64,000 nucleotides of DNA, from contig JAIVFI010000009.1 of NCBI GenBank assembly GCA_025558095.1, forward strand, positions 62,001 to 126,000. Direction: 5' to 3'. Shown here piece after piece: positions 1-64,000 of this stretch. The translations under genes and the position numbers were made by a program. The stretch comes from Hyaloraphidium curvatum. Its lineage: Eukaryota > Monoblepharomycota > Hyaloraphidiomycetes > Hyaloraphidiales > Hyaloraphidiaceae. Numbering within the stretch: position 1 is the stretch's first letter; every line of letters begins with the position of its first letter. The notes beneath the pieces are model-generated. The model was not told the DNA's origin and did not search any database. It saw only the letters and a program-made list of their open reading frames with translations.

Positions 1-654
1 CTGCCCCCCGCCCTCGCCGTCTTTCGCGAGATCGACACCTCGCGCCCGCCCGCGACCCCGGAACAGCTCCGCGTGGCATACAAGCACCTCCTCGTCGCAC
101 ACGTCAACGGCGGCGACGTCCCCGGCGCCATGCGGCACTTCCGGCGCATGCGCGAGCGCGGGATCCCCGCCGACCCGTTCTCGTACGCGCTGGCGGCGAG
201 GCACGCGCCCACGCTGGCCGAGGCCCGCGATGCGCTGGCGAGCTACCCTGGCCGGCCCGACGCGCGGATGCTCGAGGCCGGTTTCCTGGCCCATGCGAGG
301 GCCGGGGAGTGGGACGGCGCGTGGGCGTGGTTCGCGCGCGCGCTGAGGGAGCGGCCCGGGGCGAGGATCTGGTCGGCTCTGGCGCGCGGCGTGTTTGGCG
401 ACGCGCAGCACCGCGAGGCCGATGAGTTCGACGGTGATTTGCTCGAGGGGATGGAGGGCGAGGGTGAGCTGACGGACCGCCTCGGGGTACTGGACGCCCT
501 GGGGATGTCCGCGCCCGCGCAGTCCGGGCCGTCGAGGGAAGAGGCAGAGAAGGCGATCGCGGCGGCGGTCGTCGGGATGGAGCGGGCCGGGATCACGAGG
601 GGAGACAGGGAGCGGGCGAGGGAGGAGCTGACGAGGAGATGGTCGAGGCGCTGA
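1..654 (+). CDS. Pentatricopeptide-repeat-like protein, 3' end only
   Basis: The frame is open from base 1 and ends at TGA 652-654, so this is the C-terminal 217 residues of a gene that starts outside the window. The segment around bases 70-200 reads like a PPR helix pair: YKHLL, then GD..GAMRHFRRM..RGI, then DPFSYAL. This is the usual 35-residue pattern of organellar RNA-binding PPR proteins. A second helical stretch (MLEAGFLAHARAGEWDGAW) could be a further repeat. The tail is charged and ends in WSRR. PPR proteins normally act in mitochondrial RNA processing or translation; that role is inferred from the family only. A TPR-type helical repeat protein is the main alternative. Confidence 0.6.
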   Translation: MPPALAVFREIDTSRPPATPEQLRVAYKHLLVAHVNGGDVPGAMRHFRRMRERGIPADPFSYALAARHAPTLAEARDALASYPGRPDARMLEAGFLAHARAGEWDGAWAWFARALRERPGARIWSALARGVFGDAQHREADEFDGDLLEGMEGEGELTDRLGVLDALGMSAPAQSGPSREEAEKAIAAAVVGMERAGITRGDRERAREELTRRWSRR

Positions 655-866
655 GGGCGCTTCGATTTTCGGAAATCTTGGGATCCTTTTGGATCAATGT
701 AGATAGTGCAAAGGCGTTCTAGACCAATGGCGTAGATGTGCGAGAGGATAGCGAACTCTCGGCCACGAGGTCTAATGATAAATTACCATCACTCGTTAAC
801 TCAGCCCGTGTGGGAAGGTGTGGGAAGGACAAAGACTAGCCCAGACAGAATCCCTACCACGCGGCC

Positions 867-3800
867 TCAACAGCACACCTGCGCCGAAGCAGTTGCTCCC
901 ACGTCGTAGCTCGCCGAGCACGGGTTGCTGCACCCCGATGTCGAACAGTCCATCCCAGAGAAGGAAAACTCCCACGAGAGCGTGCTGGGTACCGGCGCGG
1001 GCAACGTCGAGAGGTCGACCGGGGAGCCGACGGCCAGCGGGAGGTTGCTGAATCCAGGGATGGCAATCCTGGCGTCGTCGAAGAAGGTGATTGTTGCGGA
1101 GGTGAAGCCGCGAGTGGTCGAGACGAGGGTGAAGTGGTTCCAGCCCTGGAACGACTGCGTGCCTGCAGATTCGGTGGTTGACATGCGGCGCGGCCCAGGT
1201 GGCCGAGGTGCACCTACAGCTGCTGTTTGCGAGCACGACCGGTGTATAGCTCGCCGAACCCTGCGGATCGTTCGTGCAGCCCTTTGTCTGGGTGAAGGGG
1301 TTGAAGAGCCAGATAGCGCCGGAGTGAGCGTTCGTCCCTGGGGAAAACAGTCGTTTTCAGGGCCAAGAAGCTACCGGCGGCGAGGAAATTCACAGTAGCA
1401 CGTCGGCGTCTGCTCTCTGATCACGTATGTGCTGTAGGTTGCTGCGGACGGGGCCAGATTGAGCAGTGGCCACACGCCGGTGCACAGTTGGTTAGTGGTC
1501 ATGTCGAAACAGCCCACGCCCGAGTCGTAGGGGAAAAGGTACTTGGTCCCCGTGAAGATTGTTCCCGATGCGACCATGATTTCGAGCCCAGTGTTTCCGG
1601 GGTTGACGGGCCCCGCAACCAGCGTCCCAGCGAAGTCCCAGCAGCGGATCTGGCCGCTGGAGGTGTCAAAAGCGTACGGAAGCTGCTTAACGCCGCCAAT
1701 GCAGATGCCCGCCGGGTTTCCCGCGGATGGGACATATGGGAAAAGGCTCGCCGCCTTGCCTTGATCGGCGTCCACCGTTACGTCCGATGGAACCGCGACG
1801 CGCCCGTCTGTCCCGAAACCCGAGCACATCTGCTTAGTGGCAACATCCCAGCAGAATATGTAGTTCTGGTTGAATATGCTCCCCTGGGGGATCCCGTTCA
1901 AGTAGATGAAGATGCGTCCAGCCGTCTCCTGGATCCACGCCGCATCCTCGAAGATACCGTTGGTAGCTGCGACCACCCAGCCACTCGGGTAAGTGATGGG
2001 GTACGGCGAGCCGGGGCAGGCGGCCTGCGTCGCCGCATCGTAGCACAGCAGCGCGTTGGCGGCCCCGGAGAGGGCCACGTTCCTCTTGACGTTGATGGCG
2101 TAGAACCGCGTTCCCAGGAGAACCCCCCCCGAAGGACCCGTGGGTGCGCCCACTGCGTACCCGGCCTCGCCGGGCGGCGACAATTGCCGGAGCCACTTGA
2201 GCTGCGGCGTGCTGCAGAGCGTTGAACCGACGTCGATGCCCAGGATCCCCGCCCAAACGTCCGCCGCCCCAGCATTGGAGGTGACCCAAACCACGAGCAC
2301 GTTGGGGTCTGTGGGGTCAAAAGCGATGAAGGGCTGCTGCACCGCGCCGATCGAGGAATTGGTGACGAAGGGGTAACCTGGGCACTGCGATCCGTCGGTC
2401 AAGCGCTGTCGGAAGCAACAATTGTGAGAACGGCCTCGCACCACGGGCAGGTAGCGGGCTCACGTGGCAATCCAACCTGAGCGGAGCCTCCTATGGACCG
2501 GACGGATCAGCGGCGCGCAAGGCGGGAAGGAAGGCACCCACGTGGTGAAAGACGTTGAAAACGCGCTCCCGGTCCCGCGAGAAAGCAATGTCCCAACCGT
2601 CCGCTCCAGTGACCAACCCCGTGAACCCGTCGGTGTTCCGTGGCACCACGGCCGTGTCGAAGCGGGTTCCCGGGTTGGGAAGAACGGGGGCGCTGGCGGT
2701 GGGGCACGTCGTCGTGGAGGTGGAGGGAGTTCCCGTCTGCACACCGACGAGTCGGTCAGTGACTGCCAATAGCGCAAAACCAGGCTCTGCGTGGAACGAA
2801 CCGTTGTAATGCTGGTGGACGTTCGGGTCCGCGTCTTGCTGCTGGTCGACGAGGTCTGCGTCCCGCTGGTCGTCGAAGATGTCAAGCTCTCGCTGGTCGT
2901 CGAGGACGTCCGGCTCTTGGTTGTGGTCGCCGAGGTTTGCGTCTCACTGCTGGTCGACGATGTCAAGCTCTCGCTCGTCGTCGAGGACGTCAAGCTCTCG
3001 CTGGTTGTCGAGGAGGTCTGGCTCGCGCTCGTGGTGGACGACGTCAAGCTCTCGCTGGTCGTCGAGGACGTCAGGCTCGCGCTCGTGGTCGACGACGTCT
3101 GCGTGCGCGAGGACTGCGTGCGGGCACTATAAACCAGGACCCTCGTACCTCTCATTTGGGCCGCTTACCGAGGTCTGCGTCATTGTGGGCGGCGTCTGGA
3201 TGGTGCTCGTTTGGCCCGAAGGAACCGTCGGGACCGCCACCGTGGTGCTCGAGCTCGGCGTGAACGTGATCGTGCCGGGCGTCTGAATCGTCGTTGTGTG
3301 ACCGGAGGGCAGCGTCGGCACCGCAACACTCGTGCTCGAGCTCCGCGCAACGGTCGCCGTGGGCGGCGCCTCCAAGGTGCTCGTGGAGCCCGGAGAGGTC
3401 GTCGTATGGCCCGACGGCAAGGTCGGCACTGCCACGGTGGTGCTGGAGCTCGGCGTGAAGGTGATCGTCCCGGGAGTCTGCAAAGTAGACGTCTGGCCCG
3501 AAGGCAGGGTCGGAACGGCGACGGTCGTGCTCGAGCTCGGCGTGAACGTGATCGTGCCGGGCGTCTGAATCGTCGTTGTGTGACCGGAGGGCAGCGTCGG
3601 CACCGCAACACTCGTGCTCGAGCTCCGCGCAACGGTCGCCGTGGGCGGCGCCTCCAAGGTGCTCGTGGAGCCCGGAGAGGTCGTCGTATGGCCCGACGGC
3701 AAGGTCGGCACTGCCACGGTGGTGCTGGAGCTCGGCGTGAAGGTGATCGTCCCGGGAGTCTTCAAAGTAGACGTCTGGCCCGAAGGCAGGGTCGGAACGG

Positions 3801-6800
3801 CGACGGTCGTGCTCGAGCTCGGCGTGAACGTGATCGTGCCGGGCGTCTGAATCGTCGTTGTGTGACCGGAGGGCAGCGTCGGCACCGCAACACTCGTGCT
3901 CGAGCTCCGCGCAACGGTCGCCGTGGGCGGCGCCTCCAAGGTGCTCGTGGAGCCCGGAGAGGTCGTCGTATGGCCCGACGGCAAGGTCGGCACTGCCACG
4001 GTGGTGCTGGAGCTCGGCGTGAAGGTGATCGTCCCGGGAGTCTGCAAAGTAGACGTCTGGCCCGAAGGCAGGGTCGGAACGGCGACGGTCGTGCTCGAGC
4101 TCGGCGTGAACGTGATCGTGCCGGGCGTCTGAATCGTCGTTGTGTGACCGGAGGGCAGCGTCGGCACCGCAACACTCGTGCTCGAGCTCCGCGCAACGGT
4201 CGCCGTGGGCGGCGCCTCCAAGGTGCTGGTGGAGCCCGGAGAGGTCGTCGTATGGCCCGACGGCAAGGTCGGCACTGCCACGGTGGTGCTGGAGCTCGGC
4301 GTGAAGGTGATCGTCCCGGGAGTCTGCAAAGTAGACGTCTGGCCCGAAGGCAGGGTCGGAACGGCGACGGTCGTGCTCGAGCTCGGCGTGAACGTGATCG
4401 TGCCGGGCGTCTGAATCGTCGTTGTGTGACCGGAGGGCAGCGTCGGCACCGCAACACTCGTGCTCGAGCTCCGCGCAACGGTCGCCGTGGGCGGCGCCTC
4501 CAAGGTGCTGGTGGAGCCCGGAGAGGTCGTCGTATGGCCCGACGGCAAGGTCGGCACTGCCACGGTGGTGCTGGAGCTCGGCGTGAAGGTGATCGTCCCG
4601 GGAGTCTGCAAAGTAGACGTCTGGCCCGAAGGCAGGGTCGGAACGGCGACGGTCGTGCTCGAGCTCGGCGTGAAAGTGATCGTGCCGGGCGTCTGAATCG
4701 TCGTTGTGTGACCGGAGGGCAGAGTCGGCACCGCAACACTCGTGCTCGAGCTCCGCGCAACGGTCGCCGTGGGCGGCGCCTCCAGCGTGCTGGTCGAGCC
4801 CCGCGAGGTCGTCGTGTGCCCAGATGGCAACGTCGGCACCGCCACCGTGGTGCTCGAGGTCCCAGTGAAAGTCACCGTCGGCGGCGCGCCCAAGGTGCTG
4901 GTCGACCCGAGAACCTGGCCTGTGGGGATTGCCACGGTCGTGCTCGAGCTGGGGGTGAAGGTGATCGTCCCCGGCGTCTGCACCGTCGAGGTATGCCCCG
5001 ACGGCAGCGTCGGCACCGCGACGGTGCTGCTGGAAGTCTGTGCCTGCGTCGGGGGCGCCTCCAGGGTGGACGTGGATCCGCGCGAGGTCGTCGTGTGCCC
5101 CGAAGGCAACGTCGGCACGGCCACCGTCGTGCTAGAGCTCGGCGTGAAGGTGATCGTCCCGGGCGTCTGAATCGTAGACGTCTGGCCCGAGGGCAGGGTC
5201 GGAATAGCGACCGTGGTGCTCGAACTCGGCGTGAAAGTGATCGTGCCGGGCGTCTGAATCGTCGTCGTGTGCCCGGAAGGCAAGGTCGGCACGGCAACCG
5301 CGGAACTCGTACTCCGCGCCACAGTCGCCGTCGGCGGCGACTTCAGCGTGCTGGTCGACCCCCGCGAGGTCGTCGTGTGGCCAGATGGCAACGTGGGCAC
5401 CGCCACCGTCGTGCTGGAGCTCGGCGTGAAGGTGATCGTCCCCGGGGTCTGCACCGTCGACGTGTGGCCCGAGGGCAGGGTAGGAACGGCGACCGTTGTC
5501 GAGGAGCTCGGGGTCAAAGTGATCGTCCCGGGCGTCTGCAATGTCGTCGTGTGACCAGAGGGTAGAGTAGGCACCACAATGCTCGTGCTCGAGCTCCGCG
5601 GAACGGTCGCCGTCGGCGGCGCCTCAAGCGTGCTGGTCGACCCCCGCGAGGTCGTCGTGTGGCCAGACGGCAACGTGGGCACCGCCACCGTCGTGCTGGA
5701 GCTTGGCGTCAAGGTAATCGTTCCGGGGGTCTGCACGGTGGAGGTGTGGCCCGAGGGCAGGGTGGGAACGGCGACCGTCGTGCTGGAGCTCGGGGTGAAG
5801 GTGACCGTCTCCGGGGCCTGTAGGCTGGTGGTCGTGTGCCCCGAAGGCAACGTCGGAACGGCAACCGTCGTGCTCGAGCTCCGCGAGAAAGTAACGGTCG
5901 CGGGCGCCTCCAGGGTGCTCGACGACCTCACAGAGGTCGTGGTGTGCCCCGACGGGAGGGTTGGCACCGCGACCGTGGTGCTGGAGCTCCTGGTGAAGGT
6001 GACCGTCGGCGGCACCGCGGGGGATGTGTTGCTCTGCCCCGGCGGGACCGTCGGCGTCGGCGGGGCGGTGGTGGTGACGAAGACCAGGCTCGGCGTGTGC
6101 ACGGTCGCCGAGGACGACGTCGCGGTGCGGGAGCGGGTCGAGGTCCCGGGGAGGGAGGGGAAGTCCACGTCGGGCTGCGACTCCGTGGTGAGGGTCACGT
6201 GGATCACGCCGCCGTTCTGGACGACGGTGCCCGGGGGCTGGGTGATCTGGGTGATGGTGTAGTTTCCGGGCCACTGATTCGATTGGGGTGGGGTTCAGGA
6301 GGCGGAAAGCAGCACGTGCGGAGGGGGGACGTTACCAGACGATCAAATGTGTAGGTGCCGTTGGCGTTGGTCCGGACCCGCCTCAGGACCTTATCGCCGT
6401 AGATGTTGGTCCCGTTGATCCGCAGGAAGATCTTCTGCATCGGCTTGTCTCCGGGCACGAAGGTTCCCGTGTTGGTCAGGTCCAGGAACACCACCCCCGT
6501 GATGTTGAGCGGCCCCGGGATGAAGGACGTCGCCGTCCTCGTAACGGTCCGCGTGGTGGTCCGCACCACCGGGACCGTCACGGTTGCGGTCGACCGCGTC
6601 GGGCAGCACGGGGACCAGTAGCTGTGCGATTGCCCGGGGCGGCACGGGGTGCACTGATGCCGGGCAAAGAGGGCGTGGCCATCGCCGGCACCGTCCGGTT
6701 CGCCAGAAAACTCCACGTCTTCGGGCTCGCCCTCGACAAGAGAACGGCGGCGGATGTGGTCCCCGTCCGTGTCGGGCAGCAGGTCCCCGAGCGCGACGTG

Positions 6801-7384
6801 GGGCGCGTCCGCCGCGGGCACCAGGTCCCCGATCGCCACATGCGGTGCGACGGGCTCGGACACCAGGCCGCCGATCTGCAGCGACGACTCGACCTCGACC
6901 TGCAAAGCCCGCCCGACGCCCGGCGTCTTCTTGGCCGCCCTCCGCCGCTTCGTCGATGTGGTCGTGCGCCTCGTCTTTGTGCGGCGCGTCCGCGTGGTCC
7001 GCGTGGAGGTCTGCGCCACCCGCTGGTTCTTCACGCCGACCCTCAGCGGCGCCGATGTCGTCCGCGTGCGCGTGATCGTCGCCGTGACGGTCGTCGGCAC
7101 GCGCGAGTAGACGGTCGCCGGGCGGAAGACGCGCGGGGCGCAGCAGCCTGGAGGGGCGGGTCAGCGGGATCGGCGGGCCCCGGCGATCGCCCACAGTTCT
7201 GCGCGTTGTTGTCGCGGTAGCCGCAGCCCGGACAGCACGTCGGGAACGCTGCTGCCGCGCCGTTGGCGGCCGCCGCGCCCGGCGCCAGGCACACCGCCAG
7301 GAGAGCGCACGCCGCCGCCGCCCACGCCGCCAGCGCCGCCCACGCCGCACGATGGCGCGCTCCCGGCCGTCCTGGGCCGCGCAT
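867..7384 (-). CDS. Secreted mosaic surface protein with Cys-rich head, SdrD/Cna-B-like domain and 94-aa Thr/Ser/Pro repeats
   Basis: Eight exons join in frame: 7384-7195, 7147-6336, 6273-3169, 3113-2802, 2736-2542, 2405-1394, 1337-1218 and 1162-867, giving 2013 aa. The N-terminus (ATG 7384) has a basic stretch and an Ala-rich hydrophobic segment, which fits a signal peptide. A Cys cluster (CCPGCGYRDNN) follows, then an Arg/Thr linker (TRRTKTRRTTTSTKRRR). Next is a beta domain like bacterial SdrD_B/Cna-B (VVFLDLTNTGTFVPGD ... NGTYTFDRLWPGNYTI), which the 62-nt intron 6274-6335 splits exactly. The large exon encodes Thr/Ser/Pro repeats, then TSSTTSES-type repeats. The C-terminal part has recurring CYD/CWD/CFD..T...C.G blades, perhaps a propeller, and ends in Cys-rich sequence. 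Likely a heavily O-glycosylated wall or secreted protein. The exon chain keeps frame throughout but rests on splice motifs alone. Confidence 0.68.
3190..6070. repeat. 282-bp tandem coding repeat (megasatellite)
   Basis: A unit beginning GTGCTCGAGCTCCGCGCAAC (+ strand) starts at 3332, 3614, 3896, 4178, 4460 and 4742, exactly 282 bp apart. The first five units are almost identical. Scattered differences include a TGC/TTC change near 3763 and CTC/CTG in the 4178 and 4460 units. Beyond about 4780 the units diverge and vary in length up to about 6000. Each unit encodes 94 residues on the minus strand and has three sub-blocks built on VAVPTLPSGHTTT: two of 27 aa and one of 40 aa. The length is a multiple of three, so copy-number changes keep the reading frame of the secreted protein. 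Confidence 0.93.
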
Positions 7385-8194
7385 AGTGCCGCGGACGCCC
7401 ACGGGACGCGATCGGCGGACGGGAAGGTGAAGAACAAGGTCTGAATCTAGGCTCGCCCCAGCCTCTTGGCCGGCACAATAAAATCACCAGCCACCACCCG
7501 CAACACCGATCTGCACCGATCGCGCTCCGTGGACCGTGATGGAGCCTTCAGTTCCGGCACCGCAATGCTGCGGGCTCCAGCGTAGTCCGTTCGCGGCTCG
7601 GCTGGCGCGGATCCTCGGGCTAGCGGCGCTCCGGGCGTTCGATCCCCCACCTGCGGCCGCCGCACCGCCGCATACGCCCGCCGGCCGACATCCCGCCCGT
7701 GGCGCCTTCCAAGCTGCCGATCCCGGTCCGATGCGGGTCCGCAATGCGTCGGAGGTCGGAGAGCACAGACTCCGACCGCCGATTCCGGGTGCAGCTCCGC
7801 CCGGCGGCGCGGCTATTACGACGCGGCCGCTGTGCGCGCCGACGCGTCCCCCGGACCCACCCCGGTCGGATCGCCACCGGCGCACGCGCGCGGTGTTCCA
7901 TGCCGTGCCGGCCTATTTCACGCCCGATCCTCCCCTCCCGACGCGCGCTCGCCGGTTCGCGGATGCCCGCATTGCACAGCCATAAGCCGGTCCCTGCGCG
8001 CGATCCCAATCTGCGGCTCCTGCCCCCCCGCAAAGGACGATTTCGGGCAACCGATGAATCTGCCTGCGATGCCAATCAGCAGCCAATGCCCAGAGGACAA
8101 CGGAGATCCGCATCGCACAGGGAGCTTGACTAGGTGATAACTTATAGCAACGAATGGGAACAAACAGCAACCGGCGCCCGAACCCGGAGCACTC
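7385..8194. other. Intergenic, no gene recognised
   Basis: About 810 bp lies between the 5' end of the secreted mosaic gene (-) and the 3' end of the reductase gene (-). Short GC-rich open frames occur on both strands but none shows recognisable protein sequence. The part next to 7384 should contain the mosaic gene's promoter; no clear TATA or operator is visible. Confidence 0.5.
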
Positions 8195-9363
8195 CTACAG
8201 CTTCAGGTCCCCCCTCACGATCAGGTCCTCTACCGTATCCACCACCGTCGCGCCCGCCTTCCTCCACTCCATCCCGAGCTCCTTCTCGGCCCTGGCCGTC
8301 GACAGCCGCCACGGCCCCGCGCCCAGGTGGAACCGGAGAAAGTCCCTGATCCCCGGCTCCATGGTGTACGAAGCGAGCTTCACGAGCGGGGTGGGCAGCC
8401 GGAGGCGGGACCACCTGGCCTTGGGGTAGCGTTCCTTCAGGTACGGGATCATGCGGCGCACGTTCCAGCTCTCCGAAAAGGCGATGTAGCGCCCCGCCGC
8501 GGCGGGGTTCTGCGCGGCCAGCACGTGCAGCAGGGCGACGTCGCGGACGTCCACGATGCCCATGTCCATGTCCATCTGCGTGCGGCGCGGGGGAGCGTCA
8601 GCGCCGGCGATCGTCCGGGCTTGGGAACGGATGCCGCCCACGTACCTGCGGGTAGCTGCCCTTTGCCATGTCGAGGACGGCCTTTCCCGAGTCGCTGACC
8701 GGCCCGCCCACCCTCGGCCCGAGGACAAAGGCAGGGTTGATGCTCGCGCAGCGGATCCCCGGGTTCCTGGCGGCGAAATCGACGACGGCCTTCTCGGCCT
8801 GCACCTTGGACAGGAAGTAGGTCCCCCTTTCGCGCGTCGACTTGGTGTTCCACCTGCCCTCGTCGACGGGGCCGGCGCCGTGGTCCGACGGGCTCTGCCA
8901 CACCGCCGCGACGGAGGAGGTCTGCACGATCACTTTGACCGTGCCCGACTTGCGGCACGCCTCGAGCACGTTTAGCGTGCCCTTGAGCGCGGGCACGAGC
9001 AGCTCGTCGGGGTCCTTGAACGAGGTCGAGACGGGGCTGGCGGTGTGGAAGCACACCGTGACGCCCTCCATGTGCCTGTCGAAGGAGCCGTCGACGAGCA
9101 GGTCCGCCTTGACGAGCTGCAGCCGCTCCGCGGCGCCGGGCAGGGAGGTCAGGTGCTTGGCCTTGGCGGGGTCGCGGACCGAGCCGCGGACCGTATAGCC
9201 GGCGTTCAGGAGGATGGCGACGAGGTGGGAGGCGATGTCTGCCGCGCAAGGGGGGTCAGAAGGGGTGCGGAGGGGCGGAGGAGGCCGAGGGAGACACACA
9301 GCCGGCGGCGCCGGTCACGAAGGCGACCTCGCCCGGGGCGGCGGGTTTCGGCTGCGGGGCCAT
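8195..9363 (-). CDS. Extended SDR reductase (dihydroflavonol/cinnamoyl-CoA reductase-like)
   Basis: Three exons (9363-9300, 9238-8646, 8575-8195) give 345 aa. The 61-nt and 70-nt introns start GTGTGT and GTACGT and end CGGCAG and ACGCAG. Splicing the first intron rebuilds the N-terminal Rossmann motif VTGAAGYIASHLV, which supports both the ATG at 9363 and the intron. The protein continues with GYTVRGSVRD, the NAD(P)-contact pattern FHTASPVS, and the catalytic YFLSK (YxxxK). This is the atypical/extended SDR family that includes dihydroflavonol 4-reductase, cinnamoyl-CoA reductase and yeast Gre2-type methylglyoxal/aldehyde reductases. The third Gly of TGxxGxxG is Ala, which also occurs in this family. 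It probably reduces an aldehyde or ketone with NADPH; the substrate cannot be read from sequence. Confidence 0.82.
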
Positions 9364-9911
9364 GTCGGAGCAGGCGGTTTCGGAGCAAAGCTGGAGAAAT
9401 GCTGCGGAGGGCGTTCCATGGCGGCGTTGATATGGGGGAGCGCGGGACGTCGAGGTTCTGCCCGCGGAGTTTTGCCGCCCGCCTGACTTTGGTCAGCGCG
9501 CCGGGCCATGGCGCATAGCGCGGTCGCGCCGTTGACGTCAATTCGCGCAATCCGCTCGCGAAAACCTCCGGGCGCGGAGAAAGATACGCTGGGAGCTACT
9601 CCCGGGCCGGTTTGGGAGCGCTTTGCAGGATAACTTCGGGAAGGCATCCCCTGCCGGCATGGCGCTATGGCCAGCTGGCTTCAACCGTCGATGGCTGCTT
9701 CAATTCCTCGACGTTGCCGTTTGTCCAAATCAAACACCGCAATGGCGAGAGCATGGAGACCGTTTTGCAATGCCGATGCTCGGGCACTTTTCTTGGTGGT
9801 AATGCGGGGATCGGCCGCCTTCCTCCAGGCGACCCGTACAACCGCTCAAGACGTGACCCCTGACGTCTCCCAACGCGACCGCTCCCCGCCGCCAGCGGAA
9901 ATCGCGCTCCA
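9364..9911. other. Intergenic between divergent genes
   Basis: About 550 bp separates the start of the reductase (-) from the start of the membrane protein (+), so it should hold both promoters. No convincing open frame, repeat or known site is visible. Confidence 0.45.
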
Positions 9912-11551
9912 ATGGCGGAATTGGAGCACGCCGAACCCGGCGGCCCCGCCAAAGGCGCGCCGGCAGACCTCCTCTCCTTCCTGACCGGAGCCGAGCTCCT
10001 GTGCCTCTTGCCGGCACCCGTGGCTCCCCCCGCCGGAATCGGCGAAGACGACCCCAAGGACCCCGCGGCCGCCGCCCGGAACGAGCGTCCGCTGACCGCC
10101 GAGGCCGTGCGGGAGGCCGTTTCCGCTGCGGGCGACCCCCTGCTTGATTGGTTGACGCGCACTTCGCTCGCGCTGTCGCCCTACGCGTCGCGGGGCAGGC
10201 TGCGGATCACCGCCAGCCACGTCTACACCGTCTGCGTTATCGTGCCCTTTCTCTGGATAGCGGGGGTCCCGCACGGATTCGGCCGGAGGCAGTTGGCCGC
10301 CACGACCGCGGTGGCCGTCCTGGAATGCCTCGCCTATTCTCTTCTCGCCACCAACATCGGTTGGTTACTAGGGCGCCGAAGCGGACCGAAGTCAGCGCCG
10401 CCGAAGGAGCCGGACCCGGAATACGAGGGCCGGGCAAGGAAGGCATCTTTGCCTGCCGGGTTCTTCTCGGCCCCGACGCTCGACACGTGGGCGGAAGCCT
10501 CCTTTTGGCGCTACCTCATGCTCTGCCAATCAACCACGGACGGACTGTTCCTCGAGCACAGCGACCGGGACTGGTCCGACTGCTGCTGCCCGCGCGGCTC
10601 CTGCGCCGGAGCGATCCCGCGGCGCGCCGGCCTGGCCCGCATCGCGGGCATCTGCAGCTTCCTCGCCACCATCTTCTTCTCGTACGTCACGAGGATGTGG
10701 ACCCCGCTCGTCACGCTCGGCGGGCAGCTCTGGACATCCGCCTGGGCGATCGCCGGTGTACTTTGGATCGTGGTTTGGTGCAACAACCAGATCCCCTCGG
10801 CGTTCGGCGGCGTCGGCACGACGGACAACATCCCGGCAAGGGAGCTTGAACAGCGGCTCGCGCATCGCGCGGTGCGCCGTTCGCTCGAAGCCCTAGTTGG
10901 GCGGCTGAGGGACGAGGTGGCCGGGGCCGAGGGGAAGCATCCGGCGGGCTGCGAGAGCTGGTGCGCGGACCTGGTGCCCCTGCTCGCCAGCCGGTGGAAG
11001 CAGGATGTGGTGCTGCCCCAGTGGGCGGTGATGGCGGGGATCTTTTTTGGGACCGAGGCGATCGCAATCATCATCTTCGTGGTGGGTCGCCTCAAAGCCA
11101 TTGAAGGCGCCTCGATTCCGGATTCTCTGACCCCGACTCGCCGTCGCAGACCACAGGCAACTGCCTCCCCCTCTACACCTTCGCGCAGGTCCTCACCGGC
11201 CTCTTCGTCCTCATGTACGCCCTCCTCAACGCCTCCTTCGGCAACGCCCGCATCACCGGCACCGCCGCCCTCCTCCGCTCGGCCTCCCTCTCCCTCGCCC
11301 GCCTCGAGCTGGCCGTACCCGACCCCCATGCACCCCTGGCGAGACGTATCGCGGCGCACCGCGCGGTGCTCGGGGAGCTGCTCGAGGTGCACGTGGAGGG
11401 CGCGGGGGTGAGGCTGTTTGGGACGCGGGTGACGGCGGGGTTGGCGAGGAAGGTGGTGGCGGCAACGGCGACGGCGCTGTTTGCCGTGTGGACCGTGTTC
11501 CGCGCGCTGGGGGTGGTGCTGACGATGGAGCTCGTTTGCCCGGCGGCGTGA
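9912..11551 (+). CDS. Polytopic membrane protein of a local CxCPxC family (copy A)
   Basis: Exons 9912-11081 and 11150-11551 give 523 aa. The 68-nt intron (GTGGGT...CGCAG, with a CTGAC branch-like site) restores frame into TTGNCLPLYTF. A hydrophilic acidic N-terminus is followed by hydrophobic helices at roughly residues 100-120, 125-155, 240-265, 275-295, 375-395, 405-425 and 490-515. A Cys cluster (SDCCCPRGSC) lies in the loop just before the third helix. An amphipathic ELEQRLAHRAVRR stretch follows, and the C-terminus ends in WTVFRALGVVLTMEL. The same layout, Cys cluster and C-terminal signature occur in the genes at 30478-32133 and 34021-35769, so this is a paralogous family. I do not recognise a characterised homolog; channel, receptor or metal-binding roles are all guesses. 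Confidence 0.7.
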
Positions 11552-14019
11552 GCGGTGTGTGCTTTGTGCTGGGAGAGCTGATATGTCGAGCTCGTGTAGG
11601 CAGCGAAAGTGGATGCCATCGCACGCTGGATCTAACGAATGACCATTGTCGCTACATGCTAAGGCAGTAGAATCAGAACGGACACTCGTCCCATCTCTCG
11701 CCATCGAGACGTCGCGTCGTTTCCTCGACCTCGCCCGCCTCCGTCCAGCACAGCTTCGTAAACGTAGACGAACAGCCGGAATGCAAGGTAACTGCGGTTC
11801 CCCCGCTTCTCGATGAATCCCTGGTCAGGGTCGGGGTCGAGCATTTCGTCTGTAGGGAATGTGGACCACCCATGGCCCACGCCGTCTTGGGCCAAGAGCG
11901 TTGGAGAAGAAATCGTGATCAGCGGGGGGATCTTGATTGGGCCCGCGAACCATGAATCCGACTTTGGCCCACTGGAGTGGGCAGAATGTCGTGCAAGCAG
12001 ACGGAGCAGGTGCTCCAGGAGGGCGCGGCGGCGGCCATAGGGGCAGAGTGGGGAGGGTGGAAGTGCGGCGGCGGTTTCGCAGCGAGCGATCACCGGTCTC
12101 TGATTTCAGAGGGACGTCAAACCGTCTTCATTCCCTATTGGAAGCTGACGAACGAAGGCAATTTATGTGAATTTGCATTGCGAGACCCGCTTTACCCGAT
12201 CGCTCCCTTGTACCCTCGCTGTTATTGCGTGATCAAACCCTTCCGATGCTGTCGCCGGAACGCCTCCGACCGTCGGATCCGCGGATGCGCTCCGTTGTGA
12301 TCTGGTGCGACCGAGGCGGCGGAAGATGCCACTACCCCCGCGACTCGACGATCGTCAAGGATGCCCCGATCGGGACTTCCCGAGCCCCATGGCGAGCCGC
12401 GGGTGCCCCAGATGCATCCCTTCCTGTCCGCGCGAGTAATGAAAGCCGGTGCTGTATAGCCCTGCATGACGGACGCCCCGCTCCGACCCCGCGACAGCAG
12501 CCAGGATGCGGAGCGTTCCAGCGGCGGATGCGCGGGAACGATCCTCCCCGTAGTGCTATGCCGCGGGTTCGACCGACGTCCCTCGCCGTCCTGCAAAGGG
12601 CTAGAAATCTAGCCCCCGCGGCCCGGATTGCAAGTGCCCGGGCATTCCAAGGGAGATCCCGCAGACGCTGCAAGGGCCGCGGGTGCGTCCCATCCGCGCC
12701 TGACGAACGCGCGGGTCCCGATCCCGTAGGTGCAAGTCCGCGAAACCATTGCCGCCGTACCGGGCGGCAACGATCCCTCGGCCCGCCCCACGGGTCCAGG
12801 CCCCGGTCCGTTGGGACATGCGAAGCTCGGGAGAGTCCGGTGGGCGGAGCTCAAACTCTGCGACCCCCGCGGCTGCGGAACTCCGGGGTGTTCGCGAAGA
12901 AGCTCCGTGTCGGAGCTTCTGCGCCGCGGTCCGAGGCCGCGGGTGCTCTGAGTGCGGTCCTGCCGCCTTGCACGAACCCGATCCGGAGCTTGCAGACGTG
13001 TCGGCGCGGAGCTCCCGCGGCTTTCTGACTTGAGAGCGGCACACCAAATTCGGTGCGCCGTCGGAAGCTTGCCGGCCGCGGGCCTTTCCCCATGGTACAG
13101 AGCCGACTATCAAATCCCCGCGGCGCTTCAGAAGCGGAGTACGGAAACCCCGGATCGGAGCTTCCGCAGGACCTCGGGACGCCGCGGGTGCGCTAGTGCC
13201 CCGTCCATGCCGGCGCCAAGACACGGAGCTCCCGCGGCGACAGTACCTGGTGAGCACGGCCTGTGATAAGTCGCGCCGAAGAGATCCTGCCTGCCGCGGG
13301 TGCCGGTCCCTCCCCGTCCTCCCCGTGGAGCACCGTCCGGCGAGAAGCCACCGGGCGTCCGGTCCGTCCGCGTTCGCTCTCCGTCCCGCTCCCCGGCGCG
13401 CCGTCCATGGGCGATGTGCCGGCACCGAGCACGGGTCAACGACCCCGTTCCGGGTCCGGGTCCGTACGGTGCGAGCAGCCGAACGTGGTGACGCGGCGGT
13501 CGTCCGCGGCCGGTTGACTTCCCGCACGGGACGGCGCGTCGCCCGCCGGCAGCGCGCCGTCCAGAGGAGAACAGCCCGACCTCGGTATGCTGCAATAGGG
13601 CGCGGTGTGCGGCGCGGGGTGTGCACTTGCGCGCGGGGGATGAGTCGGCCGCGCCGCGCAAACAACGCTGCCCGTCTGATCTCCCGAGAATGACAATTGC
13701 TGGAGCCAAGATCGAATATTCCATTCACATCATAGAGCCAAGGGCTTCAGAGATCGACCGCCCGGCGGCCAGGATGGCGCCTCGCGCCGGAAGACGCCGC
13801 CCGGGCTTCCCGATCCGTCCCCGCCTCCCCGGCGGCCACCCACCGGCGGATCCCTCCTTTTCCACCGACCTTGATGTTGGGTCGCCTTCCATCCTAGTTC
13901 TGGGCCCGGTTGGCGGGACTTTGGGGGGGGGGGCGGGCCTCTCTGGGGGATCGGGCGGCCTGACACCGCAGCCGCCTCTCTTCTTAGGGACCTCGGTTGG
14001 AAGCACCCCGCACGCCGCG
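11552..14019. other. Gene-poor 2.5 kb interval with degenerate GC-rich repeats
   Basis: No confident gene. A minus-strand frame at 11659-12093 (144 codons, without an ATG at its start) ends in a plausible hydrophobic segment (YLAFRLFVYVYEAVLD) and could be a terminal exon; support is weak. From about 12380 to 13310 the decamer GCCGCGGGTG and close variants recur at irregular spacing (near 12397, 12560, 12676, 12937, 13077, 13179 and 13295), often near GGAGCTCCCGCGGC-like sequence. This suggests a decayed low-order repeat. The frame 13621-14019 runs continuously into the next gene and is better read as 5' leader. Confidence 0.4.
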
Positions 14020-16235
14020 ATGGCTTCGGAGCCTGCCGCGGGCATGCCGGCGGTGCGCGTGGCGGCGCCCGAGTCGGCCCCCGCGGACGCGGGCGCGCGG
14101 CGGCCGTCCGGGCAGGCCGGGCCATCGGGCGCCGCTGCCGGCCGGGCGCCGCCGCCGCTCGCCAAGGCGTCGTTCGACTTCTGGCTGGCGCTGCTGGGGG
14201 CGGCCGGGCTGCCGCCGCAGCGCGCCATCGACGTCGGCGTGGCGCTCGTCGAGCGCGGCTGGACGCCCGGCAACGCGGACGGGCTGCTGCGGGGCGACGG
14301 GCTCGCGCGCTGCGGGCTCGCCGCCGAGGACGAGCGCGTGCACGTGCAGAAGGCAATCACCGCCTACAGGCTGGACGCCGTCGAGAAGCAGCTCGAGGCG
14401 ATGGGCGTCGCGCACGGCGGGGCCCCCGCCGCCCCGCCCGCGGCCCCGGCTTCCCCGGTGGCCGCCTCCCCCGCCGGCCAGCAGGCACACGCTCCCCAAT
14501 CACAGCCCACCGGGCAGCCGCTGGCCACGCAGGCGGCCGGCCAGCCCCGTGCCGCGCCGCAGCGGGCTGCCACCGTCGGCGCAGCCCCGCCCGCGCCCCC
14601 CGCCCCCACCGTCCCGCCGCCCTCGCGGCCCGCCCGCCAGCGCACCACAACCGGCGGCTCCGTCGGCCAGCCCGCGCTCGCACCCCTGATCCCCGCCAAC
14701 GTCGGCGCCGCGCCCCCCGGGGACCAACCCCAGTCGGCCTCGGCCGTGCCCCCGGTCATGTTCGCCGTGCACAGCAGGAACCGCTCAGGTCCCTCGCCGC
14801 TGCCCAACACGGGGCCCGGGGTCGCGTCGCTGGCGCGCAAGGAGCTCAGCATGTCGAGCAACGTCATGTACGGCACGCCGCACGCCAAGTCCTTCACTAG
14901 GAGCAACTCGGGCGGCGCAGGTGGGTAGCCGGACCGCTTTCCTGTTCCCGTTCGGTCGCCAACTTCCGCTCCCTCGGCGTAGCAGGCGGCGAAGCCGCCG
15001 ACGCGGCGCAGGCCGGCCCCGCCTCGCTCAAAAACATCCAGCAGTCGTCGACCTACGACCCCGCGCAGGCCGCCACCGCCACGCACCCGTCCCAGGCCGG
15101 CCTCCGCCGCGGCTCCTCCTTCACCAACCCGCAAACCGGCGGCGCGCAGAACCCCTCGCCTCCCTCCCTCGCCCGCCAGGCCACCTCGACCCCCACCATC
15201 CCCCGCGTCCCCGCCCCCGGCGAACCGGCACCGGGCACCCCCCTCCGCCTCCTCACCGGCCACACCTCCCCCGTCACCTGCCTCTCGCTGCACCCCACCG
15301 ACCCCGCGCGCCTCTTTTCGGGCTCCAAGGCCCCCGAATCCGCCATCCTCGAGTGGTCCGTGGCCTACTCCCCCCTCGACAAGCCGCAGGAGCAGAACGG
15401 CCGCCTCGCGGCCGCCTACTCGGGCCACACCGACGCCGTCCGCGCCCTGGTGGTGTCCCCGGGGAGCAACAGGCTGTACTCGGCCTCGGACGACAAGACG
15501 GTCCGGGAGTGGGACATCGACCCCCGCCAGCCGGGCACGCGGGCCGCCCTCAGGGTGTTCAAGGGCCACCACGCGCCCGTGGGCTCGCTGTTCCTCGCGG
15601 CGTCGGGGGACCGGCTGTACACGGGGAGCGCGGACAAGACGGTCAGGGAGTGGGATTTGAAGACGGGCAAGGACCTGCGGAGCTTCAAGACGGCCGGGTT
15701 CCTCGACCGCGCGCACCAGGTCGTCCAGGTGGCCCTGTCGGCCGACGGGCGCAGCCTGTTTGCCGCGGTGGGCGACGGCATCGTGCGGTGGGACCTCTGG
15801 AGCGACGACAAGATCGGCAAGACCAAGATGGCCTCCGAGGTGGGCGAGCGCGAGACCACCTCCGGGGCGCAGCCCAACCCCACGGACTTTGCCCTGTCGC
15901 CGGACGGCCGGTACCTCGTCTCGTGCGCGGACGACGGCGCGGCGCGGGAGCACCTCGTGGCCACTGGCGTCACCACGCGGCTCTTCCGCGGGCACTCCGG
16001 GCCGCTGGCGCGGCTGCGGGTGTTCGAGAACAGGATGTTCACCTCGGGCAGCGACGGCACCGTGCGGGAATGGGACATGGCCACGGGGGAGTGCCGCGGG
16101 GTGCTGCGCACGGGTGGGCAGGGGGGGGATCTGGTGCTGGTGGTGTTTGGGAGCAGGAGGGAGGGGGGGGTGGTGGGGGAGGTGAGGAGGGTGTGGGCGG
16201 GGGTGGGGGAGGGGGTGAGGGAGTTTGCGGTGTGA
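14020..16235 (+). CDS. SAM-like domain plus WD40 beta-propeller protein
   Basis: Two exons (14020-14920 and 14986-16235) give 716 aa. The 65-nt intron starts GTGGGT and ends GTAGCAG, and is required because the first frame hits TAG eight bases after the splice site. Residues about 50-125 form a helical domain resembling SAM (FDFWLALLGAAGLPPQRA ... GLAAEDERVHVQKAI). A long Pro/Ala/Gln-rich disordered linker with an RKELSMSS-type segment follows. The C-terminal ~330 residues carry WD40 blades: TGHTSPVTCLSLHP, SGHTDAVRALVVSP..KTVREWDI, KGHHAPVGSLFL..KTVREWDL and RGHSGPLARLRVF..GTVREWDM, about seven in all. Such proteins are scaffolds, for example in ubiquitin or signalling complexes. A start further upstream (13690) is possible, but that sequence looks like leader. 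The tail after the last blade is Gly/Arg-rich. Confidence 0.78.
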
Positions 16236-16542
16236 TGCGGTTGGCTCGGTGCGAGTGTATTGGTATGTCGGATGAGAGGCTATCTTTCGTTGATCGGTTG
16301 CGTTGTGGCGCGATGGGGCGATGGGTGAAGGCGACGTCGATAGGCGGGGAGGGAGGAACGGATCGAAGTCTGCATGAGTTGCTTGCCATGCTTCTAAAAC
16401 ATCTCGCATGACAAAAGAAGGCTCAGCTAGCTTCGTTGGGACCTTGGTGACGGATGTGGCGCAGGCGGTCATCCGCAGGTCCCCTACACCCACTTTCCAC
16501 CCACCGGCAGGCCAGCGCCTTGACAAAGGCCTGGGCGTGCCG
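16236..16542. other. Short intergenic interval
   Basis: About 300 bp between two genes on the same strand. The protease frame is open from 16408, but the first ATG followed by a signal peptide is 16543, so this is taken as terminator and promoter sequence of the two neighbours. Nothing else is visible. Confidence 0.4.
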
Positions 16543-18828
16543 ATGGGCCTTCCGACGTTCGCCTCCGTTCTTTTGGTGGCGTGCGTGAACGTCCTCGCCG
16601 CCCCGGCCGCAGCAACGCCGCCCGCGCTCGTCTCCCGCGCCCCCAACCCGTGGGCGCCCATCGCGGCCATCGCCGCCCGCAACGAGTCGCTCGTGCCGTG
16701 GTCGGTCATCCGTTCCGGGTTCGACTCCCTGCCGCTGTCAGCGGACCGGCAGAGGTCGCTCGTCCGCTTCGTGCGCGACTCGATCGGCACGCTGCACGCC
16801 TTCTCGGAGCGCTCCGTCAGGCCGCCGGACCCGCGCATCGAGGTTTCCGTGGACATCTGGGCCGAGCTTACTGTCATCGCTGCACGCCGCTACGCTGCCG
16901 AATGGCGCCTGCAGGCCGACCTGGTCAGGTTGGTCAACCGCCTTGGAGATACCCACTCCTCCTACCGGCACACGTGCTTCGTCGGCGACGGGGGCCCGGA
17001 AAGGCCCAACGCCGACCCCATTCCAGTGTACTACTACCAACCGCTGAGCTTCGTGGCGGTGGTCACCGGAAACCCGAGGCGGCACATCGTGCTCGTGCAC
17101 TCACTACTCGACGTCGCCACCCCGAGGGGCACAGCACCCCTCCAGGACGTCTTCTTCCGCCGGACGACGTTCGTTGTATCACAGTCTGACCCCACCGCCC
17201 TCGCTGCGGTGCGGAGCGCCGGATCGTTGGCGCCGCTGGTCGGCGGCGAGCTTCTCTTTGTCAACGGACGCCGGGCGTTTGACTATTTCTTTGCCTACGC
17301 TCGGAGCGACAACATCGGCAGGCACAAGGACAAGCAGGCCACCCTGAACAGACTATTTGTCCGCCACGAGAAGGCCTACGGACGGCACACGACCGGCAGT
17401 TGGGAGAACCGCGGAAGCAACCACCTCCCGGAATCCGACTCGGTGCGATACACGGTGCGGCTGGCCCGCGGAGGCAAGGTCACCTTCGTGGTGCCATGGC
17501 TGGTGGACGGGTTCATTCTGAACGGCCTGCCGCGGTTCCAGTCTCCTGCACTGTACCTCCACGCCTGCCTGACCTTTCCGCGAACGCAAGCCCGCTTACC
17601 GGATCCGCGTGCAGGCCTGGTCGCAGCACCGAGAGCCGGCTCCACGAACGCAACGGCTAGGCCGCCAGGCTACTTCAAGACGGAAAAGGAGGGCAACCAG
17701 ATGCGCCTCCCCGACACGGCGCCCAACTCCAACCTTCCCCCGCCGGCCGCGACTGAATGGTTCCTCGAGGCGACCATCCTCGACAAAGAGAACCTGTACA
17801 TGGCCGTCATGGCCCGCCGCCGATCCGGCCGCATCGTCGCCCGCGCCGGCGTGATACAGTTCCCCGGGGGCATGGAACCCGATCCCTACTTTGCGGACAT
17901 GCACGACTTCGCGCCCATGTTCGCGTCGGCCTTCCGCAACCTCACGAGGCGAGTGGAGCGGAGCAACCCCACGAAGCTCCTCGTGGACGTGACGGGCAAC
18001 GGCGGCGGCTACCCGTGCTTCACGCTCGCGGTGCTCTACTTCTTCTTCCCCCGCGCGCGGGCGGACCCGCCGGTGCTCGATCTCCGCTCGTCGCCGTGGA
18101 TGCAGGCGACCGCGGCCGCCATCGAACGGGGCAAGCCCCCGCGCACGTCGGGCCTGTGGGACTACCGCAGCTACGGCGACCTTGCCCGCAAGGGGCAGTA
18201 CATGGCGGATCAGGCGGCGCACCCGGACGGCCGGTGGATCCGCAGGACGGCCGTCCGCTCGGTGCCGGGCACCCGTCGCACGCTCAACGTGACGCAGACC
18301 GTGACCTACCAGTGCTTCGCGCCCGACAATCCCGACAGCCGCTCGATCGACCGGGCGTGGTTCGGCAGGAACGTGCCCGCGACCGCCGCTTTCCTGGCGA
18401 ACAAGGTCGATCCGAAAAGGGTCGTGGTTTTCGGGGACGGCAACTGCGGGAGCGCCTGCGCGGTGTTCCTCCGCGCGATGCGCCGCGCGGGCGCGAAGGC
18501 CGTCGTCAGCGGCGGCGCCCTGCAGCGCACCGATTTCATGCCGGACGCCTTCCAGGGCGGCTTCGTGAGCGACCTGTCCGAGCTGCTCGCCGCCTCCCCC
18601 GTCGGCTCTCTGGGCCCCGCGCCGCCGGACGGCGCGGCCAGCGTGCGGCTGGTGCCCGTCGAGGCGCTCGATTGGGCGGACGGGAAGACGCCGCTCGAGT
18701 TCGTGTACAGCCCGGCGGACGCGAGGGTGCACTACGAGGTGCCGGGCGTGGGCTTGGAACAGGCGAGAGCGGCGATCGCGCTGCCGAACCTGTGGGCGAG
18801 GGCCATGGACATGGTGTGGGGTGAGTGA
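16543..18828 (+). CDS. Secreted S41-family (CPAF/tail-specific-like) serine protease
   Basis: One uninterrupted frame of 761 aa from ATG 16543, chosen because it opens a clear signal peptide (GLPTFASVLLVACVNVLAAPAAA). An in-frame ATG at 16408 would bury it. Residues ~130-160 carry DTHSSY.HTCFVG, like the substrate-facing motif of CPAF-type S41 proteins. The C-terminal half has LLVDVTGNGGGYPCF and VVVFGDGNCGSACAVFLRAM, the glycine-rich strand and nucleophile region of S41 peptidases; the Ser in GSACA is the likely nucleophile. Multiple fungal secreted proteins share this CPAF-like architecture. It probably cleaves extracellular or wall proteins; targets are unknown. No introns are needed. Confidence 0.82.
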   Translation: MGLPTFASVLLVACVNVLAAPAAATPPALVSRAPNPWAPIAAIAARNESLVPWSVIRSGFDSLPLSADRQRSLVRFVRDSIGTLHAFSERSVRPPDPRIEVSVDIWAELTVIAARRYAAEWRLQADLVRLVNRLGDTHSSYRHTCFVGDGGPERPNADPIPVYYYQPLSFVAVVTGNPRRHIVLVHSLLDVATPRGTAPLQDVFFRRTTFVVSQSDPTALAAVRSAGSLAPLVGGELLFVNGRRAFDYFFAYARSDNIGRHKDKQATLNRLFVRHEKAYGRHTTGSWENRGSNHLPESDSVRYTVRLARGGKVTFVVPWLVDGFILNGLPRFQSPALYLHACLTFPRTQARLPDPRAGLVAAPRAGSTNATARPPGYFKTEKEGNQMRLPDTAPNSNLPPPAATEWFLEATILDKENLYMAVMARRRSGRIVARAGVIQFPGGMEPDPYFADMHDFAPMFASAFRNLTRRVERSNPTKLLVDVTGNGGGYPCFTLAVLYFFFPRARADPPVLDLRSSPWMQATAAAIERGKPPRTSGLWDYRSYGDLARKGQYMADQAAHPDGRWIRRTAVRSVPGTRRTLNVTQTVTYQCFAPDNPDSRSIDRAWFGRNVPATAAFLANKVDPKRVVVFGDGNCGSACAVFLRAMRRAGAKAVVSGGALQRTDFMPDAFQGGFVSDLSELLAASPVGSLGPAPPDGAASVRLVPVEALDWADGKTPLEFVYSPADARVHYEVPGVGLEQARAAIALPNLWARAMDMVWGE

Positions 18829-19190
18829 CAGGCGTGTTAAAGGAAGAGTATACTGCACTCGTTTCTCCTCTTGCTTGTCCCCGTCCAGCGGAGTTCAGTC
18901 CAACGCCTTCGCCTTCGCGAGCAGGGCCGACATCCACCGAGGTTGCGAGTGACACACCGATGGCCGGGCGGATGCGGGCTCGGTCGGGGAAACGCCGTGA
19001 GGGCTCGAAAGGTAGCTCGCGTGGGGCAGAAATCAAGAGGCCTATGGTGCGATAGAGATCGCAAGCTGTCGTGGCGGAGATCCGGGTCACCCGACATGTA
19101 CTATGCCAAGGCGAACATTGATTAATTGATTGATTGATTGAAGGAGGAGCATGGGAAGAATGTCCCTTCTGATTCCCGCACTACACGTCA
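18829..19190. other. Intergenic between convergent genes
   Basis: About 360 bp between the protease (+) and the pseudogene (-). It contains the simple run TTGATTAATTGATTGATTGATTG near 19118-19140 (4-bp periodicity). Both 3' ends face each other here, so terminators are expected; no gene is seen. Confidence 0.5.
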
Positions 19191-21409
19191 TCAGACCGAA
19201 ATTGAGTACAAAGTGACATAGCCCTGCAGAAAGACGATCCTCGACCCGGAAAAGAGCCACGGATCGGGCACGAAGTCCAGCACCTTCCTGTCCCCTGACG
19301 ACGGCGACCAGACGTGGATCCCCCACGCCGTCCCGGCGTACGCCACAAGCCCACTAGTAGCTTTCACGTCGCATTCAAAGCTCGGAGTCGACTGCAGCGT
19401 GACCGCCGGCCCGCCGGCCACGGATGCTTTGACAACCACCGTGTCGGGCGTGGGGGTCTCACACCAGGCCAGCACCCCGTCAGCGAGCGCGAACGCCGTC
19501 GCGTTGATCGACACCGTTTCCTGCCGGCCTTCGGGTGCAGGCATGACCACCAATGAGTGGCCATCACCCGCCTTCCACGCGACGCGCTGGCCGTCCGTGC
19601 CGACCGCGGGCCGGCCGACGGCGACGTCGTCCGAGATCCTCGTCGTGGCGTTGGTTGCGGAAGACGATCGCAGGAGCACGGTGCGGGTCGGCGCACCGAA
19701 GCAGGTCCACGACCTCTGCGGGGTGATGTATAGCTCCACGTCGGTGCCGTTGGGGTAAAAGTCGAACTCAAAGCTGGGCTCCAGCCCTTCGGGACCCGGC
19801 ATCGTCAAAATCCCGGAAGCTGGGTCGTACGCCGTGAACCCTGCCGACGCGCAGCCCCGCACGCTCGCCGCCACAACCCTCCCGGGCTTGGCTTTGGGTG
19901 TGAGTTCGCCGTAGTCGTCCCCAGCGGGCTTGATCGGGTTGGCCTCCGTCAGGTTCGCCACGCCGCCCGAGGCGTCCCACCGGAGCACGCACGACGCGAG
20001 GGTGCAGTTGGGCCCCCGGGCAACGGAGGTGTAGGCCGCGCCGCCTGCAAAGGACCAGCCCAGGCCCGTGGAATCGATCGCGATGGTGGATCCCTGCAGG
20101 TCGACCGAGGCGCCGGTCGCCAGGTCGAGGACGTGGTTCGTCGGCTTGCCCCCAGGGTCTTCGGCAAAATAGGGAACCTTGGTTCCGTCCACGGCGCGCA
20201 GGTAGGAGGTTGCGTGCGGCAGCTTTCCGTACGGCGCATAGGCGAGCTGCGGCGAGGAGGCGACCTGGATGCTGGCCTCGACCGACCCGAAGGCGCCTGT
20301 CGAGTCTTGGGCAAAGACGATGAAATTGGCAAGGCCAGGGAAAGAAGGGTCGAGGTTGATCTGCTTGGAGAACGGCCCGGCCGAGGTCGCGATGAGCACG
20401 TTTCCGTATCCGGGGACCGAGACCTCGACCGAGACGATGCGCGTCCCGCGCGCCCGGGCGGATGCGGTGCCCGAGACGGTCACGGAGCCGTAGTAGATCC
20501 GGCCGGCCTCGGGCGACGTGAGCTGCACGACGGGCGGCGGTCCGCTGAGGTAGAAGTGGTGCCGGGACTCCCTGGCAAGGCCGCGCTTGTCCCGGATGCG
20601 CAGCCTGGCCGTGTGGTTGCCGGACGAGACCGCCTGCAGCTCAGCCATTGCGTCGCTGTCCAACTTGGTCCGGGTCCCGTTGGGCGGGGAGCCGGCGTAG
20701 ATGAGGGGTACGCTCCGGCCGTCGACCCACAGGGCGAGCGAGGAGATGCCGCCAGCGGCGTACGCGTCGACGAAAATCGTCACCGGCCGCCGTTCCGCTT
20801 ACTGCTCTGTATCGTCCCCTACGTCGGCCCACCCCGCCGAGACTTGGGTGGAGAAAGGGAGGTTGCTGAGGTTGAACCTCCTCGTGGCGACGGTCCGCAG
20901 GCGGCCAAGCGGAGGCCCCACGCGGGCCCATACGGTGTGGATTCCGTCCACAAAATCCCGCGAGTCCCATTCGGTGGATGGCTCGGCCGCCGTCGCCGAG
21001 CCGACCTCCGCGCCGTCGATAAAGTACGAAACCGACGTGCCCTGCTCGGGCGGCGGGACCACCGACAGCAAGACGGTGCCCGAGACGGGCTCCGCCATGC
21101 CAAAGGTGACGAAGCTGGTCGGGGAGGGCCGCCGCGTGGTCGTCCGTCTGCAGGTGGACGTCCTGCGCCGCGACGTCGTCCGGCGGAGCCCAAGCTGCCG
21201 GGCTTGCAGCGGCGGCGCAAAGCTGTCCATATACGAGCGAGGTCATCGTGGGGTGCTGCGGCGGGCAACGGCTCGACGGCCGTGCACGGAAGAGCCGGGA
21301 GGAGAACGGTGCACGCGAAGAACGCGGCGACCGCGGTGCAGAGAGCGGCGGTCGCCCAGGCTGGGCGCCATCCGGTTGTGTTGAAATGCTGTCCAGAAGA
21401 TGTGCGCAT
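19191..21409 (-). pseudogene. Broken paralog of the secreted Ig/propeller-like protein at 28222-30441
   Basis: Homology to the intact gene at 28222-30441 runs along the whole length: start (MRTSSGQHFN), hydrophobic signal segment, basic LRRTTSRRRTS linker, Ig-like repeats, PQLAYAPYGKLPH and the final LYSISV. Two lesions break it. A length change near 21225-21245 shifts frame between the signal region (APHDDLARI) and SFAPPLQARQLGL. An in-frame TAA at 20799-20801 falls where the intact copy reads through (DVRIDISPYAAAG matches TIFVDAYAAGG just after the stop). Short introns are unlikely to rescue it: the intact copy has none, and splicing the TAA out with the nearby GTAAGC would delete conserved residues. 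The 5' leaders of the two genes also match (GTCACATCCAAC...), so the whole transcription unit was duplicated. Confidence 0.72.
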
Positions 21410-22201
21410 TGCTTAGGAAGCGGAGATTCTCGTCGTTTCGATGATTGGAGTTGGATGTGACTCCGCGTGTGGCGAAGGCGGATCCCTCTTGGATCCCTCG
21501 CCCTCGCGCCAAGATCTCCAGAAGACAGATCTTCCTGGTGAATAGAGCTGGATCGTTCATTTCTCGACTGTTGAGAAGTAATTGGCGATTGCCGGAAGCT
21601 TTGAGCAGCCCCTACTCGGAAAAGATGGAACGCTGCCTTCTCGGGCAACCTCCCCTGCGAGCCCACCTTGCTGCTTGCGCCGGCGGACCGGGGTGCTGGA
21701 GCGGCCCGAGAACCCACTTATCGGCGGGATGTTGAACAGGGCTCACGAACTCGACCTTGGGTTCTCAGTCCGCCCCGCACGATATGATATCGTTTGAAGT
21801 TAAGTTCCGCCGACCTCGTGATTTTCCGTTTCACGTATCGGCACACGGAGGTGGCTGCATGATTTTCCTGTTCCTCTGCTGGCCTGAAGAAAGCAGCCAG
21901 ACTCCGTGTCGATGATTTGGAGACGCCGCAGCGACGGTTCGGGGCCGCCTGAACAACATTCGCGAGTCCGTCCGTGTCGCAATGCTGCGGCAGCCGAGAA
22001 GCTCACCGGCCCTCCAGTCGCCCTTTTCATTGGCGCATCAGCGCTTCTCCCAGTCGCAGCGGAACGTCGGATGCCGCTTGCGGCGGGGGACCAGCTGCTG
22101 CGGAGCAGGGACGCGGCGGTCGAGCGGTCGCGGGCTGGTGGTGGCTTGGGAACCGAAAACGTGAACCGTTTCCCCGGCCGTTCCCGCCCTCATTTCCAGC
22201 G
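21410..22201. other. Intergenic, head-to-head region
   Basis: About 790 bp between the pseudogene's 5' end and the chitin deacetylase start. The first 50 bp (21410-21460) match the leader of the intact paralog at 28166-28221 on the opposite strand. The rest shows no gene or motif I can support. Confidence 0.5.
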
Positions 22202-23768
22202 ATGCGGCGCCCCCACTCCGCGATGCGGGCCTATGTCTTCGGGGCCGTCGCCGCCGGGGCGCTGCTGGCGGCTCTGGCCGGCAGTGCGTCCGCCACGCCG
22301 GTGCCGCGCGCCGACGACCGGTTCCCCGGCGCCGTGTTCGTCGACGTGCCGTCCGAGCCGTGGCCGGCGTTCCCGGGGCTGCGGCCGCAGACGGCGCCGG
22401 CGACCGCCGGGCAGACGGGCGGCGGCGGCGTCGCGCCCAACGGCCTCAACCTGCCGTGGCAGCGCACGCCGCCGGCGTCGATCCCGTGCGACCCGCCGAG
22501 CCCCGCCTCGGCGCCGTTCTGCCCGCGCGGCCGCGTGTCCAACGCGCCGTACTGCTCCGCCTTCACCGTCGCCCGCGCCGGCGACACGTGCGCCTCGATC
22601 GCCCGCGCGTTCGGCCTGGACGGCCCCACGCTGGCGTCGCTCAACGCCCCCGCGCTGCAGACCCAGCCCGGCTGCCCCGACCTGCGCGTCGGCATGCGCG
22701 TGTGCATCTACGGCTGGCAGGGCTGGATCCCAGACGACCCGACCCTGAACGCCGGCCAGCGCTACCCGACCGTCGCCGGCGCGAGCTACCAGTACTGCTC
22801 CCGCCCCGGCGTCATGGCCCTGACCTTTGACGACGGCCCGCACATCTGTGGGTCCCATCGCCGGCCGCTCCACTTTGGTGGATTGCTGACACCGCCTCGA
22901 TCCAGTCACGCCGCGGCTGCTCGACTACCTCCGCGCGCAGAACATAAAGGCCACCTTCTTCATCAACGGCTGGAACAAGAACTGCATCTACAACGCCACC
23001 TTTGCCAACATCGTCCGCCGCGCCTTCCGCGAGGGCCACCAGATCGCCTCGCACTCGTGGTCGCACCCGTCGGTGCGCGGCATCTATGACCAGTACGGCG
23101 CGGCGGCCGTCCGCGTCGAGCTGGACCGCGTCGAGGCGGCCATCGAGAAGATCATCGGGTACAGGCCGCGGTACTTCCGCCCGCCGTACGGCGAGGGCGG
23201 GCACGACCGCGTGCTGGCGCCCATCTTCCGGGAGCGCGGCTACGTCGTGTCCATGTGGACGTTTGCCACCATCGACGCAAACATGTGGGTCCCGTGCCGG
23301 ATGCTCCTCATCATCGCGTCCCTTGCTGACCCTCCTTCCGCCCCTTGCAGCGACGACGGCCTCGCCGCGCCCGCCTCGCGCTTCCCCGACAACGTCATCA
23401 ACGCCGCCACCCGCCGCGCCTTCTGGGTCGGCTACTACGGCTCCACCAACTACCGCCCCGGCGTCACCTCGCACAGCGTGCTCATGCACGACCCCCTGCA
23501 GCGCACCGTGCGCGACCTCGCACCCTGGGTGGTCGCGCAGGGCCGCCGCCTCGGGTACCGGTTCGTCACCTTTGGCGAGTGCCAGGGGGACACGGACTGG
23601 AGGCGGTGGTACAAGCCCCGCAGGACGGGGGTCAACTACACGCGGCTGATGACGCCCGACGCGAGCTGGGTGTGCCCCGAGGACGGACCCGCGCCGAGGT
23701 GCCTGCCGTGGCAGCCGCGGTGCAGCGCGAGGCCCAACGCGACGGCGATACCGAGGCCGTGGCGGTGA
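22202..23768 (+). CDS. Secreted LysM chitin deacetylase (CE4)
   Basis: Exons 22202-22847, 22906-23284 and 23351-23768 give 480 aa. Both introns start GTGGGT and carry CTGAC. The N-terminus has a signal peptide (VFGAVAAGALLAALAGSASA). A LysM chitin-binding repeat lies at residues ~120-180 (FTVARAGDTCASIARAFGL ... LRVGMRVCIYG). The CE4/NodB domain follows with its motifs in order: MALTFDDGPH (catalytic Asp and metal Asp), SHSWSHPS (metal His pair), YFRPPYGEGG, WTFATIDAN and the late HSVLMHD. All metal ligands are present, so activity is expected: Zn-dependent N-deacetylation of chitin to chitosan at the wall. Cys-rich stretches flank both domains. The first splice yields GPHIFTPRLLDYL, as expected for the family. 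Confidence 0.93.
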
Positions 23769-24105
23769 GGGGATGGGGGCTTGGGCCGCCGTGGGAGTTG
23801 TTGGAGGGATATGTTTTATTGCCGTCTGCGCGTAGAGCTGTATCCTATTGGTCGCTATGCCTTGTCCCGCTTATTGTGCCTTCTGTCCGTCGGTTGCCGT
23901 GCGGCCGATCACGGAACATGCGACGACTGCACGGCTCTAGTCTGTGCATCCGCCGTTCCGCGCTCGCTACGAGTGAATGGCTTCGTCCACCGACGCCAAG
24001 GGGCGCTCGCACGCGGTGAGTGAGGGATCGATACCTGGGATGCGCCGCCCCAGCCTCGCCGAGACCCTGAGGGCCTGCCCCCAATGTAGCCAGCATCGCG
24101 GCGGC
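23769..24105. other. Short intergenic interval
   Basis: About 340 bp between two plus-strand genes. A TATGTTTTATTG stretch near 23810 is an AT-rich candidate 3'-end signal of the deacetylase. The O-fucosyltransferase frame is open from 23977, but its hydrophobic anchor starts at ATG 24106. No other gene. Confidence 0.45.
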
Positions 24106-25566
24106 ATGCGCGCGCCCATGCGCCTCCTCCTTGCGGCGGCCGTTGCGCTCGCCGCCCTCGTCCGCCTGCGCGGTGCCCGTCCGCCCCCGCCGCCCGCGCG
24201 CTGCGTGCTGCTCTCGACGCTGTGCCCGCACGGCGCCAACGGGCCCGCAAACGGCTACATGTCGCTGTTCCACCTCGCGGCGCTCGCGCGCAACTTCAAC
24301 GCGCTCGACGTCGAGCTCGACGGGCGGCCCGCGGCGCCGCGGTGCGGACAAGTGCGGGTCGCGCTGCCCAGGATGTGCCACGCCGGGAACTGGACGACGC
24401 CAAACACCGATGCCGGCGCACTGTTCGATCTCCGCGTGGGCTCGATCGACGATGGCTGGGAACGCGGGGCGCCGCTGTGGATCGAGGAATCCGGCGCGCT
24501 GGCGGCCCTGGGGGACCGCGGGGTGCCCTGCCTCCTCGACGGGCGGTACCTGCGGCGGAGGTTCCTGCCCTTGCGGGCGAACTCGACGCGGGCGAGCCGC
24601 TACAACGGCAGGACAGCCAACTACTCCTCGGACGTCTTTGGCGGGACTTTCCGCTGCGAAAAGTACCTCGCCGCGGGCTACGAACGCCTCCTGGGTGACC
24701 CAACACGGACAGAGCCGCGTTCTCCGACCATCGGATCCAGCATCGCGAGCGGCGGGGATGGCACCCTGTTCATCGGGCTCCCAGTCCCCCTGCATCTCTT
24801 CTTCAGGGGCGAGTCGGCGAGGTTCGCCAGGACCAAAGCGGTCCGCGAGGACATCCGTTTCCACCCCTGGCTCTTCGACACGGCCAGGGAGCTCCTCGTG
24901 CGGAGCGCGGGGCTCGACGGCAGGAAACCCATCCCCTGGGCATCGCCGGCGCGCATGCCTTCCTTCACTGCCCTCCTCTCCCGCCTCGTGGAGGACCCGG
25001 ACCGGCAAGCCGCCGCGGGCATCGCCGCCGCATCCCTCGCCCAGCTCGCGGCGGTCCACGACTGCCTCATCCCCGCGGCCGGCCCCACCCCCACCGTGCC
25101 CCCCTTCGCGGCCGCGCAGTTCCGCACCGGCGACCTGTCCGTCCTCTGCGCCGGGATCTGGGCAACCCCCGCCGAGCGGGACCAGCCGTGCGGGGCCAAC
25201 CTCTCCGCCCTGGACCCCGTGGCCTCCGAGATCCGCGGCCTGGACGTCCCGCTGGTCGTCGCAACGGACGGCGGCGACGACGTGCGCGCGCGGATCTCCG
25301 CCGCCCTCCCCGTCGCCGCCTTCCTGGACCCGTGGCTCCCCGCGGCGTGCCCGGCGTCGTCCGCAATCGCCTACGTGCTCAGGGGGCTGCTCACCCAGCT
25401 GGCGCTCTCGTGCGCGTCGCGGGTGAGGTGGACGCTGGCGAGCACGTTCTCGAGGATGATCGCAGAGATGGCAGAGGACGGCGAGTGCGGCGGGACGGGG
25501 GGGACGGCGGAGCCGCTGCCGGGAAACCTGCCGGATGCACCTGCGCACGGCGTTGCGCAGCAATGA
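24106..25566 (+). CDS. Type II membrane protein O-fucosyltransferase-like glycosyltransferase
   Basis: Single exon, 486 aa. ATG 24106 opens MRAPMR followed by a hydrophobic stretch (LLLAAAVALAALV), which fits a Golgi/ER signal anchor; an ATG at 23977 would add 43 residues. The body has the fold signatures of GDP-fucose O-fucosyltransferases: an N-terminal NGYMSLFHLAALARNFN segment, AAQFRTGD (equivalent to the H/QxRxGD donor-binding motif), PLVVATDGGDDV, and near the end QLALSCASRVRWTLASTFSRMI, resembling the C-terminal STFS motif. Cys and N-glycosylation sites are frequent. It likely acts on protein substrates in the secretory pathway. Similarity is at motif level, so another GT-B fucosyltransferase-like enzyme is possible. 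Confidence 0.62.
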   Translation: MRAPMRLLLAAAVALAALVRLRGARPPPPPARCVLLSTLCPHGANGPANGYMSLFHLAALARNFNALDVELDGRPAAPRCGQVRVALPRMCHAGNWTTPNTDAGALFDLRVGSIDDGWERGAPLWIEESGALAALGDRGVPCLLDGRYLRRRFLPLRANSTRASRYNGRTANYSSDVFGGTFRCEKYLAAGYERLLGDPTRTEPRSPTIGSSIASGGDGTLFIGLPVPLHLFFRGESARFARTKAVREDIRFHPWLFDTARELLVRSAGLDGRKPIPWASPARMPSFTALLSRLVEDPDRQAAAGIAAASLAQLAAVHDCLIPAAGPTPTVPPFAAAQFRTGDLSVLCAGIWATPAERDQPCGANLSALDPVASEIRGLDVPLVVATDGGDDVRARISAALPVAAFLDPWLPAACPASSAIAYVLRGLLTQLALSCASRVRWTLASTFSRMIAEMAEDGECGGTGGTAEPLPGNLPDAPAHGVAQQ

Positions 25567-26238
25567 TACCATGTCTGAAGACCTGGATAGAGCCATCTTT
25601 GCATCGGCTGCCGTTGGTCCTGTCCTGTCACAGTTAGGGCGGCCTTGGGCACCCAGCATGCAAACCTCCTGGTCAGCGAGATGTGCATTTGCGGTAGCGC
25701 TTGGCTAAGGCTCGTCAAGAGTGGCGCGCCGAGCCAGGGATCTTGGATCGCCTTCGCCGCACGTCTAGTCACATCCAAACCCAACATCGAAAAGGCGACA
25801 ATCTCGCTTCGGCACTAGCTGCGTACATCTCTTAGGCTGCGCATAGGAGATGCGAGGCTCCGGACCCGGGATTCCGGCACCTCTTCTACCTTCCGCCGCC
25901 GCCGCCGGTGGTGATGATGACCTCTCCCGAAGACGGACGTATGTACCACGGACTTGCCGCCATGGGCTGCAAACGCTGGGAACGAGCGGACTTGCTGATC
26001 GCTTCCTTCTCCTCCCTTCCCCGAGTCCGTTAGCGGCTGCTGAACGTATGTGGCTTCGGAGTGCCCCTGCGGGCACCTCGGTCGTCCGTGATGGTCCCGT
26101 ATTCCTGGATAAACGCAGTTGACATCGCATAACCCTTCCTCTCCTCCCTCTCTCCACAATTATATGGTACGGACAATGACGCCACACAACATGCCCGAAC
26201 AATGCCCCGGCCGCCAAAGGTCCAAGCGACGGCAAAAA
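25567..26238. other. Intergenic region with a remnant of the Ig/propeller gene family
   Basis: No intact gene. The remnant at 25768-25950 is described separately. The rest holds only short frames. The 3' part lies downstream of the minus-strand Cys-rich gene ending at 26239. Confidence 0.5.
25768..25950 (+). pseudogene. Internally deleted remnant of the Ig/propeller secreted gene
   Basis: Bases 25768-25812 resemble the 5' leader of the gene at 28222 (TCACATCCAA ... GCGACAATCTCGCTTC, compare 28169-28210). Bases 25848-25950 match its middle (29028-29135): GCGATGCG..GGC..GGACCCGGGA, a run of CCGCCG, then GGTGGTG..GATGACCTCTCCCGA.GACGGACG. About 800 bp that separate these segments in the intact gene are missing. 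No usable frame remains. Confidence 0.7.
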
Positions 26239-27585
26239 TCAAAAGACCAGCGTGGTAAAGTACGGCGGCGTGGAACAGTTGAGCGTCTGGTTCAGCGAAT
26301 TGGTCATAGACGAGATGGGAAACACGGGCGGCGAATTGGAGAGCCACTCCGTGTTAAGCTGGAACCGCTTGTACCCGTACGAGTCAGCGTTACGGATCCC
26401 CGTCAGGGCGTACTGCGTCGAGTTGTAGGTCCGCACTGGCGGCGGCGGCCCTGCATCGTACTGGTATCCCGTGTAGGTGGGGTTGTTGGTAGTCCCCCAG
26501 CCCTGGAGGTAGCACGCCAGGTTCTGGACTTCGCCCCCGGTTACCACAAACTCGAGGAAGCTGGGCACATCCAGCTCGTTTGCCGCGACCATCCCGCCGG
26601 TGGTGACCGTCATCCACGGATCGCCGGCGTACGGGTTATTCGCCTGCACCAAGGCCGCCCAGTAGTACTGGTCCACGCCGGGCGCCGACTGGACGTAGAT
26701 GATGAGGCTGACGTCGACGCCTGTGTCGCTGTCCCCTGTGTGCTCGGCACACTGGCCCGGAAGGATGGTGTCGATCACGCCCGTGCCGACAAAGTCGTCG
26801 TTGAGGTGGAAGTTGAGCACGTTGAGGTTGGAAGAGGCCGGGAGGGTGTTGCAGACCGCTACCGCGGTGGCCTCCGTGAAAAGACCAAGCTCGGGCTGGC
26901 AGTTGAACGGGTACGGGCGCGGATACGACGACGTCGCGTTGCCTCGGTGGAGGGCGACGTAGGCTTTGCAGCACCAGTGATTGCTGGGGTTTGTCAATGG
27001 GCAGCTCTTCGGCGTCGCCCGCTCAACTCACGGGTCTTCGTAACCCGAGTCACCGAACTTGGCAAGATGCTCGGCGCCGCAGGCCATGACGGGGCTCCCC
27101 TTGCCGGCCCACCTAGCCCCGGCCACGCAGCCGCTGGTGTCCCACATGCAGGCTCCCGTGTCGGGGTTCAGCAGGCACGCCGCATCGTCGCCTGGGGTAA
27201 GCATGACGGGGGTGCCCACGCCCGCGGGGCAGACAAAGGGCGACGCCGCAGCCGTTGGGCCCAGCGGGCAGTCCGCGGACAGCGGGGGGCCGCAGACCAC
27301 CGCCGTGCCGGGGCCGGGCGGGGGCAGGTCGGCGGCGTTGCAGGCGGCGGTGCTCGGGAAGACGGTGCACAGCGATGCGCCCGGCTGGGCTGCGCAGGCC
27401 GACGTTTGGTTGCCTTTGGCGCCGAGGACGGCGGTCGCGAGGGCGCCTGTGCCGAAGGGCGCGCACGACCACGGAGCCGTCGGCGCCGTGCGGACGTCGA
27501 GGTGCGCCGGCGCAGCGCCCACGGCAACAGCGGCCCCCAGGATGAGGAAAGCGGCTTGGAGAGCGTTCTGCAGAGCGTTGTGCAT
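26239..27585 (-). CDS. Secreted Cys-rich protein of unknown function
   Basis: Exons 27585-27032 and 26983-26239 give 432 aa. The 48-nt intron starts GTGAGT and ends CCCCAG with a TTGAC branch-like site, joining YEDP to NHWCCKAYVAL in frame. A signal peptide is clear (ALQAAFLILGAAVAVGAAPA). The first half has about a dozen Cys in short loops (CAPFGTG, CNAADLPPPGPG, CMWDTSGCVAGARW). The second half is a larger domain with NHWCCKAYVALH, paired Cys and many N-x-S/T sites (TYNST, SLNQTLNCST). I recognise no family. Small Cys-rich secreted proteins like this can be wall components or effectors; nothing here decides. Confidence 0.68.
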
Positions 27586-28221
27586 CGCGTCGAGGGCGTC
27601 TGGCTCGGGTCACGTCGGTCTCCCGGTCGTGAGGGATCTGAGGGATCTCCGATTTCAGGACCAAGAGACCGAGACCCAGCCAGTCTGCGTCCCCCAGCCC
27701 GGTTCTGCACCTCTCTTTCGGCGGCTCTTTCGGCGGCGCCAAACCCGTTTTGCCTCTCCGACACGCCGCTTTGCTCAAGGCACGTCGAGACCCGACTCAT
27801 CCCGTGGGAGCAGGAACCCCTCGCGGCCTCGGGCGACAAACCTCGCACAACACACTACAATCTGCACCAAATGTACGCGAATCGTCATTGAGTAGCACAT
27901 CTGACCCGCTATCGATCGCACGCCAGCCCATCCGCGCACCCGGCGCCCGCCGGTACCCGCCACCCCTTCTTCATCGGCACTCCAAGAAAACCATCACGAT
28001 AGCCTGTTGTAGCCCCCGGGCCGGTCATTGTCGTCGCCAAGGACTCGGCCGGAAGCTACGGCAGCGGGCTCGGCCATCCGGTCGGGGACGGGCGGCGGGT
28101 GGTCGTACGCCTGCACATGCCGGTGATCGTCCTGCGCCGCGAAGTCGTCCGGCGGAGCCCGAGTGATCGAGTCACATCCAACGCAATCGTCGTAACCGAC
28201 GACAATCTCTCTTCTGAAGCA
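27586..28221. other. Head-to-head intergenic region with a second family remnant
   Basis: About 640 bp between divergent genes. The inner part (28008-28172) is a scrambled remnant listed separately; 28166-28221 is the 5' leader shared with the pseudogene at 21410-21460 (opposite strand). Nothing else is recognisable. Confidence 0.55.
28008..28172. pseudogene. Rearranged remnant of the Ig/propeller gene family
   Basis: Bases 28015-28070 (+) match 29274-29340 of the neighbouring intact gene (CCCCGGGCCGG ... GCCAAGGACTCGGCCGGA.GCTACG). Bases 28070-28172 match the minus complement of its linker region 28436-28540 (GGGCTCCGCCGGACGACTTCGCGGCGCAGGACGA..ACCGGCA). Two distant parts of the gene therefore sit fused in opposite orientation right upstream of the intact copy. 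Confidence 0.7.
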
Positions 28222-30441
28222 ATGCGAACATATTTTGGACAGTTTCCCAACATCTCCCAACGGCGCCCAGGCCATGCGGGCGTCACCCTCTGCGCCGCGA
28301 GCGCCGCCCTCCTCGCGACTGTCTTCCTCGTTCCCCCTTCCCCGTGCACAGCCCTGCAGCAGTTCACTACCGCGGCGACCCACTATGACTCGCTTCGCTT
28401 GAACAGCTTTGCGCCACCGGTGGAAGCCCGGCAGCTTGGGCTCCGCCGGACGACTTCGCGGCGCAGGACGAGCACCGGCAAGCGTACGACCACCCGCCGC
28501 CCGTCCCCGACCGGCTTCATCGCCCTCGGCATGGCCGAGCCCGTTTCGGGCTACGTGGCGCTGTCGGTGCTCCCGGCACTCGAGCCGGGGTTCCCTGTCG
28601 ATTTCTACGTCGACGGCGAGGCGGTTGACGCCGGATACCCGGACGGCGCCAGATGGAACACGTTGCCCTTCCCGGACGGCGTGCACACGGTCCGCGCCCG
28701 CGTCGAGCTGCTCGACGGGCGCGTGCTGGAGCTCGCACAGCCGCGGAGGGTCAACGTCAGCAACCTCCTGTTCTCAACCACGATCCAAACAACCTGGGAC
28801 GAGGAGACTGCGGACCCAGGCGGCCGGCGCGACGTCCGGATCGACATCTCCCCCTACGCTGCCGCCGGCATCTCGTCGATGGTCCTTTGGGTGGACGGGC
28901 GGAGCGTCACCCTGGATTACCATGGGCGGAAGCCGGACGGCCGCAAGACTACGCTGGGCAGCGATCCCAGTGCTGCGGTGCACTCGTGCACCTACGGCAA
29001 CCACACTGCCAGGCTGCGCATCAGCGATGCGCGGGGCCGGACCCGGGAGTCAAGACACTTCTTCTACGTTCCGCCGCCGCCGCCGGTGGTGTCGATGACC
29101 TCTCCCGAGGACGGACGCATCTACCACAGGTCGCTGACTGTCTCTGGCACAGCAAGGGCGCGAGCCCGGGGTGCCCGCATCACTTCGGTCGAGATTAGCG
29201 TCAATAGGTCCTCGATCATGCTCGTCTCCACCGCCGGAGGCCCGTTCTCCAAACTGCTCAACCTGTCCCTTGTGGTCCCCGGGCCGGAGTTCGACATCAT
29301 TATCATCGCCAAGGACTCGGCCGGAGGCTACGCCAGCGCGTCGCGGACGGTCAGGGTCGCATCCTCGCCGCAGCTTGCCTACGCACCGTACGTCAAGCTG
29401 CCACACACCTCCACCGTGCGCATGCACGCCCTGGACGGCACCAAGCTGCTCTACTCCGCAGAGGACTCGGATGGCGGGTCGACGACCCACGTGCACGATC
29501 TCGCGACGGGCTCCACCGTTGCCCTCCAGGGATCCGCGGCCTGGTCGTACGACGGTCAGGCGTGGTCGTTCGCTGGCGACGCGACCTACATCACCGTGTA
29601 CCGCGGCCGGGACTGCGCCTCCGCGTCCTGCGTGCTCCGCTGGGATGCCTCTGGCGCGCTCACCAACCTGACCGCGGCCAACCCTCTCAAGCCCGGGGGG
29701 GGCGAGTACGGCGAACAGGACCCCCACGCCAAGCCCGAAAAGGTGGTCTCAACCAGCTTGTTGCGCTGCGCCTTGCAGTCCTTTACAGCGTACGACCCCG
29801 CGTCGGGATCGTTCGAAGTGATCCCCGGGCCCCGCGGGCTCGAGCCCCGCATTCAGTTCGACTTCTACACCAACGGCACAGGCCTGGATCTCTTCTATTC
29901 GCCGCAGAGGAACTGGATGGCCTGCGCACAGTGGGGTGTCGAGCTCATGCACTGGTCGTCAGGCACCAACGCCACCACGCTGGTCTCTGACGACGTGGCA
30001 CCGGGTCCACCAGGCGTACGCACCGACGGGAGGAGGGTCGCGTGGATCGCCGGTGACAGGCGGTCCCTGGTAGTGATGCCCGCACCCGAGGGCCCACAGG
30101 AAATCGTGTCGCGCAACGTCAGCTCGTTCGCGCTGGAGGACGGGGTGCTCGCATGGTGCGAGACTCCCACATCGGATTCCATTGTGATCAAGGCATCTGC
30201 CGAGGGTCCGGCGGTGACGCTGCAGTCGCGGCCGACCAGCGAGGGCGACAACGATTGGTGCGACGTGAGGGCAGCCGGGGGCCTGGTGGCGCACGCGGGG
30301 CCCGGGGTTGGGATCGCGGTCTGGTCGCCGGCGGAGGGCAACAGGAAGGTGCTCGATTTCTTGCCGCCGCAGTGGTTCTTTTCCGGATCGAGGCTCGTCT
30401 TCCGCGTGGGCGACAAGACGCTGTATTCGATTCCTGTGTAA
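28222..30441 (+). CDS. Secreted protein with Ig-like repeats and a propeller-like C-terminal half (intact copy)
   Basis: Single exon, 739 aa, from ATG 28222 (MRTYFGQFPN). A hydrophobic segment (VTLCAASAALLATVFLVPPS) fits a signal peptide. A basic Thr/Arg linker follows (LRRTTSRRRTSTGKRTTTRR). Two to three Ig-like beta domains span residues ~95-385, with GMAEPVSGYVALSV, VDFYVDGE, GISSMVLWVDGRS and a Big-type segment VSMTSPEDGRIYHRSLTVSGTA. The C-terminal ~340 residues repeat short strands such as VLRWDASGALTNLT, FTAYDPASGSFEV and VVMPAPEGPQE, like a WD/TolB-style beta-propeller. N-glycosylation sites are common. Likely an extracellular adhesion or binding protein; no catalytic motif is seen. 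The family is present here as one intact gene, one pseudogene and two remnants. Confidence 0.75.
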   Translation: MRTYFGQFPNISQRRPGHAGVTLCAASAALLATVFLVPPSPCTALQQFTTAATHYDSLRLNSFAPPVEARQLGLRRTTSRRRTSTGKRTTTRRPSPTGFIALGMAEPVSGYVALSVLPALEPGFPVDFYVDGEAVDAGYPDGARWNTLPFPDGVHTVRARVELLDGRVLELAQPRRVNVSNLLFSTTIQTTWDEETADPGGRRDVRIDISPYAAAGISSMVLWVDGRSVTLDYHGRKPDGRKTTLGSDPSAAVHSCTYGNHTARLRISDARGRTRESRHFFYVPPPPPVVSMTSPEDGRIYHRSLTVSGTARARARGARITSVEISVNRSSIMLVSTAGGPFSKLLNLSLVVPGPEFDIIIIAKDSAGGYASASRTVRVASSPQLAYAPYVKLPHTSTVRMHALDGTKLLYSAEDSDGGSTTHVHDLATGSTVALQGSAAWSYDGQAWSFAGDATYITVYRGRDCASASCVLRWDASGALTNLTAANPLKPGGGEYGEQDPHAKPEKVVSTSLLRCALQSFTAYDPASGSFEVIPGPRGLEPRIQFDFYTNGTGLDLFYSPQRNWMACAQWGVELMHWSSGTNATTLVSDDVAPGPPGVRTDGRRVAWIAGDRRSLVVMPAPEGPQEIVSRNVSSFALEDGVLAWCETPTSDSIVIKASAEGPAVTLQSRPTSEGDNDWCDVRAAGGLVAHAGPGVGIAVWSPAEGNRKVLDFLPPQWFFSGSRLVFRVGDKTLYSIPV

Positions 30442-30477
30442 TCCACGTCCCGCCTACTGAGCCGTTTAACGATGCTC

Positions 30478-32133
30478 TCACGCCGTCAGCCGGCACGCCA
30501 AGTCCATGGTCACGCCGACGCCGAGAGCCCTGAGGACAGTCCACAATCCGACGAGGATCGAGAACCCCGCAACCACGATACCCCTGAGAGTCGCAAACGT
30601 CATGGGCACACCAAAGAACCCGGCCTTGAACGCGTCGAGATCCGTGAATGAGAGGAGTAGGTCCCGGTGCGACAGGATCGTGTGCCGGAGCAGCGCGCGG
30701 GAAGCGGGGAGGCGGCCGGCCAGCACGGAGAGCTCTTGTGCGCAGGCGCGGTACTGCGCCGTCGCGTGGCGCGACTGCAGGTTCTTGTACGCGTACGACA
30801 GGGCGAGGTAGATCATTACATGCAGGGTGATGGCAAAGTCGCCAATCAGCAACGCAGGCAGGCAGTTTCCGACGGCGATGCTGACGACGGCTGCGACGGA
30901 GTGGGTGCACAGGGCGCCCACGCCGAGGAGGCGCAGTGGCGCGTTCGAGTCGAGGCTGCTGCGCCAGTCGGCGAGAAGCTGCCCGTGCAGGCCGATGTAG
31001 GGTTCCTTAGGGATACAGGATGCGAGGTTGGCGTCATTAATGTTTGTGTCGCCGTCTGTTGGGTGATCCGCAGCGCAAGTTAGGCGGTCTACGAGGTTGC
31101 GCAAGCATATGGCCACTGCACGGTGCCGTAAGCGGAGTTCCAGAGCGTAGACACTTGGATTCGGGGGCCCTCCGGGAAAGTACGTGTTTATCTCGGTGGC
31201 CACAAACAAGAGAACCATCACTGGTACTAAAAGCGCCGTTGCCACCGTTGAAGTCCAGACAAAGGGTCCGAGGGTGACAGCAGCAGACCAAAATGTCGCG
31301 ACGATCAAGGTGAAGTTGGTCAAGCACATGTGCACGATGAGGAAAGCCAGCATCGAGAGTCTGCTCTGCTTGACAAAAGGTCCGGTGCAATCGGGACACG
31401 AGCAGAGTTTCTCGGTCGCGTTGTCGTCAAGCAAACGCGATGAATCCGGGCGACGGCCGGCAGCAATGCTGCTCTTCATATCACCCTCCAGAAGCTGAAG
31501 GTATCGAACCAGGCCCGAGTATCCCTGGGCATCGAGGTGATCGAGGCTTTCAGGCGACCGTATGGGGCCCATGTGTTCTGGATCATCGTCCCTAGCAGCT
31601 TTGCGGCGATCTGCAGCCGCAGCGCGTCTGGCACGTTCCGTTGGAGGCGCAAAGAGACCGACCACGTAGAGCAAGTCCCAGCCCAGTTTGTGGAGCACGA
31701 AGACGACCTGACCAGCGGCGAGATTCCGGATCCCGAAGGTCCCGGGCCCCAAAACCCAAAGAAATACGTACAGAGCCTGCGAACACGCCTCCACCAGGGC
31801 CCCAATCCACGGCTTTGAGCCGAAGTTCTTGTGCAGGACCATCTCGAGTGCCAACATTGAGCCCATGGGGTTTGCCGCGGAATCCAGCGCGGCCCGGAAC
31901 GCGTCCAGTGTGAGCGGACGAGAAGCACGCCCCGCAGCAGCCGCGGCGTTGGCACCCGTCGGCCACAGCCACGCCGGGACGTCTTCGGGCAGCGGCGCCG
32001 CGTTGCCCCCGAGCGAAGGAAACAGCGCAAGTTGTTCAGCCGGCGAAAACGGGTACGGCCGCGCGCCGTCCGGTGCCTCCGCGCTATTCGCCACGTCGGG
32101 CTGATCCATATTGCTCATTGTCGTCCGCGACAT
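30478..32133 (-). CDS. Polytopic membrane protein of the local CxCPxC family (copy B)
   Basis: Single exon, 551 aa, from ATG 32133 (a second ATG at 32118 is equally possible). An acidic hydrophilic N-terminus precedes about eight hydrophobic helices: ALYVFLWVLGPG, VVFVLHKLGWDLLYVVGLF, LSMLAFLIVHMCLTN, FTLIVATFWSAAVTL, VATALLVPVMVLLFV, GALCTHSVAAVVSIAV, FAITLHVMIYLALSY and GIVVAGFSILVGLW. The Cys cluster CSCPDC lies in the loop before the third helix, as in copies A and C. The C-terminus ends WTVLRALGVGVTMDL, matching copy A. Its start lies 83 bp from the start of the divergent P450 gene, so the two may share a promoter. Function unknown. Confidence 0.75.
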   Translation of the reverse strand: MSRTTMSNMDQPDVANSAEAPDGARPYPFSPAEQLALFPSLGGNAAPLPEDVPAWLWPTGANAAAAAGRASRPLTLDAFRAALDSAANPMGSMLALEMVLHKNFGSKPWIGALVEACSQALYVFLWVLGPGTFGIRNLAAGQVVFVLHKLGWDLLYVVGLFAPPTERARRAAAADRRKAARDDDPEHMGPIRSPESLDHLDAQGYSGLVRYLQLLEGDMKSSIAAGRRPDSSRLLDDNATEKLCSCPDCTGPFVKQSRLSMLAFLIVHMCLTNFTLIVATFWSAAVTLGPFVWTSTVATALLVPVMVLLFVATEINTYFPGGPPNPSVYALELRLRHRAVAICLRNLVDRLTCAADHPTDGDTNINDANLASCIPKEPYIGLHGQLLADWRSSLDSNAPLRLLGVGALCTHSVAAVVSIAVGNCLPALLIGDFAITLHVMIYLALSYAYKNLQSRHATAQYRACAQELSVLAGRLPASRALLRHTILSHRDLLLSFTDLDAFKAGFFGVPMTFATLRGIVVAGFSILVGLWTVLRALGVGVTMDLACRLTA

Positions 32134-32216
32134 GTCGTTCCACGGTTGGGAGGCAGTTGCGCGGTCTGGTTGCGGGTCATCACTCGACGCTGCCCTCCCG
32201 GAACGAGCTCACAGCA
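32134..32216. promoter_or_regulatory. Putative bidirectional promoter
   Basis: Only 83 bp separate the start codons of the membrane protein (-) and the cytochrome P450 (+). Any core promoters must overlap here or lie inside the opposite gene's leader. No specific factor site is recognised. Confidence 0.4.
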
Positions 32217-33779
32217 ATGGAATTGGCATCGCTCCCGCCGCTGCTCCTCGCCGTGCTCGCGGCTGCCCTGGCGGCCCTCTGGTTTGTGCGCACGCGCCCG
32301 GGTCAGTCGCGCCTGCCCCCCGGCCCGCGCCCCGAGAGCTGGCTCCGCGGAAACCGGCTGCCCCCCACAATGCCGTGGCTCCAGTTCGAGAAGTGGACGC
32401 GCGAGTTCGGTGACGTGTTCTCGGTGCGGTTCGGCCGCACCAGGCTCTTTGTCCTCGGTCGCGCCCCGTCGGCCCACGAAGTTCTCGAGAAGCGCGCCGC
32501 GGCGTCCGCGGACCGCCCGCGGCTCATCATGGCCGGCGAACTCATCTCGGACAACAAGAGGATGCTCATCCTGCCGCATGGGGACCGCTGGCGCCTGTTC
32601 CGCAAGGTCGTGCACGAGTTTCTCTCCGAAAAGGCGTCCAAGATGTACGAGCCCATCCAGGAACGCGAGGCGCGGATCGCGATGCTCAACCTGGGCCGCT
32701 CGGAGCCGACCAAGGGCGCGTTCCAAGCCATCTTCAAGCGGTACGCCGCGTCGACCATCATGCAAGTCACGTACGACTACGAGATCACCTCGCTCGCGGA
32801 CCCGCTGCTCAAGGCCGTGGAGGAGAGGCTGACGGCCATGGCCACGTGGATCCGGCCGGGGCAGAGCACGCTGGACAATTGGCCGGTGCTCATGTACCTG
32901 CCCACCTTCATGAACCCGTGGAAGAAGGAGGGGCTTAGGCTGCGCGCGCTGGAGCAAAAGCTGTTCCTTGGCGAGTTTCTGAAAGTGCGCGAACGCGTTG
33001 GCGAGGGCAAGTGCAACCCGTGCTTCGTCTCCGCGATCCAGGCCAAGCAATCGGAGCTCGGCTTCACGGACCTGGAATGCTCTTACATCGCGGGAAGCAT
33101 GTTTGGTGCCGGCTCCGACACGACTGCCAGCGCCCTCGCCATCTTCGTCCTTGCGTGCCTGCACCACCCGGACGTGCTCAAGAAGATGCAGGCAGAGGTC
33201 GACGCCGTATGCGGCTCTCACCGTCTCCCCACCTTTGCCGAAGCCCCCTCGATGCCCTACGTCAACGCTTCCGTCAAGGAGACCCTGCGGTGGCGCCCCG
33301 TCAGCGCGGGCGGGTTCCAGCACCGGCTCACTGAGGACGTAGACTACGGGGGCTACCTTCTCCCGGCGGGCTCCACCGTCGTTGGGCCGCACTGGAGCAT
33401 CAGCCTGGACGAGACCGAGTACCCGGATCCGCACGCATTCAAGCCGGAGCGGTTCCTCCCCGCAAACCAGCCCGTCTGGTTCGCGCCCCGGGTTGGCTCC
33501 GTGGCCTTCGGCTTCGGAAGGAGGATCTGCCCCGGTCTGCACGTGGCCATGCGCTCCCTGTTCATCAACCTGGCCTGCATGGCGTGGTGCTTTGACATCT
33601 TGCCGGCGGGACCGGATCCCGTGGACACGTTTGCCTTCACCAGCGCGGCGAATTCGCACCCCCTGCCCTTTGCGGCCGTGTTCAGGTTCAGGGACGATCG
33701 GAGGAGGGAGGTGCTGGAGGCCGAGTGCCGCGGGACGGGGGAGCTGGAGCGGATCAGGGAGAGGGAGGCCGGGGGCTGA
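32217..33779 (+). CDS. Cytochrome P450 monooxygenase (microsomal, E-class)
   Basis: Single exon, 520 aa. ATG 32217 opens a membrane anchor (LPPLLLAVLAAALAALWFV) followed by the proline hinge LPPGPRPE. Expected P450 motifs are all present: I-helix GAGSDTTAS, K-helix ETLR, the PERF segment FKPERFLP, and the haem-binding FGFGRRICPG with its Cys ligand. Length and order fit fungal ER-bound P450s of the OrdA/CYP64-like type that need an NADPH-P450 reductase. The substrate cannot be inferred. No secondary-metabolite backbone gene is nearby; the flanking genes are two CxCPxC membrane paralogs. Confidence 0.95.
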   Translation: MELASLPPLLLAVLAAALAALWFVRTRPGQSRLPPGPRPESWLRGNRLPPTMPWLQFEKWTREFGDVFSVRFGRTRLFVLGRAPSAHEVLEKRAAASADRPRLIMAGELISDNKRMLILPHGDRWRLFRKVVHEFLSEKASKMYEPIQEREARIAMLNLGRSEPTKGAFQAIFKRYAASTIMQVTYDYEITSLADPLLKAVEERLTAMATWIRPGQSTLDNWPVLMYLPTFMNPWKKEGLRLRALEQKLFLGEFLKVRERVGEGKCNPCFVSAIQAKQSELGFTDLECSYIAGSMFGAGSDTTASALAIFVLACLHHPDVLKKMQAEVDAVCGSHRLPTFAEAPSMPYVNASVKETLRWRPVSAGGFQHRLTEDVDYGGYLLPAGSTVVGPHWSISLDETEYPDPHAFKPERFLPANQPVWFAPRVGSVAFGFGRRICPGLHVAMRSLFINLACMAWCFDILPAGPDPVDTFAFTSAANSHPLPFAAVFRFRDDRRREVLEAECRGTGELERIREREAGG

Positions 33780-34020
33780 TATCGCAGGATGTCCGTGCCT
33801 AGACGGGCAAGCTCAGATGTCCTACCATTGAATCCATGTGGATTGCAACAGATTCCGGCCAGAAGAGCTGAACCGCCATGATCCGAGGCCCGCCTGTCTC
33901 CCGCGCCTGTTGAGATGCACAGAAGCTTCCACGATTCCAACTTCCGCGACAAGCACCTCAGCGTGCTCGGCATTGTCCCTTCCGGAGAGCGCAGGTCAAA
34001 GCTTTCACCGCCCTGCAAAC

Positions 34021-35769
34021 ATGAAGGACGCCGAGGATTCCGAGGACGCGGCGCCGGGCGACTTTTCCCTTCTCCCCGAACGCATTGTCGGCCGCCCCGA
34101 CGCGGACTACGCGGCGGCAATCCGCAACCGGCTCGGGCCACCGGCCGTGGACCCGCGGCACAGGTCGAGGGCGGACCCGCAGTGCGCGCGGGAGGCGCGG
34201 CTGCCCCTGCCCACGGCGAAGGACAGGCCGTTGCTGGGCCGGTGGCGGCCACCGCTGTCGGCGGCCCAGGCGGCGGACATTTTCGCGGCAAATGGGCTGC
34301 CTGCGCTCGCGGGCCTGTGCCGTTTTCTGCTCGCGGCTTCCGTGGCGGAGAAAACGGTGGCTGCGTTCGTCGTGGGGACCGCGACGATGCTGGCCACCGT
34401 CCCGGCGTTGCTCGCTGCGATCGGCTTGTCGCGCCCACCCGGCCCTGTCGGCCCTTTTGCCACGGCATGCGCCGGCATCCTCGTAGGGTACTACGTGTCT
34501 ATCGTCTCGTTCGCGCTTCCGCACCACCGTGTTCTCGCCCCGCGGCGGTTCAAGTCGCCCGCCGATCCGCAACTGGCGGGCACGCCGGCGGTAATCGCGT
34601 GGTATTGGGCTCGCGCTATTACCGACAGGGCCGCATTGCTGCGGCACTGCCCCCCCAAGGACGACTACGCGGGGATGGAGGAGCTATTCGTACCCGAGGA
34701 GGGCCCCAAACTCGCGGACGCCGCCGCCGTCCGGTCCTCGGAATGCCCATGCCCACAGTGCTTCGGGCTCTTTGCTGGGAATGGCTGGCTGTTAGTTGGC
34801 TGGTTCATTCTGCACCACTTCGTTGTCGTGTCTGGCATTTTGGTTGCGATGCTATGCCTTTCCTTCTGGGACCTTTGGGGAAGCCCGGGAAGCCCTCTGC
34901 TCTCACGGCCGTGGGTCGCGGCGTGTTTCGCCATCCATGTCGTGGGCATCGTTGCTACCAATTTCGTTGCGGCCGCCAGGGAAAACCATGTCATGGTTCT
35001 CGCCCAGGCCCAGATCATTCGGAGGGTGCAGATCCGTGCATCGCGCGCCGCTTGCGACGCGTTTGTTCGCGAGTGTGCGGAACGCGTACGGATGTCCATT
35101 ACTGACCGCGGAACCAGCCCCGGCTTTGGAGAGCTGGTCCCTCAACCCAAACCAGCGACGGAAGCATGCAACGGCCTCAAGGCTACTAATGAGGAGCAGC
35201 TTGGCGGACCTTCACCGGATTGGGCGCTCCCGCAGCTCTATGCACGCGTGGCCTCCGATGTCAAGCAGTACGGGCGCTCACGGACCCTCTATACTGTGTA
35301 CCTACACTTGCCCCTTGGAACTGCCGGAATCTCCCTGCTTGCCGCCTTGCTATGCTCCTTCTCCTTCGGCGGCTCCTGCTTCCCCGCATGGGGCTTTGCC
35401 ATCCCCTTCCTCGGTGTCTTCGTCGCCGCGGGCAACCTCGCGGACATGGCTGTCATCAACGCTGCGTCGGCTGCGGTCGCCGATGTGTACCGCGAGGCCG
35501 GCGATGCCGTCGCCTCCCTCGCCGCGGACCTGCCTTCCGGCCCCGGATCCGCCGTGCTTGCTGCCGACCTGGAACGACACCGCATGGAGCTGGATCGCAT
35601 CGCGGATGCGTTGCTGCGGGGCACTGCCAAGGCCAAGTTCCTCGGTTTCGCCGTCACGGGGGCGTCGCTAATCAACATCGCCGTAGCGGTGATCACCGTC
35701 GGCGCGACACTGTTCCGGGCTTTCGGGCTGAGGCTCCAGCTGGGGACGTACTGCACCCCAGTCGAATAG
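34021..35769 (+). CDS. Polytopic membrane protein of the local CxCPxC family (copy C)
   Basis: Single exon, 582 aa. ATG 34021 (MKDAEDSEDAAPG) was chosen because it gives the acidic N-terminus typical of the paralogs; the open frame reaches back to 33838. Hydrophobic helices include TVAAFVVGTATMLATVPALLA, ACAGILVGYYVSIVSFAL, GWFILHHFVVVSGILVAML, WVAACFAIHVVGIVATNFVAA, LGTAGISLLAALLCSFSF, FAIPFLGVFVAAGN and SLINIAVAVITVGATLF. The cluster ECPCPQC lies immediately before the third helix. The C-terminus ends LFRAFGLRLQLGT, a diverged version of the family tail. Together with copies A and B this defines the family; function unknown. Confidence 0.72.
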   Translation: MKDAEDSEDAAPGDFSLLPERIVGRPDADYAAAIRNRLGPPAVDPRHRSRADPQCAREARLPLPTAKDRPLLGRWRPPLSAAQAADIFAANGLPALAGLCRFLLAASVAEKTVAAFVVGTATMLATVPALLAAIGLSRPPGPVGPFATACAGILVGYYVSIVSFALPHHRVLAPRRFKSPADPQLAGTPAVIAWYWARAITDRAALLRHCPPKDDYAGMEELFVPEEGPKLADAAAVRSSECPCPQCFGLFAGNGWLLVGWFILHHFVVVSGILVAMLCLSFWDLWGSPGSPLLSRPWVAACFAIHVVGIVATNFVAAARENHVMVLAQAQIIRRVQIRASRAACDAFVRECAERVRMSITDRGTSPGFGELVPQPKPATEACNGLKATNEEQLGGPSPDWALPQLYARVASDVKQYGRSRTLYTVYLHLPLGTAGISLLAALLCSFSFGGSCFPAWGFAIPFLGVFVAAGNLADMAVINAASAAVADVYREAGDAVASLAADLPSGPGSAVLAADLERHRMELDRIADALLRGTAKAKFLGFAVTGASLINIAVAVITVGATLFRAFGLRLQLGTYCTPVE

Positions 35770-35996
35770 AGGACAACGGTCGGTCGGTGCTTTGTCCGAA
35801 TCCGTGAACGTGCCGTAGATGGAGTCCGGAACACCAGGCCATTATCGGATCCCAATGCCAGAGTCCATCCATTTGGCCACTTAAAACGCCAATGCGCCAT
35901 TCAGCGCCCACGACGGAACGGGGCATCGGGAAAAAAGACGCCGATCGCGCGAGGCAATCGAGACGCGTCCCGTCGTTTCCGACGTCCGCACCCGCG

Positions 35997-37564
35997 ATGG
36001 AGCGCCAAAAGTCCCTCGCAGACGTGCTTCCGGGCCTTGCTGCCGTGATGCCCGCGTACACGGGCTCGGCGTCGGCCCCGCGGCCCTCTGCGGCGCCGGC
36101 TTCGTCGGGCCCTTCGGCTCCTTCCACGGGCCGGCAGGCGTCTCTGGCGGAGCTCATGCCGATGCTCGCTGTGGCGATGCCGGCGTACACGGGCCCCAAG
36201 CCCTCCGCTGCCGCGCCGGCCGCCGCCGCGGGCTCCGCCTTCGAGCCCGCGCCCGCCATCCCCGGCCTGCCGCCGCGCTTCATGGCGCACACCATCCGCG
36301 CCGAGGACGAGGGCCCGCCGATTGCCCCGCGGACCGTCCGCGTGGCGATCCTGCTGCCGGAGGACATCTTCGACTGGAACATCGAGTGGCAGGCCTTTGC
36401 GCCCGACGTGGCCGGCGGGATCAGGAAGCGGCTGCCGGCGCTGTTCCGCTTCGCCGCGGCGACCTACTTCCCCGAAATCTCGTTTGAATTCGACGAGTAC
36501 ATCTTTGAGCGTTACAACGGGTGGCCGCAGGGTTCAAAGCTGGCCAGCTACGACTGCGTTTTCGTCACCGGCGCAAGTGGGTCTCCCTGCCGCCTTCCGA
36601 ACTCGCCTGTTTGCTGACACCGAGCCGCAGAGGAGGGTGCTTACGACCAGCACGTGCCTTACGTGCCGATTCTGGAAAAGTACATCGGAGACAATGTCAA
36701 CGTGACGCGCTGGATCGGCCTGTCGTACGGCCACCAGACCATCGCCTGGGGCCTCTACCCTGGAGGTTGGTTTTCTTTTCGGTTCACTTCCGGACAGGAG
36801 CGTGACCCTGGACCCGTATTCTCAGGCAAGAACGTGATCAAGAACCCCAGCGGCTGGGAGAACGCGGCGGTAGAGAGCGTGATCACGCCGGAAGGCCAAA
36901 AAGCCCTCAAGACCACGAAAAAGGTGGGCCTGCTGTCGGTTTTGTGTCGCCTCATTCCTTGCTCACCGCTTTGCACTCCCAGACATACTTTGTCCACAAC
37001 CACCACGGCGACGCCGTGATCCTCACCCCTCCCGGCTGCACCCAATTCTCCTTCTCCCCCCAGACGCCCGTCCAGGGCTTCCTCTCGGACCGCGTCTTCT
37101 GCAACGAAGGCCACATCGAGTACTCGGCCGGGATCATGGCCAACTGGGTCGGTCCCTGCTCGCTGGCCTCATTCGCCTCAGCACCGCTGATCCTGATTTG
37201 GTAGGGCTGCTTCGACACCCTCAACGGCGCCTACACCCTCGAGAAATTCCGGGAGTACCTCGCCACGCGGGTGTATCACCCCCCCTGCGACAACCGCCTG
37301 GGCTACCTCCCCGACGCCATTTGGCTCTGCGGCAAGATGGTCGGCTGGCTCGCGCGCCGCGGGGTGGTCCCCAGCGACGCGGAGCTGGAGGCGCGTAGGG
37401 TGCGTTTCTACGAGCAGGCGCTGCCCAAGCGGGCGGCGATCGAAAGGGAGCTCGCGGACGTCGAGTACGCGAAGGTCGTGGAGAGGTTCGGGGGGGCCGC
37501 CAAGGTCGCGGCGATGCATGAAAAGTACAGGCGGTGGTTCGAGGACGGGGTGAGGCCGCAATAG
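35997..37564 (+). CDS. Class-I glutamine-amidotransferase-like protein with Ser in place of the nucleophilic Cys
   Basis: Five exons (35997-36576, 36631-36765, 36826-36923, 36983-37147, 37205-37564) give 445 aa; an upstream ATG at 35892 is possible. All four introns (54-60 nt) restore frame: TGAKEGAYDQHV, LYPGGKNVIKNPSGW, KKTYFVHNHHGD and NWGCFDTL. The domain follows the GATase-1 order: VFVTGA, then IGLSYGHQ where the family has G-x-C-x-G-H-Q, then NHHGDAV and GHIEYS (His and Glu of the triad). The nucleophile codon (36723-36725) is TCG, so classic glutaminase chemistry is doubtful. The N-terminus holds two copies of a ~21-aa repeat (RQKSLADVLPGLAAVMPAYTG and RQASLAELMPMLAVAMPAYTG). It is probably a non-canonical member of the stand-alone GMP-synthase-like amidotransferase group. 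Confidence 0.75.
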
Positions 37565-37976
37565 CTCGGGGACGCCGCCGGGGAGTATTGGCCTTCGTTT
37601 GTGGGAGAGACGGTGCTAGTGGAGGATCGGCAGGAAGAGGGCTCGGAAGAGCAAGAGCGGGAAGGAGGTTCGGACGGCGAGGTGGAAGGCGTGGACCAGG
37701 ACGAGGGAAAGGGATCGGAGGGACTCCCCGGCGGCGGAAGCGAGGCCGAGGGAGACGACGGTTCCGCAGACGACGCCCCTGCGAGCCCGATCTTTCTGCT
37801 GGTCAACGTCTTCCAAGGAATCGTCTCGACACTCTTTTGATTAATCGGACGGGCGAGCGTGCTAGAAGAGCAACAGGTACTATAGATCTATCTGCCTCGA
37901 GAATCATTTTGGGCCGATGGTGCGGAATGGTCGGCGGCGGTTGAGTGAGGCGAAGTAGGTGAAGGCGAGCTGATCG
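37565..37976. other. Intergenic, acidic open frame only
   Basis: About 410 bp. A plus-strand frame at 37601-37840 would encode a Glu/Asp/Gly-rich 79-aa peptide ending VNVFQGIVSTLF. It has no recognisable family and is more likely the 3' region of the amidotransferase gene or chance coding bias. Confidence 0.35.
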
Positions 37977-39248
37977 ATGACGACCGCTCTCGTCGCGCTC
38001 TCCGCCACCCCACTCCGAACACACCTCCTGCCGACGGACCCTCGCTTCAAGATGCTCCTTTCCTCTCCCGAGCCGCGCACACCCCGCAACTTGCCGCTAG
38101 AGGTAGGCGCGGCGACAGCCGCCGCGCAGCCGCCTTACGACGCCTCTTTCGCGCAGCTGCTCCTCCGGATCTTCTCGCACCTTCCCCCACGGGAGATCCT
38201 CCGCATTCGCCGTGCTTGTGCCTTCTTTGCCAGATTCTGCCTCCATCCCGCGCTTTGGGCCGAGCTGTGCCTCCTCGGGACCGACCCCCGCAAGGGCCGC
38301 GACCTCGCCGGGATCCCGATCGACGCGCTACACCGCCTCGTGGCCTCCATTTCGAAGAATGGTCGGGATGGACAGAAAGGTGGCGTGGCGAGGGTGGCGC
38401 TCTCGGGCGACGAGGCGGCGCGGCTCGGCGCGACGGTGCTGCGAACTACGTTCCGGCTCCAGATGGCCACGCTTCGCCAGCTCCTAGTCAAGAACGCGGC
38501 CGATTCTGCCAAGCTCGTCGGAACGTTCCTCGCTTCCGCGCGCTACCCCGCCCTCGAGGAGATCTCGGCAGTGCTCTCGGTCACGACGAAGAAGGACGCC
38601 GATTCCGCTGCGCAGTTCCTCGGTCCTGCCCTGCGGTGCTCGCCGAACCTGCGATCGCTCAATCTTGGCCTAAAGGTGAACGAGAAGGGACGCGGTCTGG
38701 ATTCGGGGAGGTTCCTGTTCCGATCGCTGGACGAGCACGCCGCCCTCCGCCGCCTCTCGATCTCCGCCGGCACGGGATTGTCGACGGACAAAGGGTCGTC
38801 TCAAGCGAGCACAATCGACTTCCTCGATGCGGTGGCCATGTCGGAGTGCTTCCCCAAGCTTGAACAGCTGGTGATCGGACCGGGCTGCGGCTTCGCGGGA
38901 CCGGCGGGCGAGGATCGGCGGAAGCTTTTCGAGCGCGTGGTGGCTTCCTTACCAGAAAGTCTCTTGGCTGCCTCTCTCTGGGTCGACGATATCGCGGAGC
39001 TGGATGAACTGCTCCAGGTCGTGGCCAAGGCGCGGTCGCTTCCCAACCTCAAGGACCTGCAGGTCTCTTGCCGCGGAGGGACCGAGGAGGATGAAGACGT
39101 CGGAGCAGAGTCGGTGCAGGAGCTCCTGGCCAAGCTCTGGACATCGAAGGCCAAGAGGAATCAGCGTGGCTGCGCTCTCGTGCGTGTGAAGGTGGTCATG
39201 CTTGAGGATGGCACGGAGATCGAGGCGACCGATCCTAAGTTAAAGTAG
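37977..39248 (+). CDS. F-box protein
   Basis: Single exon, 423 aa from ATG 37977; a later ATG at 38052 (MLLSSPEP) is an alternative start. Residues ~58-98 form an F-box: FAQLLLRIFSHLPPREILRI followed by RRACAFFARFCLHPALWAEL, the Skp1-binding helix bundle. The remainder resembles irregular leucine-rich repeats (CSPNLRSLNLGL, HAALRRLSISA, FPKLEQLVIGP, LPNLKDLQVS). F-box/LRR proteins are substrate receptors of SCF ubiquitin ligases. The target is unknown. No introns are needed. Confidence 0.75.
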   Translation: MTTALVALSATPLRTHLLPTDPRFKMLLSSPEPRTPRNLPLEVGAATAAAQPPYDASFAQLLLRIFSHLPPREILRIRRACAFFARFCLHPALWAELCLLGTDPRKGRDLAGIPIDALHRLVASISKNGRDGQKGGVARVALSGDEAARLGATVLRTTFRLQMATLRQLLVKNAADSAKLVGTFLASARYPALEEISAVLSVTTKKDADSAAQFLGPALRCSPNLRSLNLGLKVNEKGRGLDSGRFLFRSLDEHAALRRLSISAGTGLSTDKGSSQASTIDFLDAVAMSECFPKLEQLVIGPGCGFAGPAGEDRRKLFERVVASLPESLLAASLWVDDIAELDELLQVVAKARSLPNLKDLQVSCRGGTEEDEDVGAESVQELLAKLWTSKAKRNQRGCALVRVKVVMLEDGTEIEATDPKLK

Positions 39249-39522
39249 CAATCTGCCCTCAAAGCTAGCGAGTCAAGCTAGTGGCAAAGGCCAAGTCGAA
39301 TAAATGTCACCTCCGAGGCTAGGCTGGGATACAAAGCGCCGCGCTCGGCGGGGGAGCATGGCTTCGAAAGGTTCATTGGGCTTGATCCATGCCATTTTCC
39401 CCTTTCCCGTTCGGCCAAGGAATCAAGAGAAAGACCGCCCTCACCAGCCCGCACGAAGGTTCCGCTGGAAACCACGCTCCTACCGTGTCGCCCGCAAACC
39501 ATCCTCCTCCGCGAATCCGACC

Positions 39523-40718
39523 ATGGCCGCGCTCCCGAGATATCGCTCTGTCTTTGCTCCTGACGTGCTCGCGGGCCAGGTGATCATCGTAACGGGTACG
39601 GCGTCGCGGCGTGGCTGGGATCGCCACCGGAGCTAAGCTACACTCCACTGGCAGGCGGCGGCACCGGGCTCGGGCGCACAAGTGGGTTTCCACGCGCTTT
39701 GGGGCTTCTTTCGGCAACGCGATTCTGACGGCGCTCGCCCAGTGGCGCACGAGATTGCTTCTCTCGGTGCGACCGTTGTCATCGCCGCGCGGCGCCCCGA
39801 GCCCCTGGAAAGGACAAAGAACGAGATCGAGGCTCTCGGCGGCAAGTGCGACGTGTTGCCGGGGCTCAACGTGCGGGACGAGAAGGCGTGCGCGGCGGCG
39901 GTGGCGGCGGTGGTAGCGAAGCACGGGAGGCTCGACGGGCTCGTGAACAACGCGGGGTGCGTTTGAACAGCGGGACCATACGATTCGTGGCTCATCGAAA
40001 TCCAGGGGCCAGTTTGCGGCACCCGCGGAGAAGATCACGGCAAAGGGGCTCAGCACGGTTCTGGAGCTCAACGTCGTCGGCACCTTCAACATGACCAGAG
40101 CGGCCTACTTGGGCTACATGAAGCAGCACGGCGGCTCCATCGTCAACATCTTGGCAATGCATGAGAACGGATACGTGAATTTGGCGCACACGGCGGCTGC
40201 GCGAGCCGCGGTGTGGAATTTAACTAAGACCCTTGTGCTTGAGTGGTCAACGCACAGCGGCGTAAGGATCAACTGCGTCGTCCCGGGGCCTATCCTCGCC
40301 GGGGGCGCCGTGAGTGGGCATTACCCTAAGGAGCTCGTCGACGCCTACGACGGCGTAGGTGACGGATGGCTTCACACCGCTGGAATGGGCTAGATTCTCG
40401 TCCCTACAGGCTTTACCCATGATACCCTCCGGTCGCTTCGGCACCGATTCTGAGGTCTCCGCTGCTGTCGTGTATCTCCTCTCCCCGGCGGCAGCTTACA
40501 CCAACGGGGCCGAGATCAGGGTCGACGGTGGAGTTTCGCTGCGACAGCCCCTGATTGGGGGCGAAGCGGCCTTTTTCTCGAAAGAGAGCAAAACGCGAAT
40601 GTTTTCGGGATGGGGCGACGCAGATGCCAGCATCGCGGTGGGGAAGCTGGGGGAACCATTCGCAGGGTGGCTCCGCAAGTGGATGGCCATCGGGGAGCCT
40701 AGCGCGCCAAAGCTCTGA
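39523..40718 (+). CDS. PECR/DECR-like short-chain dehydrogenase, left arm of the inverted duplication
   Basis: Five exons (39523-39595, 39655-39681, 39743-39956, 40006-40354, 40410-40718) give 323 aa. The 27-nt second exon completes the cofactor motif [11 protein letters not shown]; the fourth starts inside NNAGGQFAAPAEKI, a sequence typical of peroxisomal trans-2-enoyl-CoA reductase. Later motifs: [34 protein letters not shown] and GAEIRVDGG. At the usual YxxxK position the sequence is WNLTK (Trp codon 40214-40216), so the catalytic Tyr is absent while Lys is kept. In this SDR branch (2,4-dienoyl- and enoyl-CoA reductases) the Tyr is not universal, so activity on acyl-CoA thioesters remains plausible. 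The exon sizes are identical to those of the copy at 54576-55777. Confidence 0.88.
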
Positions 40719-41441
40719 GCTGTCGGGGAATGTAATGAGTCAGTTGACGCATCTATCTCTTGGAGCGTCTTCTTGCCCTATGCGTCTGCAGAGGGTTTCC
40801 GGTCATTCTAGCTTTTGCTAGCCGATCTGTGGCGGACGCACAGTCAGCAAATGTGACCGGAACTGTCCTGGAATCGGAGAGGAGCGAGCTCTCATCAAGG
40901 TGTTACACCGTTCAGTGTCCCATCAGAGTGCCTGTGGGGTCGGCTTTGTCCCACAGCGCCGCGCTCCCCAGTTGACGGCCGACCATGTACCCGCCTCCCT
41001 GCTGTTCTTCCGACTGGGCCGTCGGCTCGGCGCCCTCGTTCCACTGTTGCGGCAACTGTAAGCCTTCCGGCCAAGGCTGCAACTCGCATCAAGCCGTCGG
41101 CCCGGTGCGTCCACGCCAGCTGGCCGGACCGGCATTCGGAGGCGGCGAAAGGGACAACCGGGGAGCGCGCGAAGCAGTAAAGCAGGAGCCGTTGGCGCTG
41201 GAATCGAGCTTGGCTTGTCTTCGGGGCTTCGGCATCAACCAGCTGACTCTAGGTGCTGGCGGCTCCCAAAGATCGAGGCATGGCGGGTTCGGCGCGTCGG
41301 GCCGGGCGGGATGCTCGGCTTACAAATCCGGCTCGGTCAGCGCGGCTTGCTCGGCACCCTACATAAACCCCGGCTCCAGGCCAACTCTGCATCAACCACC
41401 TTCCAAACGACGCAGCCTGCCTACCTCTCCGACCATTCAGA
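40719..41441. other. Intergenic part of the left arm
   Basis: Contains the decayed Cys-gene copy (40900-41200, listed separately) and the presumed promoter of the microprotein gene. The final 150 bp match 53804-53950 in inverted orientation. Confidence 0.5.
40900..41200 (+). pseudogene. Decayed copy of a Cys-rich small-protein gene
   Basis: It aligns with the gene copy at 53990-54358 (opposite strand). Exon-1-like sequence reads TGTTACACCGTTCAGTGTCCC and then lacks about 7 nt before the splice GTGGGG, shifting frame. Exon-2-like sequence begins GGCCAAGGCTGC but has lost about 20 nt that encode GRHVAQV in the other copy. No ATG precedes the first Cys codon. It is therefore a broken duplicate. 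Confidence 0.7.
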
Positions 41442-41680
41442 ATGTGCTTCCCCACGACCTGCCCTGACTGCCACAAGACCGCCTGTGAGTGCCGAGCGTC
41501 CCTGCTCCGCTTCCCCGACCGGCGCTCACACTTTCTCCGACCCCAGGGGGAGGCTGCGGCCGCCACGTCGCCGGCGTCGCCGCCAGCGTCAAGCCCGCGG
41601 ACCGCTGCATGCACGTCTCCTGGCCGGACATGCCCAAGCCGGCGCAGCAGCAGCCGGCGAAGGCCATCGCCGGGCACTGA
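41442..41680 (+). CDS. 58-aa Cys-rich microprotein (left-arm copy)
   Basis: Exons 41442-41484 and 41547-41680 are joined over a 62-nt GTGAGT...CCCCAG intron, which creates a Trp codon. The product begins MCFPTTCPDCHKTAW and continues GGCGRHVAGV; its later RC and the C-terminal AIAGH complete 58 aa. The pattern MC..TC..C.KT.W.GCG.HV...V.....RC resembles a family of very short fungal and plant proteins of unknown function with CxxC and GCGxH motifs, probably zinc-binding. The right-arm copy at 53565-53803 encodes the same protein. It is too short and too split for ordinary ORF prediction, so it may be missed in automated annotation. Confidence 0.8.
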
Positions 41681-42153
41681 GCCCCCGGCCCTGGCCGGCC
41701 CTGCCCGACTCCTCGGACGGGCTGCCGCCGCCACCACAGACATTGCTTGAACATCGCGGGCCGATGCGGGCACCCAGGAGCCTGCGGGCCGCCGCGAGCC
41801 CGGATTCCGGGCACCTTCTTCTTCACATCTCCGCGTAGAACTCTTGCCGCCCTCGGGCCGCACGCACAGATGTAGATACCCACTAGATCTCTTTCTCTCT
41901 TTCATCTGCTCTGTTTGTGCCGCCCCGTGCGTCCGCGTCCAAGAGGAGCATATCCAGTGGATCGAGGGAAGTGCGTCAGTCCGACTTCGAAGACCACAGC
42001 CGGTCGTAGCAAAGACTACCAGCGAAATGAACACATACATTGATACGATGCTGTGCAATAGTACATGACTGGACTTCGGCACGACGGCACTTTGAACCAC
42101 TTCGCGCCTTGCAACTCCTCCCCAGCGCAGCCCCATGAAGGCGCCCGCCTCCA

Positions 42154-42321
42154 TCAAGCGGACCTCGGTCCAGGCGCCACCCGCCCTCTCCCGCGCAAGT
42201 TCAACACCGAGTACGTCGCCGCAAACAGCACGAACCACCCCCCGATGCACGCCTCGAGCACCGCCCACCATCCCGGCAGGCCGTCCCCGTGCGGCCTGGT
42301 GAGCGTCGCCGCCACGCTGAC
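42154..42321 (-). pseudogene. 3' fragment of the UNC93-like transporter gene
   Basis: About 168 bp matching the end of the intact transporter (52918-53084): the frame reads SVAATLTRPHGDG, then ACIGGWFVLFAATYSVL and the identical C-terminus RVAPGPRSA and stop (42154-42156). Homology stops abruptly at 42321, where microprotein intron/exon sequence begins. There is no start or upstream membrane domain. Confidence 0.85.
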
Positions 42322-42476
42322 TCTCTTCTGCGACCCCAAGGGGGAGGCTGCGGCCGTCACGTCGCCGGTGTCGCCGCCAGCGTCAAGCCTGCGGACCGCT
42401 GCATGCACGTCTCCTGGCCAGACATGCCCAAGCCGGCGCAGCAGCAGCAGGCGAAGGCCATCGCCGGGCACTGAGC
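42322..42476 (+). pseudogene. Orphan second exon of the Cys microprotein
   Basis: After GACCCCAAG the sequence reads GGGGAGGCTGCGGCCGTCAC and on to GCCATCGCCGGGCACTGA, the complete exon 2 (GGCGRHVAGV ... AIAGH, with one extra Gln in the Gln run). Exon 1 is missing: directly upstream is the truncated UNC93-like fragment on the other strand. The 3' flank to about 42700 is also conserved. Confidence 0.82.
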
Positions 42477-42971
42477 CGGTCATGGCCGGCCCTGCCGGAC
42501 ACCTCGGACGGACTGCCGGCGACATCCACAGACATTGCTTGAACATTGCGCACCGATGGAGGCGCCCAGGAGCCTGCTCTCCGCCGCGAACCTGGATTCC
42601 GGTACCCTCTTCTTCGCAACTCCACGTAGAACTCTTGCCGCCCTCGGGCCGCATCCACACTTGTAGATACCCACTAGATCTCTCTGTCGCACCCAACTGC
42701 TTTGAGCCGTCCGAATGACCACTAATGGCCTCCCAGGCCCCCGTACATGGCCGGGAGCGGCAGGGGCCGGACTCGGACCAAGATAATAGTCGAAGATGTA
42801 TTGATGCGAGCCCCCGAGATACTCGTATTTCGCCGCCTCCTCCTCCCGACGCGTCCAAAACCTCCTCTTGAAGTGCATATACCGAACCTTTCGGACGTTG
42901 ACGAGTTCGAATACGAGCCGCGACAGGAGCAGACTTCCCAAGCCGAACTCACCTCCGACTGGATAAGCACT

Positions 42972-43615
42972 TCAAGTAGCCGCATCGCAGCAGCCAGCCC
43001 ACAACCCCACGGCCGGAATGGAGCACGACCCCGACCCGCTGCCCACCTGGCCCGTCGAAGGATCGCAGCTCAGCTTGACGCCGTTCGTGATGGTCAGGGC
43101 CGCCGACGTCCCGTCGACGCATTGATGTTTCGGGCCGCAGATGAGGTTCAGCCCGGCCACGGGGACGCAGCAGCCACTGTAGCACGCGCCCGGGGAGGAG
43201 GTGGCACCGGTGGGTGCGAGGGCGCCCGTGGCCGTGTCGCAGCCGCGCCAGATGGAAGAACCGGTAGCACACTGCACCGTGGCGCCCCAGCTGACTGCTT
43301 GGGAATCCGTGCAGGCGGGCTCCGCCGTGACGTAGCGGCGGTAGAGTGATCTCGCCCCATGGCCGTTGTGGACCACGCAGGCGACATGACCTTCCGGCGT
43401 ACCGGGGAACCCGAGCTCGCAAAACGAGGCATCATCGCACGAGGAGCAGCTGCGGGTGAACAGGACGCGAGCGAAGGCCGCGTTCTGAACTGGGCTGCAC
43501 GGGGGATCAGTGGGAAGCGCAGAGCAGCGCGCCCGCGGGTCGCCGCCCACCTCCCGGCCACGAGGGCGCTGAGCGCGACAAGTAGGACTAGGGCAGACGC
43601 GATCTTGGCCGCCAT
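42972..43615 (-). CDS. Small secreted Cys-rich protein
   Basis: Exons 43615-43551 and 43494-42972 give 195 aa. The 56-nt intron (GTGGGC...GTGCAG with CTGAT) joins the signal peptide (MAAKIASALVLLVALSALVAG) to SPVQNAAFARVLF in frame. The mature protein has about 16 Cys, many in pairs (SCSSCDDASFC, YSGCCVPVAG, CGPKHQC, WAGCC). The tail GLNLICG..QCVDGT...ITNGVKLSC...GSGSCSIPAVGLWAGCC looks like two tandem Cys modules. No family is recognised. Fungal secreted proteins of this size and Cys content are often wall-surface or effector-type; that is context only. Confidence 0.7.
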
Positions 43616-44029
43616 TTGCGCAGCTGGTTGGGTTCTCGGGTGTGTCCTCAGAGCGATCCTGGAAAGTGTCCTCGTTGCGTCCTTGCCGTCGCCCCATTTG
43701 GCCTCCAACGCATCCCGCCGGCTTCCCGGGCCTACAGATCACCACCATCAATGCACAAGGACATTCTGTTCGATGTCATGCACCGGCTTGGCGCTCCGTG
43801 CGACGATCGGTTGCTGACGGGCGGAAGGCCGGGCGGCTTACCCGCCTGCGCCAAAACCAGAATCTCCACTTGCCGATTTGGGGGCACCTCGTCGCATTCT
43901 GATCTGCTCCGATCCGGTATCTCCGCGTCGTCGTACATTCGAGTTGCTCTCGGATGCCGCGTCCACGGCGGCATCCTCACGTCGCTTGCTCCCGTCGACC
44001 CTCTCCGTGGCCCCCGCAAAAAGCAACCC
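43616..44029. other. Intergenic, no gene recognised
   Basis: About 410 bp between the start of the small secreted protein (-) and the 3' end of the fusion enzyme (-). It should hold the former's promoter. No open frame with recognisable content. Confidence 0.45.
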
Positions 44030-46018
44030 CTAGATCGCTATCCTCCGCGGCAAAAACGCCCGCACCACCATCTCCGCCTCCCCCAGATCCACATCCGGCT
44101 CCGCGTTCGCGGCGCTCTTGTGCCGGTGGTCGTACGCCCAGAACCGCAGCAGCAGATCCTGCCCCGCCCTCTCCTCCGCCGTCAGCACGTGGTCCAGGTC
44201 GCCGTTGAGCAGCGGGGAGAAGGAGTGGTACCGCAGGACGTACGAGACCTCGGGGGGAAGATGCGGGGCGAGGCGGAGGTGCGCGACGTCGTCGTGGCCG
44301 AACTGCGTCTCGATGGCGGCCAGCCCGCGGCCGGCGAGGGAAGCGAGTGTTTCGCGGGATGCGGGCCGGCCGTCGACGAACAGGGCGTCGTTGGTGCACA
44401 CCACGTTTGCCGGGTCCTCCCCGTCCAGCAGCGCCACCTTGCCGACGTCGTGGTACAGCGCCAGGAACAGCAGCCGCGGGTCGGTCACGCCGTCCTTTTG
44501 CATGGCTTCGAACACCTGCAGCCCGTGGACGTACCCCGACAGGCCCATGAGGGAGTTGTCCGAGTCGTCCGTGACGTTCTTGAGCGCGAGGAAGGCGTCC
44601 CACGGGTCGACGTCGGGGCCGAGGGCGAGCCGCGAGGACCATTTCGCGCGCAGGGCGGCGATGGAGGCGGGGGTCTGCAGCCGGTGGCGGTCGTAGATCT
44701 CGGCGGCGCGGGCGGCGAATGCCTGCTGCTCCGCGGGGGGCAGGCGCGGGGGGTTGCGCCGGGCGGCCTGTTCGATGACTTCGCGCTGCGGGAGGTCCGC
44801 AGGGTTGGATTGGGCGAGCACGAGGGCGGCGCGGAAGGCAGCGGGGTGGGTGGTGGTGTTTGCGGGGGCCGGTGCCGGGCCGCCGGAGCGGGCGAGGCGC
44901 AGGGCATGGGCGGCGCGGTGGCCCGGGGCGGCGGCCGCGGCCCAGTAGTTCGTTGATTTCTCGGCTCCGCCGGGGCGCAGTTTGTCGAAGGAGCGCGTGT
45001 CCGTGTGCACGATGGGGGCCGCGTGGAGCACCGCGCACGGGTCCACGGGGCGGTCCAACGCAACATTGTGGTTTTCCACGTACGAGGGCAGGGTCTTTCG
45101 GGGCACGTCGGTGTTGAGGCCCATCGGGCCGCCCGTGGCGTTGGCCGCCAAGGCGGCGACGAACTCGGGGTTGGGCACGCGGCGCGAGCGCACGGGGAAT
45201 GCGGCGGCGCGGGGCAGCGGCTCGCGCTCCAGCACCGTGCGGTCCAGGTAGTCCGCCGCCGCCGAGCAGAAGACATGGTCCATCTTCCTGGCCGACGCCA
45301 GCGCCGCCTCGGGGACCGGGGAGAGCACGGTGCGGTGGCAGTGCGCCCAGAACCCGGCGGTGAAGAGGGGCGCCATGACCTCGACGATGAAAGCGGGGCC
45401 CACCTCCCATGTGGCAGTGCGGCGCTCGTCGGCCCACAGGTGCTGGAAGGGCGTCTGCTGGCGCTCCGCGGCGGGGTGGCGCGCGATTGACGGCTGCGAG
45501 AGCGGCGCCCGCGAAAGCAGTGCCGAGGCCAGCATCGCCGAGAGGTTGAAGTTGTCGCGCCCAAAGGCCATGTCCGCGTCCAGGCACCAGACAAAATCGA
45601 ACGACGAGGCCAGCTGCGGCGTCACCGCGGCCTTCCAGAAGGCGGGTTTGCCGACGGGCAGCTCGTACGTGCCGGCGACGAGCTCCTCCACGCGGGCCTC
45701 GTGCACTGCGATCTCGAGCGCCTTTGCGGCGGCGGGGCCCTCGAACGAGTTGAGCGCGAACCGCACCGCCGTGCCCCTGTACGACGCCATCTGGGCCACG
45801 AAGGCGCGGCGCTCGGCGTGCGGCACGGCGGACGCGATGAGCACGCGGATCGGCGGGTCCATCGGCGGGGCGGGAGGGTTCGTGGCGGGGCCGGGCAGCA
45901 CGTCGGGCAAGCGGGGCGACGTTCCCCCCGGGACGGCCCCGCCGAGCAGCAGCACCGAAGCCGCCAGAAGGCACGCCGCCGCGATGGCCCGCCCGGCCGG
46001 CGGCCGCGGGGAGCCCAT
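44030..46018 (-). CDS. DUF707-like glycosyltransferase domain fused to a myo-inositol oxygenase (MIOX) domain
   Basis: Single exon, 662 aa. ATG 46018 is followed by a signal anchor (AIAAACLLAASVLLLGG), suggesting a lumenal type II membrane protein. Residues ~60-330 resemble DUF707: FDFVWCLDADMAFG (DxD-like), SQPSIARH, and VGPAFIVEVMAPLFTAGFW, close to the EIMAPVFSRAAW signature. Residues ~455-650 match MIOX with every di-iron ligand position filled: GYVHGLQ (His), LYHDVGK (His-Asp), FGHDD (His), LRYHSF (His) and WAYDH (Asp). MIOX converts myo-inositol plus O2 to D-glucuronate; MIOX enzymes are normally cytosolic and stand-alone. The start lies 79 bp from that of the divergent UDP-galactopyranose mutase. 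I know no described protein with this pairing. Confidence 0.82.
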   Translation of the reverse strand: MGSPRPPAGRAIAAACLLAASVLLLGGAVPGGTSPRLPDVLPGPATNPPAPPMDPPIRVLIASAVPHAERRAFVAQMASYRGTAVRFALNSFEGPAAAKALEIAVHEARVEELVAGTYELPVGKPAFWKAAVTPQLASSFDFVWCLDADMAFGRDNFNLSAMLASALLSRAPLSQPSIARHPAAERQQTPFQHLWADERRTATWEVGPAFIVEVMAPLFTAGFWAHCHRTVLSPVPEAALASARKMDHVFCSAAADYLDRTVLEREPLPRAAAFPVRSRRVPNPEFVAALAANATGGPMGLNTDVPRKTLPSYVENHNVALDRPVDPCAVLHAAPIVHTDTRSFDKLRPGGAEKSTNYWAAAAAPGHRAAHALRLARSGGPAPAPANTTTHPAAFRAALVLAQSNPADLPQREVIEQAARRNPPRLPPAEQQAFAARAAEIYDRHRLQTPASIAALRAKWSSRLALGPDVDPWDAFLALKNVTDDSDNSLMGLSGYVHGLQVFEAMQKDGVTDPRLLFLALYHDVGKVALLDGEDPANVVCTNDALFVDGRPASRETLASLAGRGLAAIETQFGHDDVAHLRLAPHLPPEVSYVLRYHSFSPLLNGDLDHVLTAEERAGQDLLLRFWAYDHRHKSAANAEPDVDLGEAEMVVRAFLPRRIAI

Positions 46019-46097
46019 CGGGCCCTCGCAGCGCGCAGGGGAAGGCCAAGGGATTGGACCCATTGCCGCCCGCCTACCCGCCAATCCCCGGGAGGCC
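46019..46097. promoter_or_regulatory. Putative bidirectional promoter of the MIOX-fusion and UGM genes
   Basis: Only 79 bp separate the two divergent start codons, so promoter elements must be shared or overlap the opposite leader. The sequence is GC-rich (GCAGCGCGCAGGGGAAGG...); no known factor site is recognised. Confidence 0.45.
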
Positions 46098-47558
46098 ATG
46101 GGACCGGCCATCGTGATCCTGGGGGCGGGCCCGGCGGGCCTCGGTGCCGCCTCCGCGCTCTCTGCCCTCGGCGACGCCGCCCCTCCCTGGCTGCTCCTCG
46201 AAACCTCGGACTCCCCCGGCGGCCTCGCTTCCACCGACGCGACCCCCGAGGGCTTCTTCTTCGACCGGGGCGGCCACGTGATCTTCTCGCACTGCCGCGA
46301 ATTTGACGCCGCGCTGGACGCCGCCCTGCCGCGGGGGGAGGACTGGCGGTGGCACGCGCGGGCGTCGGCGGTCCGGTGCAATGGCAGCTGGGTGCCGTAT
46401 CCGTTCCAGAACAACGTGGCGGCGCTGCCGGAAAAGGAGAGGGAGGAGTGCATTGCCGGGATGGTGGAGGCGCTCGAGGCGCGGCGGGAGCGGGAGAAGG
46501 CGGGCAAGGCGGGGCCCCCAGCCGATTTCGACGAGCTGATCCTGCGCACCATGGGTCGCGGCATCGCGGACCTCTTCATGCGCCCGTACAACGCCAAGGT
46601 GTGGACCGTGCCCCCCTCCGCCATGTCGTGCTCCTGGATCGGCGAGCGCGTGGCGGTCCCCGACCTCGCGGGCGCGGTGGCCGCCGCGAGGGAGGGCAGG
46701 CTGGATCCGGGGTGGGGACCCAATGCGCGGTTCAGGTTCCCAGCGAGGGGGGGCACGGGGGCCATTTGGAAGGGGGTGGCGGGGAAGTTGGACCAGAGGA
46801 GGGTGAGGTACGGGTGCCGCTTGGTGCGCGTTGACACCGAGGCCCGGAAACTGGTGCTCGCCGACGGCACTTCGCTCGGGTACCAACGGCTCATCAGCAC
46901 GGTACCGCTCGACACCCTGGTTGGGATGCTCCACCCCCCGCGCCCGGACCTCTCCGCCGCCTCCTCCCGCCTGGTGCGCACGACCGTGCACGTCGTCGGC
47001 CTGGGCATCCGCGGCCGCCCGCCGCCGGAGATCGCCGCCGCATGCTGGCTCTACTTCCCCGACCCGCAGGTGCCCTTCTACCGCGCCACCGTGTTCTCCA
47101 ACTACTCGGAGCACAATGTGCCGCCTGAGGAGACCTTCCTCCCGACCCTGATGGTCGCCGACGGCTCACCACCCGACCCGGAACCGCGCCCGGGACCGTA
47201 CTGGTCCCTCATGCTCGAGATCCCCTCCCTCCCCTCCTCCCCACCCCCGGCGGACCTCATCCCTCGCGCCGTGTCCGGCGCCATCCACACCGGCATCCTC
47301 CCCCCCTCTTCCTCCCTGGTATCCCTGCACTCCCTCGCCCTCCCGCACGGGTACCCCGTCCCCACCCTCTCCCGCGACTCGGCTCTGGAAACCGTGATCC
47401 CCGCGCTTGCAGATTTTGGGATCGCGGGGGTCGGCAGGTTCGGGGGGTGGAGATACGAGCTGGGGAACCAGGACCATGCGTTCGGGGAGGGGTGGGCGGC
47501 GGCGCGGGGGGCGGTGGAGGGGATGAGGCGGGAGGCGGGGCCGATGGAGGCCGGGTGA
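46098..47558 (+). CDS. glfA: UDP-galactopyranose mutase
   Basis: Single exon, 486 aa. ATG 46098 is chosen because it directly opens the FAD-binding Rossmann segment (VILGAGPAGLGAASAL). The open frame extends far upstream only as an antisense shadow of the fusion gene. The match to fungal UgmA/GlfA is continuous: SPGGLASTDATPEGF, GGHVIFSH, WVPYPFQNN, IADLFMRPYNAKVW, WGPNARFRFPARGGTG, a GY.RLISTVPLD strand and the C-terminal GRFGGWRYELGNQDH. The enzyme uses reduced FAD to interconvert UDP-Galp and UDP-Galf, the donor for galactofuranose in fungal wall glycans. The length fits the ~500-aa eukaryotic class. Confidence 0.96.
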   Translation: MGPAIVILGAGPAGLGAASALSALGDAAPPWLLLETSDSPGGLASTDATPEGFFFDRGGHVIFSHCREFDAALDAALPRGEDWRWHARASAVRCNGSWVPYPFQNNVAALPEKEREECIAGMVEALEARREREKAGKAGPPADFDELILRTMGRGIADLFMRPYNAKVWTVPPSAMSCSWIGERVAVPDLAGAVAAAREGRLDPGWGPNARFRFPARGGTGAIWKGVAGKLDQRRVRYGCRLVRVDTEARKLVLADGTSLGYQRLISTVPLDTLVGMLHPPRPDLSAASSRLVRTTVHVVGLGIRGRPPPEIAAACWLYFPDPQVPFYRATVFSNYSEHNVPPEETFLPTLMVADGSPPDPEPRPGPYWSLMLEIPSLPSSPPPADLIPRAVSGAIHTGILPPSSSLVSLHSLALPHGYPVPTLSRDSALETVIPALADFGIAGVGRFGGWRYELGNQDHAFGEGWAAARGAVEGMRREAGPMEAG

Positions 47559-47788
47559 GGAGGGCGGGAGGGGATCAGGGCGGATGCGGGTATCCGAGCA
47601 GATGCATGTTCTGTATTGAATAGCGATGATGGATTGATCCACGAACGAAGAAGCGTGATCAGATCCGAGGTTGATCCGTGGACGACGTACGGACGGCCGG
47701 CCGTGTGCCGCCAACCGCGAACCGCACGGGCCAACCGCCCCAACCGTCGCCCCGCCGCGCCCGGCACGCGCCCTGATCCGCCGCCGAA

Positions 47789-49439
47789 ATGCACCTCTAC
47801 GGCGGGTCCGCGCCGCCGCCCGCGCCGCACGCGCGAATGCTGTCGCTGCTGTCGGCCATCGGCGAAACGACGCCCGCCGCGCAGCCCCCGCCCGCACGCG
47901 CCCACGCGCACGGCGAAGGCCCGAGACGCGCGGGAAACGGGCACGCTGCGGAAAGCGCCTCCGGCGGGCCGCGGCAGGAGGCGTCCAAGCCCAGCGGCCC
48001 CCCCGCTTCGGGCGTCCAACCCGCCGCCCGCACCGCCCCCGCGCCCCACTCGGATCCCCGGCCGCGCCGCACGCCCTCGCTCATCCGCCCCCCCGGCCCG
48101 CCGCATGAATTACCGAGGACCCACGGGGGGGCGGGAGGGGACGGGTTCGTGGGCGAGGCGGCGTTCGCGGGGGCGGGGATGAAGAGGCGCAAGAGGAGGG
48201 GGGAGCCGGGGGATGCGAGGCGGTGGTGGGTGGCTCGGGCCGGCTGTGATCATCTGGGGCATTGCGGAGTTGCTGACGGGGAATTTGGGCAGGGCGTGTC
48301 CCGAGCCGGGCTGCTCGAGCGTGGGTTTCTCGCCGCTCGTCTCTCTGCGCTCCGCGTCCCAACTGATCTCCCCTGCCGATTTCCCTCCAATTTGCCCCTC
48401 GACCCGTCCCCCCTCCAGTCCTTCGAGCGCCGGTACGACCTCGAGCGCCACTCCTGGGTGCACCGCGCCGACCGCCCGTTCACCTGCAACGACTGCGGCA
48501 AGGCCTTCATCCGGCAGGACTACCTCAACAAGCACCCGTGCCCCGGACCGCTGGCGCCCGAGCAGGCGGGCAAGAGGCGGTGGGTTCTCGTCGCGTGCGT
48601 TGCAGGGTCGGATCGGGCTGATTTCGGTGGATGCGGGCAGGAGGAAATCGGCGCCGGCGGGAAGGTCGCCCGCCGGTCTCTCGCCCGCGTCGGGGTCGGC
48701 GTCGCCCCCCGTGCGCCCCGCGGCGATCGCCAAGCCCGGGCTCGCGCAGGCGGCGTCGGCGTTCACATCGCGGGCGACGCTGTTTGACGGGCCGGCGGAC
48801 GACGGGGAGGAGGAGGGGTCGTCGGACGTGGATGACGACGGGGAGGTAGAGTACGACGCCGAGATGGACGAGAGGGAGGGGGCGCGGATGGAGGTGGTGG
48901 AGGTGGAGCGGACGGAGGACTACAGCCGGCGCGCCTCTCTCGAGCCCTCGGACAAGCAGGCTTTCGACCCTCGGCGCGGGATCCCCGCTCCCGCCCTCCC
49001 CACCCCGCAACCCATCAGCACCCCGCGCGACCTCCCGACCTCGCACCTCCCCGCCATCCGCCTCCCCTCCCCCGAGATCGCGATCGCCCCGCGCTCGCGC
49101 GCCTCCAGCACCGCCCGCTCCCCCCTCCAGGACTTCCTCCTCTTCGAGCCCCCCGTCCCCACGGACTTCCCCGCCCTCCTCGGCACCCCCCACCCGCGCA
49201 CGCGCTCCGCATCCGGCAGCCCCCTCGCGGCCCCGCAGGGCGATCACCCCCACGACGCGATGGCGTGCGCCGCGCGCGCGCGGGACCTCGAGGAGCGGCT
49301 GCGCGCCTCCGAGGCGCGGTGCCAGCAGCTCGGGGCGCTGCTGATCCAGGCGCGGAGCGAGGCGAGCGCGTGGAAGCAGAGCAGCGCGTACCACCAGCGC
49401 AAGGCGGCCGAGGCCGGGGTTGGGGAGGGAGCGAGGTGA
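47789..49439 (+). CDS. C2H2 zinc-finger transcription factor
   Basis: Four exons (47789-48225, 48293-48320, 48419-48579, 48641-49439) give 474 aa; introns of 67, 98 and 61 nt all start GTGGGT. The 28-nt second exon supplies ACPEPGCSS. Joined to SFERRYDLERHSWVH it makes a perfect C-x4-C-x3-F-x5-L-x2-H-x3-H finger that is invisible in any single frame. A second finger follows: FTCNDCGKAFIRQDYLNKH with a terminal Cys in place of the last His. A basic stretch precedes the fingers (MKRRKRRGE). A highly acidic region (DDGEEEGSSDVDDDGEVEYD) follows, and the C-terminus has a coiled coil (ARDLEERLRASEARCQQLGALL). Likely a nuclear sequence-specific regulator. Targets unknown. Confidence 0.85.
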
Positions 49440-49690
49440 TCGGGGCGCGCGGGGGGATCTGGGGGAATCTTGGGGTGGCGCAAAAGGGTGATGCGGATGG
49501 AGAGAGATGATACCGTTATTCCTTGATGCTGTACAGCGGTTTCCTAGCCCGCCGTTCGGCGATTGGGTGCTCCGACGGGGTGCACCGGCACCGCGCTGGA
49601 CCCGTGAACGGCCCACCACCACCCCACGGACTCCCCACCGCCCCCGCGCCGGCTTCCGGCGGCCGATGCGGCGCGCGCCCCGTGCTTAGG

Positions 49691-50916
49691 ATGGCCAAGT
49701 TCGAGCTGAAGCTGCCCGCGCTGTTCGGCGGCGGCGGCGCGCCGCCGGCCGGCAAGCGCGCCGCGCGCAAGGGCCCGCGCCTGCCGCGCGACCTCCCCGT
49801 CGCAAAGTACCCGCCCGGCCTCAGGGGGAAGATGGCCAAGGAGGCCGTGCAGGGGCTGGGCGAGCTGATCGGCACCGTGCTGTTCCTGTTCTGCGGCTTC
49901 GGCGCGCTCGAGTCGGCCGCGACCATCGAGGCAAACGCCGGCATGACCAACCTGACCGTGGCCTTCGGCTTCGGCATCGGGCTGCTCGTCAACTGTGCGT
50001 GCCTTTTTTGCCGCCCCCGGGCCCGCGTGATGGGCACGCCCTGACCTCCCCGCCGCACTTCTAGGCTGGGTCTTCTTCCGCTTCACCGGCGGCCTCTTCA
50101 ACCCCGCGCTCACCTTCGCCGTCTTCGCCTCGAACCCGCGCACCTTCGGCTGGCGCCGCTTCATCATCTACACCGCCGCCCAGCTCGCCGGCGGGATCGC
50201 CGCCGCGGCCATGGCCGACGCGTGCTTCCCGACCAACAACGTCGTCACGGTCAACTTCCCCGACAACGGCACGACGGCGGGGCAGGCCACGGTGCTCGAG
50301 CTCATCGGGACGTATCTGCTCACGAGCGTGGTGCTCATGGGCGCCGTCGAAAAGAGCAGGTGCGACGCGCTGCCCTGCCCGCCTCCTCCGTCCCGATCCC
50401 CAACGCCCACCTTCCTCCAGGGCCACGTTCCTCGCGCCCCTCGCCATCGGCCTCACGCTCTTCGTCGTCGTCCTCATCCTGAACCCCTTCACGACCTCGG
50501 CCATCAACCCCGCCAAGGCCCTCGGCAGCGCCGTCGTCTCGGGCTTCTGGCTCAACCACTGGGTGTACTGGGTCGGCCCCTGTGTGTCCTTTTCCCTCGC
50601 TCCCTCCCGCTCCGGATCCGCTGACCGTTCCCCGTCCGTTTCCGCAGACTCGGGCGCCCTCCTCGCCGTCCTCTTCCACACCGCCCTCCGCATGCTCGAC
50701 TACCAATCCATGAACGGCGGCGTGGACGACTTTGACTTCACCGCGCTGCGCCCCGCCGAGCCCGGGCCGGGGGAAGACGAGGACGAGCTGATCGCCCCCG
50801 AGGCGGACGAGGAGGCCGACGCGGAGCCCAAGGCGCGGCAGGCGGGGCAGCCGGGGAAGAGGGAGGCAGGAGGGGAGAGCGCGGTGGGGCTGCTGGATGA
50901 TGCGGCGGAGGCGTAA
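49691..50916 (+). CDS. Aquaporin (major intrinsic protein)
   Basis: Four exons (49691-49994, 50065-50359, 50421-50581, 50648-50916) give 342 aa; introns are 70, 61 and 66 nt. Six membrane helices and two pore half-helices are visible: ELIGTVLFLFCGFGALES, TVAFGFGIGLLVNCWVFF, GLFNPALTF (first NPA box), IIYTAAQLAGGIAAAAM, VLELIGTYLLTSVVLMGAV, FLAPLAIGLTLFVVVLIL, SAINPAKALG (second NPA box) and VYWVGPYSGALLAVLFH. The selectivity-filter Arg usually following the second NPA is Lys. The N-terminus is basic; the C-terminus is long and acidic (EDEDELIAPEADEEADAE). Probably a water channel; the NPA-K change leaves solute preference open. Confidence 0.9.
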
Positions 50917-51327
50917 GGGGGGGTGGAGGATGTACAGGGGATCGGGAGTTGGGTGCTATATTATGCCGCGTTCACAAGTCAACCTGGGCTGGGGGGCTGG
51001 CCGTGGGGCGATTGAGACACCGGTATGCTCCGATGGTAGCGCGGCGGCCGTGTTGCCTTGATCCGCGAGGGCGGCCGTCTCTTGGGTTGGTGGGAGGTGT
51101 CGGGATTTGCGTGCAGGCGATCTGGGTCCGCCAGGGAAACACGCGGAGCGTAAAAACAGCCATCCAAAGCGTCTTGCATGGCCAAATATGCTGGCATTTC
51201 CTCCCTTTTGCCTGTTTGGCGCACCTTGGCGTCAGCACCGGTTTAGGCCTGTGCGAGCATCCCAAAACACCGCCTTCGGACCCCCGAAGCGCCGAGTAAA
51301 CACACACCTCCGAGCCATCCGCCCGCC
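50917..51327. other. Intergenic, no gene recognised
   Basis: About 410 bp between two plus-strand genes. It contains the aquaporin 3' end and the presumed UNC93-like promoter. Short antisense frames have no recognisable content. Confidence 0.45.
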
Positions 51328-53084
51328 ATGTCTTCGCTCGCCGAAGTCGCATGCGAGCCCGCAGAACCAGCGCCGAAGGTGCCCGAGCCGGGTTTGCAGC
51401 CTGCGGGGGCGGGGGTGCGGCTCCGGAATTCCCGGCTGCTCGCCGACGAGCTCGCGCGGCTCGAGGCGGAACGCCTCGGAAAGCGCATGGGAGGATCGGA
51501 AGGGTCTCTGCTTGAGATTGGGACTGGCAACGTGTCGGAACTTAGCAAGTCGGCCGGCGGGGACGCCGATGTGCCCGCCAGAACGCCGTCGGCCGAGCGC
51601 AGGCGGTGCGGCATGCGCGGCACGACGTTCGACGCGGCCTACCTTGGACTGTGCTTCGCATGCCTCTTCACAGCATGGAGCGTCACCCAGAACTTCCTCA
51701 CAACCCTGTTCCCCGGATACGGCTTCCTCTCGCTGGCCCTCATCTTCGCCTCCTTCGGCATCTCCTCCCTCCTCGCGCCCACCCTGGGCCGTCTCCCGCC
51801 CATCAGCGGCGACCCCCGCCTGGCCATCCTCTTTGGCGGCTCCCTGTACTGCAACGCCATGCTCGCCGTCGCCTCGGGCAGCGTCGCCTACCTCCTCGCC
51901 TCCTCCGCGCTGGCCGGCCTGGGCGCCGCGATGGTCTGGATCCACCAGGGGGTGTACATCGAGGCCGTGGCGAGGAAGAGGGCGGCGGCGGATGCGGCGG
52001 CGGTGGGGGAGGATGGGCCGGAGGGGGCCGAGGCGCGGCTGAGGAAGTCGGTAGGGGAGGCCGCGGGGACGTTCTGGCCGCTGGTGGCCTTGGCGGGTCT
52101 CTTGTGGGTCAAACGCTGCTTTGCCTGCACTTTCTGTCTGTCCTGACGGCTCCGCTTTGCCATCACAGGGGGAACAGCGTTGGCCTGATCGTGCTTTCGA
52201 GCGGGGCAAACTCGTCAACCATGATTTGGACGTTCTTCGGGATCGGCCTCGGCGCGCTCGTACTGATGTTCTTTGCCAACTCGGAGTACCGGGAGCACCG
52301 AAGGATTTTGGCACCACAGGCCACCGAGAAGCAGTTCTACGGGCAGAAGCAGCTGCCGGAGAAGCAGCTCTCCGAGAAGCAGCTTGGCGTGGCGGTGCCT
52401 CCTCCCACCCGCCGCACGGGGGACTTCGCGGACCTCTTCGCCTTCCTGCGCTCCAAGCTAGCCCTCCTGACCATGCCCATGTTCATCATGCAGGGCTGCA
52501 CCGCCGCCTTCAACGGCGGCGTCATGTCAAGCATGGTCGGCCTCGACGGCGGCGGGCCAAAGACTCTGACCACATACTACCTCATCCACGCCGTTTGCGG
52601 TACCATCGCAGCCCCCACCACCTCCCGCATTTTCCAGATCCGCGGCGGATGGACCTGGTGCACACTTCTGTGCGCAGTGGCGCTCGCCGCCGAGCTATCC
52701 CTCTCCATGCTCATCGTCGCCGGCCGCTTCGGACTCCCGGGCGACTCTACCCGGCACTCGGTGCTCCTCACCACCGCCGTGGCCGCCGGTACCTTCGACG
52801 CCTCCTTCAACGCCCTCATTTCTTGCACGATCATGAAGCTCTCGCGGGACGGCCCGCGCCCGCTCGTGGTGTTTTCCGCGTACCGCGCCGCATCGTGCCT
52901 GCTGGGTTTCGTGCCGGTCAGCGTGGCGGCGACGCTCACCAGGCCGCACGGGGACGGCCTGCCGGGATGGTGGGCGGTGCTCGAGGCGTGCATCGGGGGG
53001 TGGTTCGTGCTGTTTGCGGCGACGTACTCGGTGTTGAACTTGCGCGGGAGAGGGAGGGTGGCGCCTGGACCGAGGTCCGCTTGA
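51328..53084 (+). CDS. UNC93-like major-facilitator transporter
   Basis: Exons 51328-52103 and 52169-53084 give 563 aa; the 65-nt intron (GTGGGT...ATCACAG) joins ALAGLL to GNSVGLIVLSSGAN. A ~95-residue hydrophilic N-terminus precedes about eleven membrane helices. The first helices read like UNC93/DUF895 proteins: YLGLCFACLFTAWSVTQNFLTTLFPGYGFLSLA and ALAGLGAAMVWIHQGVYI. A charged cytosolic loop at mid-protein has an EKQ-x2-EKQ-type repeat (QKQLPEKQLSEKQL). UNC93 proteins are MFS-fold regulators of channels or organellar transport; the fungal substrate is unknown. The last ~55 codons and 3' region are duplicated at 42064-42321. Confidence 0.82.
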
Positions 53085-53564
53085 TGGAGGCGGGCGCCTT
53101 CATGGGGCTGCGCTGGGGAGGAGTTGCAAGGCGCGAAGTGGTTCAAAGTGCCGTCGTGCCGAAGTCCAGTCATGTACTATTGCACAGCATCGTATCAATG
53201 TAGATGTTCATTTCGCTGGTGGTCTTGCCACGACCGGCTGTGGTCTTCGACGTGGGTTGGAGTCGGACTGAAGCACTTCCCTCGATCCACTGGATATGCT
53301 CATCTTGGACGCGGACGCACGGGGCGGCACAAACAGAGCAGATGAAAGAGAGAAAGAGATCTAGTGGGTATCTACATCTGTGCGTGCGGCCCGAGGGCGG
53401 CAAGAGTTCTACGCGGAGATGTGAAGAAGAAGGTGCCCGGAATCCGGGCTCGCGGCGGCCCACACTACTGGGTGCCCGCATCGGCCCGCGATGTTCAAAC
53501 AATGTCTGTGGTGGCGGCGGCAGCCCGTCCGAGGAGTCCGGCAGGGCCGGCCAGGGCCGGGGGC
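53085..53564. other. Spacer between transporter and microprotein genes
   Basis: About 480 bp separating two convergent 3' ends; it matches 41681-42153 in inverted orientation with scattered changes. No gene of its own. Confidence 0.6.
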
Positions 53565-53803
53565 TCAGTGCCCGGCGATGGCCTTCGCCGGCTGCTGCTG
53601 CGCCGGCTTGGGCATGTCCGGCCAGGAGACGTGCATGCAGCGGTCCGCGGGCTTGACGCTGGCGGCGACGCCGGCGACGTGGCGGCCGCAGCCTCCCCCT
53701 GGGGTCGGAGAAAGTGTGAGCGCCGGTCGGGGAAGCGGAGCAGGGACGCTCGGCACTCACAGGCGGTCTTGTGGCAGTCAGGGCAGGTCGTGGGGAAGCA
53801 CAT
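53565..53803 (-). CDS. 58-aa Cys-rich microprotein (right-arm copy)
   Basis: Exons 53803-53761 and 53698-53565, with a 62-nt intron identical in place to that of the left-arm copy. The predicted protein is the same 58 residues (MCFPTTCPDCHKTAW ... AIAGH). Two physically separate, intact, apparently identical coding copies point to a recent duplication or to gene conversion between the arms. Confidence 0.8.
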
Positions 53804-54575
53804 TCTGAAGGGCGAAGAGGTAGGCAGGCTGAGTCGGTCGTTTGGAAGGTGGTAGATGCAGAGTTGGCCTTGCGCGGGGGTTTATGTAGGGTGCCGAGCA
53901 AGCCGCGCTGACCGAGCCGGATTTGTAAGCCGAGCATCCCGGCCGGCCCGACGTGCCGAACCGCTCCCTTGGCAAGCCGCCAACACCTCAGGCCCGAGCG
54001 TGGTGATGCCAACGCACCGCAAAAGACATGCCAAGCTCGATACAGCGCCGTGGCTCCTGCTTCGATGCTTCGCGGGCTCCGCGGTGGTTCCTTTCGCCGC
54101 CTCCGGAGGCAGTTCCGGCCAGCTGACGTGGAGGCAACGGTCCGAGTCCTTGATGCGCGCAGTGACCTGCGCGACGTGCCTGCCGCAGCCTTGCCCTGAA
54201 GCCGTCTGAAGAGGGAGGGCCCGAGCAGAAGGCCCATTTTGGAAGGCAGGGAGGGGGGAATGGGGTCGGCTGTCACTTGGCGCGCCAGCGCGGGAACGGC
54301 GGAAAGCTCCGACCCACAGGCGCTCTTGTGGCCAATGGGACACTGAACGATGTAGCATATTGATGGGAGCTAGCTCCTCTCCTTATTCAACCTACAGTTC
54401 CGGCGGCGGCAGTTTGGTGTGCGCAAATCTGCTGACTGTGCGCAGCCCCGACAACAACAACCAGCAGCTACCGAGAGCTAGAGGACTGGAACGCTCCGCA
54501 GAGCCCACGAGCCAGAAGCCGGTTGCTTCATATGGCCGCTTCGAGAGCAGATAGCCGTCCAAATTCTCCAACTTC
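53804..54575. other. Intergenic part of the right arm
   Basis: Holds the promoter side of the microprotein gene (53804-53950) and the second Cys gene copy (53990-54358). Bases 54359-54575 are the 3' side of the SDR gene; no other gene seen. Confidence 0.5.
53990..54358 (-). pseudogene. Second Cys small-protein gene, start codon lost
   Basis: Exon-1-like sequence reads (I)CYIVQCPIGHKSA with ATA where the family has ATG. A GTGGGT...CTTCAG intron joins it to WQGCGRHVAQV, then RCLHVSWPELPPE, matching the microprotein family. The ATG overlapping this site (ATATGC) starts the wrong frame. Unless an unseen upstream exon supplies a start, the gene is silent. The left-arm equivalent (40900-41200) is damaged more heavily. 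Confidence 0.6.
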
Positions 54576-55777
54576 TCAGAGCTTCGGTGCCCCTTCTCCA
54601 CCGATCGCTACCCACTTGCGGAGCCAGCTAGCGAACGGCTCCGCAAGCTTTGCCGCCGCGATGCTGGCATCGGCGTCGCCCCATCCCGAAAACATCCGCG
54701 TCCTGCTCTCCTTGGCAAAAAAGGCAGCCTCGCCACCGAATATAGACTGCCGCAGGGAAAAACCACCGTCCACCCTGATTTCGGCCCCGTTTGTGTAGGC
54801 GGCCGCCGGCGAGAGGAGATATACGACAGCCGCAGAGACCTCGGAGTCGCTGCCAAAGCGGCCGGAGGGGATGGTGGGAAGCACCTTTGTAGAACGGGAA
54901 TCTAGCATCTCGATGCGCATTGGGTGACCGGTGATCCGTGACTTACGCCGCCGTATGCGTCGACGATCTCCTTGGGGTAGTGCCCGCTCATGGGACCTCC
55001 CGCGAGGATTGGCCCGGGGGTGACGCAGTTGATCCTTACACCGCTCAGCGTGGACCATTCCAGCACCAACGTCTTGGTCAGGTTCCACACCGCGGCGCGC
55101 GCAGCCCCCGTGTGCGCCATGCTTATGAAGCCAGTCTCGTGGTTGGCTAAAATGTTGACTATGGACCCCGCGTGCTGCTTCATGTAGCCCAGGTAGGCCG
55201 CTCGAGTCATGTTAAAGGTCCCCACGACGTTGAGCTCCAGAACCGTTATGAGCCCCCTTGCCGTGATCTTCTCCGCGGGCGCCATGAACTGCCCCCTAGA
55301 TCTCCGTGAGCCACGAATGACAGATTGTCGAGGGCGGCTTACCCCGCGTTGTTGACCAGGCCGTCCAGCCTGCCATGCTTCGCAACCACCGCCTCAACCG
55401 CGGCCGCGCACGATTTCTCGTCGCGGACGTTGAGCCCTGGTGCAATGTCGCACTTCCCGCCGTGCACTTCGATCTCCTTTTTCGTCCTTTCGAGAGGCTC
55501 GGCGCGTCGCGCCGCAATGACAACGGTCGCACCGAGAGAAGCAATCTCGTGCGCCACTGGGCGAGCACCGTCAGAATCTCTTTGTCGACAGAAGTCCCGA
55601 AGCGCGTTGAAACCCACTTGTGCGCCCGAGCCCGGTGCCGCCGCCTGCCAGTGGTGTGGAGCTTAGTTCCGGCGGCCATCCCCGCCGCGCCGCGGACGCC
55701 GTACCCGTCACGATGATCACCTGGCCCGCGAGCGCGTCGGGAGCAAAGACGGAGCGGTACTTTGGGAGCGCGGCCAT
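54576..55777 (-). CDS. PECR/DECR-like short-chain dehydrogenase, right arm of the inverted duplication
   Basis: Five exons (55777-55705, 55644-55618, 55556-55343, 55295-54947, 54884-54576) of 73, 27, 214, 349 and 309 nt, exactly the sizes in the left-arm gene; 323 aa. Motifs: [11 protein letters not shown] across exons 1-2, [14 protein letters not shown] across the third intron, [31 protein letters not shown] and GAEIRVDGG. The active-site Tyr is again Trp (WNLTK, codon 55087-55085). Both copies lack stops or indels in exons while introns differ in length and sequence, so both appear to be under selection. It probably uses NADP(H) on an acyl-CoA-like substrate. Confidence 0.88.
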
Positions 55778-56003
55778 GGCGTGATTCGCGGAGGACGAGG
55801 TCGTGGAATGGGCGACAATGGTGGTGTTCCGGGGAACATTCGCTGGGGCTGGTGCGGATCCTCTCCTCGAATCCTTAGCTTGTCGGGATGGGATAGGACG
55901 TCGAACAATTAAAGGTGTTCATTCCTCCAAACGACACAACTACGCGATATGCTTATCAAGCCGGCCAGCGGAGCTTGCCTCTTGCCTCCCCACCACATAG
56001 CAA

Positions 56004-57879
<1,876 letters not shown>

Positions 57880-58166
57880 GGCGTGCAGGCGAAGGTGGAG
57901 GGTGTTGCAGCAAGGTAGCGTCGCTTTGCGGTGCGGAACGGTGTCTGGAGGCAACGGGGTCGAAGTTGTGCGCGAACGAGCTTTAGATCCGAGGCAGCAG
58001 GTTGAGGCAAGTCGGAGGCGCGGGCTGAGGCACAGCGCACCACGGCCCGACGGCAGCAATACGGTTACCCGGTCCGTTGAGCCACGCGGGAGGCAAGCTG
58101 CTTCATCCGACATCTCTTATCTAGACACAGTATATGGATGCCTGTGGTATCGGCCCGCCCCCCTCA

Positions 58167-61100
58167 CTAGATTGTGATCTTTGCCGGCATGTACGCCCCC
58201 GGGTACAGCTTCCGGTCCGGCAGGATGTTGGGAAAGTCGTAGTTGGGAATCGATATCCGCCCCTCCTCGTCGTACGCCACGGTGTGCAGCTCGTGCGGTC
58301 CCGGCGCCAGGTCCGACACATCCAGCTCCATCGACCAGTAGTAGTACTGGATGCCCGGTGAGGGGAACGTCCACGTGCGCACCGTGCGGCGGTCCAGCTG
58401 AAGCTCGATCCGCACGACGCCCACGGCGCGGCCCATGACCTGGAATCCGATCGAGCTGTCCGCCTCGCCCTCGACGAGGAGCATCGTCGAGCCGACGGGG
58501 ATACCGCCGGGCGCCACCATCGCCGCGTACAGGCCGGGCGTCTCCCAGAGCAGGTTGCCGGCGATGCGCGTCAGCTTGGCCATGGGGCCCGAGGCCACGT
58601 TGCGTCCCGGATGGAAGGTCGGCGCCGGCAGGTCGCCGAACCACGGCCGCGGCGGCGTGTAGGCGCCCGCGTAGCCCGCGGGGAAGTCCACCTCCACGTG
58701 CACGTCCCCGACCCACATGTTGGCCGGTAGCGAGATGATGATCCTGTTGCTCGCCCGCAGCGCGGCGGCGGGCAGCTGCAGGATGACCCCCTGCGGGTCC
58801 CCGCTCGCCACCGGTCCGATGGTCCGGTTGACCGGCGTCCAGCCGGGCACCATGGCCGTGCACACCGTCGGCTGCCCCCATACGGTGTATGCCCGGTCGT
58901 TGAAGCAGACGACCGCGGTGCCGTCCCAGAAGCGCTCGTTCGAGTTGCGGTCGCCCTGCCGCGAGAACTTGAGCCGCGCGGCCGTGGCCTGCGACAGATC
59001 GTCCGGGATGGAGACGCTGTAGGTGAACTCGGAGACGTCCAGCGTGGGGCCGGCGAGGCGGTAGTTGGCGTCGTTGGTCCCGCGGTAGGAACGCACAACG
59101 CGCCGCGCAGGGGACACGGAGCTGAAGCCAAAGTTGTCCCTGTTTCACGGTCCAGGTCAGCCAGGCATCGGGACGAAGCCACGGCCCTTCACCCACCAGT
59201 GCACCGTCACGAGCGGCATCGAGTTGGCGTTGGTGACGTTGGCAAACTGCTGGAAGTGCACCGATCCCCTTTGGAACGGCAGGCCCAGATTGCTGACGGT
59301 CATGAGCCTCGTCCCCGACACGTCCAGCGTGAACGTGCTCCTCGACATGCGGATGAGGAACGGCCGCCGCAGGTTGGGAGTAAAGTCGATCCCGAAATCG
59401 CGCACGTTGACGTTGGCGGCCTCCCAGCCGCGGTTGCCGTCGTACACTTCGACGAGCATCTTGTTGCCCGCGGCGTGGAGCCGCAGCGCGCCCTCGGGGA
59501 GCGCCGGCATGGGGGCGACCGGCTGGTGCGCGGGGCCGGAGAAGGAGAAGCGGTCCTCGTCGGGGCCGGGGACAAAGTCGAGGAACCAGTAGTTGGACTC
59601 CGAGGGGCCGTCTGCGAGAGAGGATGTCGGTCAGCGAGGTGTCTTCCGAGGGCGACGAAGGACCAACCAAAGTCGAAGGCGATCGTGCCGGTGGTGTCGG
59701 TAAAGTCAAACACCCCGATGGGCCTGGACGTCACCATGGCGGGGCTGTGAGATGCAGATGATTAGCATGTAGGCTTCCCTCGAAGCCAAAAGACCCACTA
59801 GATGTCGCTCAGGTTCGCGCTGGGACACCTTCCCGAGGTCTTGACCGCGTTGTGCCCGTGGAATTGCCTGTGTCCGCACGGATCAGCACCGTCCGATCAC
59901 CGCAGCCGAGACGGACCACCCACCCGTTGACAAAGTTGGCCGACGCCGCCGGGTCCGTGCACAGCGAGTAGCTCGTGACCCACTTGGCGGGATCGAACTG
60001 CCCCGCGCCGATGTTCATGTCGTCGAAGAACCCGCTGCACGCCTGCCGCAGCGCGTCGACCCTGGAGGCGTTGCTCCGGAACCGCACCTCGGCGCTCGGC
60101 GGGCCGAGACGGCCGGCCGAGGTGCCGGCGTCGATGGCCTGCACCACGGCGCCGTAGAGGACGCCGGGGACGAGGGGCTGCAGCTGCGTCGCGCGGAAGG
60201 CGGTGGGGATCTTGAGCGCGGCCGAGGTGTTCGAGATCGGGTACTGCCGGCGGCGGAATCAGCACGAGCGCAGGCAATCCGCAACGCTAGCAAACGCACC
60301 CAGGTCACCAGGTATCCCGACAGCTTCCTCGCCCAGAACCTCGTCCCGTACTCGGTGAAGTGCCCCAGCGAGTCCCACGACAGCGTGGCCACCCTGTCGT
60401 CCTCGACCACCTGCACGTTGCCCACCGCCGGCAGCGCCGGATCCGAGCGCGGCGGGAACACCGGCAGCCCCGCGACCGCCTTGGGCTGTCCCAGCTCCGC
60501 GACCATGCCCAGGGTGACGTTCTTGCCCCTCCACGTCCCGTACGGAAGCCCGTAGGCCCCGACGCCGTCGTAGTCCGCGAACCACGGGTTCCCCGCCGAA
60601 TCGTACGCCCTGACCTCGATCCCGAGCCGCCTGTCCCCGCCCTGGCTCCAATCCGCCAGCGGCACCAGGTCCACGTCCGCCCACCCGTACACGTAGCCCA
60701 TCCCCGGGCGCGGGTACGTGTACCTCTGCGCCACCTGCCCCGCGACGAGCAGCTCCACGCGCGCCACCCCGCGCTGGGCAAACTCGGCCCCGCGGATGCG
60801 CCCCGCGAGCGCGGTACCGGCCTCCCACTCGACCTGCAGCACGGTCGAGTTGACGCGCAGCCCCGTGCGGAAGAAGAGGGGGTGGTTGCCCCACACCTCG
60901 ACGCCCTGCACCCGCGCCAACCCGGCGGCGGGTCCCGTGCCGAGCCAGGCGGCGGTGGGCTCGGGGTTCGACGCCGTGAGGAAGGGCGCGAGCCAGTGCG
61001 CCGCCGGCGCGTAGGCGGGTACGCTTGCCGCCGGGTAGGTGAGCTCCACGTGCAGGTCGCCGACCAGCACGGGCCCGAGGAGGTCAAACAGGAACACGTT

Positions 61101-63416
61101 GGTCCCCCTGGCGACCCACGCCGGATCCAGGCGCACGATCCAGGTGCCCGGCCACGCGCCGGGGGCGCCGAACTGCGCCGCGACTTGCCCGGCGGTCTGC
61201 TCCGCGGCACCCGCCGCGGCGGCGGATGAGCACGGGATCGACCGCACCCCGACGAACCCGTACACGTTCATCGCCACCCCGTTCGCGCGCCCGGGGGCGA
61301 GCACGCACAGCGCGTTGCGCCACTCCCACATCGGCGGCTTCCCCCCGAAGTTGGCGTACGAGAAGTGCAGCAGGATGGAGGCGGCGCCGGTCGGCTCGGC
61401 GTTGATGTCCACGGCGAAGGCGAGCTGCTGCCCCGGCACCACGCGGCGGTAGGTCGCCTGCGTCGAGTACGGATAATCGAGCACGTTGCCCTGCACGGGA
61501 GCGGGGGCGGGCGCCGAGCGGGACCACCACAGGTTGTCCACCGATACCCTGTGCAAGGGAACCGCGGTCGGGCCGTCGGTGTCGTTGCCGGCCAGCTGCA
61601 GGAGGACCTGCGCGCGGTCCCAGTCCATCCCCGGCACGGCGGCGCGGAGCACCTCGGTGCCCGCGAGCGAGAGGGCAATGGAGCCTTTTGACACCCGGAG
61701 GACGAACGCGCGGCGCATGCCGGGAACCCCGAGCCCGAGGTCCAGGGAGTCGAGGTCGGAGCGCTCCGCGAGGGAGGTCCATTTCCTGCGGAGGGAGAGG
61801 AGGTTGCCCGCGACCTGGTGCACGGCGAGGAAGTCGGACTTGTCGGCCGAGAAGGAATCGTACTCGCGGGCCGCGGTGGGGAGGTTCGTGCCGAAGCCGG
61901 GGTCGGCGCGGTCCGCCGAGGGGTTGGGCACAAGCATCACCGTGAAGCTGGACGACCAGTCCGGCACGCCGTCGGTTTCCCAGCCCACGAGCGCCTCGGC
62001 CCCGCCGGAAAAGTCGAGCGTGCCGAGCGGCTTGACGCTGACGGCGGCCGGGGAGCCCGGCGGGCACAGCGGCGAGTCGAGGTTGCGCGAGGTCATCAGC
62101 AGGTGCGAGGCCGGCACGTAGGCGGATGTCGATGCGGGGTCGGCGCACGGCGAGTGCAGCACGAGGAAGCTGCGCGGATCGGGCGGCGACAGCGGCGCGT
62201 TGAAGTCCAGGAAGCGCGCCGCCGACGCGCGCAGGGCGGCCACGCGGGCCTCGCCCGCCGACAGCGACACGCCGATGCGCATGCCCGCGCCGAGGGGGCC
62301 GACGCCCGACGCCGACACGGTGCGCACGGTGCATCCCCAGGTTTTGGAGGCGGCGGCCTCCTGCGGCGTCAGCTCGACCTGGATCGCCCGGTACGGCGTC
62401 ACGAAGGCCTTGCTGATGCGGCCGTCGGGCACCGGGTCCGATGCCGAGGCGGCCGAGAAGCAGTCCACGGCGAAGCCGGTCACGCGCGAGTCCGAGTCCC
62501 AGAAGCGCGAGCCGTATGCGCGCACGCCGCGCCCGTTGGCAAAGGTGCCCCAGCCGATCGAGAAGGCGGTCTCGGAGACGAGCAGCACCGAAAGCGGGCC
62601 CGGGGGTATCGGCAGCGTCGGGTCCTGCGCGTCCTTGGTGGCGATCGCGGCCGCCGGGGGAGGGGGCGTCGGCTGCGGGTTGATGGTCGACTTTGGCGCT
62701 GATGGCGATGGCGGAGGTGGAGGCGGGGGAGCGGGCGGCGGCGGGGGTGGCGGGCTGGGCGGCCGCGTCGTCGTCTTTGCGGGAGGCGGGGGCGGCGGGG
62801 GGGCGGGCGCCTTTGTCGTCCGCACGACGGCCGGCGGCGTGGTGACCTTTGGCGCGGCCGTCGTCGGCCTCGGCGCCACGGCGTCCCCGGCGCCCCGCTT
62901 CGTCGTCAGCCGCCGCCTGCTCGTCGTCAGCCGCCGCCTGCTCGTCGTCTTGCGCCTCCGCGACGTGGTCTTCCTGACCGCCTTCCTCGTCGTCTTCCTC
63001 GCCGCCCTCTTTGTCGTCTTCCTCGCGACCAGCTGCCTCCGCGCCATCCGCCGCCGCTCCGCCTCCAGCGCGCCCACCGCCGCGCCGCCCTTTGCCCGGC
63101 CCTCCTCCGCCCTCAGTCTGCGCTCCTCCATCTCGCGCCCGCGCCGCGCCCGCTCCTCGGCCAGCAGCGCCGAGCCCTCCTCGACCGTCCGCGCCCGCTC
63201 GTACGCCAGCTCGTCCCAGAACCCCGGCACCTCGCGGTCCGCGTTCCCCTTGCCGTGCGCGAACGCCGGCGCCCTGCTCCCGCCGTGGTTGTGCAGCGCC
63301 GCCGACGCGTCCGACCGCCGTTTGTGGAGGAGAAAAGGCGTGCCCGCCGCGAGCGGCAGGAGCAGCAGCAGCGCCGCCGCCGCCCACGCCGCGGCACGGA
63401 TCTCGCTCGGGCGCAT
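58167..63416 (-). CDS. Large secreted protein with Arg/Thr linker and an internally duplicated module
   Basis: Five exons (63416-60300, 60243-59846, 59744-59668, 59611-59197, 59139-58167) give 1659 aa; the 101-nt intron 59745-59845 is the least certain. ATG 63416 opens a signal peptide (AAAWAAAALLLLLPLAAGT). A charged helical stretch (ERARRGREMEERRLRAEEG) follows, then an R/K-TT linker (RKTTSRRRKTTSRRRLTTSRRR) and Pro runs. The rest is two copies of one architecture: a fibronectin-III-like domain (YGSRFWDSDSRVTGFAVDC / YGTRFWARKLSGYLVTW), a ConA-like beta domain (CADPASTSAY / CTDPAASANF ... PLGTLDF / PIGVFDF), and a beta-rich region ending in MGYVYGWADVDL / IQYYYWSMELDV. Likely an extracellular carbohydrate- or protein-binding surface protein; no catalytic motif is seen. 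Confidence 0.72.
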
Positions 63417-64000
63417 CTCAGGAGCGTGCGGGAAGACGGCGGGACCGCCCGGGGGGGCGCACGGGCCGGGGAGCCATTCTGGGATGTTGGCACCGCCAGA
63501 GGGTCTTTTGCAACGGCAAGGTGAGGTCGGCGGCTGGTGCTGATGACGGCAACCCCCAATCCCCCCCGACCTTCCGACCGCCCGGATTGGCTCCGGAGAG
63601 CCGCCCAAACTCGTCCGGAGGGATCAACCGGACCATTCGTGGGGCAGCGTGACCGGGGAGGTGCGGATCCCGGATGACTCGCCGTCCCTCTGCGGCGTCC
63701 CCCCAGGCAGGGCCGGGGACCACAGCCCTGCGCTTCCCCTGGCGAAAACGGGACCGTCGGAACGGCGGGTGCCACGGGCATAATCTCCGGAAATCGCTGG
63801 TGCGGGAAAAGTAGGCCGGACCGGTGGGGATGGGGACGGTGAAGCTCGTCCGCAAGCTGCACCCACGAGCCGCGCCCGGAATGGGACCGTGGTGGCGCGC
63901 ATCGCGCGTCCGGCAGGTCCGGCGCCGGCACGATCAGGATAAAACGGTCCGGTGGGGAAGTGCAGAGGGGCGATTCGGCTGGACTCTGGGAAGCGGACCG
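63417..64000. other. Window edge, no gene recognised
   Basis: The last 584 bp lie upstream of the large secreted protein and should include its promoter. Short frames on both strands have no recognisable content. Confidence 0.4.

Follow-up and report, generated by a model that had tools for sequence, protein, structure and literature searches.

The window, a 64,000-nucleotide stretch of DNA from Hyaloraphidium curvatum, carries on its minus strand a single open frame of 662 codons followed by a TAG stop (44030..46018), which we refer to as the fusion gene. An uninterrupted frame had been reported at this position in an initial annotation made from the sequence, and our analysis recovered it in full, with 662 amino acids and no internal stops. 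An alternative in-frame ATG lies 45 bp upstream, at 46063 on the minus strand, has a G at both -3 and +4, and would add 15 residues to the protein. The neighbouring gene, arranged head to head and transcribed divergently, is a single open frame for a UDP-galactopyranose mutase (UGM; 46098..47558, plus strand) that matches Aspergillus fumigatus UGM at 2.8e-150; 79 bp separate the start codons of the two genes. Coordinates of features within the fusion gene refer to the minus strand throughout.

The encoded protein begins with a predicted signal anchor, or single transmembrane segment, placed at residues 11–29 by hydropathy (45932..45988). This segment has a Kyte-Doolittle mean of 2.39 over 19 residues, the best value beyond residue 60 being 1.45, and it is the sole such stretch in the protein, in agreement with the anchor proposed originally. 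Positive charge lies on its N-terminal side, and a Pro-rich stretch comes after it. Type II Golgi glycosyltransferases are alike in having a short N-terminus, a single anchor, a Pro-rich stem and a GT-A-type domain, whereas the fusion protein has an additional C-terminal oxygenase domain. Four N-glycosylation sequons are present versus 1.5 expected (P 0.06), a number that is not clearly above chance and at most suggestive of a lumenal C-terminus.

Residues ~57–345 (44984..45850) form a putative DUF707-type GT-A glycosyltransferase domain, supported by hhalign, hmmsearch and alignment with phage DUF707 proteins. The initial annotation had assigned this region to DUF707 by its motifs, and against Pfam DUF707 (PF05212) that call was not significant (E 0.21, 11.2 bits versus a cut-off of 24.1), so we file the N-terminal half as DUF707-like and not as a Pfam member. 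The relationship itself was recovered with a profile built from six bacterial DUF707 proteins taken from genomes, which matched the N-terminal half by hhalign at P 1.3e-6 versus 0.5 for the MIOX half as a control; hmmsearch matches to DUF707 covered residues 134–230 and 321–344. In a joint alignment with bacterial DUF707, D147, D149, P176, E213, P217 and D247 were invariant, and the same core is kept in relatives from viral contigs. D147 and D149 belong to the DxD motif DADMAFG (residues 147–153; 45560..45580), both aspartates being invariant in the bacterial and phage DUF707 alignments. E213 lies in VEVMAPLF (residues 212–219; 45362..45385), within the VExMAP pattern conserved in DUF707 relatives, and D247, in KMDHVF (residues 245–250; 45269..45286), aligns with the Asp of the GLD motif in bacterial DUF707 and is a candidate catalytic residue. 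A published description of plant DUF707 treats it as GT-A-like and places the DxD of At2g28310 at 198 and its probable catalytic Asp at 298 (PMC3522684); D147 and D247 of the fusion protein show the same 100-residue spacing. A model of the N-terminal half, built on 13 sequences and of low confidence (mean pLDDT 42.9), had a best PDB Z of 7.6, and almost all of the PDB matches listed for this weak model were GT-A-type nucleotide-sugar enzymes. By sequence, the N-terminal half had no useful match in the PDB, and its own sequence found no relative in the viral_contigs collection. These data moderately support a DUF707 identity. The DxD, QP and VExMAP motifs, the catalytic-type Asp ~100 residues on and the terminal HT are shared with the family, whereas the sub-threshold Pfam score, KMDH in place of GLD, a ~65-residue insertion ahead of the HT and the joining to an oxygenase set the fusion protein apart.

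The DUF707 family occurs in plants, bacteria and, as seen here, viral contigs. DUF707-family proteins lie on 18 viral contigs from IMG/VR (L092–L109), with at most 42% identity to a bacterial one, and this GT-A-like family thus appears to be carried by phages. The genome also holds a second DUF707-like single-frame gene with a hydrophobic N-terminus (L005 1300-2310, minus strand; genome C38:473057-473497), which falls below the Pfam cut-off with 16.4 bits but matches the profile of bacterial DUF707 proteins at P 1.9e-14.

The C-terminal half, residues 429–662 (44033..44734), is an HD di-iron oxygenase domain whose membership of the myo-inositol oxygenase (MIOX) family is solid. It matches Pfam MIOX (PF05153) at 3.6e-11, with 43.6 bits versus a cut-off of 25, human MIOX (2ibn) in a PDB sequence search at 0.0015, and bacterial MIOX in a plasmid collection at 1e-7. 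An AF2 model of this half, with pLDDT block means mostly 76–96 and dips to 60–74, aligned with mouse MIOX (2huo) at Z 23.5 over 230 residues (rmsd 3.6), a match partly favoured by the canonical MIOX rows in the model's alignment. The MIOX domain recognized earlier is borne out by these scores, as are its iron ligands: H498 in YVHGLQ (44516..44533), H523 and D524 in YHDVGK (44438..44455), H575 in FGHDD (44288..44302), H598 in RYHSF (44219..44233) and D630 in YDHRHK (44117..44134) align with the ligands of mouse MIOX, which we take to be H98, H123/D124, H194, H220 and D253. The same motifs supply S599 and the two lid lysines, K527 and K634, equivalent to S221, K127 and K257, and the lid motif TDDSDNS (residues 483–489; 44552..44572) supplies D484 and D487 as the equivalents of D85 and D88. 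All six iron ligands, and D85, S87 and D88, are invariant in 82 bacterial MIOX, and the fusion protein keeps 22 of the 22 positions compared with that set, comprising the ligands, the lid residues D85/S87/D88, K127, S221, K257, the HxxQT helix and others. In MIOX, the lid salt bridges D85–K127 and D88–K257 keep inositol in place (PMC2584100), and the residues of both bridges are retained here. The fusion protein is like mouse and human MIOX (2HUO, 2IBN) in predicted fold, iron ligands, lid DxSD, lid lysines, S221 and HxxQT helix, and unlike them in being a fusion with a predicted membrane anchor and in its sequence divergence, with 27–32% identity to canonical bacterial members that are at least 46% identical to one another.

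A further difference lies between the lid lysine K127 and the third iron-binding motif, and it was overlooked in the initial annotation, which had correctly found every iron ligand in place. The segment from K127 to the conserved Gly before H194 comprises 37 residues in the fusion protein versus 55 in all 82 bacterial MIOX, 18 being missing, and the shortened loop DGEDPANVVCTNDALFVDG (44369..44425) stands where canonical MIOX has GEPQWxVVGDTFPVGC. VGDT is present in 82 of the 82 bacterial sequences and absent here. In mouse MIOX, G141 and D142 of this GDT loop contact inositol. Since the substrate loop is missing, we regard the domain as a divergent member of the MIOX family and not as a canonical myo-inositol oxygenase. 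The loss of an invariant loop suggests that the substrate has changed or become larger and is probably not simply free myo-inositol, and we infer that an intact iron site is combined with a more open pocket. The functional reading of the initial annotation, in which the enzyme would make glucuronate or act on an inositol-containing glycan at the site of glycan assembly, is thus partly supported and is refined by the missing loop.

This loop bears directly on whether the domain could be an ordinary myo-inositol oxygenase whose substrate is free inositol, with the loop change affecting kinetics only and free glucuronate being supplied to the lumen or the cell exterior. The retention of the iron ligands, lid aspartates and lid lysines would be expected of such an enzyme, the genome has an inositol phosphate synthase gene, and the search of the rest of the genome found no other MIOX match, making this the sole MIOX-family match found. 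We nevertheless judge this account unlikely, given a GDT loop conserved in every canonical MIOX compared and lost here, an identity to those proteins well below that among them, and no obvious use for free glucuronate at a site of glycan assembly. UDP-sugar dehydrogenase-type genes are present elsewhere in the genome, so the fusion gene need not be the cell's source of GlcA, and UDP-GlcA can probably be made without the fusion enzyme.

The same divergence and loop loss could instead mean that the MIOX-like domain is no longer catalytic and serves as a structural or ligand-binding module on the glycosyltransferase, and our searches of genome_contigs and viral_contigs provided no orthologues showing constraint. 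Used as a single protein query, the MIOX half had no close relative in either collection. A search with a MIOX-half alignment returned nothing from viral_contigs and 80 canonical bacterial MIOX from genome_contigs, not one of which had the deletion in the loop or, within the stretch examined, a match to DUF707. P0001 had no match among phages, and a search of the accessible literature turned up no description of a MIOX-glycosyltransferase fusion. That all 22 iron, lid and helix positions should be kept is, however, improbable long after catalysis has been lost, and we consider a non-catalytic module quite unlikely.

We hold it very improbable that two genes, an intron or an assembly join mimic a single two-domain protein. 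Long chance frames are common in a GC-rich genome such as this one, and introns of ~50–70 bp, seemingly with GTC-type donors, exist in it, as read from a separate locus; the genome's inositol phosphate synthase gene likewise matches in exons. In the fusion gene, however, the coding GC pattern runs unbroken through the anchor, both domains and the linker (GC3 0.87–0.97, GC2 lowest), and 5' of the start the codon-position pattern switches to the one that the divergent gene would give on its opposite strand. No in-frame ATG occurs between codons 299 and 491, and since codon 491 falls within the MIOX domain, past the lid, a separate start for the MIOX half would require splicing. The initial annotation had considered an intron removing one domain. 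A scan of the whole fusion frame for genome-like introns gave seven candidates versus a mean of 5.8 in codon-shuffled copies, which is chance level; none lies in the Ala/Pro-rich linker (residues 346–428; 44735..44983), and all seven, if spliced, would cut out conserved MIOX catalytic residues. The gene also sits on an 849 kb contig. An architecture of anchor, DUF707-type GT-A domain and MIOX-family domain in a single frame is thus supported. The locus from which the intron type was read (L113 2666-3150, plus strand) holds a NOL10-like gene, named by eye, with an apparent intron of ~51 bp and the donor GTCGGG.

Three HD-domain di-iron oxygenases, MIOX, PhnZ and TmpB, were listed as characterised in a 2020 review, all with small-metabolite substrates (PMC8177086). 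It is barely credible that the C-terminal half belongs instead with the phosphonate oxygenases of PhnZ/TmpB type or with the HD phosphohydrolases, despite an HD fold with the identical H...HD...H...H...D di-iron motif and a loop shorter than that of MIOX, and we rejected this reading on fold scores and lid residues: the model's Z is 11.5 to PhnZ, half of its MIOX score of 23.5, and no higher than 6.6 for HD hydrolases, the lid, its lysines and the HxxQT helix of MIOX are retained, and a separate PhnZ-like gene seems to be present in the genome. That gene (L117 1036-1953, minus strand; genome C42:134766-134903) reads as a PhnZ/TmpB-like HD-domain protein (HCLQTAQLAEEDG...LLHDIGD). It had been a candidate for a second MIOX of the genome and was discarded as such, the match being weak and the sequence PhnZ-like on reading; its product is possibly an oxygenase relative separate from MIOX.

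The reading that we favour, and to which we give about an even chance, is that the fusion gene encodes a type II membrane protein in which a lumenal DUF707-type transferase is joined to a divergent MIOX-type oxygenase acting on a substituted inositol or sugar. The protein would probably reside in the Golgi or secretory path, where the N-terminal anchor and Pro-rich stem would hold the GT-A domain in the lumen with the MIOX-family domain behind it. The oxygenase domain would use the mixed-valent di-iron chemistry of MIOX, in which a carbon ring bearing a diol is chelated by the two irons and one of its C-C bonds is cleaved with O2. With the GDT loop lost, a more open active site may admit an inositol or sugar that carries substituents, for instance the head group of an inositol-phosphoceramide or a glycosyl-inositol; alternatively, its substrate may be what the adjoining transferase takes as acceptor or releases as product. 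The outcome would be a glucuronyl-type acid group left on the glycan. Lumenal topology, activity of both domains, the substrate and coupling between the domains are all presumed in this account.

We know of no MIOX that works in the lumen, and a di-iron oxygenase placed there would require lumenal iron, which counts against the type II reading. That the protein is lumenal and has a role where glycans are assembled is nonetheless a reasonable proposal, helped by the adjacent UGM gene. This adjacency carries little weight by itself, since compact genomes often have genes lying close together head to head. In A. fumigatus, a Galf-bearing glycan is partly carried on inositol-phosphoceramide (PMC7712326), which makes an inositol-linked acceptor attractive for the fusion enzyme. 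More tentatively, and with rather more doubt than confidence, we suggest that it may represent a lumenal, glycosyltransferase-coupled di-iron oxygenase that cleaves an inositol or sugar ring already within a lipid or glycan, a MIOX-family enzyme with a macromolecular substrate and not a free metabolite. A membrane- and glycosyltransferase-tied member with its substrate loop partly removed would extend HD oxygenase chemistry to glycan or lipid head groups, would open a way for acidic sugars to arise in a fungal-type cell wall, and would provide the orphan DUF707 family with a substrate that can be tested.

Two other features of the window lie on either side of this gene pair. At 41249-42858, seen on both strands, two similar stretches ~900 bp apart form a duplicated segment, with plus-strand translations that include ...CTSPGRTCPSRRSSSRRRPSPGTEP... 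and ...CTSPGQTCPSRRSSSRRRPSPGTEP..., and at 47789-48787 on the plus strand a frame contains a stretch, FTCNDCGKAFIRQDYLNKH, that by eye resembles a C2H2 zinc finger.
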